Positions 1-64,000 of a DNA stretch of 64,000 nt are shown here, one piece after another (within the stretch, counting starts at the first letter, position 1; every line of letters begins with the position of its first letter). The DNA comes from an uncultured Prevotellaceae bacterium (GTDB lineage Bacteria > Bacteroidota > Bacteroidia > Bacteroidales > Bacteroidaceae). The position numbers and the translations under genes are program-made. The stretch is from contig ONNV01000001.1 in NCBI GenBank assembly GCA_900319225.1, positions 222,663-286,662 of the forward strand, written 5' to 3'. The notes under the pieces are model-generated. The model was given only the letters and a program-made list of their open reading frames with translations, was not told the origin of the DNA and did not search any database.

Positions 1-464
1 ATGCAGAACTTGAAATAGGCAACCTCGCGGTCATCCTCACGAATGGAGAGCCTGTAGTTGCCGGAGAGTTTCAGGTTTGCCTGACCGTTGGGCAATACCA
101 GTTTGTAATGAGTGTAGTCAAACGTGGTGTTGAGCGAGTTCTGCCAGTTATCAATGGTTTCACCGTTGAATCCGTCCAGGTAATCGGACTCCAGGATGTC
201 GGACGGCTGCCACTGTGCGTCACAGTGCTGGATATGATAGGTAAAGCGGTGATACTGGTGTGACATCTCGTCAAATGAGAACTCAATGCGGTCATCACTT
301 TTCAGTCTTATGATTGCGGGCTGTTCCCAGTCTCCGTTTACAATTACACGCAGGGTGTTTATCATGTCGGATTTGCTTCCAAACCACTGGGCATGAATAA
401 CTTGCGGTACCGTAAGCAGCGCGATTGCAAGTAATAGGACCGTATGTCTGATTCTTATTCTCAT
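1..464 (-). CDS. Type IX secretion 'plug' family protein (former DUF5103), N-terminal part
   Basis: This gene runs off the left edge; only its first 154 codons are present. I translated it from the ATG at 464. It begins with a signal peptide (MRIRIRHTVLLLAIALLTV, then VIHA-QW). The mature part has TLRVIVNGDWEQPAIIRL, FSFDEMSHQYHRFTYHIQHC, LESDYLDGFNGETIDNW and LNTTFDYTHYKLVLPNGQ, the hallmark blocks of the family formerly called DUF5103. That family is named for the plug subunit that blocks the unused side of the SprA translocon in type IX secretion. The start overlaps the stop of the upstream cation transporter gene by 4 bp (ATGA), so the two are probably cotranscribed and translationally coupled. 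The family call is from recalled motifs; a role in T9SS is inference. Confidence 0.78.
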   Translation of the reverse strand, partial: MRIRIRHTVLLLAIALLTVPQVIHAQWFGSKSDMINTLRVIVNGDWEQPAIIRLKSDDRIEFSFDEMSHQYHRFTYHIQHCDAQWQPSDILESDYLDGFNGETIDNWQNSLNTTFDYTHYKLVLPNGQANLKLSGNYRLSIREDDREVAYFKFC

Positions 465-1348
465 TGGTCTGTAGGTTCCATGTGAATAGCCACGTGAGTA
501 TTCTCACCGAAACGTTTCTTGAGCCTGCATTCTATGGCATCGGCATGGTCATGGGCACGGGCCAGCGTGATGTCTCCGTTCATGAGTATATGCAACTCAA
601 TGGCGTAGAGGTTACCGATACGGCGGGTACGCAGGTCATGGGGTTCTATGACATCGGGTTCAGATTGGGCTATCTGCATGATCTCATCCTCGATGTCATC
701 GGGCAGGGAGTGCTCCAGAAGGTCTCTCATACCCTGGATGATAAGCTCCACGGCCACCTTGACAATGAATGCGCCGACTACTACCGATGCCAGAGGATCA
801 AGTACGGCCCAGCGTTTTCCAAGCAGAACGGCACCGCCAATACCTACGGCTGTTCCTATGGATGACAGGGCGTCACTGCGATGGTGCCATGCATTTGCCT
901 CCAGTGCGGGAGAGTCCAGATTGCGGGCATTACGTATGGTGTAACGGTAGGTGAGTTCTTTCAGTATGATTGATACCAGTGCGGCCCAGAGCGCCAGCAT
1001 TCCGGGTGCCTGGAGCTCATCTCCACGCCACCATGCCGCTATGCGCAAGGCTCCGTTATGGAATATGCCTACTGCCACGATAACAAGAGCTATGCCTATG
1101 ATTGTAAGAGCCAGGGTCTCATACTTGCCGTGACCGTAATCATGTGACTTGTCCTGCGGCTTGCCGCTGATATGAACAAATATCAGCACTATGAGGTCGG
1201 TTACAAAATCAGAGAGGGAGTGTACGGCATCGGCAATCATGGCGGCACTATGGCCCAGAATACCGGCAATGAACTTGAATGCAAGCAAAACCACGTTGAC
1301 TGCTCCACCGGCCAGCGTTACCTTGAATATCTGTTTCTCTCTGTCCAT
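461..1348 (-). CDS. Cation diffusion facilitator (CDF) metal transporter
   Basis: A 295-residue inner-membrane metal/proton antiporter of the FieF/ZitB type, expected to export Zn2+, Fe2+ or Mn2+. The N-terminal half holds the transmembrane bundle with the metal-site motifs AMIADAVHSLSDFVTD (TM2) and HHRSDALSSIGTAVG (TM5), each giving the HxxxD or DxxxD ligands of the family. The KSHDYGHGKYETLA loop is also typical. The C-terminal ~85 residues form the cytoplasmic ferredoxin-like dimerisation domain (HDLRTRRIGNLYAIELHILM). Length is normal. It is the first gene of a unit that continues into the T9SS-plug gene with a 4-bp overlap; a functional link between the two is not obvious. Metal specificity cannot be read from the sequence. 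Confidence 0.92.
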   Translation of the reverse strand: MDREKQIFKVTLAGGAVNVVLLAFKFIAGILGHSAAMIADAVHSLSDFVTDLIVLIFVHISGKPQDKSHDYGHGKYETLALTIIGIALVIVAVGIFHNGALRIAAWWRGDELQAPGMLALWAALVSIILKELTYRYTIRNARNLDSPALEANAWHHRSDALSSIGTAVGIGGAVLLGKRWAVLDPLASVVVGAFIVKVAVELIIQGMRDLLEHSLPDDIEDEIMQIAQSEPDVIEPHDLRTRRIGNLYAIELHILMNGDITLARAHDHADAIECRLKKRFGENTHVAIHMEPTDQ

Positions 1349-1371
1349 GATACCTTTAACGGATTTAAACC

Positions 1372-1379
1372 CAAAAGTA
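1372..1379 (-). promoter_or_regulatory. Candidate -7 promoter element for the CDF transporter
   Basis: TACTTTTG on the minus strand, matching the Bacteroidota -7 consensus TAnnTTTG, 23 bp upstream of the ATG at 1348. A TTTA 21 bp further upstream may serve as the -33 element. Confidence 0.5.
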
Positions 1380-1392
1380 ATACATCTTTTTA

Positions 1393-1400
1393 TATTTTTG
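1393..1400 (+). promoter_or_regulatory. Candidate -7 promoter element for the 1450 esterase
   Basis: TATTTTTG, a full match to TAnnTTTG, 49 bp upstream of the esterase ATG. No convincing -33 TTTG lies at the right distance. It overlaps the upstream region of the divergent CDF promoter. Confidence 0.4.
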
Positions 1401-1449
1401 TAAAGCGAAAAAGTAAAACCGACATACTTTATTAATCAATTACTGACTT

Positions 1450-2571
1450 ATGAAAAAGATTCTGACATTGGTCACACTAGTGACATTTCTTGTGGCTCCG
1501 GCTGTGGCACAGGAGCTGAGTAATTTCAATCGCGGCAGACAGCAGGTCAAGTCACCCGAAATCAATGGTGAAAAGGTTACTTTCCGTCTTAGCGCCAATT
1601 CCGCTGCACAGGTCAGCCTACAGGGGAACTGGATGGAGAGAGGCAGCCTGCCTATGGAAAAAGGCCAGAACGGCGTCTGGGAGGTTACCATAGACACTCC
1701 GTCGCCCGAGATCTACACCTACAATTTTGTTGTTGACGGCGTATCCGTGAATGACCCTCAGAACTATATGGTACAGCGTGACGGTACCCGTTACCTGAAT
1801 ATGCTTATGGTGCCCGGAGAACGTACCGAGAACTATTTTGAGGCCAATCAGCGCGGAACAGTGACATACTGCTGGTATGACAGCAAGATACTTGGAATTA
1901 ACCGCCGTGTCACCGTCTATACTCCTTACGGATATGAGACCAGCGGCAAGAAATACCCGGTGCTCTATCTGCTTCATGGTGCAGGCGGTGATGAGGAGGC
2001 CTGGACATCGATGGGCCGTACAGCGCAGATACTGGATAACCTGATAGAGAAGGGGCTTGCAGAACCTATGATAGTCGTTATGCCCAACGGTAACCCCGGA
2101 CAGCAGGCTGCACAGACATTAGGTCTGCCAGAGAAACAGATTGATCGCAGGGATCCCGCCATGGCCGATGCCTACGTAAAGAGTCTCTGCACGGAAATAG
2201 TGCCTTTCATCGAGAAAAACTTCCGTGTGATTGCCAAACCGGAGTCACGTGCCATTGCCGGCCTCTCAATGGGTGGCGGACATACCATTACGGCATCAAA
2301 CCTTTATCCGGACATGTTTGATTGGATATGCCCGCTGTCTGCAGCCGGCAGTTCAACCCCAGAGCAGATCACCGCTCTCAAGAAGGCTGGTGTAAAGCTC
2401 TATTTCCTGGCCTGCGGTACAAGTGATTTCCTGTGGGAGACCTCTGTAACTCTTGACAAGACCATGACAGACTGCGGTCTTGAGCACACGTTCTACAAGT
2501 CTGACGGTGGTCACGTGTGGGCCAACTGGCGTCTGTACCTGAACACCTTTGCACAGCTGCTGTTCAAGTAA
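1450..2571 (+). CDS. Secreted CE1-type esterase with N-terminal E-set domain
   Basis: 373 residues with a signal peptide (MKKILTLVTLVTFLVAPAVA-QE). Residues ~35-125 form an E-set/CBM48-like sandwich (VTFRLSANSAAQVSLQGNW, IYTYNFVVDGVSVNDP). Residues ~145-373 are an alpha/beta hydrolase of the esterase-D/CE1 group: RRVTVYTPYGYE, YPVLYLLHGAGGDEEAW, the nucleophile elbow GLSMGGG, and a C-terminal DGGHVWANW that supplies the catalytic His. This layout is common among Bacteroidales feruloyl and acetyl-xylan esterases, so it probably removes ester side groups from plant xylan in the periplasm or at the surface. The 52-kb esterase is a paralogue without the E-set domain. Substrate is inferred. Confidence 0.85.
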   Translation: MKKILTLVTLVTFLVAPAVAQELSNFNRGRQQVKSPEINGEKVTFRLSANSAAQVSLQGNWMERGSLPMEKGQNGVWEVTIDTPSPEIYTYNFVVDGVSVNDPQNYMVQRDGTRYLNMLMVPGERTENYFEANQRGTVTYCWYDSKILGINRRVTVYTPYGYETSGKKYPVLYLLHGAGGDEEAWTSMGRTAQILDNLIEKGLAEPMIVVMPNGNPGQQAAQTLGLPEKQIDRRDPAMADAYVKSLCTEIVPFIEKNFRVIAKPESRAIAGLSMGGGHTITASNLYPDMFDWICPLSAAGSSTPEQITALKKAGVKLYFLACGTSDFLWETSVTLDKTMTDCGLEHTFYKSDGGHVWANWRLYLNTFAQLLFK

Positions 2572-2596
2572 ACAAGCAAATCTCTTACAATAACAG

Positions 2597-2624
2597 AACC
2601 GGCCGGAAGTTGTCCCGGCCGGTT
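2597..2624. terminator. Hairpin between convergent genes
   Basis: A perfect 10-bp stem (AACCGGCCGG / CCGGCCGGTT) with an 8-nt loop, between the esterase stop and the stop of the convergent gene at 2628. The T-tract is weak, so it may be a transcript-stabilising hairpin rather than a strong terminator. Confidence 0.5.
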
Positions 2625-2627
2625 TGT

Positions 2628-3920
2628 CTAATTATGCAGAGGATCGTCGAATAGGGTCTCCCGTATCCATCTGTGTACCTTGCGGCGGGCATCAATGACC
2701 TCCTGTGACTCAGGTTCCAGCTCATCGTTATATTCTCCTTTGGCCAGTGATTCGTCAAATCTTGTGTGATAATCAGTAGCCTGTATCCTGTACTGTTCAC
2801 GTATGGGCATTTTCATGTCGAGCTGACGCTCTGCCTCGGATACGTCAAGCGCCCAGTTTACTGCATCAATAGCATCCGGATTGTATGTGCTGCCGTCAGG
2901 GTTGGTATATAAGCCGTATAGACCCAAGTCCATTGTCTTGAATGCAGAGGTTATCTCTGATACATCTTGAGTATTCTTATCAGGTTTGGGACTGAAAGGC
3001 TCTTTCTTAAAGCATTCCGTAACCATGAAATCGGTCCCGTCCAGATTTGGCCTGGGTTGACTTCCGTGCATGCCACAGTTGAACTGGGCATTGGACGGGC
3101 TCCATAACACATGTATAAGGGCGTAGTCTACAGAACCTTCATTGTTTACGCTGAAATGGCAGTCAACGCAGTCTTTGAGGAACCTTTCATTCATGTAATC
3201 GGGATACCGTTTGAGCTGAAGCTTGATTGGAACGGTTCGGGCGGCATAGCGAATACCCATGTTCTCAACCCATATGGACTTGAGTTTCATGGAGCGTACA
3301 TCAATCTCAAGCTCTCCCTTTGCATACAAGGGGTTCTTTAAGGGATATCTGTCTGATGACTCAAAACTGAACACGTATGAGTCACCGGTTACATCTTTTA
3401 GGCTGAAACTGTAATCAGCACGGTTCCGGCTGTATACGGGACCATATAAGTAAATGAGCCTTATGACATCCGATATGTATCTGGCTCTGGCATCATATTT
3501 GTTGGGATGGGGTAGATCCTCGTCGGGAGAGTCATAGTTTCTGGTCAGTACATCCTTTCCGTCAGAGTCATAACGCAGGCTTCTTGCGTTATAGACCGGG
3601 GCGAACTTGAAACGCCAGTAATAGTCCCATTCATCGGACCTTTTTGTGTTGTATCCGCTTGAGAACCAGTATCCGTATTCCCGGCTCAGCTGGACTGTGG
3701 AGCCGTTGGATTCCATTATCTGGATCCATTGCCCGTTGCCGCCGTCCAATGACCTCTTGGTTAACTTCTTAAGGTTACCTATCGCTTTCTTGATGATGGT
3801 CTTGTTGGATGGGACCTCAATCTGAACGTCACTGAGCTCAATTACCGATTCAGATTCTTGAGAGATGGCAGAGACTGTCGCCGCCATCAGCATTAATAAG
3901 GAGAGAAGTATCTTTTTCAT
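2628..3920 (-). CDS. Secreted protein of unknown function
   Basis: 430 residues with a clear signal peptide (MKKILLSLLMLMAATVSAIS-QE). I do not recognise a catalytic family. The segment NKTIIKKAIGNLKKL near residue 38 resembles a motif seen in some Bacteroidota outer-membrane carboxypeptidase-regulatory-like proteins. The central part (residues ~90-260) is rich in Tyr, Trp and charged residues and contains a CVDCHF motif near 243, which is not a CxxCH haem site. The C-terminal third is polar and probably helical. It starts 12 bp after the DUF805/HTH gene on the same strand, so the two probably form an operon. It could be a surface or periplasmic partner of that membrane protein. Confidence 0.7.
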   Translation of the reverse strand: MKKILLSLLMLMAATVSAISQESESVIELSDVQIEVPSNKTIIKKAIGNLKKLTKRSLDGGNGQWIQIMESNGSTVQLSREYGYWFSSGYNTKRSDEWDYYWRFKFAPVYNARSLRYDSDGKDVLTRNYDSPDEDLPHPNKYDARARYISDVIRLIYLYGPVYSRNRADYSFSLKDVTGDSYVFSFESSDRYPLKNPLYAKGELEIDVRSMKLKSIWVENMGIRYAARTVPIKLQLKRYPDYMNERFLKDCVDCHFSVNNEGSVDYALIHVLWSPSNAQFNCGMHGSQPRPNLDGTDFMVTECFKKEPFSPKPDKNTQDVSEITSAFKTMDLGLYGLYTNPDGSTYNPDAIDAVNWALDVSEAERQLDMKMPIREQYRIQATDYHTRFDESLAKGEYNDELEPESQEVIDARRKVHRWIRETLFDDPLHN

Positions 3921-3932
3921 AATCGTAGAGTC

Positions 3933-4967
3933 TCAGGATTTTAAGCCATTGGTCTGAAACAAGGGGTCCGGACCATAGTTGTTGGGGCCCTCGGTGCCTT
4001 TACGGCAATACCAGACGGTGTTTACTGTGATGGTGGCAATCAGTATCAGGATATCTATCACATACATGGCGTTGGCCCAGTTCATCACAAAGCGGTCGGG
4101 CAGCTGTGACTGCTCCAGATTCCTTAAGTAGACGTCATACTCTATCCTCCATATGAACATTACTATGAATACAATCCAAGGTGTCAGATAGGTGGTAACC
4201 CACAGCCAGCCGTTACGGTCTGTATCCTGGATACGTCTTACTGATGCGGCAGAGTGGGAAATAGCCAGCAATGCGGCTATGACAACCCAGGCCCTGGTGA
4301 CGATGTGGTCATATTGGTAAGGGATAATACTGTTGACGGATGTAAGCCACAACATAAGAGAGAAGACTGCAATCTGCATGATGAAGCAGAATAGTGTGTA
4401 GTACCAGAACTCGGCGCGTGATGCGCGTCCTTTGAATCTTACAGATCCGCAAAGACCATTGATGATAGCCTTGCCGAATGTCATTTTGATTGGTTTGTTT
4501 TGTTCCATAACGTTTTTGTTTTGGGTTTGTGCTGCCAAAGGTATGGCGGCATCATCGGGCTCCGAAACATTTTGCGTAACACAATCGTGACATTGGTCCT
4601 GATACATTTTTGTTACAGTGTGGAATATGAGCGAGAACCACTCCTGGGGCAGTTTTTCACGCAGACGGCTCTTGCGCATTCGGACTGCATCGTTAGAAAC
4701 CGAGAAGCATTCGGCTATAACTGAGACTGAAAAGCCTTCATAAGATAGGACGCTCAGAAGCAGGTCCCAGTCGGTAAGGGAGGGGTTGATGTTGCGCAGT
4801 TCCAGAAAGATAGGGTAGAATACCTTCTCAATCTCCTTGGTGATTGAGAGACGTTCATCGAACGTAAGACGGTTGTCACGGCTGCGGTAGAGGGTAAGGA
4901 TACGTGCGCTCTCAGTTTCCGAGAACTGGCGGTGACACTCAAGGAGCAGGTTCTGTTCTTTTTCCAT
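3933..4967 (-). CDS. HTH domain fused to DUF805 membrane protein
   Basis: 344 residues from the ATG at 4967; a longer in-frame reading to 5114 is unlikely because it would cover the promoter region. Residues ~1-130 are soluble and carry a helix-turn-helix of the LuxR/sigma-region-4 kind: SLTDWDLLLSVLSYEGFSVS followed by VIAECFSVSNDAVRMRKSRL. Residues ~165-300 are a DUF805 domain with the typical KGRASRAEFWYYTLF and SVRRIQDTDRNGWLW motifs and four hydrophobic segments. DUF805 proteins are usually stand-alone ~120-residue membrane proteins. The fusion suggests a membrane-tethered DNA-binding or signalling protein, though no regulated target can be named. It is followed 12 bp later by the secreted unknown protein. 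Confidence 0.75.
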   Translation of the reverse strand: MEKEQNLLLECHRQFSETESARILTLYRSRDNRLTFDERLSITKEIEKVFYPIFLELRNINPSLTDWDLLLSVLSYEGFSVSVIAECFSVSNDAVRMRKSRLREKLPQEWFSLIFHTVTKMYQDQCHDCVTQNVSEPDDAAIPLAAQTQNKNVMEQNKPIKMTFGKAIINGLCGSVRFKGRASRAEFWYYTLFCFIMQIAVFSLMLWLTSVNSIIPYQYDHIVTRAWVVIAALLAISHSAASVRRIQDTDRNGWLWVTTYLTPWIVFIVMFIWRIEYDVYLRNLEQSQLPDRFVMNWANAMYVIDILILIATITVNTVWYCRKGTEGPNNYGPDPLFQTNGLKS

Positions 4968-4987
4968 AGAAGTGACTATTTGTGATA

Positions 4988-4995
4988 CAAATATA
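4988..4995 (-). promoter_or_regulatory. Candidate -7 element for the HTH-DUF805 operon
   Basis: TATATTTG on the minus strand, a full TAnnTTTG match, 20 bp upstream of the ATG at 4967. A TTTTG lies 14 bp further upstream, closer than the usual 19-21 bp, so the -33 element is uncertain. The position supports 4967 as the real start. Confidence 0.5.
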
Positions 4996-5101
4996 GCAGA
5001 ATATGGTTTCAAAACGCCTTTATGGGGCATAACATAAATGTAACAAACAGTTATGTGCTTGTTTTTGGAGCATATATAAAGTAACGGATTGAAAAAATGA
5101 G

Positions 5102-5109
5102 TAATTTCG
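5102..5109 (+). promoter_or_regulatory. Candidate -7 element for proS
   Basis: TAATTTCG, one base from TAnnTTTG, 20 bp upstream of the proS ATG. The same TAnnTTCG variant precedes pcrA at 54672. No clear -33 element. Confidence 0.4.
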
Positions 5110-5129
5110 CGCACTGAAACGAGAAAGCT

Positions 5130-6611
5130 ATGGCTAAAGAACTAAAAGATCTTACCAAAAGAAGCGAGAACTACTCGCAGTGGTACAACGAATTGGTAGT
5201 TAAGGCTGACCTCGCCGAGCAGGCACCTGTACGTGGCTGCATGGTTATCAAGCCTTACGGTTATGCAATCTGGGAGAAGATACAGCGTACCCTTGATGAC
5301 AAGTTCAAGGAGACCGGTCATGTAAATGCATATTTCCCATTGCTTATCCCAAAATCATACCTGAGCCGTGAGGCCGAGCATGTGGAGGGCTTTGCCAAGG
5401 AGTGCGCCGTGGTTACACACTACCGTCTCAAGAATGCTGAGGACGGCAGCGGTGTCATTGTGGATCCCGCAGCCAAGCTTGAGGAGGAACTTATTGTCCG
5501 TCCTACATCAGAGACAATCATCTGGGCTACATATAAGAACTGGATCAAGTCATACCGTGACCTGCCTATCCTGTGCAACCAGTGGGCAAACGTAATGCGT
5601 TGGGAGATGCGTCCGCGTCTGTTCCTGCGTACCGCTGAGTTCCTGTGGCAGGAGGGTCATACCGCACATGCCACCCGTGAGGAGGCAGAGCAGGAGGCAC
5701 GCCGCATGCAGCAGGTTTATGCAGACTTTGTTGAGGGCTACATGGCCGTTCCGGTAGTTCGTGGCGTAAAGTCCGAGACCGAGCGTTTTGCAGGTGCCCT
5801 TGATACCTACACCATTGAGTCAATGACTCAGGACGGTAAGGCACTGCAGTGCGGTACATCACATTTCCTGGGTCAGAACTTTGCCAAGGCATTTGATGTA
5901 CAGTTCATCAATAAGGAGAACAAGCTGGAGTATGTATGGGCTACATCATGGGGCGTATCAACACGTCTGATGGGTGCCCTGATCATGGCTCACTCTGATG
6001 ACAACGGTCTGGTTCTGCCTCCTAAGCTTGCTCCCATACAGGTTGTAATTGTTCCTATCTATAAGAATGCTGATGACCTGGCACAGATCAGCGCCAAGGT
6101 TGATACTCTGGTTGAGGCTCTCCGCAAGAAGGGCATCAGCGTCAAGTATGACGATGCCGATAACAAGCGTCCCGGATTCAAGTTCGCCGACTATGAGGTT
6201 AAGGGTGTTCCTGTACGTGTTGCCCTGGGTATGCGTGACCTTGAGGCCGGTACATGTGAGATCATGCGCCGTGACACTCTGGAGAAGGAGACCGTTCCGT
6301 TTGAGGGTCTTGAGGAGCTCATTCCCAGTATGCTTGATGATATGCAGAAGGCAATCTTTGAGAAGGCTAAGGCATGGCGTGACGCACGTATGGTTGAGGT
6401 CAACTCATATGACGAGTTCAAGGAGAAGATAGAACAGGGCTACTTTGTCCTGGCCCACTGGGACGGCACTGCCGATACCGAGGCCAAGATTAAGGAGGAG
6501 ACCAAGGCTACCATCCGCTGTCTGCCTTTCGGCATGAAGGAGGAGCCGGGAACCGACGTATACAGCGGTAAGCCTGCTGCCCGCAGAGTTCTGTTTGCAC
6601 GTTCATATTGA
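5130..6611 (+). CDS. proS: Prolyl-tRNA synthetase, archaeal/eukaryotic-like short type
   Basis: A 493-residue class II aminoacyl-tRNA synthetase that charges tRNA-Pro with proline. Class II signatures include the motif-2 region ([20 protein letters not shown], then [10 protein letters not shown]) and the motif-3-like [19 protein letters not shown]. The anticodon-binding domain starts near residue 305 ([12 protein letters not shown]), and the C-terminal ~70 residues form the extra domain typical of the archaeal/eukaryotic type. The large bacterial editing insertion between motifs 2 and 3 is absent, as is normal for Bacteroidota. It appears monocistronic and ends in a bidirectional terminator shared with the convergent tamB-like gene. 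Codon choice is strongly biased, as expected for high expression. Confidence 0.97.
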
Positions 6612-6630
6612 TACGTTAAACATAAAATGA

Positions 6631-6665
6631 AAAGGGTGATTCTGTCAAGAGTCACCCTTTCTTAT
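6631..6665. terminator. Bidirectional terminator between proS and tamB-like gene
   Basis: AAAGGGTGA (6631-6639) pairs perfectly with TCACCCTTT (6652-6660) around a 12-nt loop. The A-run on one side and T-run on the other let it act in both directions between these convergent genes. Confidence 0.85.
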
Positions 6666-6683
6666 TTATATGTTTCTGATTGA

Positions 6684-9600
6684 TCAGAAGTCTCTCTCAA
6701 ACACCAGACCTACGCCCTGTGTTGTAAGTGTAGTCTTGCTGAAGTACTTATCGTTGGCCTTGTTGTAGCCCTTTATGCTAATGCCCTTGCGCGGGAACAG
6801 TTTATACTTGACCTCCAGGTCACCAATAAAGTTCGAGGTGTTGTTGATTGTGTTCTCCCTGTAACCGAAACTGCCGTTCACCAGCAGGCGGTTGTCAAGC
6901 AGGTGGGCCTCAAGGATGCCCTCCAGTTCCTTGTTGTTAAGGTTGGTGGCATCATTTGACAGGTAACTGCTGGCGCTCAGGTTACTTGAGATCGAGACCT
7001 TCTCATTATCCAGAACCTGTGACAGCAGGTTGTTTATCTGGGCGCTCACGGTTGAGTTTACCAGAGACTCCATAGTGCTGGGGGTGAGGCCGTTGTTCAC
7101 GGTGTTCATGTCATAGGTAAAGAAACGTCCTATGACAAGAAGGTACATGAACTGGGTGTTGCGCTGCTCCTCGGTAGATGTTGCGCTAGCCAGGATATCC
7201 CTCTCCTCGGACGTGCCTGAGGGCATGTCTATGTTGAATGTGATATTGGGATCGCTCACGTTACCGGTAATGTCCATCAGACAGCGAACCCTTACGTTGT
7301 TTGACGATGTGGCGCTCGGGTCAAGGTCATATATGGATACTGAGTTGACGTTGTGATAGGTCTGCAGGTTAAACTCCGTGTCAAGCGGATCTCCGTTGAA
7401 CCTTACGTAACTGCCCTCCATAAGGGTGAAGTTCTTGCGTATCAGGTCCTCAAGGGAGAGTGAGCACTGACCGTAGCTAAGGTTATAAATACCGTTTATT
7501 ACAGGACCGTCCTTGGAATCATATTTGAGTGATATGTCACCGTTGCCTCGGAAGAAACCGTTAAGTGATGCCAGCGACATCTCTACGAGGGCGTCCTCAC
7601 TGCATCGGATGACAAAGTCAAGACTGAATCGCTTTCCTGTCTTGGTCTTGGCCGGTATGATAGCCTTGACGGTATCCGCGTTCATATGGATGGTGTTCCT
7701 GTCTACGATGGTCAGGAAATTGTAATCTGCCACAGATGCCGATGAGGGGTTGTAGTTGATGCGGGTTCCGGGAGCGGTACGGGCATCGACTGTGATGGCA
7801 AGTCCGGTGGCGGGGTGGTACTTGAGCGTCATGGAGCCCTCGGCGTATACTGAGGCCGATATGTCACTCTTCTCAGTGACGGGCTGATAGTATACCAGCA
7901 TATCGGCCACGTCGGCTGTCATGTCAACTCTCCAGTAGGAGAACTTGTCATGGGTGAGTATGCAGGTAAGCAGACCGTCATGGCCCTGCTTGTCATAGAA
8001 TTCCACGTCACGGAAGATCATCTGTCCGGGCTCAAACCACAGGGTGTCACGCTTTACATAGAATGTGGTGTTGACGTCATCCTGAACAAAATATCCGTCC
8101 TCAAGGATGGCCTCTCCTTCCATATCCAGATCCGGCAGGTTACCGAACAGCCTCAGTTTGCCTATTGCACGTCCGCCCAGGTCCTGGAAAGCCGAATGGG
8201 TCCATGTGTTGAGGAAATGCAGGTCTGTATGGTCGGCGTCAATCGTGGCGTCAATATAACGTGAATCGGGGTAGTACTGGCCGGTCACCGTGGTGGCGGC
8301 TATGTCCTTGTCAACCATAGTGGCTTTCATCTCCACACGGCGGTCGGAGCTGTTCCAGTTACAGTTTGCGGTAAGGTCTCCATGGTAAGAGTCCATGAAC
8401 CGGAAATCACTGATGTCGCACATTCCGTAGAACGCCGGATTGCCCAATACTCCGGCCAGGAATATCTCGCCCGATGCGATACCCTCCAGACCTGCGTTGT
8501 TGCTGCCCAGTATGGAGAGGGTGTGCCCCAGGTCAATATTCTTCATTGAGAGGCGGATAACGTCGCTGGAATCGGCCGAAATGGTTCCGTCTGCATACAG
8601 ATACTGGTTCTGGTTACTTGCGCTGAAATCAGATATTGATACCTTGTGGTTGTCTGTACTTATGCGTGCTATTGACAGATCCCATCTGGTGCCGTTAACA
8701 AGTACGTTGGTGGTGTCCACGAACGTAAGTGACTTGAGGCCGCGGCGCGTGTCATAACGGAAGAACTGTGACAGGGTCTTGGCTGTTCCGTTTATGTTGG
8801 CTGTAGTATTGTTCCAGGAGTAGGTACCGCGGACGATGTCGGTGAATGCCATGAGTGAGATGTTCACGTCGGTTCCACCTTCATTCTGATCATCAAGTGA
8901 TCCCATTATGTGGGCATAACCGGTACCGTCAGTTGAGTTGACTGAAACCATGGCGTCGCGGAGCGTCTGTCCGGCAACGGTGATCTGCGGAACGGTAAGC
9001 TGTCCTATGCAGATGCTGTCATCATCAATGAATGTCATCTGCAGGTGGGCCGGACGGTCAAGTGAAACGGGGTAGTGGAATACTGCCGGCAGGAAGTCCA
9101 GACGGTCTATGCTTGCCTCTACCGAGAAGCTGTTGGTGCTGTGCAGATAACCTTTGGCGCCGATGTTGTCGGCCACCATCTTGCCTATTGTGGGCAATAT
9201 GTCGGATGATGCCTTGGCAAGTGAGGCAGGGAGCTGTGTGAGCTTGTAATCACCTACCACAGACATGTTCATGAAGTCGCTGTATACAGATATGACCTTG
9301 ATCAGGTCATTGTACTCACCGATGGAAACGGTAAGATTGTTCATGAACCAGCTGTCAATCCTGTCGGCATAACTGAGACTGTCAACTGATATGCGGCCGG
9401 TCATGTGGTCCAGGTCAGGACCGATCAGGTCTGCTGCAAGGGTGGAGGTAAGTGACATGCTGTCCCTGGCAGAGAGGTTATATGCAGCCAGGTTGAGAGA
9501 GTCTGCATCCACCTTTATAGTATAGAACGGAATATCGCCCGTGCCTACACCTGCATAGAGCTTAAGGGATCCGTTGGCATCAGTGAACTTAAGGTCCGTG

Positions 9601-11021
9601 AACAGGAATTCCTGGTCAAAGGCACCGCTAACGTTTATATCGCGGTACTGGTATCGCTTGTACTCTATGCTGCCTATGTTGGTGCTGAAATTGCCGGTCA
9701 AACCGTCATCCTGTGTCTCAACCTGAGCCTGAGCCGTGAGGTTGCACTGGCCAAGGTCCGTTATACCGGTGATGGAGGTGAGGTTTACATCGGCGGCATT
9801 CAACGTGATGTCATACTTGTTGTCCAGACCGGCAAGAGAGCATTTGAGGTTTCCGGCACGACTGTTAAGTTCTATGTCAGACTCTATGTCCATGCCATCT
9901 CCCTCAAGTGAAGCCTTGAATGAGCCGTCGCCCAGGGAGGCAAGCTGAGAGGGAACGACCAGACCGAAACCGCGGAGCTGACCCTCCAGCCATGCGGGGA
10001 GCGTAGCGGAGAATGTGCCGTGAGCCTCAAGGTCCCTGTAACCTGTAACATGCATGGCGCTGTCAAGCAGGAGCGATCCGCTCATGCCAAGGTCTATGAC
10101 GCTATGGGGAGCGCGAAGGTAGAGACCGTTGATGTTCAGCTTTTCATCGCCGCTTTTACCCTTGAGCGTTATGTTCAGCGGGTCTGTCACGGAGGCCATC
10201 TGCGGAATGAAAGCCTTGAAATCAGATCCGGTAAACGTACTCCTTATATCAAACTCGGCCTGTGGAACTCCGGAGAGCGGTGTCTTCATTCCGATAGCGG
10301 CTGTAAGACGCTCTGCCACGAACTCGCTTGACGGGGTGGAGAAGGTGATGCCGGACAACTGTGTCATGTCAGTGCCAATGGTGACTGCACCTCTTGTCCT
10401 GGTCAGCCTGAATCCCGATTGCTCGGTGAAAGCGAGCTTACGTACTATGACGGATACAGAGTCAGCACTTATGTCCTTGATTGAGATGCTGGCGGTAAGG
10501 GCGCTTATGCCGATATGGTTGGGGTTGAAAAGGCTGTCTGTCTGCTCTGCGGTGCGCAGGTCATACCTTACTGAGCCGTTACGTACCAGAATTGAATTGG
10601 CCCTGAATGCCATGGAACCGTTACCACCGCTGAACAGATCCGTGAGGAAAGCATAGTTGGGCTGTGCATCTATGCTGTCCTTGCTGAGCAGGACGGTGGG
10701 GCTGTTTACCCTGACGCTGGTTATGCTGACCTTCTTGCGAATCAGCTGGAACGGTTTGAGACGCAGTGATACGGAGGCTGCATGGGCCAGGGTATCATGA
10801 CTCAAATCATAGACGGTAAGGTCATCGATGGTAATGCCGAAAGGATATACCAGCTGGACGCGGCCGGCACTGACATCCGTCCCCAGTGCGGCTTGTGCTA
10901 TGCGGACTACATGCAATGCGGCATCCTGCTGAATCTTCTTGTTATTCAGCAGACAATGGCCGGTCAGGAACATGACGATGAGCGTGGCCAGGATAATATG
11001 TACAACCTTCCCGGTTTTCAT
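6684..11021 (-). CDS. tamB: TamB/AsmA-like translocation and assembly protein (DUF490)
   Basis: 1445 residues from the ATG at 11021; a TTG three codons upstream is not needed. An N-terminal signal anchor (VVHIILATLIVMFLTGHCLL) is followed by a very long, repetitive beta-rich periplasmic region of short alternating strands, as expected for the hydrophobic groove of TamB and related AsmA-like lipid-transfer proteins. The C-terminal DUF490 domain is recognisable (NITFNIDMPSGTSEERDIL, STEEQRNTQFMYLLVIGRFF) and the protein ends in an aromatic residue (GVGLVFERDF). Its likely role is phospholipid transport or outer-membrane protein assembly between the two membranes. No tamA-type gene is adjacent. 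Family assignment is strong; which of the two roles it has is unresolved. Confidence 0.9.
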   Translation of the reverse strand: MKTGKVVHIILATLIVMFLTGHCLLNNKKIQQDAALHVVRIAQAALGTDVSAGRVQLVYPFGITIDDLTVYDLSHDTLAHAASVSLRLKPFQLIRKKVSITSVRVNSPTVLLSKDSIDAQPNYAFLTDLFSGGNGSMAFRANSILVRNGSVRYDLRTAEQTDSLFNPNHIGISALTASISIKDISADSVSVIVRKLAFTEQSGFRLTRTRGAVTIGTDMTQLSGITFSTPSSEFVAERLTAAIGMKTPLSGVPQAEFDIRSTFTGSDFKAFIPQMASVTDPLNITLKGKSGDEKLNINGLYLRAPHSVIDLGMSGSLLLDSAMHVTGYRDLEAHGTFSATLPAWLEGQLRGFGLVVPSQLASLGDGSFKASLEGDGMDIESDIELNSRAGNLKCSLAGLDNKYDITLNAADVNLTSITGITDLGQCNLTAQAQVETQDDGLTGNFSTNIGSIEYKRYQYRDINVSGAFDQEFLFTDLKFTDANGSLKLYAGVGTGDIPFYTIKVDADSLNLAAYNLSARDSMSLTSTLAADLIGPDLDHMTGRISVDSLSYADRIDSWFMNNLTVSIGEYNDLIKVISVYSDFMNMSVVGDYKLTQLPASLAKASSDILPTIGKMVADNIGAKGYLHSTNSFSVEASIDRLDFLPAVFHYPVSLDRPAHLQMTFIDDDSICIGQLTVPQITVAGQTLRDAMVSVNSTDGTGYAHIMGSLDDQNEGGTDVNISLMAFTDIVRGTYSWNNTTANINGTAKTLSQFFRYDTRRGLKSLTFVDTTNVLVNGTRWDLSIARISTDNHKVSISDFSASNQNQYLYADGTISADSSDVIRLSMKNIDLGHTLSILGSNNAGLEGIASGEIFLAGVLGNPAFYGMCDISDFRFMDSYHGDLTANCNWNSSDRRVEMKATMVDKDIAATTVTGQYYPDSRYIDATIDADHTDLHFLNTWTHSAFQDLGGRAIGKLRLFGNLPDLDMEGEAILEDGYFVQDDVNTTFYVKRDTLWFEPGQMIFRDVEFYDKQGHDGLLTCILTHDKFSYWRVDMTADVADMLVYYQPVTEKSDISASVYAEGSMTLKYHPATGLAITVDARTAPGTRINYNPSSASVADYNFLTIVDRNTIHMNADTVKAIIPAKTKTGKRFSLDFVIRCSEDALVEMSLASLNGFFRGNGDISLKYDSKDGPVINGIYNLSYGQCSLSLEDLIRKNFTLMEGSYVRFNGDPLDTEFNLQTYHNVNSVSIYDLDPSATSSNNVRVRCLMDITGNVSDPNITFNIDMPSGTSEERDILASATSTEEQRNTQFMYLLVIGRFFTYDMNTVNNGLTPSTMESLVNSTVSAQINNLLSQVLDNEKVSISSNLSASSYLSNDATNLNNKELEGILEAHLLDNRLLVNGSFGYRENTINNTSNFIGDLEVKYKLFPRKGISIKGYNKANDKYFSKTTLTTQGVGLVFERDF

Positions 11022-11027
11022 CGAATG

Positions 11028-11035
11028 CAAAAATA
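11028..11035 (-). promoter_or_regulatory. Candidate -7 element directly before tamB-like gene
   Basis: TATTTTTG (TAnnTTTG match) ends only 6 bp before the ATG at 11021. If used, transcription would begin at or very near the start codon. No clear -33 element. Confidence 0.35.
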
Positions 11036-11227
11036 ATTTAAAAATAGATATATTATATCAGTTGTAGCAATAAAGTTATGCACAAGTTTTATGCCCAAGT
11101 AACTGTCATAGGCCGTTTTGAGGTGAAAACAGGCTCATTCATACGATGAAATGGGCAATATTTGGTGGTGTTGAAAAGTGGTCTCTCTTTTTTGTTTTTT
11201 AAGTACCCAACTTAGCCTTTTATTTAG

Positions 11228-11235
11228 TAATTTTG
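11228..11235 (+). promoter_or_regulatory. Candidate -7 element for the nqr operon
   Basis: TAATTTTG, full TAnnTTTG match, 48 bp upstream of the nqrA ATG. The T-rich run at 11188-11200 lies further upstream than a normal -33 element. The rest of the 11036-11283 gap is AT-rich and shows no other feature to me. Confidence 0.5.
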
Positions 11236-11283
11236 CGCCCGAATTTTAGAATACTATTAAATTATATATCAACTAACAACAAA

Positions 11284-12633
11284 ATGGCAGAAATCATTCG
11301 TTTACGAAAAGGTCTGGACATCAAGTTGCTGGGCGCTCCCGTCAAGGAGTTGACAGAGGTTGGTCTTGCGGAGTCATACGCGTTATGCCCCGATGACTTT
11401 ACCGGAGTTACTCCCAAACCGGTCGTCAAGGAACAGCAGACCGTCAAGGCCGGTGAGGCTCTGTTCATTGACAAGAACCACCCTGAGGTGAAATACGTTT
11501 CGCCCGTGAGCGGTGAGGTTGTTGCAGTGAACCGTGGTGCCCGCCGTAAGGTCATGAGCATTGTGGTCAAGCCCGATGCAAAACAGAAGTATGTCGAGTT
11601 CGGAACCAAGAGTGTTCAGTCACTCTCTGGCGAGGAGGTAAAGGCCACTCTCCTGGAGTCTGGTCTTTTCTCATTCTTCCGCCAGCGTCCTTATGACGTT
11701 ATCGCCAACCCGGCCGATGCTCCCCGTGGCATCTTTGTGTCAGCATTTGATTCCAAACCTCTTGCTCCTGATTTTGAGTTCGTTCTCCAGGGCAATGAGC
11801 TGGACTTCCGCACAGGTCTGAGCGCTATCGCCAAGATAGCTCCCACAACCCTGAGCATCAGCGCAGACCAGAAGGCAGAGACTCTTACCGATGCCAAGAA
11901 CGTTGACCTGTATGCATTCAAGGGTGCACATCCCGCAGGTAACGTAGGTGTTCAGATCAACCACATCAAGCCCGTTAACAAGGGTGAGGTTGTATGGACC
12001 ATCGATCCCGAGGCTGTAATTTTCATAGGCCGTCTGTTCAACAAGGGCGTTGTGGATATGACACGCGTAATTGCCGTAGCAGGTGAGGAGATTGTAAATC
12101 CCCAGTACCTCAAGGTTATTGCAGGTGCCAAGATCTCATCAATCGTTGACGGCCGTCTCAACAAGACTGAGCATATCCGTATCATCAACGGTAACGTTCT
12201 TACCGGCGTCAAGTGCACCAAGGATGATTACCTGGGTGCATTCAGCAACATGGTTACCGTTATTCCCGAGGGTGATGACGTGAACGAGTTCATGGGTTGG
12301 ATTGCTCCGCGTTTTGGTCAGTTCAGCGTAAGCCGCTCATTCTTCTCATGGCTGTCATGCAAGAAGCGTTTCAGCATTGATGCCCGTATCAAGGGTGGTG
12401 AGCGTCACATGATCATGTCAAATGAGTATGATAAGGTGTTCCCCATGGATATCTATCCCGAGTTCCTTATCAAGGCAATCATTACCGGCAATATCGACAA
12501 GATGGAGGCTTACGGAATCTATGAGGTAGCCCCTGAGGATTTTGCACTGTGTGAGTTTGTAGATTCATCTAAACTTGAGCTTCAGCGTATTGTACGCGAG
12601 GGCTTGAATAACCTTCGTGCCGAAATGGCCTAA
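11284..12633 (+). CDS. nqrA: Na+-translocating NADH:quinone reductase subunit A
   Basis: 449 residues starting MAEIIRLRKGLDIKLLG, the usual NqrA N-terminus; an in-frame CTG/ATT region upstream is not coding. NqrA is the cytoplasmic-side subunit that binds near the quinone site of the Na+-NQR complex. It contains a barrel-sandwich-like N-terminal part (VKYVSPVSGEVVAVNRGARR) and the conserved GAHPAGNVGVQINHI and GQFSVSRSFFSWL blocks. It is the first gene of nqrABCDEF, all on the same strand with gaps of 5-19 bp. The complex oxidises NADH, reduces quinone and pumps Na+ out, and is the main Na+ pump of many Bacteroidales. Confidence 0.97.
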   Translation: MAEIIRLRKGLDIKLLGAPVKELTEVGLAESYALCPDDFTGVTPKPVVKEQQTVKAGEALFIDKNHPEVKYVSPVSGEVVAVNRGARRKVMSIVVKPDAKQKYVEFGTKSVQSLSGEEVKATLLESGLFSFFRQRPYDVIANPADAPRGIFVSAFDSKPLAPDFEFVLQGNELDFRTGLSAIAKIAPTTLSISADQKAETLTDAKNVDLYAFKGAHPAGNVGVQINHIKPVNKGEVVWTIDPEAVIFIGRLFNKGVVDMTRVIAVAGEEIVNPQYLKVIAGAKISSIVDGRLNKTEHIRIINGNVLTGVKCTKDDYLGAFSNMVTVIPEGDDVNEFMGWIAPRFGQFSVSRSFFSWLSCKKRFSIDARIKGGERHMIMSNEYDKVFPMDIYPEFLIKAIITGNIDKMEAYGIYEVAPEDFALCEFVDSSKLELQRIVREGLNNLRAEMA

Positions 12634-12647
12634 AAACCTGTGGAGTT

Positions 12648-13805
12648 ATGAGTTTAAGAAATTTCATAGACAATATTAAACCGCAATTTGAGGAGGGCGG
12701 CAAACTGCACGCTTTCCGTTCGGTTTTTGAAGGTTTTGAGACCTTCCTTTATGTTCCGAACACAACCGCCAAGAACGGTGTGAACATTCACGACTCATTT
12801 GACAGCAAGCGTATGATGATCATGGTTGTCATCGCTCTCTGCCCGGCTCTGCTGTTCGGTATGTACAATGTAGGCTATCAGCACTACGCTCTGGCTAACA
12901 TTGACGGTTCATTCTGGAATATGTTCTGGTTCGGTTTCCTGGCCGTTCTGCCCAGACTGATTGTTTCATATGTCGTAGGTCTTACAATAGAGTTCATCGT
13001 GGCTCAGTGGAAGCATGAGGAGATTCAGGAGGGATACCTGGTATCAGGTTTCATCATTCCTCTGATCGTTCCCGCCACCACACCGCTGTGGATACTTGCC
13101 CTGGCTGTGGCTTTCTCAGTCATCTTTGCCAAGGAGATATTCGGCGGTACAGGCATGAACTTCTTGAACGTTGCCCTGATTACCCGTGCATTCATATTCT
13201 TTGCATATCCTTCTGTAATCACCGGTGAGACCGTTTGGGTGGTTGACCACGCAATCTGCGGCCTGGGTGCCGACATTGACGGTATGACCGCCGCTACAGC
13301 TCTGGGTACCGCTGCTACTACAACCGCAGCTCCCGCATTCTCAATGGATATGGTATACGGCCTGATCCCCGGATCAGTTGGTGAGACCAGTGTGATTGCC
13401 ATCGCTCTTGGCGCTCTGCTGCTTCTCTATACCGGAATCGCAAGCTGGAAGACAATGCTCTCAGTATTTGTCGGCGGTATCCTGATGGCTCTGGTATACA
13501 ACCAGTGGGGTCCGGACAACGCAATGGCTCAGATGCCCTGGTACGAGCATATCTGCCTGGGCGGTTTCTGCTTCGGTGCCGTATTTATGGCTACTGATCC
13601 TGTTACATCAGCCCGCACAGAGGTTGGTAAGTGGATCTACGGTCTGCTCATAGGTATGATGGCTATCACAATCCGCGTCATGAACCCCGGTTATCCCGAA
13701 GGTATGATGCTGGCCATCCTGCTCATGAACTGCTTCGCTCCGCTTATTGACTACTGCGTAGTACAGCGTAACGTGAACAAACGTCTTAACAGAATAAACA
13801 AATAA
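12648..13805 (+). CDS. nqrB: Na+-NQR subunit B, FMN-carrying membrane subunit
   Basis: 385 residues with about ten transmembrane segments. It carries covalent FMN on a Thr in the family's flavinylation motif; here DGMTAATALG around residues 211-220 fits, with Thr217 the likely attachment site. The conserved block KEIFGGTGMNFLNVALITRA is present. NqrB also holds riboflavin and forms much of the Na+ path. It lies 14 bp downstream of nqrA. No apbE flavin transferase, which would attach the FMN, is present in the window, so it must be elsewhere. Confidence 0.96.
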   Translation: MSLRNFIDNIKPQFEEGGKLHAFRSVFEGFETFLYVPNTTAKNGVNIHDSFDSKRMMIMVVIALCPALLFGMYNVGYQHYALANIDGSFWNMFWFGFLAVLPRLIVSYVVGLTIEFIVAQWKHEEIQEGYLVSGFIIPLIVPATTPLWILALAVAFSVIFAKEIFGGTGMNFLNVALITRAFIFFAYPSVITGETVWVVDHAICGLGADIDGMTAATALGTAATTTAAPAFSMDMVYGLIPGSVGETSVIAIALGALLLLYTGIASWKTMLSVFVGGILMALVYNQWGPDNAMAQMPWYEHICLGGFCFGAVFMATDPVTSARTEVGKWIYGLLIGMMAITIRVMNPGYPEGMMLAILLMNCFAPLIDYCVVQRNVNKRLNRINK

Positions 13806-13810
13806 GGATT

Positions 13811-14644
13811 ATGGCTACGAAAAAATTCAAATGCAAGGTTTGTGGCTATGTCCACGAAGGAGATAAGGCTCCTGAGAAGTGCCCTATGTGTCAGGCACCT
13901 CAGAGTGAGTTCGAGGAGATTGTCGAGGCTGCTCCTGCCAAGAAGGGGCTCAATACCAACAGCAACGTTTATACCATTGTATATTCGGCCGTGATGGTTA
14001 TCATTGTGGCTTTCCTGCTGGTATTCGTATCACAGACACTCAAGGATCGTCAGACTGCAAATGTCATTAACGATACCAAGCAGCAGATACTCTCTGCCCT
14101 GAATCTGCGTGACCTGCCCGATGTGGCCGGTACATACAGTAAGGTTATCAAGGCCGATGCCCTGATGAAGGCAGACGGTTCACTGGCCACTTATAACGGT
14201 GAGTTCAATACATCTTACAAGTCGGAGTCAGATAATGGTAACCTGCATGTCTTTGTTGCAGAGATTGACGGTCAGACCAAATACGTCATACCTATGAACG
14301 GTCTTGGACTGTGGGGTACCATCTGGGGTTACATTGCCCTGAATGATGACCGCAACACCGTTTACGGCGTATATTTCTCACACTCATCCGAGACTCCGGG
14401 TCTGGGTGGAGAGATTGCAGGTCTCAAGTTCCAGAGCAGATTCCCCGGTAAGGAGGTGGTTGACGGAAATAAGGTTGGCCTCAAGGTGGTCAAGTTCGGC
14501 AAGGCCGACAAGGACTCAAAGTTTGAGGTTGACGGTGTGACCGGTGCCACAATCACATCAACAGGTGTGAATGCTATGATTAATAAGGTGCTGTCAGCCT
14601 ACGTTCCGTTCCTGACTGCCGCTAATGTAGAATCTAACGATTGA
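13811..14644 (+). CDS. nqrC: Na+-NQR subunit C with N-terminal rubredoxin-like domain
   Basis: 277 residues. Residues 1-35 are a rubredoxin-like iron/zinc ribbon: FKCKVCGYVHEG (Cys8, Cys11) and PEKCPMCQAPQSEF (Cys24, Cys27), closest in form to the C-terminal domain of rubrerythrin. A short Ala/Glu/Lys linker leads to the normal NqrC start (NTNSNVYTIVYSAVMVII), one transmembrane helix (~53-73), and the periplasmic FMN-binding domain with GLGLWGTIWGY and the flavinylation motif DGVTGATITS (Thr247). The start follows nqrB by 5 bp with an AAGGATT leader, and no alternative Met lies between the ribbon and the helix. The ribbon would face the cytoplasm. The fusion is seen directly; an electron-transfer or structural role for the ribbon is inference. 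Confidence 0.95.
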   Translation: MATKKFKCKVCGYVHEGDKAPEKCPMCQAPQSEFEEIVEAAPAKKGLNTNSNVYTIVYSAVMVIIVAFLLVFVSQTLKDRQTANVINDTKQQILSALNLRDLPDVAGTYSKVIKADALMKADGSLATYNGEFNTSYKSESDNGNLHVFVAEIDGQTKYVIPMNGLGLWGTIWGYIALNDDRNTVYGVYFSHSSETPGLGGEIAGLKFQSRFPGKEVVDGNKVGLKVVKFGKADKDSKFEVDGVTGATITSTGVNAMINKVLSAYVPFLTAANVESND

Positions 14645-14651
14645 TAGGATT

Positions 14652-15272
14652 ATGGCAAACAAGAACAGTGAGGCTTTTAAACAGCCGTTGTGGGTCAACA
14701 ACCCTGTGCTGGTTCAGATTCTGGGTATCTGTTCGGCTCTGGCCGTAACGGCTCAGCTCAAACCCGCCATCGTGATGGGTCTTTCAGTTACCATCATCGT
14801 GGCTATGTCAAACGTGATTATCTCACTCCTGCGTAATACAATCCCCAACCGTATCCGCATCATCATCCAGCTTGTGGTTGTGGCCGCTCTGGTTACTGTA
14901 GTAAGCGAGATACTTAAGGCTTTTGCATACGATGTGAGCGTTCAGCTTTCCGTATATATCGGACTTATCATTACCAACTGTATCCTTATGGGTCGTCTGG
15001 AGGCTTTTGCCATGCAGAACGGTCCTTGGGCATCGTTCCTGGACGGTATAGGTAACGGTCTGGGTTATGCGGCAATACTGGTAGTGGTTGCATTTGTACG
15101 TGAACTCTTTGGTAGCGGAACCCTGTTCGGTTTCCAGATTATACCGCAGGCCTGCTATGAGGCCGGTTACCTGAACAACGGTCTTATGATTATGCCGCCT
15201 ATGGCTCTTATCCTGACCGGCTGTATCATATGGTATCATCGCGCCAAGAACAAGGATTTACAGGAAAACTAA
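14652..15272 (+). CDS. nqrD: Na+-NQR subunit D
   Basis: 206 residues, six transmembrane helices, no soluble domain. Cys27 (LGICSALAVTAQLK) and Cys110 (IITNCILMGR) are the two conserved cysteines that, with two from NqrE, hold the intramembrane iron-sulfur cluster between NqrF and NqrC. It is homologous to NqrE and to RnfA/E. Seven bp separate it from nqrC, with a GGATT-ATG start context also seen before nqrC. Confidence 0.97.
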   Translation: MANKNSEAFKQPLWVNNPVLVQILGICSALAVTAQLKPAIVMGLSVTIIVAMSNVIISLLRNTIPNRIRIIIQLVVVAALVTVVSEILKAFAYDVSVQLSVYIGLIITNCILMGRLEAFAMQNGPWASFLDGIGNGLGYAAILVVVAFVRELFGSGTLFGFQIIPQACYEAGYLNNGLMIMPPMALILTGCIIWYHRAKNKDLQEN

Positions 15273-15291
15273 TCTCAAAGCGTAAAGAACT

Positions 15292-15900
15292 ATGGAACAT
15301 TTCTTCAGTTTACTTGTCAGGTCGATATTCGTCGACAACATGATATTTGCGTTCTTCCTGGGTATGTGCTCATTCCTGGCTGTCAGCAAGAACGTAAAGA
15401 CAGCTTTGGGACTTGGTGTAGCTGTCATCTTTGTGGAGCTCATTACACTTCCCGTAAACTATCTGCTCCAGACCAAGGTGCTTGAGCCTATGGGCCTGGA
15501 ATTCCTGAGTTTCATCCTTTTCATCGCAGTTATTGCCGGTATTGTCCAGCTGGTTGAGATGGTGGTTGAGAAATTCTCTCCCTCCCTCTACAACTCTCTG
15601 GGTATATTCCTGCCGCTTATTGCCGTGAACTGCGCCATCATGGGTGCATCACTGTTCATGCAGCAGCGTATCGGTATGGATCCGGACAACACACAGGCCA
15701 TCACATCATTCGGTGACTCAATCGCTTATGCACTGGGTTCCGGTATCGGTTGGGCTCTGGCTATTGTCTGCCTGGCTGCCATCCGCGAGAAGATGGAATA
15801 CTGCGATGTCCCCAAACCCCTGAAGGGAGTTGGTATAACTTTCATTACCGTAGGTCTGATGGCCATGGCTTTCATGTGTTTCTCAGGTCTGGCAATTTAA
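15292..15900 (+). CDS. nqrE: Na+-NQR subunit E
   Basis: 202 residues, six transmembrane helices, paired in inverted topology with NqrD. Cys26 ([14 protein letters not shown]) and Cys114 ([12 protein letters not shown]) are the expected ligands of the shared intramembrane iron-sulfur centre. The C-terminal [15 protein letters not shown] loop is typical of the subunit. Nineteen bp after nqrD. Confidence 0.97.
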
Positions 15901-15913
15901 AAAAGGTAATATT

Positions 15914-17179
15914 ATGAATCTGTATTTATCAAGCATTATAGTTTTTCTGGCCGTTATCCTGCTGCTGGTGGTAATCCTGCTGGTGGCCAAGAGCTACCTG
16001 GTTGCCTCTGGCAAGGTTAAGGTAACAATCAACGGCGACAAGGAACTTGAGGTGAATTCAGGCGCAAGCCTCTTGAGCACCCTTGCTGAGAACGGTGTTT
16101 ATCTGCCCTCAGCCTGCGGTGGTAAGGGTTCTTGCGGACAGTGCAAATGCCAGGTCGTTGAGGGCGGCGGTGAGATTCTGGACTCTGAGAAGGGTCATTT
16201 CACCCGCAAGCAGATCAAGGACAACTGGCGTCTGGGTTGCCAGTGCAAGGTCAAGGGTGACCTCTCCATCAAGGTTCCTGAGAGCGTTCTGGGTGTAAAA
16301 GAGTGGGAGTGCGAGGTTATCTCCAACAAGAACGTGGCTACCTTTATCAAGGAGTTCATCGTTCAGCTTCCTCCAGGAGAGCACATGGATTTCCTTCCCG
16401 GAAGTTACGCTCAGATCAAGATTCCCGCATACTCTATGGATTATGACAAGGATATCGATAAGGACCTTATCGGTCCCGAGTATCTGCCTGCATGGGAGAA
16501 GTTCGGTCTATTTGGCCTTAAATCGGTCGTAAAGGAGCCTACCATCCGTGCTTACTCTATGGCCAACTATCCTGCCGAGGGTGACCGCATCATGCTGACA
16601 GTACGTATCGCTACACCTCCTTTCAAGCCGAAACCGGAGGTTGGTTTCCAGGATGTTCCCACCGGTGTGGCTTCATCTTATATCTTCAGCCTCAAGCCCG
16701 GTGACAAGGTTATCATGTCAGGTCCTTACGGTGAGTTCCATCCTATCTTTGACTCAAAGAAGGAGATGATCTGGGTTGGCGGTGGTGCCGGTATGGCTCC
16801 TCTGCGTGCACAGATCATGCATATGACCAAGACTCTTAAGACCACAGACCGTGAGATGCATTATTTCTACGGCGCACGTGCCCTTAATGAGGTATTCTAT
16901 CTGCAGGACTTCCTCCAGATAGAGAAGGAGTTCCCCAACTTCCACTTCCATCTGGCTCTGGACCGTCCGGATCCCGCAGCCGATGCAGCAGGCGTGAAGT
17001 ACACTCCGGGTTTTGTGCATAACGTAATGTACGAGACCTATCTTAAGGACCATGAGGCTCCTGAGGATATCGAGTACTACATGTGCGGACCTGGCCCCAT
17101 GTCAAAGGCCGTTACCGGTATGCTGGACAGCCTGGGCGTTGATCCCGCATCAATCATGTACGATAACTTTGGCGGATAA
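15914..17179 (+). CDS. nqrF: Na+-NQR subunit F, NADH dehydrogenase subunit
   Basis: 421 residues: an N-terminal membrane anchor (~5-27), a plant-type 2Fe-2S ferredoxin domain with Cys68, Cys74, Cys77 and Cys109 (ACGGKGSCGQCKC, then LGCQC), and an FNR-like FAD/NADH domain (RAYSMANYP for FAD; WVGGGAGMAPLRAQI and MCGPGPM for NADH). It is the electron entry point: NADH to FAD to 2Fe-2S, then to the NqrD/E centre. It ends the operon and is followed by two terminators. Length and motifs are normal. Confidence 0.97.
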   Translation: MNLYLSSIIVFLAVILLLVVILLVAKSYLVASGKVKVTINGDKELEVNSGASLLSTLAENGVYLPSACGGKGSCGQCKCQVVEGGGEILDSEKGHFTRKQIKDNWRLGCQCKVKGDLSIKVPESVLGVKEWECEVISNKNVATFIKEFIVQLPPGEHMDFLPGSYAQIKIPAYSMDYDKDIDKDLIGPEYLPAWEKFGLFGLKSVVKEPTIRAYSMANYPAEGDRIMLTVRIATPPFKPKPEVGFQDVPTGVASSYIFSLKPGDKVIMSGPYGEFHPIFDSKKEMIWVGGGAGMAPLRAQIMHMTKTLKTTDREMHYFYGARALNEVFYLQDFLQIEKEFPNFHFHLALDRPDPAADAAGVKYTPGFVHNVMYETYLKDHEAPEDIEYYMCGPGPMSKAVTGMLDSLGVDPASIMYDNFGG

Positions 17180-17219
17180 AAAATGTGGAAAAGGGGACAG
17201 TCCCCTTTTCCACATTTTT
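17179..17219 (+). terminator. nqr operon terminator built on a GGGGACAGTCCCC core
   Basis: A perfect 19-bp stem (17179-17197 with 17201-17219) and a 3-nt loop right after the nqrF stop, ending in a T-run. The tip is GGGGACAGTCCCC, the same palindrome found three times inside pcrA. Confidence 0.85.
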
Positions 17220-17225
17220 CAGAAC

Positions 17226-17258
17226 AGCGGCTCCTTCTGGGGCCGCTTTTCTTTTTTT
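17226..17258 (+). terminator. Second terminator after nqrF
   Basis: AGCGGCTCC (17226-17234) pairs with GGGGCCGCT (17239-17247) with one G-T pair, followed by TTTTCTTTTTTT. It backs up the hairpin just before it. Confidence 0.85.
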
Positions 17259-17263
17259 ATTTG

Positions 17264-17271
17264 TAAGTTTG
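17264..17271 (+). promoter_or_regulatory. Candidate -7 element for the histidine phosphatase
   Basis: TAAGTTTG, full TAnnTTTG match, 26 bp upstream of the ATG and directly after the nqr terminators. Only a T-rich run is present upstream in place of a -33 TTTG. Confidence 0.45.
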
Positions 17272-17297
17272 CAAAGTCCTAATTCAAAACATAGTCT

Positions 17298-18032
17298 ATG
17301 ATGAAAAAGATAATGCTTATGATGGCCGCAGTCCTTATGTGCGGCATGTTTTCATTGAATGCTCAACCTACCTATACAGATATAGGTTTCAATGATATAG
17401 CCGATGTGTTTGCCGATGTTAAGGCCAATGAGACGGTGGTGTTCCTGCTCCGTCATGGCGAGCGTGGCAGTGATTACTCCAAGAATGGACTGCTTACTGA
17501 GAACGGCAAGGCTCAGGCCCGCTCGGTGGGTGAGAAGATTAAGAACGGTGAGCAGGCTTTCTATGCGCACTCTGATTATGGCCGCACTATTCAGAGCTGT
17601 GAGAATATTGCCATCGGCCGCGGTGATGAGTTCATTCATGAGGAGTGGGGCATACTGAACGGTGACTGGTACCGCAAGGATATTCCTGCAATCAGGCGTA
17701 ACGGCTGGGATAACTGGGAGTCACTCTCACAGTGGGCTTATGAAGGCGGTAAGGAAGAGGGCTTTTATAACCTTGAGGAGCGCAGCAAGGAGTGGCTGGA
17801 TTCCCTTAAGGCACATCTGCCGGGCATGAAACGTATCAACGTGCTCATATCACATGACTATATGGTTACTCCTATGGCCGTGTATGCATCGGACAAACAG
17901 GTTGACCTGCACTATTGGGTAAACCGCAAGTGGATTAATTATCTGGCCGGAGTTGCCATCATTATAGACCCGGAGGGTAACATGCGATTCAAGACCGTAC
18001 GTGGTCTGAACAGCGGCGTTCTGGGCCGATGA
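17298..18032 (+). CDS. Exported histidine phosphatase family protein
   Basis: 244 residues with a signal peptide (KKIMLMMAAVLMCGMFSLNA-QP). The phosphohistidine motif FLLRHGERG supplies the catalytic His and Arg; the downstream SHDYMV near residue 191 supplies the second His. This is the histidine acid phosphatase/phosphoglycerate mutase-like superfamily, with an exported location. The substrate is unknown; phytate or sugar phosphates are possible for exported members. Either of two adjacent ATGs (17298, 17301) could start it. Own promoter and terminator suggest a single-gene unit. Confidence 0.85.
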   Translation: MMKKIMLMMAAVLMCGMFSLNAQPTYTDIGFNDIADVFADVKANETVVFLLRHGERGSDYSKNGLLTENGKAQARSVGEKIKNGEQAFYAHSDYGRTIQSCENIAIGRGDEFIHEEWGILNGDWYRKDIPAIRRNGWDNWESLSQWAYEGGKEEGFYNLEERSKEWLDSLKAHLPGMKRINVLISHDYMVTPMAVYASDKQVDLHYWVNRKWINYLAGVAIIIDPEGNMRFKTVRGLNSGVLGR

Positions 18033-18037
18033 TGCAG

Positions 18038-18078
18038 AATGGCACAGGGAGACTGACCCTTTCGTGCCATTTTTTTTC
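18038..18078 (+). terminator. Terminator after the histidine phosphatase
   Basis: AATGGCAC (18038-18045) pairs with GTGCCATT (18064-18071), with an inner GGG/CCC, followed by a run of T. Confidence 0.85.
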
Positions 18079-18139
18079 TTTTGACGAGACGCATTTTGCG
18101 TAATCGGCAGTTTGGATAACAGAAAGGCTTGAAAGAGTG

Positions 18140-18715
18140 ATGGGGAGAACCATTCTCACTGAGGAGGAACTTGCATTAGGGTGTGCCCGTAAGGAACGTG
18201 GTGCACAGGGGGAACTATATACCCGATATGCGTCCCGACTCTACGCACTCTGCCTTAGATATATTGAGAACCGTGAGCAGGCCCGCGACCTCATGCATGA
18301 CGCGATGATAAAGGTTATGGATAATTTCCGTTCTTTCCGTTATGGGGGTGAGGGTTCGGTTTGGGCCTGGATGAGCCGGGTTACCGTAAATATGGCGGTT
18401 GACAAGCTAAAGGAGAGCAGCCGGTTCAGACAGATTCCGTTTGATGATGTCAGCGGGGCGGAGATTGAGAATGCTTTGGAGCCCGATGCTGAGTCAGTTG
18501 AGAGGATACCTGACGGAGTCCTGGACAAGATGATAGCTGATCTGCCCGATGTGAGGCGTACGGTGTTCAATATGTACTGTATAGACGGATTCAGCCATAA
18601 GGATATCGCCAAGGCGTTGGGAATATCGGAAAGTGGCTCGACATCGATACTGGCAAAGGCTCGCGCCAGCCTGAGGAAGGCGCTTACTTGTTACCTAAAC
18701 GAAACTGGACTATGA
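18140..18715 (+). CDS. ECF-type RNA polymerase sigma factor
   Basis: 191 residues from the ATG at 18140; a GTG one codon upstream is also in frame. Region 2 is clear (YASRLYALCLRYIENREQAR, then DLMHDAMIKVMDNFRSFR), as is region 4 (LPDVRRTVFNMYCIDGFSHK, then DIAKALGISESGSTSILAKA). No other domains, so it is a typical extracytoplasmic-function sigma factor. Its stop codon overlaps the start of the next gene by 4 bp (ATGA), which pairs it with the membrane protein downstream as its likely anti-sigma or sensor. In Bacteroidota such pairs often respond to signals passed from TonB receptors. Confidence 0.92.
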   Translation: MGRTILTEEELALGCARKERGAQGELYTRYASRLYALCLRYIENREQARDLMHDAMIKVMDNFRSFRYGGEGSVWAWMSRVTVNMAVDKLKESSRFRQIPFDDVSGAEIENALEPDAESVERIPDGVLDKMIADLPDVRRTVFNMYCIDGFSHKDIAKALGISESGSTSILAKARASLRKALTCYLNETGL

Positions 18716-19881
18716 AGGATTGGGAAGACATAATGAAAGAACGTCTGACAGCCCGCAAGGCGGAACTGCCGGAGTCTGACTGGAATGATTTCCTCTCCAG
18801 AAAGGCTGCTCACGAACTGGCCGGCAAACGACGCCGCCGGATCCTGTTTACTTCCATTTTCATACCTGCAGCAGCTGCGGTTCTGTTGTTGCTGTTCATT
18901 ATGCCATTCAGTGCCGATGTCAATGACGTCCGGATGGCTCAGGTTAAACAGCCGCAGGAGCCTGTAGCCGCAGATAGCATGAATATTACGTCTGTTGACA
19001 CCATTGTGCCTGTAGATACCGTAGCTCCGGTTGTTCCGGTAGTACCTGAGGTTAAGAAGCCTGTGGTAAGGTCCAAAGCCCCGTATAAAAGCTCAGTCGC
19101 TCAGGTTCAGCCTTCTGAGCCGGAACCTGTACCTGTACAGGAGAACGTACAGGGGCTGATGGATGAGCGTCTGATAGCTCAGAACAAACCGGCAGCGGCA
19201 GAGTCCGATGATATGATGCTGAGTGAGGTTGCGATAACGGGTGTTGTGGCAAGGGTCCAGATGATAAACGATACAGCTATGTTCAACAGCGCAGCCTACA
19301 AACTTCCGGAGGGCTCGTCGGTTGAGGATCTTATACGTAAACTTCCCGGCGTGAAGATATCAGAAGATGGAACCATTACGGTGAACGGTAAGGTTGTTCA
19401 ACAAATCAAAGTCAATGATAAGGTTTTTTGGACCGATGACAAGACTATTGCTCTGAATCAGCTTACTGCCGATATGATTGAGAAGGTCAAGGCTTATGAC
19501 AAGGCGAGTGACATGAACCGTCAGACCGGTATTGATGACGGCATGGAGGCAACGGTATTGGATATGGATCTTGCTAAGGTCAAGTCTTATGACAGTAAGA
19601 GAAACCTGTCCCGCAATACCGGTATTGATGACGGCATGGAGGTGTTCGTAACGGATCTTTGGACTTCAATGATAGTCGTAAACGGCCAGATAACCAGCGT
19701 TGATCACAGCAGATTAACCGGTCGCCGTATAGGGAAAAAGATAAGAAAACGTGATGTGGCCCTATTGCTTGGAATCCCCGCCGGAAAGATAAAGTCAATG
19801 GATCTCTATGATTCACCTCAGGGCAGGAGAATCTGGGGCGAGAAGGGGGCTCACGGCGTAATATCGGTAGTGACGAGGTAA
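18712..19881 (+). CDS. Membrane anti-sigma-like protein with TonB-plug-like periplasmic domains
   Basis: 389 residues from the ATG at 18712, which overlaps the sigma-factor stop; the TTG 24 bp upstream is not preferred. Residues 1-43 are a short cytoplasmic domain ending in KRRRR, resembling Bacteroidota anti-sigma N-termini. One transmembrane helix spans ~44-64. Residues ~75-150 are a Pro/Val/Glu-rich spacer. Residues ~167-260 resemble a TonB-receptor plug (LPEGSSVEDLIRKLPGVKI, DGTITVNGKVVQQIKVNDKV). A duplicated ~30-residue block follows (258-287 and 289-317, both with TGIDDGME). The C-terminus (~318-389) is a second plug-like end (MIVVNGQ, EKGAHGVISVVTR). No beta-barrel follows, so it cannot be a receptor itself. 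A signalling role is inferred from the coupling to the sigma factor. Confidence 0.8.
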   Translation: MKDWEDIMKERLTARKAELPESDWNDFLSRKAAHELAGKRRRRILFTSIFIPAAAAVLLLLFIMPFSADVNDVRMAQVKQPQEPVAADSMNITSVDTIVPVDTVAPVVPVVPEVKKPVVRSKAPYKSSVAQVQPSEPEPVPVQENVQGLMDERLIAQNKPAAAESDDMMLSEVAITGVVARVQMINDTAMFNSAAYKLPEGSSVEDLIRKLPGVKISEDGTITVNGKVVQQIKVNDKVFWTDDKTIALNQLTADMIEKVKAYDKASDMNRQTGIDDGMEATVLDMDLAKVKSYDSKRNLSRNTGIDDGMEVFVTDLWTSMIVVNGQITSVDHSRLTGRRIGKKIRKRDVALLLGIPAGKIKSMDLYDSPQGRRIWGEKGAHGVISVVTR

Positions 19882-20113
19882 GTGCTGCAGCTCCGTGCCA
19901 TCCTGTTTGCCTTGGAACCGTGAAAACTGAATGTTTTATATATAAATATGTAAAGTGTCTTTTTGTCAGAGTTTTGTCTAGGTTTGATAAATAAAATAGC
20001 AATGTGATATAAAAATGTGGGATTTGTTTGCAAAGTGTAAATAATATGCCGTTATGAGGTTGCAAAATAATTGTATATTGTTTAAAACTTTATCAATTTT
20101 TCACCCCAAAATA

Positions 20114-20145
20114 TTTGTTTTGACCGAATTAAGGGAGTACCTTTG
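20114..20145 (+). promoter_or_regulatory. Promoter of serC-serA operon
   Basis: TTTG at 20114-20117, a 20-bp spacer, and TACCTTTG at 20138-20145, a near-ideal Bacteroidota promoter 36 bp upstream of the serC ATG. The rest of the 19882-20181 gap is AT-rich with no other feature I can support. Confidence 0.8.
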
Positions 20146-20181
20146 CGGCACGAATCAAAACATTAACATTTTTATATCGTT

Positions 20182-21246
20182 ATGAAGCATAATTTTTGCG
20201 CAGGTCCTGCTGTACTTCCGCAGGAGGTAATTGAGAAATCAGCTCAGGCTGTCTATGATTTTGCCGGCACAGGCATTTCAATTCTCTCTATCAGCCACCG
20301 TTCAAAGGAGTTCCAGCCCATCGTTGATGAGGCCGAGGCTCTTATCAAGGAGATCCTGGATGTTCCCGAGGGTTATTCAGTTCTTTTCCTGGCTGGTGGC
20401 GCCAGCATGGAGTTCTGTCGCATCCCTTATAACTTCCTTAACAAGAAGGCTGCTTATCTGAACACCGGTGTTTGGGCTAAGAAGGCCATGAAGGAGGCTA
20501 AGGCATTCGGTGAGGTAGTTGAGGTTGCTTCATCGGCCGATGCAAACTACACCTTCATCCCCAAGGATTATGTAATCCCTGCCGATGCAGATTATTTCCA
20601 CTTTACAACAAACAACACCATCTACGGTACTGAGATCCGCAAGGACCTGGACAGCCCGGTTCCATTGATCTCTGATATGTCATCAGATATTTTCTCACGT
20701 CCTATCGACGTAAGTAAGTATAACTGCATCTATGGTGGTGCCCAGAAGAACCTGGCTCCTTCAGGTATGGCTTTCGTAATCATCAAGAACGATGCTCTGG
20801 GTCATGTAGACCGTTACATCCCCACCATGCTGAACTACCAGACTCACATTGACAACGGTTCAATGTTCAATACTCCTCCCACATTCACTATCTACTCAGC
20901 TATGGAGTCACTCCGTTGGCTCAAGGCTCAGGGCGGTGTTAAGGAGATGGCTAAGCGTGCCGAGGCCCGTGCTGCCAAGCTGTACGGTGAGATTGACCGC
21001 AACCGTCTGTTCGTAGGTACCGCTAAGGATGAGGATCGTTCTTACATGAACATCTGCTGGGTTATGGCTCCTGAGTATAAGGAACTTGAGGAGGAGTTCA
21101 TGAACTTTGCCAAGGGCAAGGGTATGGTTGGTATCAAGGGTCACCGTTCAGTGGGCGGTTTCCGTGCATCTTGCTACAACGCTCTGCCTATGGAGAGTGT
21201 TGACGCCCTTATCGCTTGCATGAAGGAGTTTGAGGCTAATCATTGA
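20182..21246 (+). CDS. serC: Phosphoserine aminotransferase
   Basis: A 354-residue PLP enzyme, class V aminotransferase fold, catalysing 3-phosphohydroxypyruvate to phosphoserine in serine biosynthesis (and the equivalent step for vitamin B6). Motifs: [13 protein letters not shown] at the N-terminus, [18 protein letters not shown], and the PLP lysine region [12 protein letters not shown]. The C-terminus [20 protein letters not shown] is typical. It starts an operon with serA and a DUF1015 gene. Strong codon bias. Confidence 0.97.
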
Positions 21247-21272
21247 TTCATTAGATTATAATCGATATTGAT

Positions 21273-22193
21273 ATGAAGGTACTTGTTGCTACGTCAAAGC
21301 CTTTTGCTAAGATCGCTGTTGACGGAATCCGTGAGGTTATAGAGGGCGCCGGTTTTGAGCTGGCCCTGCTTGAGAAATATACTGAGAAATCAGCTCTGCT
21401 TGCAGCAGTAGCCGATGCTGACGCTATCATCATCCGCAGTGACATCATAGACGCTGAGGTATTTGATGCCGCCAAGCAGCTTAAGATCGTGGTTCGCGCC
21501 GGTGCAGGTTATGATAATGTTGACCTGGCATCTGCTACAGCACACGGAGTATGCGTAATGAATACTCCCGGCCAGAACGCCAACGCTGTTGCCGAGCTCG
21601 TAGCCGGTCTGATGGTTTACGCCGTACGTAACTTCTACAACGGCACATCAGGTATCGAGCTTCTGGGTAAGAAGCTGGGTATCCACGCCTTTGGAAACGT
21701 AGGCCGTAACGTAGCCCGCATCGCCAAGGGATTCGGCATGGAGGTTTACGCTTTCGATGCATACTGCCCCAAGGAGGTTATCGAGGCTGCCGGTGTACAT
21801 GCAGTTGACAACGTAGAGGATATGTACAAGACCTGCCAGTTCATTTCACTGCACCTGCCTGCAACTGATGAGACCAAGAACTCTATCGGCAGCAAGCTCG
21901 TTGGTCTGATGCCTAAGGGTGCCGTTCTGGTTAACTCAGCCCGTAAGGAGATCATCAATGAGGAGGAACTGATCAAGCTCATGCAGGAGCGTGAGGACAT
22001 CAAGTTCGTATCAGATATAGCACCTGCCGCAGCTGCCAAGTTTGAGGAGCTGTTTGCCGGCCGCTACTTTGCTACTCCCAAGAAGATGGGTGCCCAGACT
22101 GCCGAGGCTAACATCAACGCCGGTATCGCAGCTGCCAACCAGATCGTGGGATTCATCAAGGATGGTTGCACCAAGTTCATGGTAAATAGATAA
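21273..22193 (+). CDS. serA: D-3-phosphoglycerate dehydrogenase, short form with Lys in place of catalytic His
   Basis: 306 residues; oxidises 3-phosphoglycerate to 3-phosphohydroxypyruvate, the first step of serine synthesis. The NAD-binding motif is GIHAFGNVGRNVARI and the active-site Arg lies in VNSARKEI (Arg224). The regulatory ACT and intervening domains are absent, as in the short type III enzymes. At the position of the usual TPH catalytic His the sequence reads ATPKKMGAQT, giving Lys270. This matches the Lys variant known for Bacteroides-like and Entamoeba enzymes, so it is probably active. 26 bp after serC; stop and next start overlap by one base (TAATG). Confidence 0.95.
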   Translation: MKVLVATSKPFAKIAVDGIREVIEGAGFELALLEKYTEKSALLAAVADADAIIIRSDIIDAEVFDAAKQLKIVVRAGAGYDNVDLASATAHGVCVMNTPGQNANAVAELVAGLMVYAVRNFYNGTSGIELLGKKLGIHAFGNVGRNVARIAKGFGMEVYAFDAYCPKEVIEAAGVHAVDNVEDMYKTCQFISLHLPATDETKNSIGSKLVGLMPKGAVLVNSARKEIINEEELIKLMQEREDIKFVSDIAPAAAAKFEELFAGRYFATPKKMGAQTAEANINAGIAAANQIVGFIKDGCTKFMVNR

Positions 22194-23440
22194 TGGCTGT
22201 AGTAAAACCATTCCAGGGAATACGTCCCCCCAAGGATCTTGTTGAGAAGGTCCAGAGCCGTCCTTATGACGTGCTCAACTCTGAGGAGGCTAAAGCCGAG
22301 GCTGCAGGCAATGAGATGTCACTCTATCACATCATCAAGCCTGAGATTGACTTTGATCCCATAGCAGAGGAGACTGATCCCAGAGTATATGCCAAGGCTG
22401 CCGAGAACTTCAAGAAGTTCCAGGATAACGGCTGGCTCAAGCGCGACACTAAGGAGCAGTACTATATCTACGCTCAGACCATGAATGGTAAGACCCAGTA
22501 CGGTCTGGTGGTTTGCGCATACGTTGAGGATTACCTCAAGGGTAACATCAAGAAGCATGAGCTTACCCGTGCCGATAAGGAGGAGGACCGCATGAAGCAT
22601 GTTCGCGTCAACAACGCCAACATTGAGCCGGTGTTCTTTGCTTATCCCGATGACAAGGTTCTTGACGAGCTTGTTGCCAAGTACGTAAAGGGTGCTCCCG
22701 AGTATGATTACGTTGCACAGGGTGACGGTTTCCGTCATCAGCTCTGGATAATAGATAAGGATGAGGATATCAAGACTGTAACTGAGAGGTTTGCAGGTAT
22801 TCCTTCACTCTATATCGCTGATGGTCACCACCGTTCAGCTGCTGCTGCACTGGTTGGTGCCGAGAAGGCCCGCCAGAATCCCAACCATCGTGGTGATGAG
22901 GAGTACAACTACTTCATGGCTGTTTGCTTCCCGGCTTCACAGCTCACCATCATCGATTATAACCGCGTGGTTAAGGATCTGAACGGAATGTCATCGGACC
23001 AGTTCCTCAAGGCTCTTGAAAAGAACTTTGTTGTTGAGAACAAGGGTAAAGAGATATTCAAGCCGTCAGAACTTCATACATTCTCACTCTATCTGGATGG
23101 CGAATGGTATAAACTGACAGCTAAGAAGGGTACGTTCGATGATGCCGATCCTATCGGAGTTCTTGATGTAACAATATCATCAAATCTTATTCTGGACCAG
23201 CTGCTGGGCATTAAGGACCTGCGCCGTGACAAGCGTATTGACTTTGTTGGCGGTATACGCGGTCTGGGCGAGCTCAAGCGCCGTGTTGACAGCGGTGAGA
23301 TGAAGATGGCTCTGGCGCTCTATCCGGTTTCTATGAAACAACTTATGGATATAGCCGATACGGGCAACATCATGCCTCCCAAGACCACTTGGTTCGAGCC
23401 AAAGCTCCGCTCCGGTCTCGTGATACACTCACTCGACTAA
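22193..23440 (+). CDS. DUF1015 family protein
   Basis: 415 residues, cytoplasmic, no signal peptide. The family markers are AVVKPFQGIRPPKDLVEKV at the start, the central IADGHHRSAAA motif, and a LGIKDLRRDKRIDFVGG block. Its biochemical function is not established. Genes of this family commonly follow serA in Bacteroidota, and here the start overlaps the serA stop by one base, so it is almost certainly translated from the serC-serA mRNA and may act in or near serine metabolism. The GHHR motif suggests a metal or phosphate site, but that is inference. Confidence 0.88.
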   Translation: MAVVKPFQGIRPPKDLVEKVQSRPYDVLNSEEAKAEAAGNEMSLYHIIKPEIDFDPIAEETDPRVYAKAAENFKKFQDNGWLKRDTKEQYYIYAQTMNGKTQYGLVVCAYVEDYLKGNIKKHELTRADKEEDRMKHVRVNNANIEPVFFAYPDDKVLDELVAKYVKGAPEYDYVAQGDGFRHQLWIIDKDEDIKTVTERFAGIPSLYIADGHHRSAAAALVGAEKARQNPNHRGDEEYNYFMAVCFPASQLTIIDYNRVVKDLNGMSSDQFLKALEKNFVVENKGKEIFKPSELHTFSLYLDGEWYKLTAKKGTFDDADPIGVLDVTISSNLILDQLLGIKDLRRDKRIDFVGGIRGLGELKRRVDSGEMKMALALYPVSMKQLMDIADTGNIMPPKTTWFEPKLRSGLVIHSLD

Positions 23441-23642
23441 TTGAGAATTGAGAATTGAAAATTGAAAATTATAAAAATGGCTCGGAAGATTTCCGGGCCA
23501 TTTTTAATGTCGCGGGCTTTACGCAGGTGCGTTGGATTTAATACTCAATTATGTCACTTCGTTCCATGATTTTTGTCGCGACTCGGGATAGAAAGTAAAC
23601 TTTCTCTCCTCTCACTGCTCCAAAAATTCTCAATTCTCAATT
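23439..23642. repeat. 204-bp element bounded by 18-bp perfect inverted repeats
   Basis: AATTGAGAATTGAGAATT at 23439-23456 recurs as its exact reverse complement at 23625-23642. The left copy continues as GAAAATT repeats. The element lies between two convergent genes, covers the DUF1015 stop at its left edge, and supplies the last codons and stop of the mmcQ/yjbR gene at its right edge. It contains a strong terminator. The form is that of a small non-autonomous (MITE-like) insertion or a paired A/T heptamer repeat; no target-site duplication is obvious. Confidence 0.6.
23473..23505. terminator. Terminator between DUF1015 and mmcQ/yjbR genes
   Basis: A 15-bp stem (23473-23487 with 23491-23505, one G-T pair) and a GAT loop, with A-run and T-run flanks, able to act in both directions. 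Confidence 0.85.
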
Positions 23643-23983
23643 GGACTGACGCGGTCTTTTTTGGGGAGTTTGGAGTTTACTTCGTTGTAGGCGTGACGGG
23701 TTAGCTCTTCTATCAGGGGACGGTCCACATCGGCGTCCAGACGTATCTGGTTCCAGTATTTCTTGTTCCAGTGGAAAGCACCTTCTATTGCGGCGTAACG
23801 GTCACGCAGTTCCAGCGAGCGGTCCGGGTCACACTTGAGCACCACGATATCGGGCTTATCGAGCGTAATGCAGGCAAATATCTTGCCCTTTAGACGGAAT
23901 ACCACCACCGTTTCATCAAACGGCATATCCTCAGTCACCAGAGGCAGACTCAGGCAGTATTCCCTAAACAATTCTATATCCAT
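23630..23983 (-). CDS. MmcQ/YjbR family protein
   Basis: 117 residues from the ATG at 23983; the reading frame is open much further upstream, but that part is the shadow of the divergent gene. Family motifs: MDIELFREYCLSLP, VVVFRLKGKIFACI and the C-terminal HWNKKYWNQI plus LIEELTRHAYNEV. The fold (CyaY-like, 'double-wing') has been proposed to bind DNA, but the function is unproven. The stop codon and last residues (SPIEN) lie inside an 18-bp inverted repeat, so the original C-terminus may have been replaced by the insertion. Confidence 0.88.
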   Translation of the reverse strand: MDIELFREYCLSLPLVTEDMPFDETVVVFRLKGKIFACITLDKPDIVVLKCDPDRSLELRDRYAAIEGAFHWNKKYWNQIRLDADVDRPLIEELTRHAYNEVNSKLPKKDRVSPIEN

Positions 23984-23991
23984 AACAGAGG

Positions 23992-23999
23992 CAAATGTA
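23992..23999 (-). promoter_or_regulatory. -7 element for mmcQ/yjbR gene
   Basis: TACATTTG on the minus strand (TAnnTTTG match), 8 bp upstream of the ATG at 23983. It shares a 42-bp gap with the divergent promoter at 24013. Confidence 0.5.
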
Positions 24000-24012
24000 G
24001 TCAATTTCTTTT

Positions 24013-24020
24013 TAAATTTG
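24013..24020 (+). promoter_or_regulatory. -7 element for the DUF5131-ridA-yigZ-GH67 operon
   Basis: TAAATTTG (TAnnTTTG match) ends 5 bp before the ATG at 24026, so the transcript could start at or almost at the start codon. The -33 element is unclear. Confidence 0.5.
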
Positions 24021-24025
24021 CAGAT

Positions 24026-24847
24026 ATGGCGGAGCACTGGAGCATATATGCAGACTGGAACCCTTGGCATGGTTGTACCAAGATAAGCCCGGGGTGCAAG
24101 TATTGCTATGTGTACAGGCAGGATGCCATGTACGGGAGTGAGATTGGGAGCAACCTGGCCCGTAAGACGGCTGCTTTTGATCTGCCCGTTAAGCGTAGGC
24201 GTGACCGCAGCTGGAAGATCGAGCCGGGCAAGATGGTGTTCACCTGCTTTACATCGGACTTCCTGCTTAAGGATGCCGATGAGTGGCGCCGTGAGTGCTG
24301 GCATATGATGCGGGTGCGCAGTGACCTGTGGTTCTATTTCTTTACCAAACGCATAGACCGTTTCATGGAGTGTGTGCCCGATGACTGGGCCGACGGCTAC
24401 GACAACGTGCTGGTGGGCTGTACGGTTGAGAACCAGCAGATGGCCGACTACCGTCTGCCTATATTCAAGGCATTGCCCATCAAGCATAAGTCAATCATTG
24501 TATCTCCGTTGATAGAAGCTGTGGATATTTCAAAATACCTTGACGATAGTATTGAAGAGGTATCGGTAGGAGGGGAGTCCGGGGTCGATGCACGTCCGTG
24601 CAATTATGACTGGATATTGGACCTGCGTCGTCAGTGCGTGGAGAAGGATGTGCCGTTCCGCTTTCATCAGACCGGAGCCCGGTTCATAAAGGATGGCAAG
24701 CAGTACTATGTAAGACGTCCGTTCCAGCTGAGTCAGGCGCATAAAGCCAATATTGACTATAAGATTGACCGTTTCTTTGTGCCGGAGAAGGTGAAATTCG
24801 AGTGGAAGGAGAGTGATTATCGGCAGGAAGAACTATTTTTGCAATAA
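24026..24847 (+). CDS. DUF5131 (phage Gp37/Gp68-like) radical-SAM-like protein
   Basis: 273 residues. The N-terminus WNPWHGCTKISPGCKYCYVY is the signature of the DUF5131/Gp37-Gp68 family, with cysteines spaced CxxxxxxCxxC, resembling an iron-sulfur site of radical SAM type. Later blocks MVFTCFTSDFLLKDADEW, WFYFFTKRIDRF and VGGESGVDARPC are family-typical. Biochemical function is unknown; related proteins occur in phages and in bacterial chromosomes. Here there is no phage context: it heads an operon with ridA, yigZ and a GH67 gene. Confidence 0.85.
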   Translation: MAEHWSIYADWNPWHGCTKISPGCKYCYVYRQDAMYGSEIGSNLARKTAAFDLPVKRRRDRSWKIEPGKMVFTCFTSDFLLKDADEWRRECWHMMRVRSDLWFYFFTKRIDRFMECVPDDWADGYDNVLVGCTVENQQMADYRLPIFKALPIKHKSIIVSPLIEAVDISKYLDDSIEEVSVGGESGVDARPCNYDWILDLRRQCVEKDVPFRFHQTGARFIKDGKQYYVRRPFQLSQAHKANIDYKIDRFFVPEKVKFEWKESDYRQEELFLQ

Positions 24848-24859
24848 ATTTAACGCTAT

Positions 24860-25234
24860 ATGAGAAAGACAATTGCTACAGCTAAGGCTCCGGCTGCAAT
24901 AGGACCCTATTCACAGGCTATTGACCTGAACGGAACTGTATTTGTATCGGGACAGCTCCCTGTTAATCCTGCCGATGGTACTATCCCTGCAGGAATTGAA
25001 CTGCAGACTCGTCAGGCACTGGATAACATAGGTGCCATTCTTAAAGAGGCCGGCCTTACTCATAACGATATAGTAAAGACCACTGTCCTGCTGGCTGACC
25101 TTAAGGATTTTGCAGCCATGAACGCCGTATATGCAGAGTATTTCCCGCAGGATAAGCCCGCACGTGTATGCTACCAGGTAGTGGCTCTGCCCAAGGGCGC
25201 TCTTATTGAGATTGATGCCATAGCCGGCAAGTAA
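24860..25234 (+). CDS. ridA: RidA family enamine/imine deaminase
   Basis: 124 residues, the normal length. Motifs: KAPAAIGPYSQAIDLNG, FVSGQLPVNP, and the C-terminal PARVCYQVVALPKGALIEID containing the key Arg. RidA hydrolyses reactive 2-aminoacrylate-type enamines made by PLP enzymes and so protects metabolism. It starts 12 bp after the DUF5131 gene and is followed after 1 bp by yigZ. Confidence 0.95.
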   Translation: MRKTIATAKAPAAIGPYSQAIDLNGTVFVSGQLPVNPADGTIPAGIELQTRQALDNIGAILKEAGLTHNDIVKTTVLLADLKDFAAMNAVYAEYFPQDKPARVCYQVVALPKGALIEIDAIAGK

Positions 25235-25235
25235 G

Positions 25236-25892
25236 ATGGCGGCGGCAACTGATACATACCAGACCATAAAGGGTGATGCGCAGGCGCAGTTCGTAGAGCA
25301 GCGCAGCCGTTTCATCTCCTTTATATGGCATGTATCCGGTGCCGATGAGGTCAAGGACCGTATAACGGCCCTGCAGAAAGAGTATTACGATGCACGGCAC
25401 ATATGCTATGCGTATATGCTTGGTGCGGAGCGTACAGACTGGCGTGCCAATGATAACGGAGAACCCTCAGGAACGGCCGGAAAGCCCATTCTGGGGCAGA
25501 TAAACAGTGCCGGACTGAGTGATGTGCTGATAGCCGTGGTGCGTTACTTCGGCGGCGTAAAGTTGGGTACATCGGGCCTTACTGAGGCTTACCGTCTTGC
25601 GGCTGCACAGGCCATAGAGAACGCAGAGGTCGTTACCGCTTATGTGGAACGCAACGTTACTGTGCTGTTTACGTACAATATGACCAATGTGGTCATGAAA
25701 GCTGTAAAAGACCTGGATGTACGTATTGTGAGCCAGGATTATGGTTCATTCACGACCGATGGCTGTGACCGCGCGTTTGAGTGTAAATCAGTCTTTAGGG
25801 CAAAGCTTTCCGTGGCCGATGAGTTTGAGGCAAAAATTAATGCTGTAAGTGATACACAAGCTGATAAAGAACTAATTATAACCCGAATATGA
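25236..25892 (+). CDS. YigZ/IMPACT family protein
   Basis: 218 residues with the UPF0029/IMPACT domain in the first ~130 residues (RSRFISFIWHVSG, HICYAYMLG, NDNGEPSGTAGKPIL, VVRYFGGVKLGTSGL) and a C-terminal ferredoxin-like domain of ~70 residues. In eukaryotes IMPACT proteins act on translation control; the bacterial role is unclear. One bp after ridA; its stop overlaps the GH67 start (ATGA). Confidence 0.93.
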   Translation: MAAATDTYQTIKGDAQAQFVEQRSRFISFIWHVSGADEVKDRITALQKEYYDARHICYAYMLGAERTDWRANDNGEPSGTAGKPILGQINSAGLSDVLIAVVRYFGGVKLGTSGLTEAYRLAAAQAIENAEVVTAYVERNVTVLFTYNMTNVVMKAVKDLDVRIVSQDYGSFTTDGCDRAFECKSVFRAKLSVADEFEAKINAVSDTQADKELIITRI

Positions 25893-27913
25893 TAGTAAGA
25901 AAACTGACAATGGGACTGGCCGTAGCCTTGATGGCTCTTGGGGCTCAGTCATGTGGCGGCCAGACCAGGCCCGAGAATAAGAGTGGTCACGACCTGTGGT
26001 TGGGTGACATAACCGCTCCTGTAACCTCTGCCAATAAGGAGTTGCTTAAGGAGTATGACAAGGAACTTGGTGATGAGGGATTCCGCATCAAACGCAATGA
26101 TAAGGGTGTGGCAGTGATATATGCCAATACCGAGGCCGGACTTATGTACGGTACTTACCATCTGAAACGTCTGGGTGACTGTGGAACTGCTATAGACAAG
26201 GAGATTGTAGAGGTTCCCGCATACAAATATCGTGTTCTGAACCACTGGGATAACCCCAATCTTACAGTTGAGCGCGGATATGCAGGCAAGTCTCTCTGGA
26301 AATGGGAGGAGCTGCCCGGAAAGATCCGCCCCGAGTATGAGGAGTACGCACGTGCCAATGCATCGATCGGTATAAACGGAACAGTGCTCAACAATGTGAA
26401 TGCCGATGCACGCATGCTCAGTCGTGAGTATCTGGAGAAGGTAAAGGTCCTGGCCGATATATTCCGTCCGTATAACCTCAAGGTATATCTGTCACTCAAT
26501 TTTGCCGCACCCAAGCATCTGGCCGGTCTTAAGACCAGCGATCCTCTGGATAAGGATGTGATAAAGTGGTGGAATGAGAAGGTTGCCGAGATTTACAGCA
26601 TAATCCCTGACTTTGGCGGATTCCTGGTAAAGGCAAACTCCGAGGGACAGTCCGGTCCGCAGGACTATGGCCGTACCCATGCCGATGGTGCCAATATGAT
26701 AGCTGATGCGCTCAAACCTTTTGGCGGAATCGTGATGTGGAGAGCATTCGTCTATGCCCCGGAGTCACCTGACCGTGCCAAGCAGGCTGTTGAGGAGTTC
26801 AAGCCCCTGGACGGCCAGTTCCGTGACAACGTGATTATCCAGATCAAGAACGGTCCGGTTGATTTCCAGCCCCGTGAGCCGTTCAGTCCGCTGTTCGGAC
26901 AGCTGGAGCATACCAATGTAATGGCCGAGATGCAGATTACACAGGAGTATCTGGGACACAGCAACCATATGGTATATCTGCATCCCTTGTGGAAAGAGTG
27001 CCTGGACTCAGATACATACCAGGAGGGCGAGGGTAGTACCGTTGCCGCCGAGACATTGGGTAAGGTACACGGCAACACTGCCATGAGCGCCATTGCCGGC
27101 GTTGCTAACATAGGTGACAGCGTGAACTGGTGCGGACACCAGATGGCACAGGCCAACTGGTACGCATTCGGACGTATGGCCTGGAATCCTGACCTCAGTT
27201 CAGAGCAGATCGTAAACGAGTGGCTCAAGCAGACATTCACCACTAACAAGAAGTTCGTGGAGCCTGTTGCCAAGATGCTGCTGGCATCACGTGAGGCTTG
27301 CGTAAAGTATGAGATGCCGCTTGGCCTGCACCATACATTCAAGGGTCCGGATCATTACGGCCCGGGTCCATGGGACCGTTCTTCACGTCCTGACTGGGAG
27401 CCTGCATACTATCATAAGGCTGCTACTGACGGCCTTGGATTTGACCGTACGTCAAAGACCGGTACCGATGCCGTATCACAGTACCACGAGCCGCTCAAGT
27501 CATTGTATGACAATGTGGAGACATGCCCTGAGAACCTGATCCTGTGGTTCCATCATCTGCCTTGGGACTATAAGATGAAGGATGGACACACCCTGTGGGA
27601 GGAACTCTGCTATACCTATGAGGAGGGTATCAAGGAGGCGCGTGGCTTTATTGAGACCTGGAAAAGTGTAGAGAAATATGTGGATCCTTACAGATACGGT
27701 CAGGTTTATGTGAAACTGGAACGTCAGGCCAAGGATGCAATCTGGTGGAGAGATGCTACCATGCTCTATTTCCAGCAGTATTCCAAGATGGAGATACCGT
27801 CAGACTGCACTGCACCCCAGCATTCAATTGATGAGCTGCGCCGTTTCCGTCTGGGTATATCCAACTACGAGACGCCAGCACTTGACAGGCTTCCGGAGTA
27901 TACACTTGAATAA
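25889..27913 (+). CDS. GH67 alpha-glucuronidase, lipoprotein
   Basis: 674 residues. A short export signal ends at Cys22 (MALGAQSC), a plausible lipoprotein site. The body is GH67: an N-terminal domain (GVAVIYANTEAGLMYGTYHL), the catalytic TIM barrel (ASIGINGTVLNNVNAD, LKVYLSLNFAAPKHL, and FLVKANSEGQSGP with the catalytic-region Glu), and the C-terminal domain needed for dimerisation. It removes (4-O-methyl)glucuronic acid from the ends of xylo-oligosaccharides. It is translationally coupled to yigZ by a 4-bp overlap, an unusual place for a xylan enzyme; no other xylan gene is in this operon. Confidence 0.93.
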   Translation: MIVRKLTMGLAVALMALGAQSCGGQTRPENKSGHDLWLGDITAPVTSANKELLKEYDKELGDEGFRIKRNDKGVAVIYANTEAGLMYGTYHLKRLGDCGTAIDKEIVEVPAYKYRVLNHWDNPNLTVERGYAGKSLWKWEELPGKIRPEYEEYARANASIGINGTVLNNVNADARMLSREYLEKVKVLADIFRPYNLKVYLSLNFAAPKHLAGLKTSDPLDKDVIKWWNEKVAEIYSIIPDFGGFLVKANSEGQSGPQDYGRTHADGANMIADALKPFGGIVMWRAFVYAPESPDRAKQAVEEFKPLDGQFRDNVIIQIKNGPVDFQPREPFSPLFGQLEHTNVMAEMQITQEYLGHSNHMVYLHPLWKECLDSDTYQEGEGSTVAAETLGKVHGNTAMSAIAGVANIGDSVNWCGHQMAQANWYAFGRMAWNPDLSSEQIVNEWLKQTFTTNKKFVEPVAKMLLASREACVKYEMPLGLHHTFKGPDHYGPGPWDRSSRPDWEPAYYHKAATDGLGFDRTSKTGTDAVSQYHEPLKSLYDNVETCPENLILWFHHLPWDYKMKDGHTLWEELCYTYEEGIKEARGFIETWKSVEKYVDPYRYGQVYVKLERQAKDAIWWRDATMLYFQQYSKMEIPSDCTAPQHSIDELRRFRLGISNYETPALDRLPEYTLE

Positions 27914-27949
27914 TACTACTCAGACTGTACTCATCTTGCAGGATTTATT

Positions 27950-27957
27950 TACATTTG
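27950..27957 (+). promoter_or_regulatory. -7 element for the 27998 outer-membrane protein
   Basis: TACATTTG, full TAnnTTTG match, 40 bp upstream of the ATG. No good -33 element seen. Confidence 0.45.
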
Positions 27958-27997
27958 CATAAAACAACGCAACTGTTTAAACTAAAATAAAAGGATT

Positions 27998-28561
27998 ATG
28001 AAGAAATTATTGCTTATCGTAGCCGCAATTCTTTCATTCGGTGCAGCTAATGCACAGGTGGCTTATCTTGGTTATCAGAACGTTTCCGGAAGGAATAAGA
28101 TTGGTAGTACAACCACATTGAATGATTATAGCGGCATGTTTGCCGGTGGAGCTATGAATTTTGAGTTTTATGAGGGTGTAGCTGTTCAGCCCGGACTCGA
28201 GATTAACTTCTACACCCGCACGGAGGATAACATCAAAGACACTTCGGTAGGTCTTAAGCTGCCTGTGGATTTCAATTACGGTTTTGATGTTGCTCCCGGC
28301 CTGAAAGTGTATGGCTATGCAGGTCCATTCTTCTATCTGGGCCTTTACAGGAACCAGAGTATAGCAGGTGTAGATTCTGACTGGTATGACGGCAAATGGA
28401 ACCGTTTCGGATTCGGATTCGGTTTTGGTGCATGGTGTGACTGGAGAGAGACCCTGCGTCTTAAGATAGGTTTTGACCTGGGCCTGAATGACCGCAGTGA
28501 GTCCAGCCTGGACAAGTACAGAGAGAACACCTTCTCAATCTCCCTCGGCTATATCTTCTAA
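27998..28561 (+). CDS. Small outer-membrane beta-barrel protein
   Basis: 187 residues with signal peptide (KKLLLIVAAILSFGAANA-QV). The mature protein alternates hydrophobic and polar residues in beta-strand fashion, is rich in Gly, Tyr and Phe, and ends in an aromatic residue (ISLGYIF), as expected for an 8-stranded opacity/PorT-like barrel. Strong GGATT-ATG start context. Function unknown. It is monocistronic with its own promoter and terminator. Confidence 0.72.
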   Translation: MKKLLLIVAAILSFGAANAQVAYLGYQNVSGRNKIGSTTTLNDYSGMFAGGAMNFEFYEGVAVQPGLEINFYTRTEDNIKDTSVGLKLPVDFNYGFDVAPGLKVYGYAGPFFYLGLYRNQSIAGVDSDWYDGKWNRFGFGFGFGAWCDWRETLRLKIGFDLGLNDRSESSLDKYRENTFSISLGYIF

Positions 28562-28594
28562 TAAAAGGTTGGGACGAGTCCCGCCACAATACAC

Positions 28595-28632
28595 AAATAG
28601 AGGTGTCCGTATATGGATGCCTCTATTTTTCT
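28595..28632 (+). terminator. Terminator after the 27998 outer-membrane protein gene
   Basis: A 14-bp stem (28595-28608 with 28615-28628, two G-T pairs) followed by TTTTTCTC. Confidence 0.8.
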
Positions 28633-28701
28633 CATTTTCAATATAATATGTAATAAGGCTGGCTTAATCCGGCCGGAGGCCGGCCGTTTCCGAAGGAAAC
28701 T

Positions 28702-28730
28702 AAAAAAAGGAGGGACTCTCCTCGAGTCCC
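28702..28730 (-). terminator. Terminator of tRNA-Thr
   Basis: On the minus strand GGGACTC pairs with GAGTCCC around a 5-nt loop, then TCC and seven T. Further on (+ strand 28671-28700) are two more hairpins, CCGGCC/GGCCGG and GTTTCC/GGAAAC, just before the A-run. Confidence 0.8.
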
Positions 28731-28745
28731 GCTTTTCGGCTCTTG

Positions 28746-28820
<75 letters not shown>

Positions 28821-28830
28821 GAATCGGGCG

Positions 28831-28838
28831 CAAAGGTA
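28831..28838 (-). promoter_or_regulatory. -7 element of tRNA-Thr
   Basis: TACCTTTG on the minus strand, 12 bp upstream of the tRNA 5' end, the same octamer used before carA, serC and the tRNA cluster at 61 kb. A TTTG 16 bp further upstream may serve as -33. Confidence 0.6.
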
Positions 28839-28938
28839 CTCTTTTTCTGCAAAACAAATCAGAATACAGACCAAAAAAGATGCCCTGTAAGTCCAGTATC
28901 TAAAATAACATGAGGTAAATGTAGTTTTAGCCGCGATA

Positions 28939-28970
28939 TTTGTTTTTTTACTGTTTTTATCATATTTTTG
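28939..28970 (+). promoter_or_regulatory. Promoter of the 28996 gene
   Basis: TTTG at 28939-28942, 20-bp spacer, TATTTTTG at 28963-28970; 25 bp upstream of the ATG. A near-ideal Bacteroidota promoter. Confidence 0.75.
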
Positions 28971-28995
28971 CGTATCAACATTTAAAAACACAATT

Positions 28996-29433
28996 ATGAA
29001 AAAGCTTTTAGTTGTTCTTTCACTTGTTCTGGGTATCTCTGCTGCAGCAGTAGCACAGCCTCGTGCAATCGGTGTCAGAGGTTCTTATGGTGCAGAAATT
29101 TCTTATCAGCACAGTCTGGGTTCAAACTTCCTTGAGGCTGACCTCGGATGGTGGGACGGCGGTTTTGCTGTAGCCGGTGTATATGATTTCATCCTGGCTT
29201 CACCCCAGTGGACTGCCGGAACATGGAATGTATATGCAGGTCCCGGTGCCAGCATTGCAGCTGGTGGTGGCGTATCAGTAGGCGTAGGCGCTCAGATTGG
29301 TCTTGAGTATACATTTGGAAGCATTCCTCTTCAGCTTTCATTGGATTTGCGTCCAAACATCCTTACAATCAACAGCGGTCTGCATTTCCTTGGTGGATTC
29401 TGGCCTGCCCTGGGTATCCGTTACGCATTCTGA
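28996..29433 (+). CDS. Small exported, probably outer-membrane, protein
   Basis: 145 residues with signal peptide (KKLLVVLSLVLGISAAAVA-QP). The mature part is Gly/Ala-rich with alternating strand-like segments (GAEISYQHSLG, GASIAAGGGVSVGVGAQIGL, IPLQLSLDLRP) and ends ALGIRYAF with a terminal Phe, the signature of a small outer-membrane barrel. No family name recalled. Strong promoter, good codon bias and own terminator suggest high expression. Confidence 0.72.
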   Translation: MKKLLVVLSLVLGISAAAVAQPRAIGVRGSYGAEISYQHSLGSNFLEADLGWWDGGFAVAGVYDFILASPQWTAGTWNVYAGPGASIAAGGGVSVGVGAQIGLEYTFGSIPLQLSLDLRPNILTINSGLHFLGGFWPALGIRYAF

Positions 29434-29455
29434 TTTAAGGATATAAACAATTATT

Positions 29456-29492
29456 GGCGGACTGGTCTTATCGGGCCAGCCCGTCTTTTTTT
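29456..29492 (+). terminator. Terminator after the 28996 gene
   Basis: GGCGGACTGG (29456-29465) with CCAGCCCGTC (29476-29485), one mismatch and one G-T pair, followed by seven T. Confidence 0.8.
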
Positions 29493-29525
29493 GCCTGTAC
29501 CGTAACCAACCAGTCTGATTCTTAT

Positions 29526-29533
29526 TAACTTTG
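29526..29533 (+). promoter_or_regulatory. -7 element for the GH43 gene
   Basis: TAACTTTG, full TAnnTTTG match, 30 bp upstream of the ATG at 29564. Confidence 0.5.
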
Positions 29534-29563
29534 TAGGAAACTAATCTGTTATTTTTCATCATT

Positions 29564-30910
29564 ATGAGAATCAAATCCTTTGCCGTTGTGGCTGTTTCAG
29601 CATTGTCTCTGCTTATGGCAGGTTGCAATGACAAGAAGCCTTCCATTAAAGTGTGCATATTCCCAGGTGACTATCCGGACCCCACCATAATGCGTGACGG
29701 AAAGGATTTCTACATGACCCATTCAAACTTTACATATTATCCCGGACTGCTTATATGGCACTCCACGGACCTGTTGCATTGGGAACCCATAGCCCGTGCC
29801 GTGCAGGGACATGACTACTCAATCTACGCTCCTGACATGTGTAAGGTAAACGGCAAGTACTACATCTATTATCCCACCAGCAGCGGTGAGAACTTTGTAG
29901 TTACGGCCGATAAGCCCGAGGGTCCCTGGAGCGATCCCGTAAAGCTTGAGGTAAGCGGAATAGATCCCGGTCACGCCATTGATGCCGACGGCAACCGCTA
30001 TCTCTACACCAATGACGGTCACGTTGCACCACTGTCACCTGACGGCCTCTCAATCACAGGCCCCAACCGCAAGGTGTATGATCCGTGGCAGTACCCGGAA
30101 GAGTGGGAGACTGAGGGTATGTGGCTTGAGTCACCCAAGATTGTCAAGCGTGGTGACTGGTACTATCTGGTTAGTGCAGAGGGTGGCACAGCAGGCCCTG
30201 CAACCAGCCATATGTGCGTAGTTGCACGCAGCAAGTCCGTAACGGGACCATGGGAGAATAGCCCCTACAATCCGCTCGTGCATACATATTCGATAGATGA
30301 GAAGTGGTGGTCAAAAGGTCATGGAACCCTTATTGACGATGCTGACGGCAACTGGTACATAGTATATCACGCATACCGCAACGGATTCCACACCCTGGGT
30401 CGCAGCACCATAATTGAGAGCGTGAACTGGACTGATGACGGCTGGCCCGTGCTGGCTCAGAAGAACGGTGCCAAGTGGAAGAACGGCGGCTTGCAGGATT
30501 ACGACTACCTGCGTCACTACGAGAATCCGCTCATGTGGGCCAAGTGGGAGCCCGGCTTTGACGGCGGCACTCTCATGACCACAACAGCCATAGATGAGAA
30601 GTATGAGATTACCGCCCATTTCAAGATAGGAACCCAGGGCCGCGCCGGACTATACCTCTTTTATAATGAGGAGGCCAACTTAGGCGCAGTGGACTGCATC
30701 GGACCGGATCTCTACGTCAAGATCCTGAACGACCGCAACAAGGCAACGGTATGGAAGAGCACCGACGGTCAGAACTGGACCCTCTACTACGGTGAGACAG
30801 AGGTCTCCTCATACCACCACAACTACTACAAAGGCTTCTTTGCCCTCCGTCCCGCCTACTTCCTGGACGGCGACGCACAGCTCGTATCGTTTGACTACAA
30901 ACCTCTCTAA
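29564..30910 (+). CDS. GH43 family glycoside hydrolase, lipoprotein
   Basis: 448 residues with lipoprotein signal (LSLLMAGC, Cys21). The five-bladed GH43 propeller starts at GDYPDPTIMRDGKDFYM, giving the base Asp; the second Asp lies in IDPGHAIDADGNRYLY and the acid Glu in TEGMWLESPKI. Residues ~330-448 form a beta-sandwich (KYEITAHFKIGTQGRAGLYL), as in many beta-xylosidase/arabinofuranosidase members. Likely substrate: xylo- or arabinoxylo-oligosaccharides. It stands alone, followed directly by a large palindrome. It fits functionally with the GH67 and CE1 enzymes nearby, although not in one operon. Confidence 0.92.
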   Translation: MRIKSFAVVAVSALSLLMAGCNDKKPSIKVCIFPGDYPDPTIMRDGKDFYMTHSNFTYYPGLLIWHSTDLLHWEPIARAVQGHDYSIYAPDMCKVNGKYYIYYPTSSGENFVVTADKPEGPWSDPVKLEVSGIDPGHAIDADGNRYLYTNDGHVAPLSPDGLSITGPNRKVYDPWQYPEEWETEGMWLESPKIVKRGDWYYLVSAEGGTAGPATSHMCVVARSKSVTGPWENSPYNPLVHTYSIDEKWWSKGHGTLIDDADGNWYIVYHAYRNGFHTLGRSTIIESVNWTDDGWPVLAQKNGAKWKNGGLQDYDYLRHYENPLMWAKWEPGFDGGTLMTTTAIDEKYEITAHFKIGTQGRAGLYLFYNEEANLGAVDCIGPDLYVKILNDRNKATVWKSTDGQNWTLYYGETEVSSYHHNYYKGFFALRPAYFLDGDAQLVSFDYKPL

Positions 30911-30911
30911 A

Positions 30912-30983
30912 GGGGCACAAAAGGGACGGTTCTATCTGTGCCCTTGTTGAAGGGCACAGATAGAACCGTCCCTTTTGTGCCCC
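30912..30983. repeat. REP-like 32-bp perfect palindrome after GH43
   Basis: Arms 30912-30943 and 30952-30983 are exact reverse complements with an 8-nt loop. The arm reads GGGGCACAAAAGGGACGGTT and then TCTATCTGTGCCC. The inner GGGACGGTTCT is shared with the repeat at 57121. It starts one base after the GH43 stop and may also end its transcript, though no T-run follows. Confidence 0.85.
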
Positions 30984-31055
30984 GCTCTGGACTGCATTAA
31001 TATGCACTATAACAATATTTAATGAGCTGATGTTGAAAACTTATTCATTTTGAGT

Positions 31056-31085
31056 TTTGGGATTGGAGAAAAAGCTGTACCTTTG
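31056..31085 (+). promoter_or_regulatory. Promoter of the carAB operon
   Basis: TTTG (31056-31059), 18-bp spacer, TACCTTTG (31078-31085). It lies 167 bp before carA, leaving a leader that holds a short ORF and a terminator. Confidence 0.75.
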
Positions 31086-31089
31086 CAGC

Positions 31090-31176
31090 ATGTTTAGAAA
31101 AAGAGGAAATATAAATTGCTCACGAAAGCATAAGCAGACCGGTGGGGATAATGTTTCCAAAAGAAATATTTTTTAG
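31090..31176 (+). CDS. Candidate leader peptide of carAB
   Basis: A 28-codon ORF, too short for routine calling: MFRKRGNINCSRKHKQTGGD, then NVSKRNIF. It contains four Arg (three AGA, one CGA) and five Lys. Its ATG is 4 bp after the -7 element, so the mRNA would begin at or near it, and its TAG abuts the base of an intrinsic terminator upstream of carA. Carbamoyl phosphate feeds arginine and pyrimidine synthesis, so an Arg-rich leader peptide fits attenuation by arginine supply. The ORF could also be chance; no ribosome-binding site is available if the message is leaderless. Confidence 0.45.
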   Translation: MFRKRGNINCSRKHKQTGGDNVSKRNIF

Positions 31177-31213
31177 AAGGAGGAATTGTTTTTTACAGTT
31201 TCTCCTTTTTTTT
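31177..31213 (+). terminator. Attenuator-like terminator in the carAB leader
   Basis: A 12-bp stem (31177-31188 with 31196-31207, two G-T pairs), 7-nt loop, and eight T. It lies between the promoter and carA, where a simple terminator would block the operon, so regulated read-through is likely. Confidence 0.75.
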
Positions 31214-31251
31214 AATCATTAGATTAGAGACTTAACTAATATACAAACAAG

Positions 31252-32313
31252 ATGACAGTATCACTGATTTTGGCCGACGGCACCTGCTTCAAAGGTGAAT
31301 CCTTCGGATACGAGCACCCGGTAAGCGGAGAGCTTGTGTTCAACACCGCGATGGCCGGTTATCCGGAATTGCTGACTGAGCCTGCATCACGCGGCCAGTT
31401 GATTGTAATGACCTATCCGGTCATTGGTAACTACGGTATCCAGCCCATGACTCCCGATGAGAATGGACTGCCCACAAACGCCGAGAGCGAGCACGCACAG
31501 GCACGTGCCCTGATAGTTAGCGACAAGAGTGATTTCTACAGCCACTGGAACGCCAAGGAGTCACTTGACGCATGGATGAAACGCGAGAAGGTGGTAGGAA
31601 TTGAGGGCGTTGATACCCGTGAGATAACCAAGCACATCCGCAACCACGGCAGCATGACCGCCAAGATACTGTTTGACGGAATGGCCAAGCCCGAAGAGTA
31701 TGCATATACAAACATGCTCCCTGAGGTATCATGCGAGAAGCCTGTCACATATAATGAGGGTGCTTCAAAGACCATAGTACTGGTTGACTGCGGAGTAAAG
31801 GCCGGAGTAGTACGCTGCCTTATCAATGAGGACCTGACAGTTGTACGCGTACCTTGGAATTATGACTACACCAAGATGAAGTTTGACGGTCTGGTAATAT
31901 CAGACGGTCCGGGCAACCCCAGCTACTGCAGTGAGGTTGTAACACGCTTGCAGAAGTTTATGGCCGGTTCAGACAAGCCTATCCTGGGTATAGGTATGGG
32001 ATGCCTGCTGCTGGGTCTTGCCGGCGGTATGGATACATACAAGCTCAAGTTCGGTCACCACAGCCAGAACCAGCCGGTTATCCTGGTTGGTACAGACCGC
32101 TGCTACATAACCACACAGAACCACAACTATGCAATCCGTGAGGATTCTGTTGTAGGTCAGTGGAAGGTATACCTCAAGAACCTGAACGACGGTTCTGTAG
32201 AGGGAATTTACAATACCCGCAAGCCTTGGGTGGGCGTTATGTTCCACTCAGAGAGCGATCAGGTTACTACCGATGCGAGATTCATTTATGATGATTTTGT
32301 TTCAAAACTCTAA
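31252..32313 (+). CDS. carA: Carbamoyl-phosphate synthase small subunit, glutaminase Cys absent
   Basis: 353 residues. The N-terminal CarA domain is normal (LILADGTCFKGESFGYE, GELVFNTAMAGYPELLTEPA, REKVVGIEGVDTREITKHIR). The class I glutamine amidotransferase domain follows (VISDGPGNPSYC; TQNHNYAI; FHSES with His332 and Glu334). At the nucleophile elbow, where the family reads G-I-C-[LM]-G-[HN]-Q, this protein reads GIGMGCLLLG: Gly248 replaces the catalytic Cys and a Cys (251) appears three residues later. If correct, glutamine hydrolysis should be lost and CarB would use free ammonia. 12 bp upstream of carB. Confidence 0.93.
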   Translation: MTVSLILADGTCFKGESFGYEHPVSGELVFNTAMAGYPELLTEPASRGQLIVMTYPVIGNYGIQPMTPDENGLPTNAESEHAQARALIVSDKSDFYSHWNAKESLDAWMKREKVVGIEGVDTREITKHIRNHGSMTAKILFDGMAKPEEYAYTNMLPEVSCEKPVTYNEGASKTIVLVDCGVKAGVVRCLINEDLTVVRVPWNYDYTKMKFDGLVISDGPGNPSYCSEVVTRLQKFMAGSDKPILGIGMGCLLLGLAGGMDTYKLKFGHHSQNQPVILVGTDRCYITTQNHNYAIREDSVVGQWKVYLKNLNDGSVEGIYNTRKPWVGVMFHSESDQVTTDARFIYDDFVSKL

Positions 32314-32325
32314 CACCCTTAGGAT

Positions 32326-35300
32326 ATGGCATTGAAAAAATATAAGAAAGTGCTGCTGCTTGGATCAGGCGCACTCAAGATTGGTGAGGCAGGTGAGTTC
32401 GATTACTCCGGTTCACAGGCTCTTAAGGCCTTGAAGGAGGAGAATTGCGAGACTATTCTGATTAACCCCAATATCGCCACAGTCCAGACAAGTGAGGGTG
32501 TGGCTGACAGAGTTTATTTCTATCCTGTAACCCCGTTCTTTGTAGAGAAGGTAATTGCTAAGGAGCGTCCCGATGCAATCCTGCTGGCATTCGGCGGTCA
32601 GACTGCTCTGAACTGCGGTGTTGCCCTGGAGCAGAACGGTGTACTGGAGAAATATAAGGTAAAGGTACTTGGTACTCAGGTTAAGGCCATCATGGACACT
32701 GAGGACCGTGACCTCTTTATCAAGCGTCTGGATGAGATAGGCGTACAGACTATCAAGAGCCACGCTGTAGAGTCTATGGAGGATGCACGTGCTGCTGCAC
32801 GTGAGCTGGGTTACCCGGTTATCATCCGTTCTGCATACGCTCTGGGCGGTCTGGGTTCAGGTTTCTGCGACAATGAGGAGGAACTGAACAAACTGGCCGA
32901 GAAGTCATTCTCATTCTCACCGCAGATCCTGGTTGAGAAGAGCCTCAAGGGCTGGAAGGAGATTGAGTTTGAGTGCGTGAACGATAAGAGCGGCAACTCT
33001 ATCATAGTCTGCTCAATGGAGAACTTTGACCCGCTGGGCATACACACAGGTGAGAGTATCGTAGTAGCTCCTACACAGACTCTGACCAATCATGAGGTTC
33101 ACAAGCTTGAGGAACTGACCATCCGCATAGCACGTCATATCGGTATAGTAGGTGAGTGCAACATCCAGTTCGCATTCGATCCCCAGAGTGAGGAGTACCG
33201 CGTAATTGAGGTTAACGCCCGTCTGAGCCGCTCATCGGCCCTGGCATCAAAGGCAACAGGTTATCCTCTGGCATTCGTGGCTTGTAAACTGGGTCTGGGT
33301 TACAACCTGTATGAGCTTAAGAACTCTATCACAAAGACCACAACTGACTTCTTTGAGCCCTCAGTTGACTATGTTGTCTGCAAGATACCGCGTTGGGATC
33401 TGAGCAAGTTCCACGGCGTTGACCGCGAGATAGGTTCATCAATGAAGTCTGTAGGTGAGGTTATGTCTATAGGCCGCAGCTTTGAAGAGGTTATCCAGAA
33501 GGGTATCCGTATGATCGGCCAGGGCATGCACGGATTCGTTGAGAACAAGAGCATAAAGTTTGCCGATCTGGACAAGGCACTCAAGGAACCTACCGATAAG
33601 CGTCTGTTCGCTATCAGCCAGGCTTTTGCTGAAGGGTATACCATTGACCGCATCTGGGAGCTCACCAAGATTGACAAGTGGTTCCTGAACCGTCTTAAGG
33701 GTATCTACGATGTATCAAAGCAGCTGCACAAGGTTAAGGGCATTGAGGCTTTGAGCGAGGACCTGCTGCGCAAGGCCAAGAAGATGGGATTCAGCGACTT
33801 CCAGATTTCACGTGCCATAGGTGAGGAGAAGAAGCAGGGCGCACAGGCCGGTCTGCTCTCTGTACGTAACAAGCGTAAGAGCCTGGGCATTGTTCCTTAT
33901 GTAAAGCAGATCGATACACTGGGCGGTGAGTATCAGGCACAGGCCAACTACCTGTACATGACATATAACGGCTGCGCTCACGATATACCTTTCTTTGATG
34001 ACAAGAAGTCAATCATAGTAATCGGTTCAGGTGCATACCGCATCGGTTCATCAGTTGAGTTTGACTGGTGCGGCGTTCAGGCTCTGAATACCGTACGTAA
34101 GGAGGGTTACCGCAATATCGTGATCAACTGCAACCCTGAGACCGTAAGTACTGACTACGATGTAACAGACCGTCTGTTCTTTGACGAGCTCTCATTTGAG
34201 CGTGTTATGGATGTCATAGAGCTGGAGAATCCCTACGGCGTGATTGTATCAACCGGCGGACAGATTCCTAACAACCTGGCCATGAAACTTGACGCAATGA
34301 ACGTACCTATCCTGGGTACCAGCGCCAAGGATATCGATAATGCCGAGGACCGTGAGAAGTTCTCAGCCATGCTTGACCGCATCGGCGTAGACCAGCCTGA
34401 GTGGAGCGAGCTTACCTCTATGAAGGAGATAGGCAAGTTCATCGAGAAGGTTGGATTCCCCGTACTGGTTCGTCCCTCATACGTGCTCTCAGGTGCTGCC
34501 ATGAACGTCTGCAGCAACCAGGAGGAGCTGGAGCGTTTCCTGCAGCTTGCCGCTGAGGTTTCTAAGGAGCACCCGGTTGTAGTAAGCCGATTCATCGAGA
34601 ACGCCAAGGAGGTTGAGATGGATGCCGTTGCCAAGGACGGTGAGATCATTGCTTACGCTATCAGTGAGCACATTGAGTTTGCCGGCGTACACTCAGGTGA
34701 CGCTACCATCCAGTTCCCGCCCCAGAAGCTCTATGTTGAGACTGTTAAGCGTATCAAGCGCATCAGCCGTCAGATTGCCAAGGAACTGCACATCAGCGGA
34801 CCTTTCAACATCCAGTATCTGGCCCGTGAGAACGATATCAAGGTAATTGAGTGTAACCTGCGTGCTTCACGTTCATTCCCGTTCGTAAGCAAGGTGCTCA
34901 AGATCAACCTTATTGAGATAGCAACCAAGATCATGCTGGGCGTACCTGTAGAGGCACCTGAGAAGAGCCTGTTCGATATCGATTACGTAGGTATCAAGGC
35001 TTCACAGTTCTCGTTCAACCGTCTGCAGAAGGCCGATCCCGTGCTGGGTGTAGATATGGCATCTACCGGTGAGGTAGGCTGCCTGGGTGATGACCAGCGC
35101 TACGCCATCCTGGAGTCAATGCTCTCAGTCGGTTACCGTATCCCGCAGAAGAACATCCTGCTGTCAACCGGTACAGCCAAGCAGAAAGCTGCAATGCTGG
35201 ATGCCGCAAAGATGCTTGTTTCAAAGGGATTCAACCTGTACGCTACCGGTGGCACATCAAAGTACCTGGAGGAGAACGGTATCAAGAACACCCGCGTATA

Positions 35301-35553
35301 CTGGCCCAGTGAAGAGGGACAGCAGCCGCAGGCCCTTGACATGCTGCACAACAAGCAGATTGACATGGTAGTCAACATACCTAAGGATCTGACTCAGCAT
35401 GAGCTCACCAACGGTTACAAGATCCGTCGTGCAGCCATTGACCTGAACATCCCGCTGATTACCAATGCCCGCTTGGCCAGCTCGTTTATAAACGCGTTCT
35501 GCACCGTTGACATAGATGATATACCAATCAAGAGTTGGGACAGCTTCAAGTAA
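32326..35553 (+). CDS. carB: Carbamoyl-phosphate synthase large subunit
   Basis: 1075 residues, full length. It has two homologous ATP-grasp halves: the first (SGALKIGEAGEFDYSGSQAL) makes carboxyphosphate and carbamate, the second (GSGAYRIGSSVEFDWCGVQA) phosphorylates carbamate. Both have the VRPSYVL/IRSAYALGGLGSG-type ATP loops. The C-terminal ~140 residues are the MGS-like allosteric domain (STGTAKQKAAMLDAAKML, TGGTSKYLEENG). The product supplies arginine and pyrimidine synthesis. It ends in a 19-bp hairpin that belongs to a larger repeated element. Confidence 0.97.
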   Translation: MALKKYKKVLLLGSGALKIGEAGEFDYSGSQALKALKEENCETILINPNIATVQTSEGVADRVYFYPVTPFFVEKVIAKERPDAILLAFGGQTALNCGVALEQNGVLEKYKVKVLGTQVKAIMDTEDRDLFIKRLDEIGVQTIKSHAVESMEDARAAARELGYPVIIRSAYALGGLGSGFCDNEEELNKLAEKSFSFSPQILVEKSLKGWKEIEFECVNDKSGNSIIVCSMENFDPLGIHTGESIVVAPTQTLTNHEVHKLEELTIRIARHIGIVGECNIQFAFDPQSEEYRVIEVNARLSRSSALASKATGYPLAFVACKLGLGYNLYELKNSITKTTTDFFEPSVDYVVCKIPRWDLSKFHGVDREIGSSMKSVGEVMSIGRSFEEVIQKGIRMIGQGMHGFVENKSIKFADLDKALKEPTDKRLFAISQAFAEGYTIDRIWELTKIDKWFLNRLKGIYDVSKQLHKVKGIEALSEDLLRKAKKMGFSDFQISRAIGEEKKQGAQAGLLSVRNKRKSLGIVPYVKQIDTLGGEYQAQANYLYMTYNGCAHDIPFFDDKKSIIVIGSGAYRIGSSVEFDWCGVQALNTVRKEGYRNIVINCNPETVSTDYDVTDRLFFDELSFERVMDVIELENPYGVIVSTGGQIPNNLAMKLDAMNVPILGTSAKDIDNAEDREKFSAMLDRIGVDQPEWSELTSMKEIGKFIEKVGFPVLVRPSYVLSGAAMNVCSNQEELERFLQLAAEVSKEHPVVVSRFIENAKEVEMDAVAKDGEIIAYAISEHIEFAGVHSGDATIQFPPQKLYVETVKRIKRISRQIAKELHISGPFNIQYLARENDIKVIECNLRASRSFPFVSKVLKINLIEIATKIMLGVPVEAPEKSLFDIDYVGIKASQFSFNRLQKADPVLGVDMASTGEVGCLGDDQRYAILESMLSVGYRIPQKNILLSTGTAKQKAAMLDAAKMLVSKGFNLYATGGTSKYLEENGIKNTRVYWPSEEGQQPQALDMLHNKQIDMVVNIPKDLTQHELTNGYKIRRAAIDLNIPLITNARLASSFINAFCTVDIDDIPIKSWDSFK

Positions 35554-35577
35554 CCACTAAGCAATTAGGAAAACTTT

Positions 35578-35811
35578 CCAGTTGCACCCAGTAAAACGGA
35601 ACCCTGACAGCAAAGCGTTGTCAGGGTTTCGTTTTACCCGGCCTGGAAGGCCGGCAGAGCGGAATGGAACGTAGTGGAATGCAGCGGGTTTGGGGCGTCG
35701 CCGCCCCAAACTAAAAAAAGGTTGTTTCTAATACGCAGATAAGTTTCCAGCTAACGACTTTCAAGGCCGTAGGCCAAGAAAGTCAAAAAAGACCGAGCCG
35801 CGAAGCGGCGA
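35578..35811. repeat. Four-hairpin intergenic element, copy A
   Basis: A 234-bp element between carB and the convergent GH13 gene. In order: a 19-bp stem (35591-35609 with 35619-35637) that probably terminates carAB; a CCGGCCT/AGGCCGG hairpin (35638-35654); a conserved linker; a 10-bp GTTTGGGGCG hairpin (35688-35711) followed by CTAAAAAAA; an ATACGCAGATA block; and a two-part GACTTTC/GAAAGTC hairpin (35756-35784). A GCCGC/GCGGC stem near 35797-35809 followed, on the minus strand, by a T-run probably ends the GH13 transcript. The segment 35631-35719 matches copy B at 85 of 89 positions without gaps. Confidence 0.85.
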
Positions 35812-35814
35812 GTA

Positions 35815-37488
35815 TTACAAACTCCACCTTATTACAATACCATTTTGTGCCGGTACCGTAATACGGATTGGAGAGTCAGGATGCAGGTTTGTCTGGAATG
35901 TCTGACCGGACAGAAGATCCGTAACCTTGACACCGTCACGGGCCTTGAGCTCCAGGTAGTCAAAGGCGTGCTGTGGGATGTTGACGGCTGTGTAGAGGGG
36001 CTGGTCGGTGAAGTTGGTAACTACTAGGATAGCATCCTTTCCGCAGGAACGCATGAATGCGTACTGGCGGTGCGGATTGAAATCGGCTGTCTGCGGATTC
36101 ACATACATCAGGTCAAAGAACTTTCCGCTGCGTATGCTCTCCTCACTATTGCAGATACTGAGCAGAGTGGAGTAGAAGGCCTTGAGTTCACGCTCATCTT
36201 TAGTGAGCCTGGCATCGTCCCAGCGACCGTCATTGTAGAGGCGTGTGAGCGTATCGGGTGCCCAATAGTCAAATATGGTGGTACGGCCGTCCAGACCGCT
36301 GAATCCCTCCTGGTCCATACCCTGTTCTCCAACCTCCTGGCCGGCATAAACCATTACAGGGCAGCTGTCCATAAGGGCAGACACAATCATTGCAGGGCGG
36401 CCTTTTTGTGCGTTTCCACCGAAGAATCGGGATGCCACACGCTGCTCGTCATGGTTTTCCATGAAATGAAGCATATGCGGTCCGTTTACACCGCTCTGCT
36501 GCCAGCAGCGGGTTATGGCAGTGGCCGATTCACGTGACTCAACGATTGCACGTAGCGTATCATAGAGTCCCACCTTATCATAAATGTAGTCAAATCCGCC
36601 AAAATCTATGTAATCACCGTAGGATCCGGGATTGTAGATCTCGGCAATGAACTGTATGGCGGGATGCGCCTCCTTGACCTGTGCTATGGCCCAGTGCCAG
36701 AAATCCACCGGAACCATCTCGGCCATATCACAACGGAACGCGTCAACTCCTTTTGCTGCCCAGTAGAGCAGTATATGGAGCATCTTCTTCCAGGTGTTTG
36801 GAACGGGCTTGAAACAGTGTCTGCCACCACCAGTGTAATCAACTCCGTAATTGAGCTTTACAGTTTCATACCAGTCTGAATATGTGGGCGTTGCGGTGAA
36901 CTGGTCATTACCTGTGGCTCTGGCCGGGAACTCCTTGTAGTCACCCCATGCAATCTGTCCGCCCAGCTGCTGGCCGGGCATGTAATAGAAATTGTTTGAG
37001 GGTGAGAAATGCATGCTTGTATCATCACCCTGACCCAGGTCCTTGACACCTCTGGGTTTGGCGATGGAGTGGTACTCACGGGCTACATGATTGGGCACAA
37101 AGTCCATGATGAATTTCATGCCGGCAGCATGCACGCGGTCTACCAGCGCCTGGAACTCGGCCATACGGTCCGGAACAGAAACCGCCAGGTCAGGGTCTAT
37201 GTCATAATAGTCGCGTATGGCATAGGGTGAACCGGCCTGTCCCTTAACGGTCTCCCGGTGAGATTCCGGTATGCCGAATGACTTGTAGCTGGTGCATGAT
37301 GCGTGGGCTATGAGCCCTGTGAACCATATATGAGTAACTCCCATCGACTTGATGTTGTCAAGTACGGTGGGAGTATAACTGTTCAGTTTGCCTGATCCGT
37401 TTGTATGGATATCGCCGCCGGGTATATTCTGTCCGCCGCTATTGCAGCAGAGGCGGGTGAATATCTGATATATGACGGCCTTTTCCAT
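35815..37488 (-). CDS. GH13 alpha-amylase family protein, cytoplasmic
   Basis: 557 residues from the ATG at 37488 (MEKAVIYQIFTRL); the frame stays open into fabD but that part is not coding. Catalytic residues of the GH13 barrel are visible: nucleophile Asp in GVDAFRCDMAE, acid/base Glu in FIAEIYNP, transition-state Asp in FMENHDEQRV, plus MDFVPNHVAR. A C-terminal beta-domain closes the protein (AILVVTNFTDQPLYTAV). No signal peptide, so it probably acts on internal glucan or imported malto-oligosaccharides. It starts 8 bp after fabD on the same strand, giving an odd fatty-acid/starch gene pair. Confidence 0.9.
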   Translation of the reverse strand: MEKAVIYQIFTRLCCNSGGQNIPGGDIHTNGSGKLNSYTPTVLDNIKSMGVTHIWFTGLIAHASCTSYKSFGIPESHRETVKGQAGSPYAIRDYYDIDPDLAVSVPDRMAEFQALVDRVHAAGMKFIMDFVPNHVAREYHSIAKPRGVKDLGQGDDTSMHFSPSNNFYYMPGQQLGGQIAWGDYKEFPARATGNDQFTATPTYSDWYETVKLNYGVDYTGGGRHCFKPVPNTWKKMLHILLYWAAKGVDAFRCDMAEMVPVDFWHWAIAQVKEAHPAIQFIAEIYNPGSYGDYIDFGGFDYIYDKVGLYDTLRAIVESRESATAITRCWQQSGVNGPHMLHFMENHDEQRVASRFFGGNAQKGRPAMIVSALMDSCPVMVYAGQEVGEQGMDQEGFSGLDGRTTIFDYWAPDTLTRLYNDGRWDDARLTKDERELKAFYSTLLSICNSEESIRSGKFFDLMYVNPQTADFNPHRQYAFMRSCGKDAILVVTNFTDQPLYTAVNIPQHAFDYLELKARDGVKVTDLLSGQTFQTNLHPDSPIRITVPAQNGIVIRWSL

Positions 37489-37496
37489 AAAACGCG

Positions 37497-38360
37497 TCAA
37501 CCTCTGATTCTCTTGATGAGACCGGTCAGTACGGCGCCGGGACCACACTCGGTGAACTCCTCTGCGCCATCGGCAATCATATTGAGTACGCTCTGTGTCC
37601 AGCGAACCGGAGAGTTGAGCTGAGTTACCAGATTTGCCTTGATTTCATCGGGGTTTACGTGCGGTTTTGCATCTACGTTCTGGTAGATGGGGCAAACCGG
37701 AGTGTTGAACTGGGTCTCGCTGATAGCCTGTGCCAGTTCATCCTTGGCGGGAGTCATAAGAGGTGAGTGGAATGCACCGCCTACGGTAAGGGGCAGGGCA
37801 CGCTTGGCACCGGCCTCGGTCATGAGCGGGCAAGCAGCTGCGATAGCATCCTTGGATCCTGAGATAACTACCTGGCCGGGGCTGTTGTAGTTTGCGGGAA
37901 CCACAACCATGCCTTTTGCATTCAGACCTGCGCAGATCTCCTCAATCTTGGCATCGGGCAGACCTATGATGGCAGCCATTGTTCCGGGAACCTTCTCGCA
38001 GCACTTCTGCATGGCGCCGGCGCGCTTGGCAACCAGCTTAAGTCCGCTCTCAAATGAGAGGGCACCGCATGCTACAAGTGCAGAGAACTCACCCAGAGAG
38101 TGGCCGGCTACCATATCGGGCTTGAAATCAGCTCCATGTGACTTGGCTACGGCTACAGAATGGATGAATACTGCAGGCTGTGTTATATCGGTACGGCGCA
38201 GATCCTCATCGGTGCCGTTGAACATGATGTCTGAAATCTTGAAGCCAAGAATGCTGTCGGCCTCGGCAAACAACTCTTTTGCCCAATCGAACTGGTCATA
38301 CAGGTCTTTACCCATGCCCGAGAACTGGGCACCCTGTCCGGGAAATACATATGCTTTCAT
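37497..38360 (-). CDS. fabD: Malonyl-CoA:ACP transacylase
   Basis: 287 residues. It starts MKAYVFPGQGAQFSGMGKDL with the oxyanion Gln, has the nucleophile Ser88 in VAGHSLGEFSAL, and the catalytic His in GGAFHSPLM. It loads malonate onto acyl carrier protein for fatty-acid synthesis. No other fab gene is adjacent. It is the first gene of a two-gene unit with the GH13 amylase. Confidence 0.95.
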   Translation of the reverse strand: MKAYVFPGQGAQFSGMGKDLYDQFDWAKELFAEADSILGFKISDIMFNGTDEDLRRTDITQPAVFIHSVAVAKSHGADFKPDMVAGHSLGEFSALVACGALSFESGLKLVAKRAGAMQKCCEKVPGTMAAIIGLPDAKIEEICAGLNAKGMVVVPANYNSPGQVVISGSKDAIAAACPLMTEAGAKRALPLTVGGAFHSPLMTPAKDELAQAISETQFNTPVCPIYQNVDAKPHVNPDEIKANLVTQLNSPVRWTQSVLNMIADGAEEFTECGPGAVLTGLIKRIRG

Positions 38361-38564
38361 ACTGAAATAATTAGTTTGTCAAATAATATTTGTTAACTTC
38401 GCGCGGCCGTTTGAAAATAATTGAAATAACGGGATGCGCACTTTTTAATAACTTGTGCAAAAGTAGTCATCATTCGGTACGCCTCCGGAGTCAAGGCGCA
38501 CTTTTTTTAATGACTTTACACAATTATTGTTTTTTGTGCGCGTTTATATTTAAAAATATAACTG
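38361..38564. other. Divergent intergenic region upstream of fabD and the EPS locus
   Basis: 204 bp, AT-rich. It contains two near-direct repeats, GCGCACTTTTTAATAACTT (38436-38454) and GCGCACTTTTTTTAATGACT (38496-38515), 60 bp apart, with GCCTCCGGAGTC between them. No promoter of the standard TAnnTTTG form was found for either direction. The repeats could be operator or UpxY/NusG-like control sites for the EPS operon, but nothing in the sequence proves this. Confidence 0.4.
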
Positions 38565-39215
38565 ATGTTGAACTACAATATACAGAACTACAGCCGAATC
38601 CTGCGTATGGAGCATTCTGACGCGATGGGAGCATTCCAACTTGGACTGAAACGTCTGTTTGACATAGTCTTTTCTGTCATTGGTCTTATTGTGCTGTCTC
38701 CTATAATGCTTGTCTTTGCGATTATCCTTTTTTATGACCACGGACCTGTAATATTCAAGCAGGAGAGAGTGGGTTATAAAGGTAAGCCTTTTACGATATA
38801 CAAGTTCAGGACCATGCGTACCGATGCCGAGAAGGACGGAATACCGCGTTTGGAGAATGAACGTAACAAATACCTGACTCCCTTTGGCAGTTTTCTGCGT
38901 GCACATCATCTGGATGAACTGCCTCAGTTGTGGAATGTCCTGAAAGGAGATATGTCATTTGTGGGACCGCGTCCGGAACGTCAGTATTTCATAGACCAGA
39001 TAAACCGTGAGACTGATGATTACCGTTTCATCTATATGATGCGTCCCGGAATCACATCCTATGCGACTGTTTACAACGGATATACAGATACTATGGACAA
39101 GATGCTCAAGCGCCTTGAGTATGACCTGGATTATCTGGACAACCGTAATATCTTTACAGACCTGGGAATCATCATCAAGACCGTATTCTCAGTATTCTGT
39201 GGCAAGAAATTCTGA
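38565..39215 (+). CDS. Initiating sugar-phosphate transferase of EPS synthesis
   Basis: 216 residues, monotopic phosphoglycosyl transferase of the PglC/WcaJ (bacterial sugar transferase) family. A re-entrant membrane helix (~32-52, IVFSVIGLIVLSPIMLVFAI) is followed by KQERVGYKGKPFTIYKFRTM, LDELPQLWNVLKGDMSFVG and PRPE motifs, all diagnostic. It moves a sugar phosphate from a nucleotide sugar to undecaprenyl phosphate and so starts each repeat unit. First gene of the EPS locus; 79 bp before the export gene. Confidence 0.92.
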   Translation: MLNYNIQNYSRILRMEHSDAMGAFQLGLKRLFDIVFSVIGLIVLSPIMLVFAIILFYDHGPVIFKQERVGYKGKPFTIYKFRTMRTDAEKDGIPRLENERNKYLTPFGSFLRAHHLDELPQLWNVLKGDMSFVGPRPERQYFIDQINRETDDYRFIYMMRPGITSYATVYNGYTDTMDKMLKRLEYDLDYLDNRNIFTDLGIIIKTVFSVFCGKKF

Positions 39216-39294
39216 TACCCGCAGCTGCAGGTTCCAGGATTGTTTGCTCCCTTTTTAGCTAACCGGTTATTAAGCATATCAAAACAAACAACTG

Positions 39295-41820
39295 ATGAAA
39301 CGTAGATTCGTTATCATTATGTGCCTGGCTCTTTTCTCAACCATGGTACAGGCACAGTCAAGTATGACAGACAACCAGATTGTTGATTTTGTCATTGAAC
39401 AGAATTCAAAAGGTGTATCACGCCAACAGATAGTAACCCAACTCATGCAGCGTGGTGTTACCATGGACCAGATTCAGCGTATCCGTGACAAATACCAGAA
39501 ACAGATGAATAAGGATGTACTGGGTGCACAGGATATCACTGCCGGTTCACAGTCTTCCAAGAACCGTCTGAGGGAGTCAAACGCCCAGAAACGTGAGCAG
39601 CAGGTTGCACGTGACCGCGCCAATGCATCCCAGTTCAGGGTAAAGGATACAAAACCGGCCAACCAGGTTCAGCGTCATACATATGACTGGGACGATCCTG
39701 ATTTCATGGAGATGGATGATGCATTGGATTTCATGATGCCTGATTCACTCAAGTACTACACATATGAGGAGGAGACCAAGGTAAAGATATTCGGTCATGA
39801 CCTGTTCAACAACAAGAACCTCACTTTTGAGAGTTCCATGAACCTGGCTACCCCGCAGAACTATATCCTGGGTGCCGGCGATGACGTAAATATTGATATC
39901 TGGGGCGCATCACAGGACAGTTTTACCGAGACCATCTCCCCCGACGGTACCATTACTATAGAAGGTATAGGCGTGTTGCAGTTGGGCGGTCTGTCCGTAA
40001 GTCAGGCAAAGGAGAAGGTTAAGCGCCTGCTGGAATCCCGTTATCAGGAGTCTGAGATTGACCTTACGCTTGGTCAGACCCGCTCCATCACAATCAGCAT
40101 AATCGGTGAGGTTGAGATGCCCGGTACATATACAATGTCAGCTTTTGCTACCGTATACAATGCCCTATACATGGCTGGTGGTCCTAATGATATAGGTACA
40201 TTGCGTAATGTAAGGGTTTACAGGGACGGCAAGCTGATGTCAACCGTCGATGTCTACGATTTCCTGCTCAACGGCATACTGACAGGTGATATACGCCTGC
40301 AGGATAATGACGTTATCACCGTAGGACCGTATGAAACTCTGGTTAATGTTACCGGTAAGATTAAACGCCCCATGTTCTATGAGATGAAAGAGGGTGAGAA
40401 CCTGGGAAATCTGTTGAGTTATTCAGGCGGTTTTACCGGTGATGCATATACCAAAGCGGTACGCATTAACCGTAAGGCAGGAGAGATGTATTCCGTATTC
40501 AATGTAGCCGAGGCTGATTTCGGGTCATTCCGACTTATGGATCAGGACTCTATCAGTGTTGACTCTACACTGAACCGTTACAGCAATATGGTAGAACTCA
40601 AGGGTGCCGTATTCCGTCCCGGAATGTATCAGGTAGGAGAGGGTATCAAAACCGTCAAGAACCTTATTGAGGCTGCCGACGGCCTTACCGAGGGTGCCAT
40701 TGCCCAGCATGCTGTCATGCACCGCATGAAAGTGGACAGGAGCCTTGAGGTACTTAGCGTTGACGTCCGCGGTATCCTGGAGGGAACAGCGCCCGATGTG
40801 GAACTCCGTAACGAGGATGTGCTCTATGTGGCAGACAAGAAGATCCGTGATGACCAGAAAACGGTTACCATACACGGAGAGGTGATGTACCCCGGTATTT
40901 ATGTCTATGCAGAGAACGAGACCGTTGAGGACCTTATCCTGCAGGCCGGCGGTTTTACCGAGGCTGCATCATTGGCAAAGGTTGATGTGGCCCGCCGTAT
41001 TGTCGATCCCAATGCAACCGAGGCTACTGACAATATTGCCGAGACATTCAGTTTCAGCATCACTCCTGATTTCAGCATAAGTGATCAGACGTCCTTTACG
41101 CTTAGTCCCTTTGATGAGGTGTATGTTCGTCGCAGTCCTAATTATGTAGAACAGCAGAACGTTACCATTGAGGGTGAGGTCCAGTTTGCCGGAAACTATA
41201 CTCTGTCAAGCAAAGGCCAGCGTCTGAGTGAAATCATTGCACAGGCCGGCGGACTGACCGACCGTGCATATGCCGAGGGCACCAAACTGCTCAGGCAGAT
41301 GACACAGGAAGAGCGTGAGATGCTTGAGTCGATGCTGCGTGCCGCACAGCGCAATTCCGGTAATGACTCTATTGATGTCCGTAAGCTGATGACCAATACC
41401 AGCTATCCTGTAGGTATTGAGCTTGACAAGGCTCTCAAGAAACCGGGTAGTGACGATGACCCCATCCTTCGTGAAGGTGACCGTATCGTGGTTCCGCGCT
41501 ATGACGGTTCTGTAAAGATTAACGGTGAGGTGCTCTATCCCAATACCGTATACTATAAGGAGGGTAAGAATACCAACTATTATATCAACCAGGCCGGTGG
41601 TGCCACGGCAACAGGAAAGAAATCAAGGGCCATCATTATCTATATGAACGGTATGGTTGCCAAGGCAGACCGTCAGCACAAGCCTATGCCCGGCTGCCAG
41701 ATCGTGGTTCCTACCAAGTCGCGCCGTCGTGCCATGTCACTGCCCGAGATCCTGAGTATCGGTACAAGTACCGCTTCAATTGCGACAATGATTGCAACCA
41801 TTGCCAGCTTGTCTAAATAA
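39295..41820 (+). CDS. Polysaccharide export outer-membrane protein, Wza-like with multiple SLBB domains
   Basis: 841 residues with signal peptide (FVIIMCLALFSTMVQA-QS). Residues ~20-165 are an Asn/Gln/charged helical region. The Wza export domain follows near 185-265 (NYILGAGDDVNIDIWGASQD, PDGTITIEGIG). I count about six SLBB repeats after it, each with a [GE]xVxxPGxY-xxxxAGG pattern (for example IGEVEMPGTYTM, HGEVMYPGIYVY, NGEVLYPNTVYY). The C-terminus is hydrophobic. It would form the channel for polysaccharide across the outer membrane. Long, multi-SLBB versions are usual in Bacteroidota. 8 bp before the Wzz gene. Confidence 0.93.
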   Translation: MKRRFVIIMCLALFSTMVQAQSSMTDNQIVDFVIEQNSKGVSRQQIVTQLMQRGVTMDQIQRIRDKYQKQMNKDVLGAQDITAGSQSSKNRLRESNAQKREQQVARDRANASQFRVKDTKPANQVQRHTYDWDDPDFMEMDDALDFMMPDSLKYYTYEEETKVKIFGHDLFNNKNLTFESSMNLATPQNYILGAGDDVNIDIWGASQDSFTETISPDGTITIEGIGVLQLGGLSVSQAKEKVKRLLESRYQESEIDLTLGQTRSITISIIGEVEMPGTYTMSAFATVYNALYMAGGPNDIGTLRNVRVYRDGKLMSTVDVYDFLLNGILTGDIRLQDNDVITVGPYETLVNVTGKIKRPMFYEMKEGENLGNLLSYSGGFTGDAYTKAVRINRKAGEMYSVFNVAEADFGSFRLMDQDSISVDSTLNRYSNMVELKGAVFRPGMYQVGEGIKTVKNLIEAADGLTEGAIAQHAVMHRMKVDRSLEVLSVDVRGILEGTAPDVELRNEDVLYVADKKIRDDQKTVTIHGEVMYPGIYVYAENETVEDLILQAGGFTEAASLAKVDVARRIVDPNATEATDNIAETFSFSITPDFSISDQTSFTLSPFDEVYVRRSPNYVEQQNVTIEGEVQFAGNYTLSSKGQRLSEIIAQAGGLTDRAYAEGTKLLRQMTQEEREMLESMLRAAQRNSGNDSIDVRKLMTNTSYPVGIELDKALKKPGSDDDPILREGDRIVVPRYDGSVKINGEVLYPNTVYYKEGKNTNYYINQAGGATATGKKSRAIIIYMNGMVAKADRQHKPMPGCQIVVPTKSRRRAMSLPEILSIGTSTASIATMIATIASLSK

Positions 41821-41828
41821 TTTGGATT

Positions 41829-42869
41829 ATGGAAGAGAATAAGCAAGAGCTGAGAGTCATAGATATCAATGATATCATAAAGAAACTGTGGGCCGGAAAG
41901 ATTCTGTACTTCAAGGTACTTCCCGTAGTCTTTGTTTTGGCTTGCATCTTTATCCTGGGTTTCCCGCGTACCTATTCCACAAGTATCAGGCTGGCTCCTG
42001 AAATGGGAGGCTCTTCCATGGGCGGTACTTTGGGCTCATTGGCATCATCTTTCGGTATAGATCTGGAGAGTATGCAGACCAGTGATGCCATTACTCCTCT
42101 CCTGTATCCGGACCTGATAGATGACAATGGTTTTATAGGAGGTATCTTCAAGATTCATGTAACGAGCAAGGATGGGTCAATTGACACGGACTACTATGAT
42201 TATCTTTTAAAGAACCAGAAATCCATTATATGGCTTAAACCGTATAATTGGGTAAAGAACCAGATAAAGAAACTCAAGAACAGAGGTCAGGATTCCGGCA
42301 ACGGCGAGTTCAATCCGTACAGCATGACAAGACTAGAGGATGAGATAGCTATTCGTGCAAGGAGTAATATCAAGATTGATTTTGACAAGAAGACTGCTGT
42401 CATCAATATTGAAGTCGAGGATCAGGACGCACTGATATGCAAGACCATTGGTGACTCCGTAATGAATCACCTGCAGAGATTCATTACAGACTATCGTACC
42501 AGCAAAGCCCGTAATGACTATGAGTATTACTCAGCCCTGACAGACCAGGCCAGGAAGGAGTATGAGGCTGCTGTTGCTGAGTACTCAAAAATGGCCGATG
42601 CAAACTCCAGGGTGGCACTTAAGAGTGTTCAGATGAAGCTGGAGGCCTATGAGAATGACATAGACATCAAACTGAATGCCTATACTACCGTAAATGCCCA
42701 GATGGTTGCAGCCAAAGCCAAGATACAGGAACGTACACCGGCCTTTACGGTAATCAAGGGAGCCAGTGTTCCGGTTAAGCCTTCAAAACCTAAAAGAATG
42801 GTATTCGTAGCCCTTATGTTGATACTGGGATTCTGCTTCACATCGCTCTACATTCTGTCTGAGAAATGA
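41829..42869 (+). CDS. Wzz-type chain-length determinant / co-polymerase
   Basis: 346 residues with two transmembrane helices, N-terminal ~20-38 and C-terminal ~325-343, the second preceded by the typical Pro-rich VPVKPSKPKR. The region between is periplasmic and coiled-coil rich (DQARKEYEAAVAEYSKMADA). No Walker motifs or Tyr cluster follow, so it is a Wzz co-polymerase rather than a tyrosine kinase. It works with Wzy to set chain length. Stop overlaps the next start by 4 bp. Confidence 0.9.
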   Translation: MEENKQELRVIDINDIIKKLWAGKILYFKVLPVVFVLACIFILGFPRTYSTSIRLAPEMGGSSMGGTLGSLASSFGIDLESMQTSDAITPLLYPDLIDDNGFIGGIFKIHVTSKDGSIDTDYYDYLLKNQKSIIWLKPYNWVKNQIKKLKNRGQDSGNGEFNPYSMTRLEDEIAIRARSNIKIDFDKKTAVINIEVEDQDALICKTIGDSVMNHLQRFITDYRTSKARNDYEYYSALTDQARKEYEAAVAEYSKMADANSRVALKSVQMKLEAYENDIDIKLNAYTTVNAQMVAAKAKIQERTPAFTVIKGASVPVKPSKPKRMVFVALMLILGFCFTSLYILSEK

Positions 42870-43912
42870 CGTATACCTTCATATTACTGCTTTTTTCTGT
42901 AGTTGTCCTGATATATTTGGAAGATTATCTGGGAAGCTATAAGAAGGCTGTATATGGAGTTCTCTGCATAATCCTGATCCTGTTTTGCGGATTAAGACCC
43001 ATTGGCGTGGATCCGGATTCGGAGGCATATGAAGAGGTATTCCTGGGCAAGGGAAACAGTGCCAATATGCTCATTGAGCACTCTTTCCAGCTCATTTCAC
43101 AGTTTATCAGGAACTTTACGGACGATATCCATGTGCTGTTTCTTTTTTATGCCGCCCTGGGAATAGGTCTCAAGTTTTATGCCTTACGTAAGCTCACCCC
43201 CTTGTATTTCCTCCCGATGGTCATCTACCTGGGCAATTATTATGTCCTGCATGATTTCATCCAGATAAGGGCGGGAGTTTCATCGGCCATGTTGCTGATT
43301 GCGATTAAGCCACTGACTGAGGGAAACCGGAAGAAGGCCTTTCTCTGTTTCCTGATAGCAGCTGTATTCCACTATTCGTCACTTGCGTTCCTGCCTATTC
43401 TCTTTTTCAGGAATGACATATCCAAACTGTGGAAATACATTCTTATAGGAATAGCCCCGGTTGGAGTGGTGTTGTTCCTGCTTCACCTGGATTTCTTCTC
43501 GGCAATACCGATTCCTTATATCAAGGATAAGATTGAGATCTACAAGTCACTGACAGAAACCGGAGTATTTGAGGAACTGTCATTAAAGAGTCCGTTCATC
43601 TGGATCCAGTATTGCGTGATATTGTACTCTCTCTATTTCTTTGATACGATACTCCCGGAATGTCCGTCATTGCCCCTGTTGCTTAAGATAACGGCCTATT
43701 CCATGGCGTGCTTCTTTGCCTTCTCATCCATCTCAGTGGTGGCAGCACGACTGCATGAACTGCTTGGAATCGTAGAGCTGGTACTGTTCCCATGTGTGTT
43801 CTACACATTACGTCCCGGTTATTACGGAAGGGCTGCGGTATGCGTTATAGGAGTCATAGAATTCATATACACATTGTTCCTCTGGGAACTGCTGGACTTT
43901 AAGATGGCGTGA
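42866..43912 (+). CDS. EpsG/Wzy-like polysaccharide polymerase
   Basis: 348 residues, about ten transmembrane helices. The motifs LILFCGLRPIGVDPDSEAYE and the later FHYSSLAFLPI resemble the EpsG family of Wzy-like polymerases (conserved Arg and periplasmic His). Position between wzz and wzx supports the call. It joins repeat units on undecaprenyl diphosphate. Overlaps the Wzz gene by 4 bp. Confidence 0.82.
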   Translation: MTYTFILLLFSVVVLIYLEDYLGSYKKAVYGVLCIILILFCGLRPIGVDPDSEAYEEVFLGKGNSANMLIEHSFQLISQFIRNFTDDIHVLFLFYAALGIGLKFYALRKLTPLYFLPMVIYLGNYYVLHDFIQIRAGVSSAMLLIAIKPLTEGNRKKAFLCFLIAAVFHYSSLAFLPILFFRNDISKLWKYILIGIAPVGVVLFLLHLDFFSAIPIPYIKDKIEIYKSLTETGVFEELSLKSPFIWIQYCVILYSLYFFDTILPECPSLPLLLKITAYSMACFFAFSSISVVAARLHELLGIVELVLFPCVFYTLRPGYYGRAAVCVIGVIEFIYTLFLWELLDFKMA

Positions 43913-43917
43913 CAGAT

Positions 43918-45252
43918 ATGGAACCTTTTAACGGAAACAGACGGACTTCACTCCTTCAGAAGAACATCCTGGCATCATTTGCCATCAAGGGATGGTCATC
44001 TGTGGTGGTCCTGCTTATGGTTCCTCTCACCCTTAAGTGTCTGGGCAATTATCAGAACGGAGTATGGCTGACAATAAGCAGCATGCTGTTATGGATTGAC
44101 CAGATGGATATCGGTCTGGGTAACGGATTGCGTAACAGGTTGTCCATATATATGGCACATGGTGATACCGGGCATGCCCGTTCACTCATATCATCCACAT
44201 TTGCCATGCTGACCTATATCATTGTCCCGGCCATGATCATATTGATCGCTCTGGTCTGGCTTTGCAATACCTACAGCCTGTTCAATGTTGACCCGTCAAT
44301 CATCAATAACCTTGATGAGGTGCTTACCGTGACAGTCATTCTGGTGTGCAGCACGTTCATATTCAAACTGATAGGAAACTTCTACATGGGCATGCAGCTG
44401 CCTGCCGTAAGCAATATGCTCATTGCTGCAGGACAGACTTTGGCATATGTTGGTACATACATTCTCTACATAAACGGCAGTCACTCCCTGCTGCATATAG
44501 CTGTAGTGAATACCGCTGCGCCCCTGGTAACCTATCTCATAGCTTATCCTGTCACATTCAGGTTAAAATACCCTCAGCTCAGGCCATTGGTCAAACTGAT
44601 AAACCTGCAGGAAGCCAAGGAGGTAATGACATTGGGACTCCGTTTCTTTGCGATACAGATATCAAGCGTTGTCCTGTTCATGACATCGAATCTGCTTATC
44701 TCTAAACTGTTCGATCCGGCAATGGTTACGCCATACGGTATTGCATACCGCTATTTCAGCATTCCTCTGGTGGCGTTTACCGTAATATGCATGCCATTCT
44801 GGAATGCCACTACCGATGCATATGAACGGAATGATATAGAGTGGATACGCCGTGCCACAAAGAAACTGCGGTTCATGACTATTGGCATCCTTCTGGGCAT
44901 GATCCTGATGGTGGCGGTGTCAGGATTCGTTTATAGGATATGGATAGGGCCGGAATCGGATGTTAGCCTGAGTATGACCATAGGCATGGCCGTATATATC
45001 TTTATCCTGATTTACAGCATGCGCTACAGCTATTTCATAAACGGCATAGGCAAACTCAGAGTCCAGCTCATCTTTACTGTTGGCGCCGCTATAGTATTCA
45101 TACCTGCGGCGTATGTGGTAGTAAAGTGGACAAATGACATAATATGGTTTATAGGTGTGATGTGTCTGGTCAATTTCCCCGGCCTGATAGCCAACCGCAT
45201 TCAGTTCAACAAGCTTATTAACGGTAAGGCAACGGGTATCTGGAACAAATAG
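43918..45252 (+). CDS. Wzx-type oligosaccharide flippase
   Basis: 444 residues from ATG at 43918; a GTG at 43909 overlapping the Wzy stop (GTGA) is an equally possible start. Twelve or more transmembrane segments, with LLQKNILASFAIKGWSSVVV at the start, typical of the MOP/polysaccharide flippase family, and IDQMDIGLGNGLRNRLS in the first loop. It moves undecaprenyl-linked repeat units across the inner membrane. No lipid-II specific features. Confidence 0.87.
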   Translation: MEPFNGNRRTSLLQKNILASFAIKGWSSVVVLLMVPLTLKCLGNYQNGVWLTISSMLLWIDQMDIGLGNGLRNRLSIYMAHGDTGHARSLISSTFAMLTYIIVPAMIILIALVWLCNTYSLFNVDPSIINNLDEVLTVTVILVCSTFIFKLIGNFYMGMQLPAVSNMLIAAGQTLAYVGTYILYINGSHSLLHIAVVNTAAPLVTYLIAYPVTFRLKYPQLRPLVKLINLQEAKEVMTLGLRFFAIQISSVVLFMTSNLLISKLFDPAMVTPYGIAYRYFSIPLVAFTVICMPFWNATTDAYERNDIEWIRRATKKLRFMTIGILLGMILMVAVSGFVYRIWIGPESDVSLSMTIGMAVYIFILIYSMRYSYFINGIGKLRVQLIFTVGAAIVFIPAAYVVVKWTNDIIWFIGVMCLVNFPGLIANRIQFNKLINGKATGIWNK

Positions 45253-45277
45253 GCACAGCATTCCGGCAGAGAATAAA

Positions 45278-46186
45278 ATGAAAGCGAAAATGGACGTATC
45301 GGTAATAATAGTCAACTACAATACACTGCATGTGTTGCTTCCGTGCATAGAGAGCATCATTGAGCAGACTCATGGCATCTCTTATGAGATCATTGTGGTT
45401 GACAACGGCTCAACCGATGGCTCCGTTGAGGCACTGCAGAATGACGGGCGCATACGTTTCATGTCGGCCGGCTCCAATCTGGGATTCGGAAAGGCCAATA
45501 ACCTGGGACTGACCGTAGCCCGTGGAGAGTATATACTGTTCCTGAACTCAGATACCATCTTAAGGAACAATGCCGTTGGCATGATGCTTGATTTTGCACG
45601 TCAGTACAAGGGCAGGTTAGGGGCGTTGGGCTCTGTCCTTAAGGACCGTCAGGGGGAAAGAATCCACTCGTACGGTAAGTTCCCGCGCATGAGGGATGAT
45701 TTCAGGCTGTTCCTGTGGATCCCGATACTAAAGGGGCTGCACCTGTACCGACAGCCCGCCACTGTCTATCCTGAGCAGTGGATGACGGTTGATTACGTAA
45801 CCGGTGCCGACCTTCTTGTGAGCCGCAGTGTACTTGATGAGTGCGGCGCATTCAATCCGGCATTCTTTATGTATTATGAGGAGTCAGAGATGGAATACCG
45901 TTTTCATCTGAAAGGCTACGACAATGTACTGATGAACGGCCCCTACATCATTCATCTGGAGGGTGAGGGTGGTAAGGACGGACGCAGTTCCAGGTTCCTG
46001 AGGGATAATATCAGGCAGCAAGAGAGCCTATATATCTATTACAAACTTACGGAACCGCGAATTAAGTATTATCTTTATCGGATAATACATCCGGTATTGA
46101 GACAGACGGTCTGGTTTAACCCCAACGTCTCACTGAGTGACAAGTGGCAGGTGGTCAAGAAGCTGTTTGTTTCAATCAAGATCTGA
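45278..46186 (+). CDS. GT2 family glycosyltransferase
   Basis: 302 residues. The GT-A fold begins MDVSVIIVNYNTLHVLLPCI, with the nucleotide-binding VDNGSTDGSVE and the LNSDT metal-binding acidic motif near 90. YVTGADLLVSRSVLDECGAF and FFMYYEESEMEYRF are typical of rhamnosyltransferase-like GT2 proteins. The C-terminus (~250-302) is basic and may touch the membrane. It adds one sugar of the EPS repeat; which one cannot be told. Confidence 0.9.
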   Translation: MKAKMDVSVIIVNYNTLHVLLPCIESIIEQTHGISYEIIVVDNGSTDGSVEALQNDGRIRFMSAGSNLGFGKANNLGLTVARGEYILFLNSDTILRNNAVGMMLDFARQYKGRLGALGSVLKDRQGERIHSYGKFPRMRDDFRLFLWIPILKGLHLYRQPATVYPEQWMTVDYVTGADLLVSRSVLDECGAFNPAFFMYYEESEMEYRFHLKGYDNVLMNGPYIIHLEGEGGKDGRSSRFLRDNIRQQESLYIYYKLTEPRIKYYLYRIIHPVLRQTVWFNPNVSLSDKWQVVKKLFVSIKI

Positions 46187-46190
46187 CGTT

Positions 46191-47306
46191 ATGAACATTC
46201 TGGTAGACGGTCGTATATGGTCACTTTACTCAGCCGGTGTGGGTACATTCTTTACCGGCGCCATCATGGAGTGGGCTCAGCAAAGGGCCGACGACACCTT
46301 CTACGTAATAGTTCCAAGAGGAATTGACGCCCGATATGAGCTGTCTGACATGCCCGCCAACATAAAATTGCTGGATTACACGGGCCGTTTCCCTAAGTTT
46401 CTGCCTAACATCATCTTACTGCAGCTGACAGTACCGCAACTATGCCGCATGCTGGATGTGGACCTATACTATTCGCCCCTTCCTTACATGCCGCTCATGA
46501 TACCGTCAAGGGTTAAGACCCTGGTTACGGTTCATGACGTGGTCAACATAGAGATGGCTCATACAATGTCATGGACCAACAGGATGGCAAATGCATTCGC
46601 TTTCGGAAGGTCTGTGCGTAGAGCCGGTTATTTGTGGACCAATACGGAGTATACACGCTCCAAGGTTGAGGAGTATTATCCCAGGCGCAGGGCGGAGGAG
46701 ATTTTTGTAGGGGGCGCGGTTGACCGTAAGCTTTTCTACCCAAGGAACCTGTCAGATGATGCAGTAAGTGAACTCAAGGCACGACATGGGATAAAGGACA
46801 GATTCATACTGTTTGTGGGATCACTTGAACCCCGCAAGAATCTGCAGTTCCTGCTCCGTATCATTCCGGACCTGTACCTTGAGCATAGGATCCAACTGGT
46901 GGTGGTTGGTGCCAAGAGATGGAAAGAATCGGCTCTGAGTAGCGTCATAGAGGCTCCGGAGTTTCCTAGGGAGAGTACCGTATTCTGCGGTTTTTTAAGC
47001 AATGAGGAACTGGCAGCCCTATACAGTACAGCCGACTGTTTTGTATCGGCAGCACTCATGGAAGGCTTTGGAATGCCCCAACTGGAGGCTATGCTTTGCG
47101 GCTGCCCGGTGGTTACTGCCAACAACACCGCAATGGCCGAGGTGGCAAGCGGTATAGACGCCGCATTCCCGGTTGACGGATATGAGCCCGATGTATGGAA
47201 ACAGACCATCCTGAGGGTTATAAATGAGAGACCTAAGGTTAATCCCGTTCAACTCATGCAATATGACTGGAAGTTGATTGTCAACAGATTGCTAACCGTA
47301 ATTTAA
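46191..47306 (+). CDS. GT4 family glycosyltransferase
   Basis: 371 residues from the ATG at 46191; an upstream in-frame extension overlaps the previous gene and lacks the family start. GT-B fold: the N-terminus MNILVDGRIWSLYSAGVGTF is the acceptor-side Rossmann domain, and the donor side has ILFVGSLEPRKNLQFLLRI and the E-x7-E motif in ALMEGFGMPQLEAMLCGCP. Adjacent and similar in layout to the next gene, suggesting old duplication. Confidence 0.9.
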   Translation: MNILVDGRIWSLYSAGVGTFFTGAIMEWAQQRADDTFYVIVPRGIDARYELSDMPANIKLLDYTGRFPKFLPNIILLQLTVPQLCRMLDVDLYYSPLPYMPLMIPSRVKTLVTVHDVVNIEMAHTMSWTNRMANAFAFGRSVRRAGYLWTNTEYTRSKVEEYYPRRRAEEIFVGGAVDRKLFYPRNLSDDAVSELKARHGIKDRFILFVGSLEPRKNLQFLLRIIPDLYLEHRIQLVVVGAKRWKESALSSVIEAPEFPRESTVFCGFLSNEELAALYSTADCFVSAALMEGFGMPQLEAMLCGCPVVTANNTAMAEVASGIDAAFPVDGYEPDVWKQTILRVINERPKVNPVQLMQYDWKLIVNRLLTVI

Positions 47307-47308
47307 GA

Positions 47309-48391
47309 ATGATGCTATATATCAACGGCAGATTCCTGACACAGCCCATGACCGGCGTTGAGCGCTATGCATACAGTATCTGCATGGCACTGACCGAGTT
47401 GCATCAGCCTTTTGTACTGGTATGCCCAATGGCTCCCATTCTCGAGGGTTATGATGTGAGCGGTTTTACCATCGTACGGTTTGGCCCCGGCAATTCCCAT
47501 TTCTGGGAGCAGTGCGTCTTTCCGTGGTTCTTTGTGGGCAAGAAAGACTATATGGTGCTGAGCCTGACGGGCCTGGGTTCCATATTGATCAGGAATAAGA
47601 TAATGACCATACATGACCTGTCGTTCCTAAGGGATCCGTCATGGTTCTCACGCCGTTATTACTGGTTCTACAGGATAATGACACCGCTGGCAGTCCGCAC
47701 ATCAAGGCATATACTTACGGTCAGCGAGTTCTCTAAGGGAGAGATAAGGCATTTCTATCCGTTCCTTAGTGAAGACAGGATAAGCGTGGTATACAATGCC
47801 ATAAAGGAGAATGTCTTTGAGTCAAGAGAGGATGTGCCTGCACCATCGGAGCGCTTTGTACTTACCGTGTCATCAATAGACCCGCGTAAGAACTTTAAAC
47901 GCCTGCTTGAGGCATATAAGGGCATTGAAGGGGTGAAACTCTATATCGTGGGCAATTATAACCCCATTTTCCAGAAACAGGAGGGGTTGTCAGACCAAAG
48001 GCCCGATGTCAGGTTCCTGGGTAGGGCGACCGATCAGGAGCTGCTCAGACTCTACAATCAGGCCGAGTGTTTTGTATTCCCGTCTCTTTATGAAGGGTTC
48101 GGACTGCCTCCTGTTGAGGCTATGGCATGCGGGTGTCCTGTGCTGGCATCGGACATCCCGGTATTGAGGGAGGTGTGCGCAGATGCTGCAACCTATTTCA
48201 ATCCTTTGGATACGGACGATATCCGTAAAACCATAATTCAACAGCTGTCGGCCGATGATTCTGCCATTAACGCACAGAGAGAGAGGGGGTTCCGCAATAT
48301 CGGCCGTTTCTCATGGAAGAGGTCGGCATCGGTCATCATGAAAATTGTTGAACGCAGCCTCATAATATCACGCCACAGGCACAACAAATGA
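47309..48391 (+). CDS. GT4 family glycosyltransferase
   Basis: 360 residues, 2 bp after the previous gene. N-terminal MLYINGRFLTQPMTGVERYA is typical of mannosyl- or rhamnosyl-type GT4 enzymes; the donor domain has LTVSSIDPRKNFKRLLEAY and SLYEGFGLPPVEAMACGCPV with the paired Glu. Same fold as its neighbour. Substrate unknown. Confidence 0.92.
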   Translation: MMLYINGRFLTQPMTGVERYAYSICMALTELHQPFVLVCPMAPILEGYDVSGFTIVRFGPGNSHFWEQCVFPWFFVGKKDYMVLSLTGLGSILIRNKIMTIHDLSFLRDPSWFSRRYYWFYRIMTPLAVRTSRHILTVSEFSKGEIRHFYPFLSEDRISVVYNAIKENVFESREDVPAPSERFVLTVSSIDPRKNFKRLLEAYKGIEGVKLYIVGNYNPIFQKQEGLSDQRPDVRFLGRATDQELLRLYNQAECFVFPSLYEGFGLPPVEAMACGCPVLASDIPVLREVCADAATYFNPLDTDDIRKTIIQQLSADDSAINAQRERGFRNIGRFSWKRSASVIMKIVERSLIISRHRHNK

Positions 48392-48425
48392 GCCATCGGC
48401 ACGTTTTATATCAAACGGATCCTAT

Positions 48426-49544
48426 ATGAAAAAAACGCTGCTCCATATCACCAAATGTTACTATCCGGAAGAGGGTGGTATTGAGACCGTAACCAAGTAC
48501 CTGGTTGACGGGATGGAGTCATACAACAGTTATGTAGTTTGTTTCAGTCATGACGGTGAGACCTACGTAGATACTGTTGACGGAGTCAGGGTTTACCGTA
48601 TAGCACCGTCATTGAGAATATCAAGTCAGGACATTGCATTCTCTTATTACGGCCATCTCAAGAGGATTCTCGACGAGATCAAGCCTGACATTATCATGCT
48701 GCATTGTCCTAATCCGTTCCTTTATCCCATAACAGTAAGGCTTAAGCCCAAGAATACCAAACTTGTGGTTCTGTGGCACTCTGATATACTGGGTAAGGGT
48801 TTGCTGTATCATCTGGTTGCCCGGTCTGAGGACCGGATTCTAAGAGAGGCTGACCAGATCATTACTACAAGTCCCAATTACATCCACCCCAGCAGTCCCG
48901 TTTACAAGTACAGGGATAAGATCAAGGTGGCTCCAAACGGTTTCATTGACACGGACCTTGTCCTGAGGCCGGGTGACAGTGAGAGGATTGAGGCCATACG
49001 CAGCAAGTACGGTAACCGCAAGATCGTTTTGTTTGTAGGCCGTCATGTTCCTTATAAGGGCCTGAACTATCTTGTAGAGGCTGAGCGATATATCAAGTCA
49101 GATTGCGTCATACTGATAGGCGGACGCGGTCCGGAGACTGCAAGACTGGGTAAGATGACCAACTCAGACCGGATAAAGTTTATAGGTAAACTGCCGCTCT
49201 CAGACCTTAGATGCTATTATCATGCCGCCGATATATTCGGTTTTACATCATGCAGTAAACAGGAGGCGTTCGGCATTGCATTGGCCGAGGCCATGTATTG
49301 CGGGTGTGTCCCGGTGACATTCACCATAGAAGGATCTGGAGTGAACTGGGTTTCATTGAAAGGAGAGACCGGCGAGGAGGTGCCTTTAGGCGATGCAAAG
49401 GCTTACGCTGCAGCGATTGACAAAGTGCTTGGGGATGAGGAGCTGTATGAACGGTATTCTCAGGCAGGAAAGCAGCGCGTAACCGATATGTTTACATGTG
49501 AGCGGGCCGTAAAGGAGATGGAAACCATCCTGGACCAGCTTTAA
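48426..49544 (+). CDS. GT4 family glycosyltransferase
   Basis: 372 residues. N-terminal HITKCYYPEEGGIETVTKYL, then LVVLWHSDILGKG, the donor-side VLFVGRHVPYKGLNYLVEAE and SCSKQEAFGIALAEAMYCGC with the E-x7-E motif. It ends the rightward EPS operon and faces the LtaS-like gene, with only 9 bp between the two stop codons. Confidence 0.92.
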   Translation: MKKTLLHITKCYYPEEGGIETVTKYLVDGMESYNSYVVCFSHDGETYVDTVDGVRVYRIAPSLRISSQDIAFSYYGHLKRILDEIKPDIIMLHCPNPFLYPITVRLKPKNTKLVVLWHSDILGKGLLYHLVARSEDRILREADQIITTSPNYIHPSSPVYKYRDKIKVAPNGFIDTDLVLRPGDSERIEAIRSKYGNRKIVLFVGRHVPYKGLNYLVEAERYIKSDCVILIGGRGPETARLGKMTNSDRIKFIGKLPLSDLRCYYHAADIFGFTSCSKQEAFGIALAEAMYCGCVPVTFTIEGSGVNWVSLKGETGEEVPLGDAKAYAAAIDKVLGDEELYERYSQAGKQRVTDMFTCERAVKEMETILDQL

Positions 49545-49553
49545 GTATGTCAT

Positions 49554-51299
49554 TTATTCCGCAATGCGGGATTTCCAGTAGTTACCCCTTATTATCCACT
49601 CTGACAGTTCCTGGGTTCTCTCAGAAACGGAGTTCTTATAATCCCTGGTATAAAGTGTATGACCCAGACCTCTCCAGTCTGTCTCAATGCCATACAGGTC
49701 CAACAACGTCGTATAGATGTCAAGCTGGTTGCACGGTCCGGTCCAGCTGTTTGTGCTGTCCATACCTCCATTTATGATATAGAGCGGCAGTTCATCACTT
49801 ATCTGTCCCTCTTTCATGTTCAGGTGTACGGGGTGGGCCTGATGATCGGCCGTAATTACAATCAGGCTGTTGTCATACAGTCCGGTCCTTTTCAGTTCAT
49901 CAATATACTTATGCAGCTGCATGTCAAAATAGTGACAGTCAACCAGATAGTTCAGGTATTCATTTGACAGGCCGTCATCAGTGAGTGTAAAGCCATGGTC
50001 TACGCCCCTCTTGTACGGGTTATGCATGGACATGGTTAGTATCAGTGAGAAGAACGGACTGTCCGTCTCCCTGTCAGCTTTTGACGCCATGGTGAATATC
50101 TGCCCGTCTTCCAGGTCCTTGTTGCCCTCCAGCACGCCGTCCCAGTCAAACTTGGAGTAGGTGGTGTCTATGCCGTAAAGCCTGTTCATGGCATCCTGCT
50201 CCCAGAATGTGGGTGATGTGGGGACTACTATACGGGACTGCTTTATCAGCCCCTCTCTCTTAAGCAGTGCGGGCAGGCCGCATACGGTCTTGTCCTTTAC
50301 GATATTGACGGTTATCTCGGACTTTAAGGGCAGTAATCCTGCCATGTATATGAACTGGCCGTCGGATGATTCACCTATGTGGATGTTTGGGCGTACATGC
50401 CCGTTGTAATAGACGTTGCTGTCTCTCTTAAGGCTGTTAAGGAACGGGGTGACCTCCTTTCCGTCAACTATGAGGTCCGATGTCTGGGACAGGTATGACT
50501 CTACGATAATGAATATCAGATTGCTCTTGTCCGTGAGCGCACTGTCACAGGACATCCTCTCTGAATGGTTCAGGTACTCATTCTCTATCTCATCAATCCG
50601 GCAGCTGTCAAGTACCATGTCCTTTTGCAGGAAATCATCATGACAAACCAGTGCTCTCCTTATAAAACCGCCGCGAAACAGCATGTTATTAGGCGCCTGG
50701 GTGTATTGCAGCCTTATGGGCGAGAATCTTATGAATGATGTCTTTAATGAGTGGTCATGAACGACTCCAAGAAACAGGATGAATGACGCCACAGCCAATA
50801 GAATCAGTGCCCACAGGGCGCCTAGAGTTGCGGCGACACCCTTTTTCATGTCCCTCTTACTGAATGTGCGATATAACAGACAGTAAATCACTGTCCATAT
50901 GGCGTAGAAAAGGTCTGCCGGACGGAATCCGGTGCTGATGCTCTGCAAAACGTCGGCATCATTCAGGTTACCTATCTGCAGAATGGCCATATTGGGCAGA
51001 TAATGCCCAAAGAAACGGGAATAGAGTACATTGCCCAGAGAGAGCAGCATAGAGAGTGAGAATGCCACAGACAGGGCGCCTCTTACATTTCCCCATGTAA
51101 AGAGCAGTCCCAGCAGGAACAGCACCGTTACATCTATGAAACAGGAGAATACATTGCTTAAGAGCGAATCAATGTTGAAAGGATATTCAAATTCAACTGT
51201 CAACGCCATCTGCCAGTGCATGAACAGCAGACAGAGTACTGACATGAGGAACAGCAGGATGAACTCCGTATTTATGAATCTGAATAGCTTGTTGTGCAT
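49554..51299 (-). CDS. LtaS-like membrane sulfatase-family phosphotransferase
   Basis: 581 residues. Five N-terminal transmembrane helices (to ~185) are followed by a periplasmic alkaline-phosphatase-superfamily domain: NLIFIIVESYLSQTSD for the first metal site, NIHIGESSDGQFIYMAGLLP for the nucleophile region, NSLIVITADHQAHP for the last Asp-His metal ligands. Such proteins transfer phosphoglycerol or phosphoethanolamine to surface glycans, or act as sulfatases. Placed convergent with the EPS operon, it may decorate that polymer; its own strand and promoter mean it need not. Confidence 0.85.
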   Translation of the reverse strand: MHNKLFRFINTEFILLFLMSVLCLLFMHWQMALTVEFEYPFNIDSLLSNVFSCFIDVTVLFLLGLLFTWGNVRGALSVAFSLSMLLSLGNVLYSRFFGHYLPNMAILQIGNLNDADVLQSISTGFRPADLFYAIWTVIYCLLYRTFSKRDMKKGVAATLGALWALILLAVASFILFLGVVHDHSLKTSFIRFSPIRLQYTQAPNNMLFRGGFIRRALVCHDDFLQKDMVLDSCRIDEIENEYLNHSERMSCDSALTDKSNLIFIIVESYLSQTSDLIVDGKEVTPFLNSLKRDSNVYYNGHVRPNIHIGESSDGQFIYMAGLLPLKSEITVNIVKDKTVCGLPALLKREGLIKQSRIVVPTSPTFWEQDAMNRLYGIDTTYSKFDWDGVLEGNKDLEDGQIFTMASKADRETDSPFFSLILTMSMHNPYKRGVDHGFTLTDDGLSNEYLNYLVDCHYFDMQLHKYIDELKRTGLYDNSLIVITADHQAHPVHLNMKEGQISDELPLYIINGGMDSTNSWTGPCNQLDIYTTLLDLYGIETDWRGLGHTLYTRDYKNSVSERTQELSEWIIRGNYWKSRIAE

Positions 51300-51321
51300 A
51301 CCTTAGCCTTGTTTCTGTATG

Positions 51322-51329
51322 CGAATATA
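51322..51329 (-). promoter_or_regulatory. Candidate -7 element for the LtaS-like gene
   Basis: TATATTCG on the minus strand, 22 bp upstream of the ATG at 51299, one base from TAnnTTTG. Weak; no -33 element recognised. Confidence 0.3.
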
Positions 51330-51351
51330 GTGCTTTTTTTTTGAACCATTC

Positions 51352-51382
51352 TTTAACATATGCCCCAATAACCCTATATTTG
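51352..51382 (+). promoter_or_regulatory. Promoter of the 51422 esterase
   Basis: TTTA (51352-51355), 19-bp spacer, TATATTTG (51375-51382), 39 bp upstream of the ATG. Good match with the -33 element one base off TTTG. Confidence 0.6.
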
Positions 51383-51385
51383 TAG

Positions 51386-52330
<945 letters not shown>

Positions 52331-52338
52331 GAAGGTTA

Positions 52339-52580
52339 CCAGTTGCAGTTAAGTAAAACAATACCCTCGCAAGCGAAAGCATGCGAGGGTATTGTTTTAC
52401 CCGGCCTGGAAGGCCGGCAGAGTGGAATGGAACGTAGTGTAATGGAACGGGTTTGGGGCGTCGCCGCCCCAAACTAAAAAAATGTCGTGAACCTAATACG
52501 CAGATAGGTTTCCATCCCGAGACTTTTAGGCCCGAAGGGCCACAAAAGTCAAAAATAACCGAGCGTAGCGAAGCAGCGAG
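52339..52580. repeat. Four-hairpin intergenic element, copy B
   Basis: A 242-bp element in the same orientation as copy A (35578), between the esterase and the convergent antiporter gene. Stem 1 is 19 bp (52353-52371 with 52382-52400) and pairs fully though five base pairs differ from copy A. The CCGGCCT/AGGCCGG and GTTTGGGGCG hairpins and the CTAAAAAAA tract are the same. The last hairpin GACTTTT/AAAAGTC with GGCCC/GGGCC (52521-52550) differs in sequence from copy A but keeps its pairing. Confidence 0.85.
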
Positions 52581-52586
52581 AAAAAA

Positions 52587-54626
52587 TTACATTCTAAGCA
52601 TCTTAAGGAAATCCCGCTCAGTGCGCAGAGTTGCCTCCTCCTTACCCTTTACAGTCTGGGTCTCGGGGAACAGCAGCATGGTTGAGAAATCAGTCTCAGC
52701 CATGTGGATACGCTCATAGAGGTGACGGAATGAACGGCCGGCATGGCTCTCGCTGTCACGCGGGCTCACAATGATAAGCAGATGATCCTGATTGAGGCTG
52801 CGCATTACCCAGTGCATATCGGCGGTTTCACTCACCTCATTGTAAGTGACACGTCCGCTTGAGAAATTGAGTCCAGTGCCCCGTACGGCCGATATAGGCT
52901 GCTCTTTGCCGTAGAATACCGTAGCGCAGCCTATTGACATTGTGATGCGGTAGATAACCTCCATGCAGTGCTCAAAGGCATCGTCCTGCAGCACAGGTCC
53001 GGGAACCAGCACAACTATACGGCGTATGGTGTTGATGGGCGTGACAAAACGCTGCATCACAATCTGTCCGTGATACCCGTCATTGAGCGGGCTGATGATA
53101 TTCTCAAGATAGGGCAGGTTGATGCTGTGACGCAGCGGCAGTCCCATCAGCAGGCTGTTGGTCTCAAACTCATTTGATGCATGGAGTATGCTGTCAATGA
53201 TGTTGTTTCCAAGACGGTTGTGGGTCACGAACGGGATATCGGCCGATGCCGCAATCTCCTGTGCCTCCTGCAACCTGCCTTTACCGTCCTGCATATATTT
53301 GGGTGCGTGCTCTCCGTTTACGGTCACATAGAGTCCCACCATATCGCGGTCTCCACGCTGATAGAGAGTCATGGCGGTATCCATGATTGCCCTGAGTGTG
53401 TTGGATCCGGTGAGCATTACCAGCAGGCGGTTGTCATGCTGCTCATCGGCCTGTTCATTCTGGTGCAGCTGGAATGCTGCGCTCTCTGTTATGATGTTGC
53501 TGAATATGCATGAGAAGAGCACAATAAGGACTGTGGTACTGAGAGTTGTGTTGTCCATCAATCCGCCTGCAAATGCCCCCATAGCTATTGCCAGGGCTCC
53601 TGCGGCATGTGATTCGCTTAGTCCGAATATGATACGTCGGTCATCGGGCGTAAACCCATTCGCTTTCTGCACGAACAGCGCGGCAAGCCATTTTCCGGCC
53701 GTTCCTACTGTAAACAACACGCCGAATGCAGCCAAGAACATCCAGTTGCCGGACATGCCTGAAAGGTCTATCATAAGGCCGGTTCCAAGCAGGAACAAGG
53801 GCACGAACAGAGTGTTGCCTACAAAGTCCAGGCGGTTCATCAGGGGTGATGATTTGGGGATGTACCGGTTAAGTACGATACCTGCCAGGAACGCACCCAC
53901 AATTGAGTCCAGACCTATAACCTGAGCCACGCCGCAACTGAATGCCAGCAGTATCATTACGAACAGGAAATGAGAGAAACTGTTGGTGACGCGGCCAAAG
54001 AAGTCACGCGCCATGCGGGGGTATACAAGTATGATTCCCGTAATGTAGAGGGCAATCTTGAGTGCAAACCAGAACGGATTGAAATCACTGTTGCCGTGTG
54101 TGGACATCATCACCGCATATACTATCAGTGCCAGCAGGATAGCCACCAGCGCTCCTGATACCGATATTGTGACGCTCTGACGCCTGCCCAGTCCGTATCG
54201 GCTTATGATAGGATAGGATATAAGGGTATGCGATCCCATGATGCAGGCCAGAATGGCCGCGGTGTGTACGTTGAGCTTAAGCAGCCAGATGCATGAGAAA
54301 TAGCAGAGAACCCATGGCAGGGCAAATGTGATGACACCGAACGTAATACCCCAGACCCTGTTGCGTTTCATCTCCTCCAGGTCTATGTCCAGACCGGCAA
54401 AAAACATTATGAACAACAGTCCCATCCGGCTGAAAAAGCTTATCTCCGGGGTGATATGCAGGATATTTAGCAGTCCGGGGCCTATCAGGGTGCCGGTGAT
54501 GATAAGTCCTGCAATCTGCGGGAACCTGAGCCTCTTGCACAGTGACGGAATGAACAGAACCAGTGACAGGACTACAAAGCTGATCCAGATGCTGTCAGTA
54601 ATTGGGAACAGTTGTTGATAACTCAT
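52587..54626 (-). CDS. KefB/CPA2-type cation:proton antiporter with C-terminal stress-like domain
   Basis: 679 residues. The first ~390 form the CPA2 antiporter with 12-13 helices (LRFPQIAGLIITGTLIGPGL, FFAGLDIDLEEM, DSIVGAFLAGIVLNRYIP, and FGLSESHAAGALAIAMG). The C-terminal ~280 residues are soluble and resemble universal-stress-type domains (two halves, each with a VLVPGP or VMLTGSN-like strand) rather than the KTN/RCK domain of KefB. It would exchange Na+ or K+ for H+. No partner gene is nearby. Confidence 0.88.
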   Translation of the reverse strand: MSYQQLFPITDSIWISFVVLSLVLFIPSLCKRLRFPQIAGLIITGTLIGPGLLNILHITPEISFFSRMGLLFIMFFAGLDIDLEEMKRNRVWGITFGVITFALPWVLCYFSCIWLLKLNVHTAAILACIMGSHTLISYPIISRYGLGRRQSVTISVSGALVAILLALIVYAVMMSTHGNSDFNPFWFALKIALYITGIILVYPRMARDFFGRVTNSFSHFLFVMILLAFSCGVAQVIGLDSIVGAFLAGIVLNRYIPKSSPLMNRLDFVGNTLFVPLFLLGTGLMIDLSGMSGNWMFLAAFGVLFTVGTAGKWLAALFVQKANGFTPDDRRIIFGLSESHAAGALAIAMGAFAGGLMDNTTLSTTVLIVLFSCIFSNIITESAAFQLHQNEQADEQHDNRLLVMLTGSNTLRAIMDTAMTLYQRGDRDMVGLYVTVNGEHAPKYMQDGKGRLQEAQEIAASADIPFVTHNRLGNNIIDSILHASNEFETNSLLMGLPLRHSINLPYLENIISPLNDGYHGQIVMQRFVTPINTIRRIVVLVPGPVLQDDAFEHCMEVIYRITMSIGCATVFYGKEQPISAVRGTGLNFSSGRVTYNEVSETADMHWVMRSLNQDHLLIIVSPRDSESHAGRSFRHLYERIHMAETDFSTMLLFPETQTVKGKEEATLRTERDFLKMLRM

Positions 54627-54671
54627 CTTCTCTTAATATGGTACGAAGATAGGAATAATTCCGTGTTTTAG

Positions 54672-54679
54672 TAACTTCG
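54672..54679 (+). promoter_or_regulatory. Candidate -7 element for pcrA
   Basis: TAACTTCG, the same TAnnTTCG variant as before proS, 22 bp upstream of the ATG at 54702. Confidence 0.35.
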
Positions 54680-54701
54680 CAATCGCAAAGAATTGAATGA
54701 T

Positions 54702-57110
54702 ATGATAGATTACCAGAGTGAACTTAATCCGAGCCAATGTGACGCCGTTCTCTATACTGACGGTGACTGCATGGTCATAGCCGGTGCCGGTTCCGGAAAA
54801 ACACGAGTACTCACATACCGCATTGCACATCTGCTTGAGGAGGGCGTGGAGCCTTGGTCCATACTGGCGCTTACCTTTACCAACAAGGCTGCCGGTGAGA
54901 TGAAACAGCGTATTGCCATGAAGGTGGGTGAGAACAGGGCCAAATATCTGTGGATGGGTACGTTCCACAGCATATTCAGCCGTATATTGCGCTCTGAGGC
55001 TGCCTATATAGGATACAGCCCCAACTTTACCATCTATGACCAGACTGACAGTCAGAACCTCATCAAGTCTATCGTAAAGGAGATGCAGCTGGATGACAAG
55101 ACCTATAAGGCAAATGTCGTACAGAATCGCATATCGAATGCCAAGAACCGCCTGATTACGGCATCGGGCTATGTCCAGAATGCCGATATCTACAAGCATG
55201 ACCAGTTCAAGCGCATTCCTATGGTGGGCAAGATCTACGAGCGCTATGAGCAGCGTTGCCGTCAGTCCGATGCCATGGATTTTGATGACCTTCTGCTCAA
55301 CACGTTCATACTGTTCCGTGACAACCCGGAGGTTCTGGAGCGTTACGGCACATCATTCAAGCATATCCTGGTGGATGAGTATCAGGATACCAACTATGCC
55401 CAGCACTGCATTGTGTGGCAGCTTACCCGTAACGGGGCCAAGGTTTGCGTAGTGGGTGACGATGCCCAGAGTATCTACTCGTTCCGCGGAGCCAACCTGG
55501 ACAACATGCTCAAGTTCTCCAAACTCTATCCTGACTCAAAGCTGTTCAAGCTGGAGCAGAACTACCGCTCCACCCAGACCATCGTTGAGGCCGCTGGCAG
55601 CCTTATCTGCAAGAACCACGCCCAGATTCCCAAGAAAGTCTTCTCGGAGAACGAGCAGGGTGACAAGATAAAGGTGCTCCGTGCACATTCAGACCTGGAG
55701 GAGAGTGAGATGGTGGTAAACCGCCTTTTGGATCTGCATACCTTCAATGATGTGCCATGGCGTGAGATGGCTATCCTGTACCGTACCAACGCTCAGTCAC
55801 GTCCGCTTGAGGAGGCGCTGCGCAAACGCGGATTACCATATAAGATATACGGAGGCCTGTCATTCTACCAGCGTAAGGAAATCAAGGACCTGATTGCCTA
55901 TTTCCGCATGAGCGTGAATCCCAATGATGAGGAGGCGTTCAAGCGTATCATTAACTATCCCGCCCGTGGAATAGGACAGACTACGGTTGGTAAGATACTG
56001 TCTGTGGCTATGTCCGGCGGCGTAAGCCTGTGGACCGTAATCAGTGATCCGGCCGCATATGCACTTGATGTAAACTCCGGCACAGCGACTAAACTGGCCG
56101 GTTTCAGGAGCATGATGGAGAGCTTCATTGCCGATGCATCGGCCTTTGATGCCCATCATCTTGCAGAGCGTATCGTTGAGGAGACCGGCATAATGCGTGA
56201 ACTGCGTGCCGATACCACCGTAGAGGGAGTAGGGCGCCGTGAGAATGTAGAGGAACTGCTTGCCAACATAGCGCAGTTCTGCCAGGACCGTAAGGAAGAG
56301 GGTAATGCGCACCTCCTTATGACCGATTATCTGAGTGAGGTGTCACTCATGACGGATCAGGATAATGAGACTGATGAGGACCTGGAGAAGGTTACTCTGA
56401 TGACTGTACATGCGGCAAAGGGTCTGGAATTTGATGCCGTTTTCATTGTGGGACTTGAGGAGAACCTCTTCCCCAGTGATATGAGCGGTGATGATGAGCG
56501 CCAGATAGAAGAGGAGAGGAGGCTCTTCTATGTGGCCATGACCCGTGCCCGCAAGTACCTTACGCTGCTGTTTGCTACCAGCCGTTTCAAATTTGGCAGT
56601 GTGGATTTCTGTACTCCCAGCAGGTTCTTGAAGGATATTGATTCACGGTATTTGAATATGCCTAGCGAGGGGGTTAAGGCTTCTTGGGCTGATAATTCGG
56701 GGACAGTCCCAGGCTCGCTGTTTGAGCCTAAGCGCAAGTTGGAACAAACGGGGACAGTCCCCTTTGGCTCCGGGAAGTATTCTCGTATCAGTAAACCTAA
56801 GTTGGAGCCAAATGGGACAGTCCCCGGTTCGCAGTTCAGGCCTAAGACGGAATTTGAGAGAAAGGCAGAGAAGAAACCTTGGGAGCAGGGTCATTTCCAG
56901 GTGGTTACTGAATCCATGCTCAAGAACAGCGCTCCAGCATCGGACTCCGCTCTGCATGTGGGTAACATTATAGAGCACGAGCGTTTCGGAATAGGAGAGG
57001 TCCTGTCAGTAGAGGGCACCGGCGACAACGCCAAGGCCCGCATCAAGTTCCTAAACGTAGGAGAGAAAACCCTCCTCCTCAAATTCGCCCGCTACAAAAT
57101 CCTCAAGTGA
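54702..57110 (+). CDS. pcrA: UvrD/PcrA-type ATP-dependent DNA helicase
   Basis: 802 residues from the ATG at 54702; a TTG three codons upstream is not needed. Superfamily 1A motifs in order: Q-motif LNPSQCDAV, Walker A AGAGSGKT, motif Ia TFTNKAAGEM, Walker B VDEYQDTN, motif III GDDAQSIYSFRGA, motif IV QNYRSTQ, motif V TVHAAKGLEFDAV, motif VI YVAMTRAR. It unwinds DNA in repair and plasmid or replication-conflict processing. Residues ~665-710, between the helicase core and the C-terminal interaction (Tudor-like) domain, carry three REP-derived GTVP repeats read in frame; this stretch is not part of the normal protein. No stop or frameshift results. Confidence 0.95.
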   Translation: MIDYQSELNPSQCDAVLYTDGDCMVIAGAGSGKTRVLTYRIAHLLEEGVEPWSILALTFTNKAAGEMKQRIAMKVGENRAKYLWMGTFHSIFSRILRSEAAYIGYSPNFTIYDQTDSQNLIKSIVKEMQLDDKTYKANVVQNRISNAKNRLITASGYVQNADIYKHDQFKRIPMVGKIYERYEQRCRQSDAMDFDDLLLNTFILFRDNPEVLERYGTSFKHILVDEYQDTNYAQHCIVWQLTRNGAKVCVVGDDAQSIYSFRGANLDNMLKFSKLYPDSKLFKLEQNYRSTQTIVEAAGSLICKNHAQIPKKVFSENEQGDKIKVLRAHSDLEESEMVVNRLLDLHTFNDVPWREMAILYRTNAQSRPLEEALRKRGLPYKIYGGLSFYQRKEIKDLIAYFRMSVNPNDEEAFKRIINYPARGIGQTTVGKILSVAMSGGVSLWTVISDPAAYALDVNSGTATKLAGFRSMMESFIADASAFDAHHLAERIVEETGIMRELRADTTVEGVGRRENVEELLANIAQFCQDRKEEGNAHLLMTDYLSEVSLMTDQDNETDEDLEKVTLMTVHAAKGLEFDAVFIVGLEENLFPSDMSGDDERQIEEERRLFYVAMTRARKYLTLLFATSRFKFGSVDFCTPSRFLKDIDSRYLNMPSEGVKASWADNSGTVPGSLFEPKRKLEQTGTVPFGSGKYSRISKPKLEPNGTVPGSQFRPKTEFERKAEKKPWEQGHFQVVTESMLKNSAPASDSALHVGNIIEHERFGIGEVLSVEGTGDNAKARIKFLNVGEKTLLLKFARYKILK
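56699..56825. repeat. Three REP-like palindromes inside pcrA
   Basis: The core GGGGACAGTCCC(C) occurs at 56699-56710, 56750-56762 and 56814-56825. Copies 1 and 3 are parts of a ~40-bp direct repeat (peptides GTVPGSLFEPK and GTVPGSQFRPK). Copies 2 and 3 with flanks form a 22-bp inverted repeat (56750-56771 with 56804-56825) matching at 20 of 22 positions. The same core tops the nqr terminator at 17193-17205. Confidence 0.85.
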
Positions 57111-57120
57111 TACAACTCAA

Positions 57121-57187
57121 CGCATTGGGGACGGTTCTGTTCGCGAACAGAACCGTCCCCAACGCGAACAGAACCGTCCCCAATGCG
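57121..57187. repeat. REP-like compound palindrome after pcrA
   Basis: A perfect 24-bp inverted repeat (57121-57144 with 57164-57187), and inside it a perfect 38-bp palindrome (57125-57162) whose second half is a direct copy of the outer right arm. The unit contains GGGGACGGTTCTGTTCGC. It fills the gap between the pcrA stop and the convergent DUF4249 stop, and probably ends one or both transcripts. Confidence 0.85.
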
Positions 57188-58279
57188 TTACTTCCAGCGG
57201 CGGCAGTATGTTAGCTGCGGGGTGGTGGGGGTGTAGGTGGCTAGGATGCCGGCTCCGCCCTGGACGTTGGTCAGGATGGTTACGGGCTCGGCCATGAAGG
57301 AGGTGTTTGACTTGTCAAAGTCCTTCACGGACCTGTAGTAGTAATAGTAGGTCCTGGAGAGCGTGTAGAGCTTTATGTTGGGATTGTAAATGACATGATC
57401 CTTCATCTTGTCGGCTGTAGAATAAGGGGTGATGTCTGTTATTGTGCTGTCTGCGCTGTAGGTGTAGATGTAAGCTATGGTGTCAGGAACCTGCATGAGC
57501 AGCTCAAAACTGACCTTGTTGCCGTCCTTGAGGTAGAGGTCATCAAATATGAAGAATGTCTTGCCCGATTCCAACTGGCTGTCGGCCGATGTCTCCTCAA
57601 GCATGGCGGTAGCCTCGCTGGCCTGTCCCAGAAGTATCTTTGTCTTGGCCGGTATCTTGTAAAAAGCGGGCGACGTTATGGTGTCATACGTATCCAGAGT
57701 GTCATTGTAGATGTAGTATGTGTAGGTGGGATCGACCGTAAGGATATAGTAATCCGTCTCTCCTTCACGATGGCCGATCTCTGCCTCGACAACCCATGCA
57801 GAATCAACCCTGCGGTCATCAAACGGTTCCTCAAAGTCATCAAACATATCCATAAACACGCGTTTTTTCACATACTTCTTGGTATATCCGTTCAATGTGC
57901 AACTCTGCATGAAAGGAACTGTGTCAGTTGCTGTCACGGTGCCGTATTTGTCATGGTGGGCATAAACCGATATGATATCACCCTGACTGAGAGTCCTGCC
58001 GTCAGTGTATCCCTTAAGGCTATCCACATATGCGGCGTTCTTTTCCTGCCCGTTTATGGTGACGCTGATGTCAATCCCGTCATTAAGCACGTTGCCGGTA
58101 TGGTATTGGTCCAGGAAGAATGAGCTGTGACTCATCTCAAATACCGGAATCTGGCCTGACTCCGAGATGCTGTTTACAATAAGCATGCGCTTGCCGTCCG
58201 GGCCTTTATAGTCTATATCCTTGACGCATGCGGTCATCAGGAGTGCGGCTGCTATTATGATTATATTGTGCTGTCTCAT
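57188..58279 (-). CDS. DUF4249 family lipoprotein
   Basis: 363 residues with lipoprotein signal ending LLMTAC (Cys18). The body is DUF4249: KRMLIVNSISESGQIPVFEM and the GTVTATDTVP region near 120. These proteins almost always follow a TonB-dependent receptor with a carboxypeptidase-like domain, as here, 6 bp downstream of it on the same strand. They are thought to be surface or periplasmic partners of the receptor; the ligand is unknown. The stop abuts the REP palindrome. Confidence 0.88.
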   Translation of the reverse strand: MRQHNIIIIAAALLMTACVKDIDYKGPDGKRMLIVNSISESGQIPVFEMSHSSFFLDQYHTGNVLNDGIDISVTINGQEKNAAYVDSLKGYTDGRTLSQGDIISVYAHHDKYGTVTATDTVPFMQSCTLNGYTKKYVKKRVFMDMFDDFEEPFDDRRVDSAWVVEAEIGHREGETDYYILTVDPTYTYYIYNDTLDTYDTITSPAFYKIPAKTKILLGQASEATAMLEETSADSQLESGKTFFIFDDLYLKDGNKVSFELLMQVPDTIAYIYTYSADSTITDITPYSTADKMKDHVIYNPNIKLYTLSRTYYYYYRSVKDFDKSNTSFMAEPVTILTNVQGGAGILATYTPTTPQLTYCRRWK

Positions 58280-58285
58280 AATTCT

Positions 58286-60706
58286 TTAGAATGAAATTGC
58301 GTAACTGATTGAAGGTAGGATAGGGAACAGGGTGAGCTGGCGCAGCGTGCGTTTCTCCTGATATTCATCGCCCACCTGCTCACTCTTGGTATAGACGTAA
58401 ACCAGGAACGGGTTACGGTTGTTGTATGCATTGTAGATGCTAAGGTTGAACGTCCTCTCAGCCCTTGCGTTCAGTTTCTTGTGCCAGTTGAATCCCAGGT
58501 CCAGACGGTGGGTGGGATTGAGACGGAAATTGTTGCGGTTGTCATAATAACCCAGTGATGTGGCCAGGTTCTTGCTGCCGTCATCTATCAGATTGCCGGT
58601 GTTGTAGTACTGGGTGTAGATGGTACCGCAGTTTCCGGTCTCGTAAAGCCAGGTGACTGACATGTCAAACCTGTCACTGAACTTGTAGTTGCAGGTTATG
58701 TCCAGCTTGTGGCGGCGGTCATACTTGGCGTCGAATGTGCGGCCTCCGTTTATTACCATATCCTCACGGTCAAACCTGCGCTGCGACTTACTCCATGTGT
58801 ATGAAATCCAGCCGTTGAACTTGCCCACAGAGCGCTGAGCCATGAACTCCACTCCGTAACTCCAGCCACGTCCCATGGCCACCTTGTTCTGCCAGTCAGT
58901 ATCGCCCGACATGTAACTGGAACCCTCCTTGTACTCAAGCAGGTTGTCCATCTCCTTGTAATAACCCTCAAGCGTGAAATCGGCCAGCCCTTCAATGCTG
59001 TATGCGGCTCCAAGCGCCCACTGGTGCGAGTGCTCCGGCTCAATATTGGCGGTAACCGGCACCCACAGGTCTGTAGGCAAGTTAATCATGTTGTTTGACA
59101 GCAGGTGTACATACTGTGTCATGTAGGCGTAACCGGTCTTGACCGATAAATCATCAGTAATAAGGAAACGTGCGCTGATTCTGGGCTCCACGGACTGGTA
59201 ATGACGTCCGTTTACGTTGAATGAAGCGTAACCCGCGCCGATGTCAGCCTTGATGACATCAGTCAGCTCCATATCATCCTCTACATAAAGCTGGAACTCA
59301 TGTGCGGAAATGTCATGAGAACCGTATGATTTGCTGAAAGAGCTGGCAGGAACGCTGTCATTGGGGTTGTTTGACCCTATCTCCATGTCTATGACATCAG
59401 GGGTGAACTTATGGTGGGTGTAACTGCCTCCAAACCTGATATCCTGTCCCGGTGTGGGCGACCAGTGGAAATCCGTACGCAGCGATGCGTCATAGATGCC
59501 GGATCTCATCTTGATTCCGGCATTGTTGCTGCTCTGGTTGATTTTGTCCTTCTCTTCAATCTCTATGCCCATACGATGACGGTAGCGGGTGTAGTTGGCG
59601 CTCACGTCCATAAAGAGCTTGGGACCTATCACATGGTTCCAGCGGATGGCCGCAACCGTATTACCCCAGCGCCAGTTCAGTCTGGTGCGGTTCTTGACCT
59701 CGCCGTCGGCCCCTTTGTACTTGAAGAATATGTCATCATCACCGCTGTACCAGCTCAGATAGAGACGGTCGCGGTCATTGAACTTATGGTTTATCTTTAC
59801 GTTCAGGTCATAGAAGTAGTAACCCATACCCAGGTCGTCGGCATCGGCATAATTGAACAGCTTGTTGAGAGCCAGCGCACCGTTGAGCATAAGGTCAGAG
59901 TAGGTGCGGCGGGCGGATATGTTGAATGACGTCTTACCTTTTATAATAGGACCCTCAAAATTGAACTTGGATGATATCAGGCCTATTGATACGTTGCCGT
60001 GATAGTTGTTCAGGTCACCGTCTTTCATGCGGATATCCACTACCGATGACAGACGGCCGTAGTAATGTGCGGGGAAACTGCCCTTGTAGAGTGTCACGTT
60101 CTTGATGGCATCGGGATTGAAAACCGAGAACATGCCGAACATGTGGTTCACGTTGTATACCGGCACACCGTCCAGCAGTAGCAGGTTCTCATCGGGGTTG
60201 CCGCCGCGTACGTACAGTCCGGCTGTGGCTTCGGCTCCGGCCTGGACTCCGGGCAGCAGCTGCAGGGCCTTGAGCACATCGGTCTCGCCGAACATGGCGG
60301 GAACGGCCTTGATCTGCTCTATGGGTATGTCTACGGCGCTCATCTGTGACCCGCGAACGCCCAGGATTTCACGGTTTCCTATAATTGTCACTTCCGATAA
60401 CTCATCAATGACCGGTACCTGAATGTTGATTACCGTGTCGCGGCTCAGGTTGAACGGAATGACCACAGGTTTGTAGCCTACGTAGCCGGTACGAATCTCG
60501 ACCGGACCGTCGGGTAGGGTGAGTGAGTAGTATCCGTACTCGTTCGTTATGCCGCCACGGCTGCTTTTCAAATCCAGAATCGTTGCGCCGATTAGTGTCT
60601 CCTGACTTGATTTGTCGGTGATAAAGCCGCTGACCGTATGCTTGGTCTGGGCTTGCAAACAAGCTGCCGATAAAAATGACAGCAATAATGTGGTGATTCG
60701 TCTCAT
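58286..60706 (-). CDS. TonB-dependent outer-membrane receptor with carboxypeptidase-like N-terminal domain
   Basis: 806 residues from the ATG at 60706; a TTG four codons upstream lies in a terminator. Signal peptide to ~20. Residues ~22-110 are a CarboxypepD_reg-like domain (HTVSGFITDKSSQETLIGAT, TNEYGYYSLTLPDG). The plug follows (ELSEVTIIGNREILG, LLPGVQAGAEATAGLYVRGG, NLLLLDGVPVYN), then a 22-stranded barrel ending ILPSISYAISF. It takes up a ligand with TonB energy, together with the DUF4249 lipoprotein. It is shorter than SusC receptors and has no SusD. No promoter of the usual form was found; it lies downstream of the tRNA cluster on the same strand. Confidence 0.93.
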   Translation of the reverse strand: MRRITTLLLSFLSAACLQAQTKHTVSGFITDKSSQETLIGATILDLKSSRGGITNEYGYYSLTLPDGPVEIRTGYVGYKPVVIPFNLSRDTVINIQVPVIDELSEVTIIGNREILGVRGSQMSAVDIPIEQIKAVPAMFGETDVLKALQLLPGVQAGAEATAGLYVRGGNPDENLLLLDGVPVYNVNHMFGMFSVFNPDAIKNVTLYKGSFPAHYYGRLSSVVDIRMKDGDLNNYHGNVSIGLISSKFNFEGPIIKGKTSFNISARRTYSDLMLNGALALNKLFNYADADDLGMGYYFYDLNVKINHKFNDRDRLYLSWYSGDDDIFFKYKGADGEVKNRTRLNWRWGNTVAAIRWNHVIGPKLFMDVSANYTRYRHRMGIEIEEKDKINQSSNNAGIKMRSGIYDASLRTDFHWSPTPGQDIRFGGSYTHHKFTPDVIDMEIGSNNPNDSVPASSFSKSYGSHDISAHEFQLYVEDDMELTDVIKADIGAGYASFNVNGRHYQSVEPRISARFLITDDLSVKTGYAYMTQYVHLLSNNMINLPTDLWVPVTANIEPEHSHQWALGAAYSIEGLADFTLEGYYKEMDNLLEYKEGSSYMSGDTDWQNKVAMGRGWSYGVEFMAQRSVGKFNGWISYTWSKSQRRFDREDMVINGGRTFDAKYDRRHKLDITCNYKFSDRFDMSVTWLYETGNCGTIYTQYYNTGNLIDDGSKNLATSLGYYDNRNNFRLNPTHRLDLGFNWHKKLNARAERTFNLSIYNAYNNRNPFLVYVYTKSEQVGDEYQEKRTLRQLTLFPILPSISYAISF

Positions 60707-60711
60707 TATTG

Positions 60712-60750
60712 AAAACAAAAAAAGCAGCTTATTTTTTAGACAAGCTGCTT
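60712..60750 (-). terminator. Terminator of the tRNA cluster
   Basis: AAGCAGCTT (minus strand, from 60750) pairs with AAGCTGCTT (to 60722) around an 11-nt loop, followed by TTTTTTTG. It sits 6 bp upstream of the TonB receptor start, so any read-through would feed that gene. Confidence 0.8.
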
Positions 60751-60771
60751 AGTAATAATCATTTAAAATGG

Positions 60772-60844
<73 letters not shown>

Positions 60845-60850
60845 AGATAG

Positions 60851-60934
60851 TGAAGAGAATGAGACTCGAACTCACACGACATAATTGTCACTACCCCCTC
60901 AAAGTAGCGCGTCTACCAATTCCGCCATCTCTCC
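60851..60934 (-). tRNA. tRNA-Leu (anticodon GAG)
   Basis: 84 nt with a long variable arm. Acceptor GGAGAGA/TCTCTTC (one G-T), discriminator A; anticodon stem CTACT/GGTAG with loop TTGAGGG; T-arm GTGAG-TTCGAGT-CTCAT. Its first base follows the tRNA-Gly remnant without any spacer. Confidence 0.95.
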
Positions 60935-60994
<60 letters not shown>

Positions 60995-61018
60995 AGGTGC
61001 TTTCTTGTGAAAGCGGTG

Positions 61019-61049
61019 CAAAGGTAGTGGTTTTGGGGAGACTTTCAAA
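61019..61049 (-). promoter_or_regulatory. Promoter of the tRNA cluster
   Basis: Minus strand TTTG (61049-61046), 19-bp spacer, TACCTTTG (61026-61019); 24 bp upstream of the first tRNA base. An ideal match. The -33 element lies in the loop of the amidohydrolase terminator. Confidence 0.8.
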
Positions 61050-61078
61050 AGATTATTGGGATTTTTTTTAGTCTCCCC
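61035..61078 (-). terminator. Terminator of the amidohydrolase gene
   Basis: Perfect 9-bp stem GGGGAGACT (minus, 61078-61070) with AGTCTCCCC (61043-61035) and a 26-nt T/A-rich loop. The T-run is in the loop rather than after the stem, so it is an imperfect terminator. Confidence 0.5.
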
Positions 61079-61098
61079 GCCACTTTTTCTTTGCTGTG

Positions 61099-62406
61099 TC
61101 AGTTTTGCATCAGACGGTCTATGTGCTTTTGGGCAGTCTGGCAGACGTCTTTGGCGTTCATTGTCAGGCATATGCGGTCTTTGACGACTATCTGGCCGTT
61201 AACTATGACTGTCTCCACATCCTGGGCATGTGCACTGTAAACCAGCTCTGAAATAAGGTTGGTGTGCGGATACAGATGCGGTTTTTCCAGGTCAACAATC
61301 TGGATATCGGCCAAAGCGCCTGGTGCCAGAACTCCAAGTTCACCCTCCCGTCCTATAGCTTTGGCACCGTTGACGGTTGCCATCTTCAATGCGGTATAAG
61401 CAGGGATGGCGCAAGGATCCATAGTGGCCACTTTCTGTAACAATGAAGCGGAGCGCATCTCCTCCCACATATCCAGGTCATTGTTGGATGATGCACCGTC
61501 AGTGCCCAATGCTACGTTTACGCCGGCATCCATCATCTTCTTGACGGGAGCTATGCCGGATGCCAGTTTCATGTTGCTCTGCGGGTTGTGGGCAACTGAT
61601 ACGTGGTTTCTGGCCAGGATCTCAATGTCCTTGTCGCTTACCATTACGCAGTGTGCGGCAAGAGTGGGGGTGCTGAACAGTCCGGCCTTCTCAAAATACT
61701 CTGTGGGGCTCATTCCGTATTTGGCACGTGCGTCGCGGTCCTCGGTCTCAGTCTCGGCCAGATGTACATGGCTGGCTGTTCCAAGCTCCTTGGCAAGACT
61801 GATGGAGCGCTCCAGGTTCTCTTTAGATAAGGTATATATGGCATGCGGACCCATTATCATGGTGACTAGGCGGCTCTGTGAGAAACGTTTCTGAACCTGA
61901 CGCCAGTCATTCTCAAAGTGCTCCATCCTGAAATCCATGGGGCAGGGGCTTACAAAGGCGCGGATTCCTGCGCTCTCAGCAGCTTCAGCTATGGCCTCCT
62001 CATAGGGATACATGTCAACCAATGTGGTGGTTCCGCCCATGAGCATCTCAAGCATTCCCAAACGGGCACCTGCATAAACCTCGTCATAACCCATCTTGCC
62101 CTCAATAGGCCAGATGTGCTCCTGCAGCCACTCCATGAGAGGTACATCATCAGATATGCCCCTAAGCAATGCCATTGCTACGTGGGTGTGGGTGTTTATA
62201 AGGCCCGGCATGACTATCTTGCCGCAGGCGTCAATTTCTGTGCAGTCATCTTTATGGCTGGCAATGAAGCGGTCGGCCTCAGCGCTGTCTTTGCTTACAA
62301 ATGCTATCCTTTCACCCTCAATACCTAGATATCCTTTGTAGTAAAGTTCCTGGCCCTCAGAGGCGTTCATGGGCAGTATTATGCCGTTTTTTATAAGAAT
62401 GTTCAT
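61099..62406 (-). CDS. Amidohydrolase, S-adenosylhomocysteine/methylthioadenosine deaminase-like
   Basis: 435 residues from the ATG at 62406 (MNILIKNGIILPMNASEG); a TTG start seven codons upstream is less likely. Metal-dependent amidohydrolase motifs: NTHTHVAMALLRG (HxH), GPHAIYTLS, HLAETETE, AAHCVMVSDKDI and ALGTDGASSNNDLDMWEE with the catalytic Asp. The pattern fits the MtaD/SsnA group of 5'-methylthioadenosine/SAH deaminases or chlorohydrolase-like enzymes. It probably removes an amino group from adenosine-type by-products of methyl transfer. Cytoplasmic; single-gene unit. Confidence 0.9.
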   Translation of the reverse strand: MNILIKNGIILPMNASEGQELYYKGYLGIEGERIAFVSKDSAEADRFIASHKDDCTEIDACGKIVMPGLINTHTHVAMALLRGISDDVPLMEWLQEHIWPIEGKMGYDEVYAGARLGMLEMLMGGTTTLVDMYPYEEAIAEAAESAGIRAFVSPCPMDFRMEHFENDWRQVQKRFSQSRLVTMIMGPHAIYTLSKENLERSISLAKELGTASHVHLAETETEDRDARAKYGMSPTEYFEKAGLFSTPTLAAHCVMVSDKDIEILARNHVSVAHNPQSNMKLASGIAPVKKMMDAGVNVALGTDGASSNNDLDMWEEMRSASLLQKVATMDPCAIPAYTALKMATVNGAKAIGREGELGVLAPGALADIQIVDLEKPHLYPHTNLISELVYSAHAQDVETVIVNGQIVVKDRICLTMNAKDVCQTAQKHIDRLMQN

Positions 62407-62426
62407 GTCCTGGTGTTTGTTTTGCA

Positions 62427-62434
62427 CAAAGGTA
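62427..62434 (-). promoter_or_regulatory. -7 element for the amidohydrolase
   Basis: TACCTTTG on the minus strand, 20 bp upstream of the ATG at 62406. No -33 TTTG at the right spacing. Confidence 0.5.
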
Positions 62435-62709
62435 ATAAAACTATCAGATACATCCTGCCCATATTTGTCCTGAGTGTTTATACATGGCTGATTTGTGTAT
62501 AATATAGTTCAAATACGGGTTCAAATTTGTTCTTGTTGGAACAAAAACACACATTGGATTTAACGGTAAGCATGCTCTACAATATCCCACAAGCTCTATT
62601 TTACGTTTCATCTATACTTGGCAATTTATACAATTTCAAACTTTTTAACTTTTGGAGTTTTTCATGAATAATTTTAATCAGATTGGGCAAGTCCACCTAA
62701 ATTCCAACA
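62435..62709. other. AT-rich divergent intergenic stretch
   Basis: No gene seen. It contains a direct repeat GTTCAAAT (62507-62514 and 62519-62526, period 12) next to an inverted repeat TTTGTTC (62526-62532) / GAACAAA (62539-62545). These could be binding sites for a regulator of the fimbrillin-like gene, but this is only a pattern. Confidence 0.35.
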
Positions 62710-62738
62710 TTGCTACCTCAAAAACAATTTTATCTTTG
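62710..62738 (+). promoter_or_regulatory. Promoter of the fimbrillin-like gene
   Basis: TTG (62710-62712), 18-bp spacer, TATCTTTG (62731-62738), 29 bp upstream of the ATG. Confidence 0.6.
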
Positions 62739-62767
62739 GTACAGAAATCAAGGCAAACCGTTTTGAA

Positions 62768-63853
62768 ATGAAAAGAACAGATTACATAATGATGCTTGTT
62801 GCCGGTGCAGCAATGATCGTTTCCTCCTGTGCAAGAGAGGATATGTTCTTTATTGGATTTGACGGTCTGGAGACACATACAGTATTTAATATAACGGTTA
62901 CGGGGAATACCAAGAACAGATGGGATGGCTGCTCTAAGTCTACGGATGATTCAAAGATCTCATATGATGCAGAGAATAAATGCGCATACTTTGATTCAGA
63001 CATGCCGTTCGGTCTTGTGGGCATTGACACCAGCTCCAACAGCGTGCTGGTAGAGAATCTGCCGGTTTATGAGTACAACGGCGTAAGGACAGCCGACGTA
63101 ATCACATCGGGAGAGTCAGATTTAATGATTGTCAGTGCTTTCTATCCGTTTGTCAGCAACGTGAGTCACCATAAGGATGGTTCATACGCCATATCTTTTT
63201 CACCCAATGATATTTGTAAGGGCCCTTTGGCCTCAAATGCTGTGAATATGAGGTGTGATAAGGACTACGAGACCGTAAATCTCAATTTCCATCACATCTC
63301 AAACAGCATTGGATTTAAGGTTTGCGACATTACCGTAGATGAACAACTGAGAGGGTACATGCATATCCGCAAGGTTGTTCTTCACGGGATGCCGACAGAG
63401 GGCATGTTTGTAGTTGATGGCAATGACGGCCATTGGGTTCCCAACGCCAAACGTCAGGAACTTGTGTATTATGAAGGAGACGATCAGGTGGTCTATGGTG
63501 AAGAGAACGCTCTCTTCATTGCAAATGACCGTCTGACCTCCAGAAAATGTCAATGTAACCGTTTCTTTGTGGTCCCGGAGGACCTTAAGGAAGGGAAACA
63601 TTATGTGGAGATAATCTTTGATGTCGATGAGTTTGATTATGACGGCACCCACTATCGTGGCGCTAAAGGTAAGTCGCAGGTCATTCCCTTGTCAGGAGTG
63701 ATTCCGGACGATATGTTTGAGCTGGGCCTTCAGTACACTTTTGTTCTGGGAATGAACCTGTGCACGGTTTACAGGCCTATTGAGTTTACCGCAACGGTTA
63801 AGGAGTGGGAGGTCAAGTATAACGCCCGTATTCTGGATTTTGACAACGAGTGA
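62768..63853 (+). CDS. Fimbrillin family (Mfa-like) lipoprotein
   Basis: 361 residues with lipoprotein signal ending MIVSSC (Cys21). The mature protein has the layout of Bacteroidales fimbrillins: FNITVTGNTKNRWDG near 45, a first beta-sandwich with MIVSAFYPF, the LNFHHISNSIGFKV block near 175 that opens the second domain, and a C-terminal TATVKEWEV strand close to the end. Such proteins are surface pilus subunits or anchors assembled by strand exchange after lipoprotein cleavage by an Arg/Lys protease; no clear cleavage site is seen, so it could be an accessory or anchor subunit. It is followed after 58 bp by a gene cut by the window. Confidence 0.8.
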   Translation: MKRTDYIMMLVAGAAMIVSSCAREDMFFIGFDGLETHTVFNITVTGNTKNRWDGCSKSTDDSKISYDAENKCAYFDSDMPFGLVGIDTSSNSVLVENLPVYEYNGVRTADVITSGESDLMIVSAFYPFVSNVSHHKDGSYAISFSPNDICKGPLASNAVNMRCDKDYETVNLNFHHISNSIGFKVCDITVDEQLRGYMHIRKVVLHGMPTEGMFVVDGNDGHWVPNAKRQELVYYEGDDQVVYGEENALFIANDRLTSRKCQCNRFFVVPEDLKEGKHYVEIIFDVDEFDYDGTHYRGAKGKSQVIPLSGVIPDDMFELGLQYTFVLGMNLCTVYRPIEFTATVKEWEVKYNARILDFDNE

Positions 63854-63911
63854 CAGAAGAACATATAGAGATAAGAAAAGGATTAATTAAGGACTAAAAA
63901 AAACACGTGAT

Positions 63912-64000
63912 ATGAGAAAGATTTGGAATTATGTACAGGAGCTCAGGTTTCTGTACTGGAAACGCAGAATTGAGGGGAATTGGTATTTCTCAGATGTGGT
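63912..64000 (+). CDS. Start of an unidentified gene
   Basis: Only 29 codons before the window ends: MRKIWNYVQELRFLYWKRRI followed by EGNWYFSDV. Rich in aromatic and basic residues with no signal peptide in the part seen. Placed 58 bp after the fimbrillin-like gene on the same strand, so possibly the same operon. Too short to identify. Confidence 0.45.
   Translation, partial: MRKIWNYVQELRFLYWKRRIEGNWYFSDV

Follow-up and report, generated by a model that had tools for sequence, protein, structure and literature searches.

The nqr operon and the N-terminal domain of NqrC

The window, the whole 64,000-nucleotide stretch of DNA analysed here, contains a complete nqrABCDEF operon on the forward strand (11233-17179), and each subunit scored above at least one equivalog cut-off in a profile search of the window. 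The nqrA gene (11233..12633) matched NF003761 with 644.6 bits from residue 18 on and TIGR01936 above cut-off; its reading frame as listed begins with TTG, and translation probably starts 17 codons further on, with the ATG at 11284. It is followed on the same strand by nqrB (12648..13805; NF003756 and TIGR01937 above cut-off), nqrC (13811..14644), nqrD (14652..15272; TIGR01939 above cut-off), nqrE (15292..15900; TIGR01940 above cut-off) and nqrF (15914..17179; TIGR01941 above cut-off), the last belonging to a 421-aa type that has additional residues near 183-186 and 361-363. The six subunits, the FMN-threonine motif and the single NqrC helix are shared with the Na+-NQR of V. cholerae (7xk3, 8a1t) and Prevotella bryantii, but the 277-aa NqrC of the window carries an N-terminal Cys4 rubredoxin-like domain that is absent from the V. 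cholerae NqrC structures, in line with an earlier note on this DNA, which had held that standard NQR has no such domain.

The domain occupies residues 1-38 (13811..13924), of which residues 1-36 read MATKKFKCKVCGYVHEGDKAPEKCPMCQAPQSEFEE, and was assigned to the reverse-rubrerythrin type from PF21349, the structural model and Foldseek. Its four-cysteine ribbon, Cys8-x2-Cys11 and Cys24-x2-Cys27 (codons 13832-13834, 13841-13843, 13880-13882 and 13889-13891), opens NqrC exactly as the earlier note had claimed, and PF21349 (RUBY_RBDX) matched in full length at residues 6-35 (E 4.9e-15, 55.1 bits, cut-off 26.5). No PF02915 match was found in the window NqrC, which is therefore not itself a reverse rubrerythrin (revRbr), a protein defined by a rubredoxin-like (Rd) domain followed by a diiron four-helix domain. 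The remainder is a normal NqrC, also as claimed, scoring 190.8 bits against TIGR01938 (cut-off 144). A flexible linker containing a Lys-Lys pair (residues 39-50, 13925..13960), delimited by pLDDT and by an alignment of 24 sequences in which its length differs among relatives, leads into a single transmembrane helix at about residues 52-78 (13964..14044; hydrophobic stretch by eye, model helix 52-96) and an FMN_bind domain at residues 166-261 (14306..14593; PF04205, E 2.2e-19; structure match 3lwx). Within the latter, the TGAT motif (residues 244-247, 14540..14551) contains Thr247, the FMN site predicted from the alignment; G245 and T247 were invariant in 24 fused NqrC sequences, and the threonine of this motif is what we take to be the covalent FMN attachment site in NqrC.

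The start of nqrC appears sound, because its ATG sits 5 bases past the nqrB stop and the next Met codons, M26 and M62, fall within the ribbon and the membrane helix, respectively. A protein starting past residue 35, an eventuality raised earlier, was rejected, as the codons separating the ribbon from the membrane helix include no ATG, GTG or TTG.

An AlphaFold2 model built on an alignment of 24 fused homologues had a mean pLDDT of 86.8; the blocks covering residues 1-40 averaged 80-92 and residues 40-48 fell below 50, so that residues 1-38 are predicted to form a separately folded domain. In Foldseek, this head matched the rubredoxin domains of the rubrerythrins 1ryt (0.6 Å) and 9fj2 (0.5 Å) and of a Methanosarcina disulfide reductase (4tpu, 0.7 Å) over 34-36 columns each, and the rubrerythrin 1b71 at 1.7 Å over 37 columns, with E values of 0.01-0.1 for these matches. 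The core matched NqrC structures, with a TM-score of 0.87 by target length for 3lwx, and RnfG of the Rnf complex (7zc6, 8rb9; matched chains of 187-197 residues) is a structural homologue of the core. We rejected 3lwx, from P. distasonis, as proof of a fused protein in the type strain, since the two headed Parabacteroides NqrC proteins are close to it but non-identical.

For column and codon counts, 146 fused loci were reduced to 114 distinct DNA sequences by a motif filter that missed the fused loci L028, L029, L164 and L172 and the unfused L147 and L203. All four cysteines, whose conservation in relatives the earlier note had made a point to check, were present in 114/114 distinct fused genes, a count that is in part true by the search pattern, and the CxxC-x12-CxxC spacing was exactly 12 in every one of them where 8-18 was permitted. 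None of 53 unfused operons had a CxxC in the 70 residues ahead of the core, and therefore no decayed half-domain was seen. Divergent ribbons that keep all four cysteines occur in L116, L117, L152 and L209 (genus g353) and in L123 and L124 (genus g363), where Gln or Lys replaces the Tyr after CxxCG and Phe-Glu-Ala replaces His-Glu-Gly.

Kinship, distribution and evolution of the domain

The window's genome encodes a revRbr of its own (L002 1063-1617, 184 aa), in which an N-terminal PF21349 domain of the same subtype is joined to a diiron PF02915 domain rather than to a membrane subunit. The NqrC domain is 63% identical to it over 38 residues, among the best other matches in the genome, compared with 46% for a second match, a C-terminal domain in a protein of classical rubrerythrin layout. 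Across distinct sequences, NqrC-Rd and revRbr-Rd had a mean identity of 0.60 and a maximum of 0.83 (83 x 15 sequences), and NqrC-Rd and C-terminal rubrerythrin Rd a mean of 0.44 (83 x 3 sequences). By sequence comparison, the closest kin of the NqrC head is thus the N-terminal domain of revRbr, so that the rubrerythrin-type domain proposed in the earlier note stood, with the refinement that the relationship is not to the C-terminal domain of classical rubrerythrin. The two differ in charge, with positions 7 and 9 mostly basic in NqrC-Rd and Ile/Thr in revRbr, and positions 33 and 35 mostly acidic in NqrC-Rd and basic or Asn in revRbr, differences that may mark a different docking face. Among the matches listed for family f42, rubredoxin-like stretches in frames of 40-67 residues lie about 200 bases or less from a revRbr gene in three genomes (L223, G977:C94:4429-4515; G994:C59:172738-172827; G077:C7:72322-72408).

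The survey of homologues on a tree that the earlier note had called for showed that the domain recurs across four Bacteroidales families, in which the fused and unfused states have interchanged many times. In the window's genus, 30/37 genomes were fused, two had an unfused nqrC (G015, G018) and no nqrC was found in five, which are 62-90% complete. A scan with short peptide patterns, one genome per species, recovered 77 loci, 75 of them fused, a proportion that favours fused loci through one pattern within the domain and a bias towards MATKKFKC. These fused loci came from rumen, horse and poultry metagenome-assembled genomes (MAGs), including Candidatus Colenecus caballi and Candidatus Avibacteroides, and also from Paraprevotella clara, P. 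xylaniphila, Parabacteroides (e.g. P. bouchesdurhonensis) and Alistipes. Searches with a profile of fused proteins, where a match starting at profile position 1-5 was scored as fused, gave at least 67 fused among 220 genomes with nqrC in the Bacteroidaceae-level family f1 (251 searched), 10/17 in f19 (20 searched), 17/54 in f42 (81 searched, two with a split alignment counted) and 18/69 in f105 (78 searched). An even draw over the order yielded at least seven fused genomes among the matches listed, 319 of the 393 genomes searched having nqrC. In an even draw over the phylum (296 searched), the window's genome was the sole fused one of 54 with nqrC, 9 of the 54 matches beginning at position 66 or later with their N-termini not judged. 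As far as seen, the fusion belongs to Bacteroidales and is distributed there as a mosaic; other phyla were covered by the exact patterns alone. One MAG labelled Clostridium sp. contains a Bacteroidales-type fused nqrC (L065) and is possibly mislabelled or a mixed bin.

A tree of the five other subunits was drawn for 99 operons (46 fused, 53 unfused); like the tree without NqrF, it is a quick one supported by SH-aLRT alone. On it the fusion state changed at least 18 times, 17 of the changes being forced by starred branches; without NqrF there were 20 changes, again with 17 forced. The genome G965 has two nqrC loci (L155, L156), of which one is fused and the other is unfused and strongly divergent, and its second, long-branch operon (L156) was omitted from the tree without NqrF and from the tree used for the revRbr contrasts below. 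A single clade of fused NqrC cores was rejected (p-AU 0.0003), and a single clade of NqrC-Rd was compatible with the data over 30 columns (p-AU 0.79); a free tree of the Rd domains, weak with its 30 columns, needs five changes. The NqrC domains had a mean identity of 0.69 among themselves (0.33-0.97) versus 0.60 to revRbr, and for the window's domain the identity was 0.71-0.94 to the NqrC domains of six other groups versus 0.63 to the revRbr of its own genome. Repeated fusions from local rubrerythrins are disfavoured by this mutual identity and by the one-clade test.

Across seven groups compared, Rd identity was 0.68-0.95 versus 0.39-0.59 for the NqrC core, while synonymous differences were at or near saturation in both (pS 0.58-1.18 for Rd, 0.69-0.86 for the core), and within the window's genus dN/dS was 0.16 for Rd and core alike (28 sequences, 378 pairs). 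Given the saturated synonymous differences, the likeness of the Rd domains is old and held by selection, and recent transfer is unlikely as its source; the domain is old, under purifying selection and more conserved than the NqrC core.

Unfused relatives retain a complete nqr operon without the domain, and 43/53 unfused NqrC proteins begin directly at the core. In the unfused L027, by contrast, a scar of loss is visible, with the window's upstream bases and ATG GCT ACG AAA AAA followed directly by the core. The mosaic is some mix of loss and exchange, and some losses leave such a scar. In both L027 and L054 the rubredoxin codons were cleanly lost in frame with the upstream bases and first five codons retained, and the unfused L203, L148 and L150 have similar starts (MATNK, MANK and MAKS).

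Genes that accompany the fusion

Partner genes were compared in 80 of the 99 genomes first named. At a threshold of 1e-30 (weakest accepted match 5.8e-56; the fused G1028 and G749 scored on partial matches), revRbr was present in 41/41 fused versus 22/39 unfused genomes (Fisher 5e-7), and in 30/30 versus 17/28 of the genomes at least 90% complete (p 9e-5). In contrasts on the operon tree, fusion and revRbr agreed in 5-8 cases and disagreed in none, with p from 0.008 to 0.06 and a median of about 0.03, a phylogeny-corrected value that would fail strict correction, revRbr being one of about six traits tried post hoc (NqrM, rubredoxin, number of Rd domains, NqrF type, revRbr and other Rd proteins). 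Adding 29 fused genomes of the window's genus brought the count to 67/70 fused versus 22/39 unfused, with revRbr in the added genomes scored more loosely, from genus-wide Rd matches (G024 on a 58-residue frame). The three fused genomes of the genus with no revRbr match (G001, G027 and G031; 97, 96 and 90% complete) indicate that the fusion does not depend on revRbr in every case; in the stretches examined from them, the rubrerythrins were of the classical type only, and a revRbr in an assembly gap is possible. In G001, a rubrerythrin-like gene (L244 3723-4871) has a rubredoxin-like stretch just downstream on the same strand. Both unfused genomes of the genus, G015 and G018 (86 and 81% complete), had no revRbr match.

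Comparable traits gave no such signal. Standalone rubredoxin, considered as a partner or substitute, was not associated with the fusion (24/41 fused versus 25/39 unfused, p 0.65; contrasts averaging 2.9 to 3.1) and was set aside, as was the presence of two or more other Rd domains per genome, where the trend was weak and non-significant (contrasts averaging 4.5 to 2.0, median p 0.69). Proteins with an Rd domain other than NqrC and revRbr occurred in 39/41 fused and 37/39 unfused genomes (p 1.0). Replacement of NqrM, a known iron-loading factor, was dropped as well, since PF04400 matched 0/80 genomes and also 0/14 controls, from which nothing follows.

NqrF falls into two sharply separated types, which differ by small inserts and 14 diagnostic columns and are divided by one change on the NqrF tree with 100% support. 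All 46 fused operons had the 421-aa type, compared with 30/50 unfused operons, the other 20 having the other type. When mapped on the tree built without NqrF, the type switches 8 times, as if nqrF had been exchanged on its own, as a cassette. Over 7 NqrF-type switches, NqrF type and fusion agreed in 2-6 contrasts and disagreed in none (median p 0.125). The revRbr gene was itself missing in 10/12 genomes with the 'low' NqrF type versus 5/66 with the 'high' (421-aa) one; within the 421-aa type, where its link with fusion was weaker, it was missing in 5/25 unfused and 0/41 fused genomes (Fisher 0.006), with contrasts of 3-5 to 0 (p 0.06-0.25). Because fusion, NqrF type and revRbr are nested, their separate contributions are inseparable in the 80-genome sample, and a shared lifestyle could be the source of the link between fusion and revRbr.

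A candidate electron outlet and its alternatives

NQR is described as a central NADH-oxidising sodium pump of rumen Prevotella (PMC10739449). The window encodes an ordinary NQR with an added, probably redox-active module, the distribution of which points to peroxide or oxygen defence. NqrC topology places the ribbon on the cytoplasmic side, as the earlier note had reasoned. Its further claim of proximity to NqrF agrees with the V. cholerae enzyme, in which the NqrC helix is in contact with NqrF TMH1 and NqrD TMH3 (PMC9325719). There, the [2Fe-2S] domain of NqrF extends to NqrD/E from the cytoplasm as the helices of NqrC and NqrF tilt (PMC10643135). With these helix contacts and this reach of NqrF, the ribbon would adjoin the mobile NqrF ferredoxin domain.

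Taking these observations together, the best reading, which we put forward tentatively, is that the domain serves as a tethered electron outlet from NQR to peroxide and oxygen reductases of the rubrerythrin type. NqrC residues 1-38 would form an Fe(Cys)4 rubredoxin domain descended from its N-terminal counterpart in revRbr, with the fold predicted from the model and the iron, the donor, the acceptor and the direction of flow all putative. The flexible tether would hold the ribbon where the NqrC helix ends in the cytoplasm, close to the NqrF helix and to the site at which the NqrF [2Fe-2S] domain passes electrons to the NqrD/E cluster. From there it could take single electrons from reduced NqrF and hand them to cytoplasmic H2O2/O2 reductases, mainly revRbr, and classical rubrerythrin where revRbr is missing. 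The path would run from NADH through the FAD and [2Fe-2S] of NqrF to the NqrC ribbon and on to revRbr or rubrerythrin and H2O2/O2, the steps past NqrF being those that we infer, and NQR would double as a membrane-bound NADH:rubrerythrin reductase with its outlet at the respiratory entry point.

The energetics, judged by analogy, would permit this direction. NADH lies at about -320 mV and the NqrF [2Fe-2S] cluster at about -270 mV. The Rd centres of C. difficile revRbr titrate at +10 and -10 mV, and those of canonical rubrerythrins are quoted at +185 mV and above (PMC7482061); since these lie above both carriers, transfer from NqrF through Rd to peroxide is expected to be downhill. The same source gives the physiological donors of the C. 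difficile revRbrs as unknown, the reduction of H2O2 and O2 with NADH having been obtained through an artificial rubredoxin/reductase pair (PMC7482061). The outlet scheme fits the links with revRbr and with NqrF, as well as the fact that operons complete in other respects have lost the domain; under it, another donor is needed in the 22 unfused genomes that have revRbr. A broader form, in which nqrC-Rd, one NqrF type and revRbr make up a detachable module, with the head lost, gained or exchanged at least 17 times and NQR supplying the rubrerythrins, is a possibility that we regard as doubtful. The earlier note had suggested that the ribbon brings in electrons from a partner such as a rubrerythrin or a ferredoxin; a rubrerythrin partner survives as the best-supported guess, while the inward direction is less likely on the expected potentials.

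Such an electron inlet, in which a soluble ferredoxin, rubredoxin or rubrerythrin reduces the ribbon and feeds NQR instead of NADH, seems to us very unlikely. A centre expected at about 0 mV or higher, by analogy, looks too positive for the carriers that follow, and the fusion has no link with standalone rubredoxin, although the cytoplasmic place adjoining the electron entry point, drawn from the V. cholerae contacts (PMC9325719), would suit it. The same position beside NqrF TMH1 and NqrD TMH3 (PMC9325719) would also suit an internal relay, in which the Rd iron is an extra stop or buffer that shortens the hop between NqrF and the NqrD/E [2Fe-2S] cluster, and the exclusive pairing with one NqrF type (46/46; contrasts 2-6 to 0) is consistent with this. 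Nevertheless, a centre near 0 mV, if like that of revRbr, would be expected to trap electrons before carriers of lower potential, and neither the link to revRbr nor the domain's loss in close relatives follows from a relay, which makes it rather improbable.

A redox, oxygen or metal sensor, whose oxidation or metal loss would shift the NqrC helix and throttle the pump under oxidative stress, would be consistent with the association with a peroxide-defence gene, revRbr. This role is weakened by the conserved CxxCGY and CPxC stretches, which are typical of electron-transfer rubredoxin domains, and by the linker, whose residues 40-48 had no confident predicted structure in the model and might therefore transmit force poorly. 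An end-mounted head could still gate a helix that tilts and shifts in the cycle, as one study indicates (PMC10643135), and we give the sensor a low probability. We hold in similarly low regard a structural or assembly role, with a Zn or Fe ribbon that steadies NqrC/NqrF or aids loading of the NqrD/E cluster. A small, folded, flexibly tethered head would fit such a role, and NqrM was found in none of the 80 genomes, but that search is uninformative given its failure in all 14 controls; moreover, unfused relatives keep the full operon without the domain, and the revRbr link is left unexplained.

If the electron outlet is real, a respiratory pump would double as a membrane safety valve for oxygen and peroxide, and even under another function some gut Bacteroidales NQR may have a metal centre that is missing in the V. 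cholerae structures. Close relatives with and without the head provide a ready natural comparison. The NqrC-Rd architecture is presumably already shown in protein-domain databases. Among openly licensed PMC papers, none was found to describe the fusion; a single one mentions NqrC or Na+-NQR together with rubredoxin or rubrerythrin, the terms being unrelated in it, and the word rubredoxin is absent from the Prevotella bryantii NQR modelling paper. Related couplings are known. The [FeFe] hydrogenase-rubrerythrin chimera CperHydR likewise couples a primary electron source to peroxide reduction, but it fuses a whole rubrerythrin (PMC11926857), whereas NqrC would carry only the Rd head with the peroxidase separate, if the outlet reading is right. 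In FdpF, a short rubredoxin domain likewise links an NADH dehydrogenase to an O2/H2O2 reductase, but all within one polypeptide, in which the rubredoxin and NADH reductase domains are fused to a flavodiiron protein and which is not part of an ion pump (PMC7482061).
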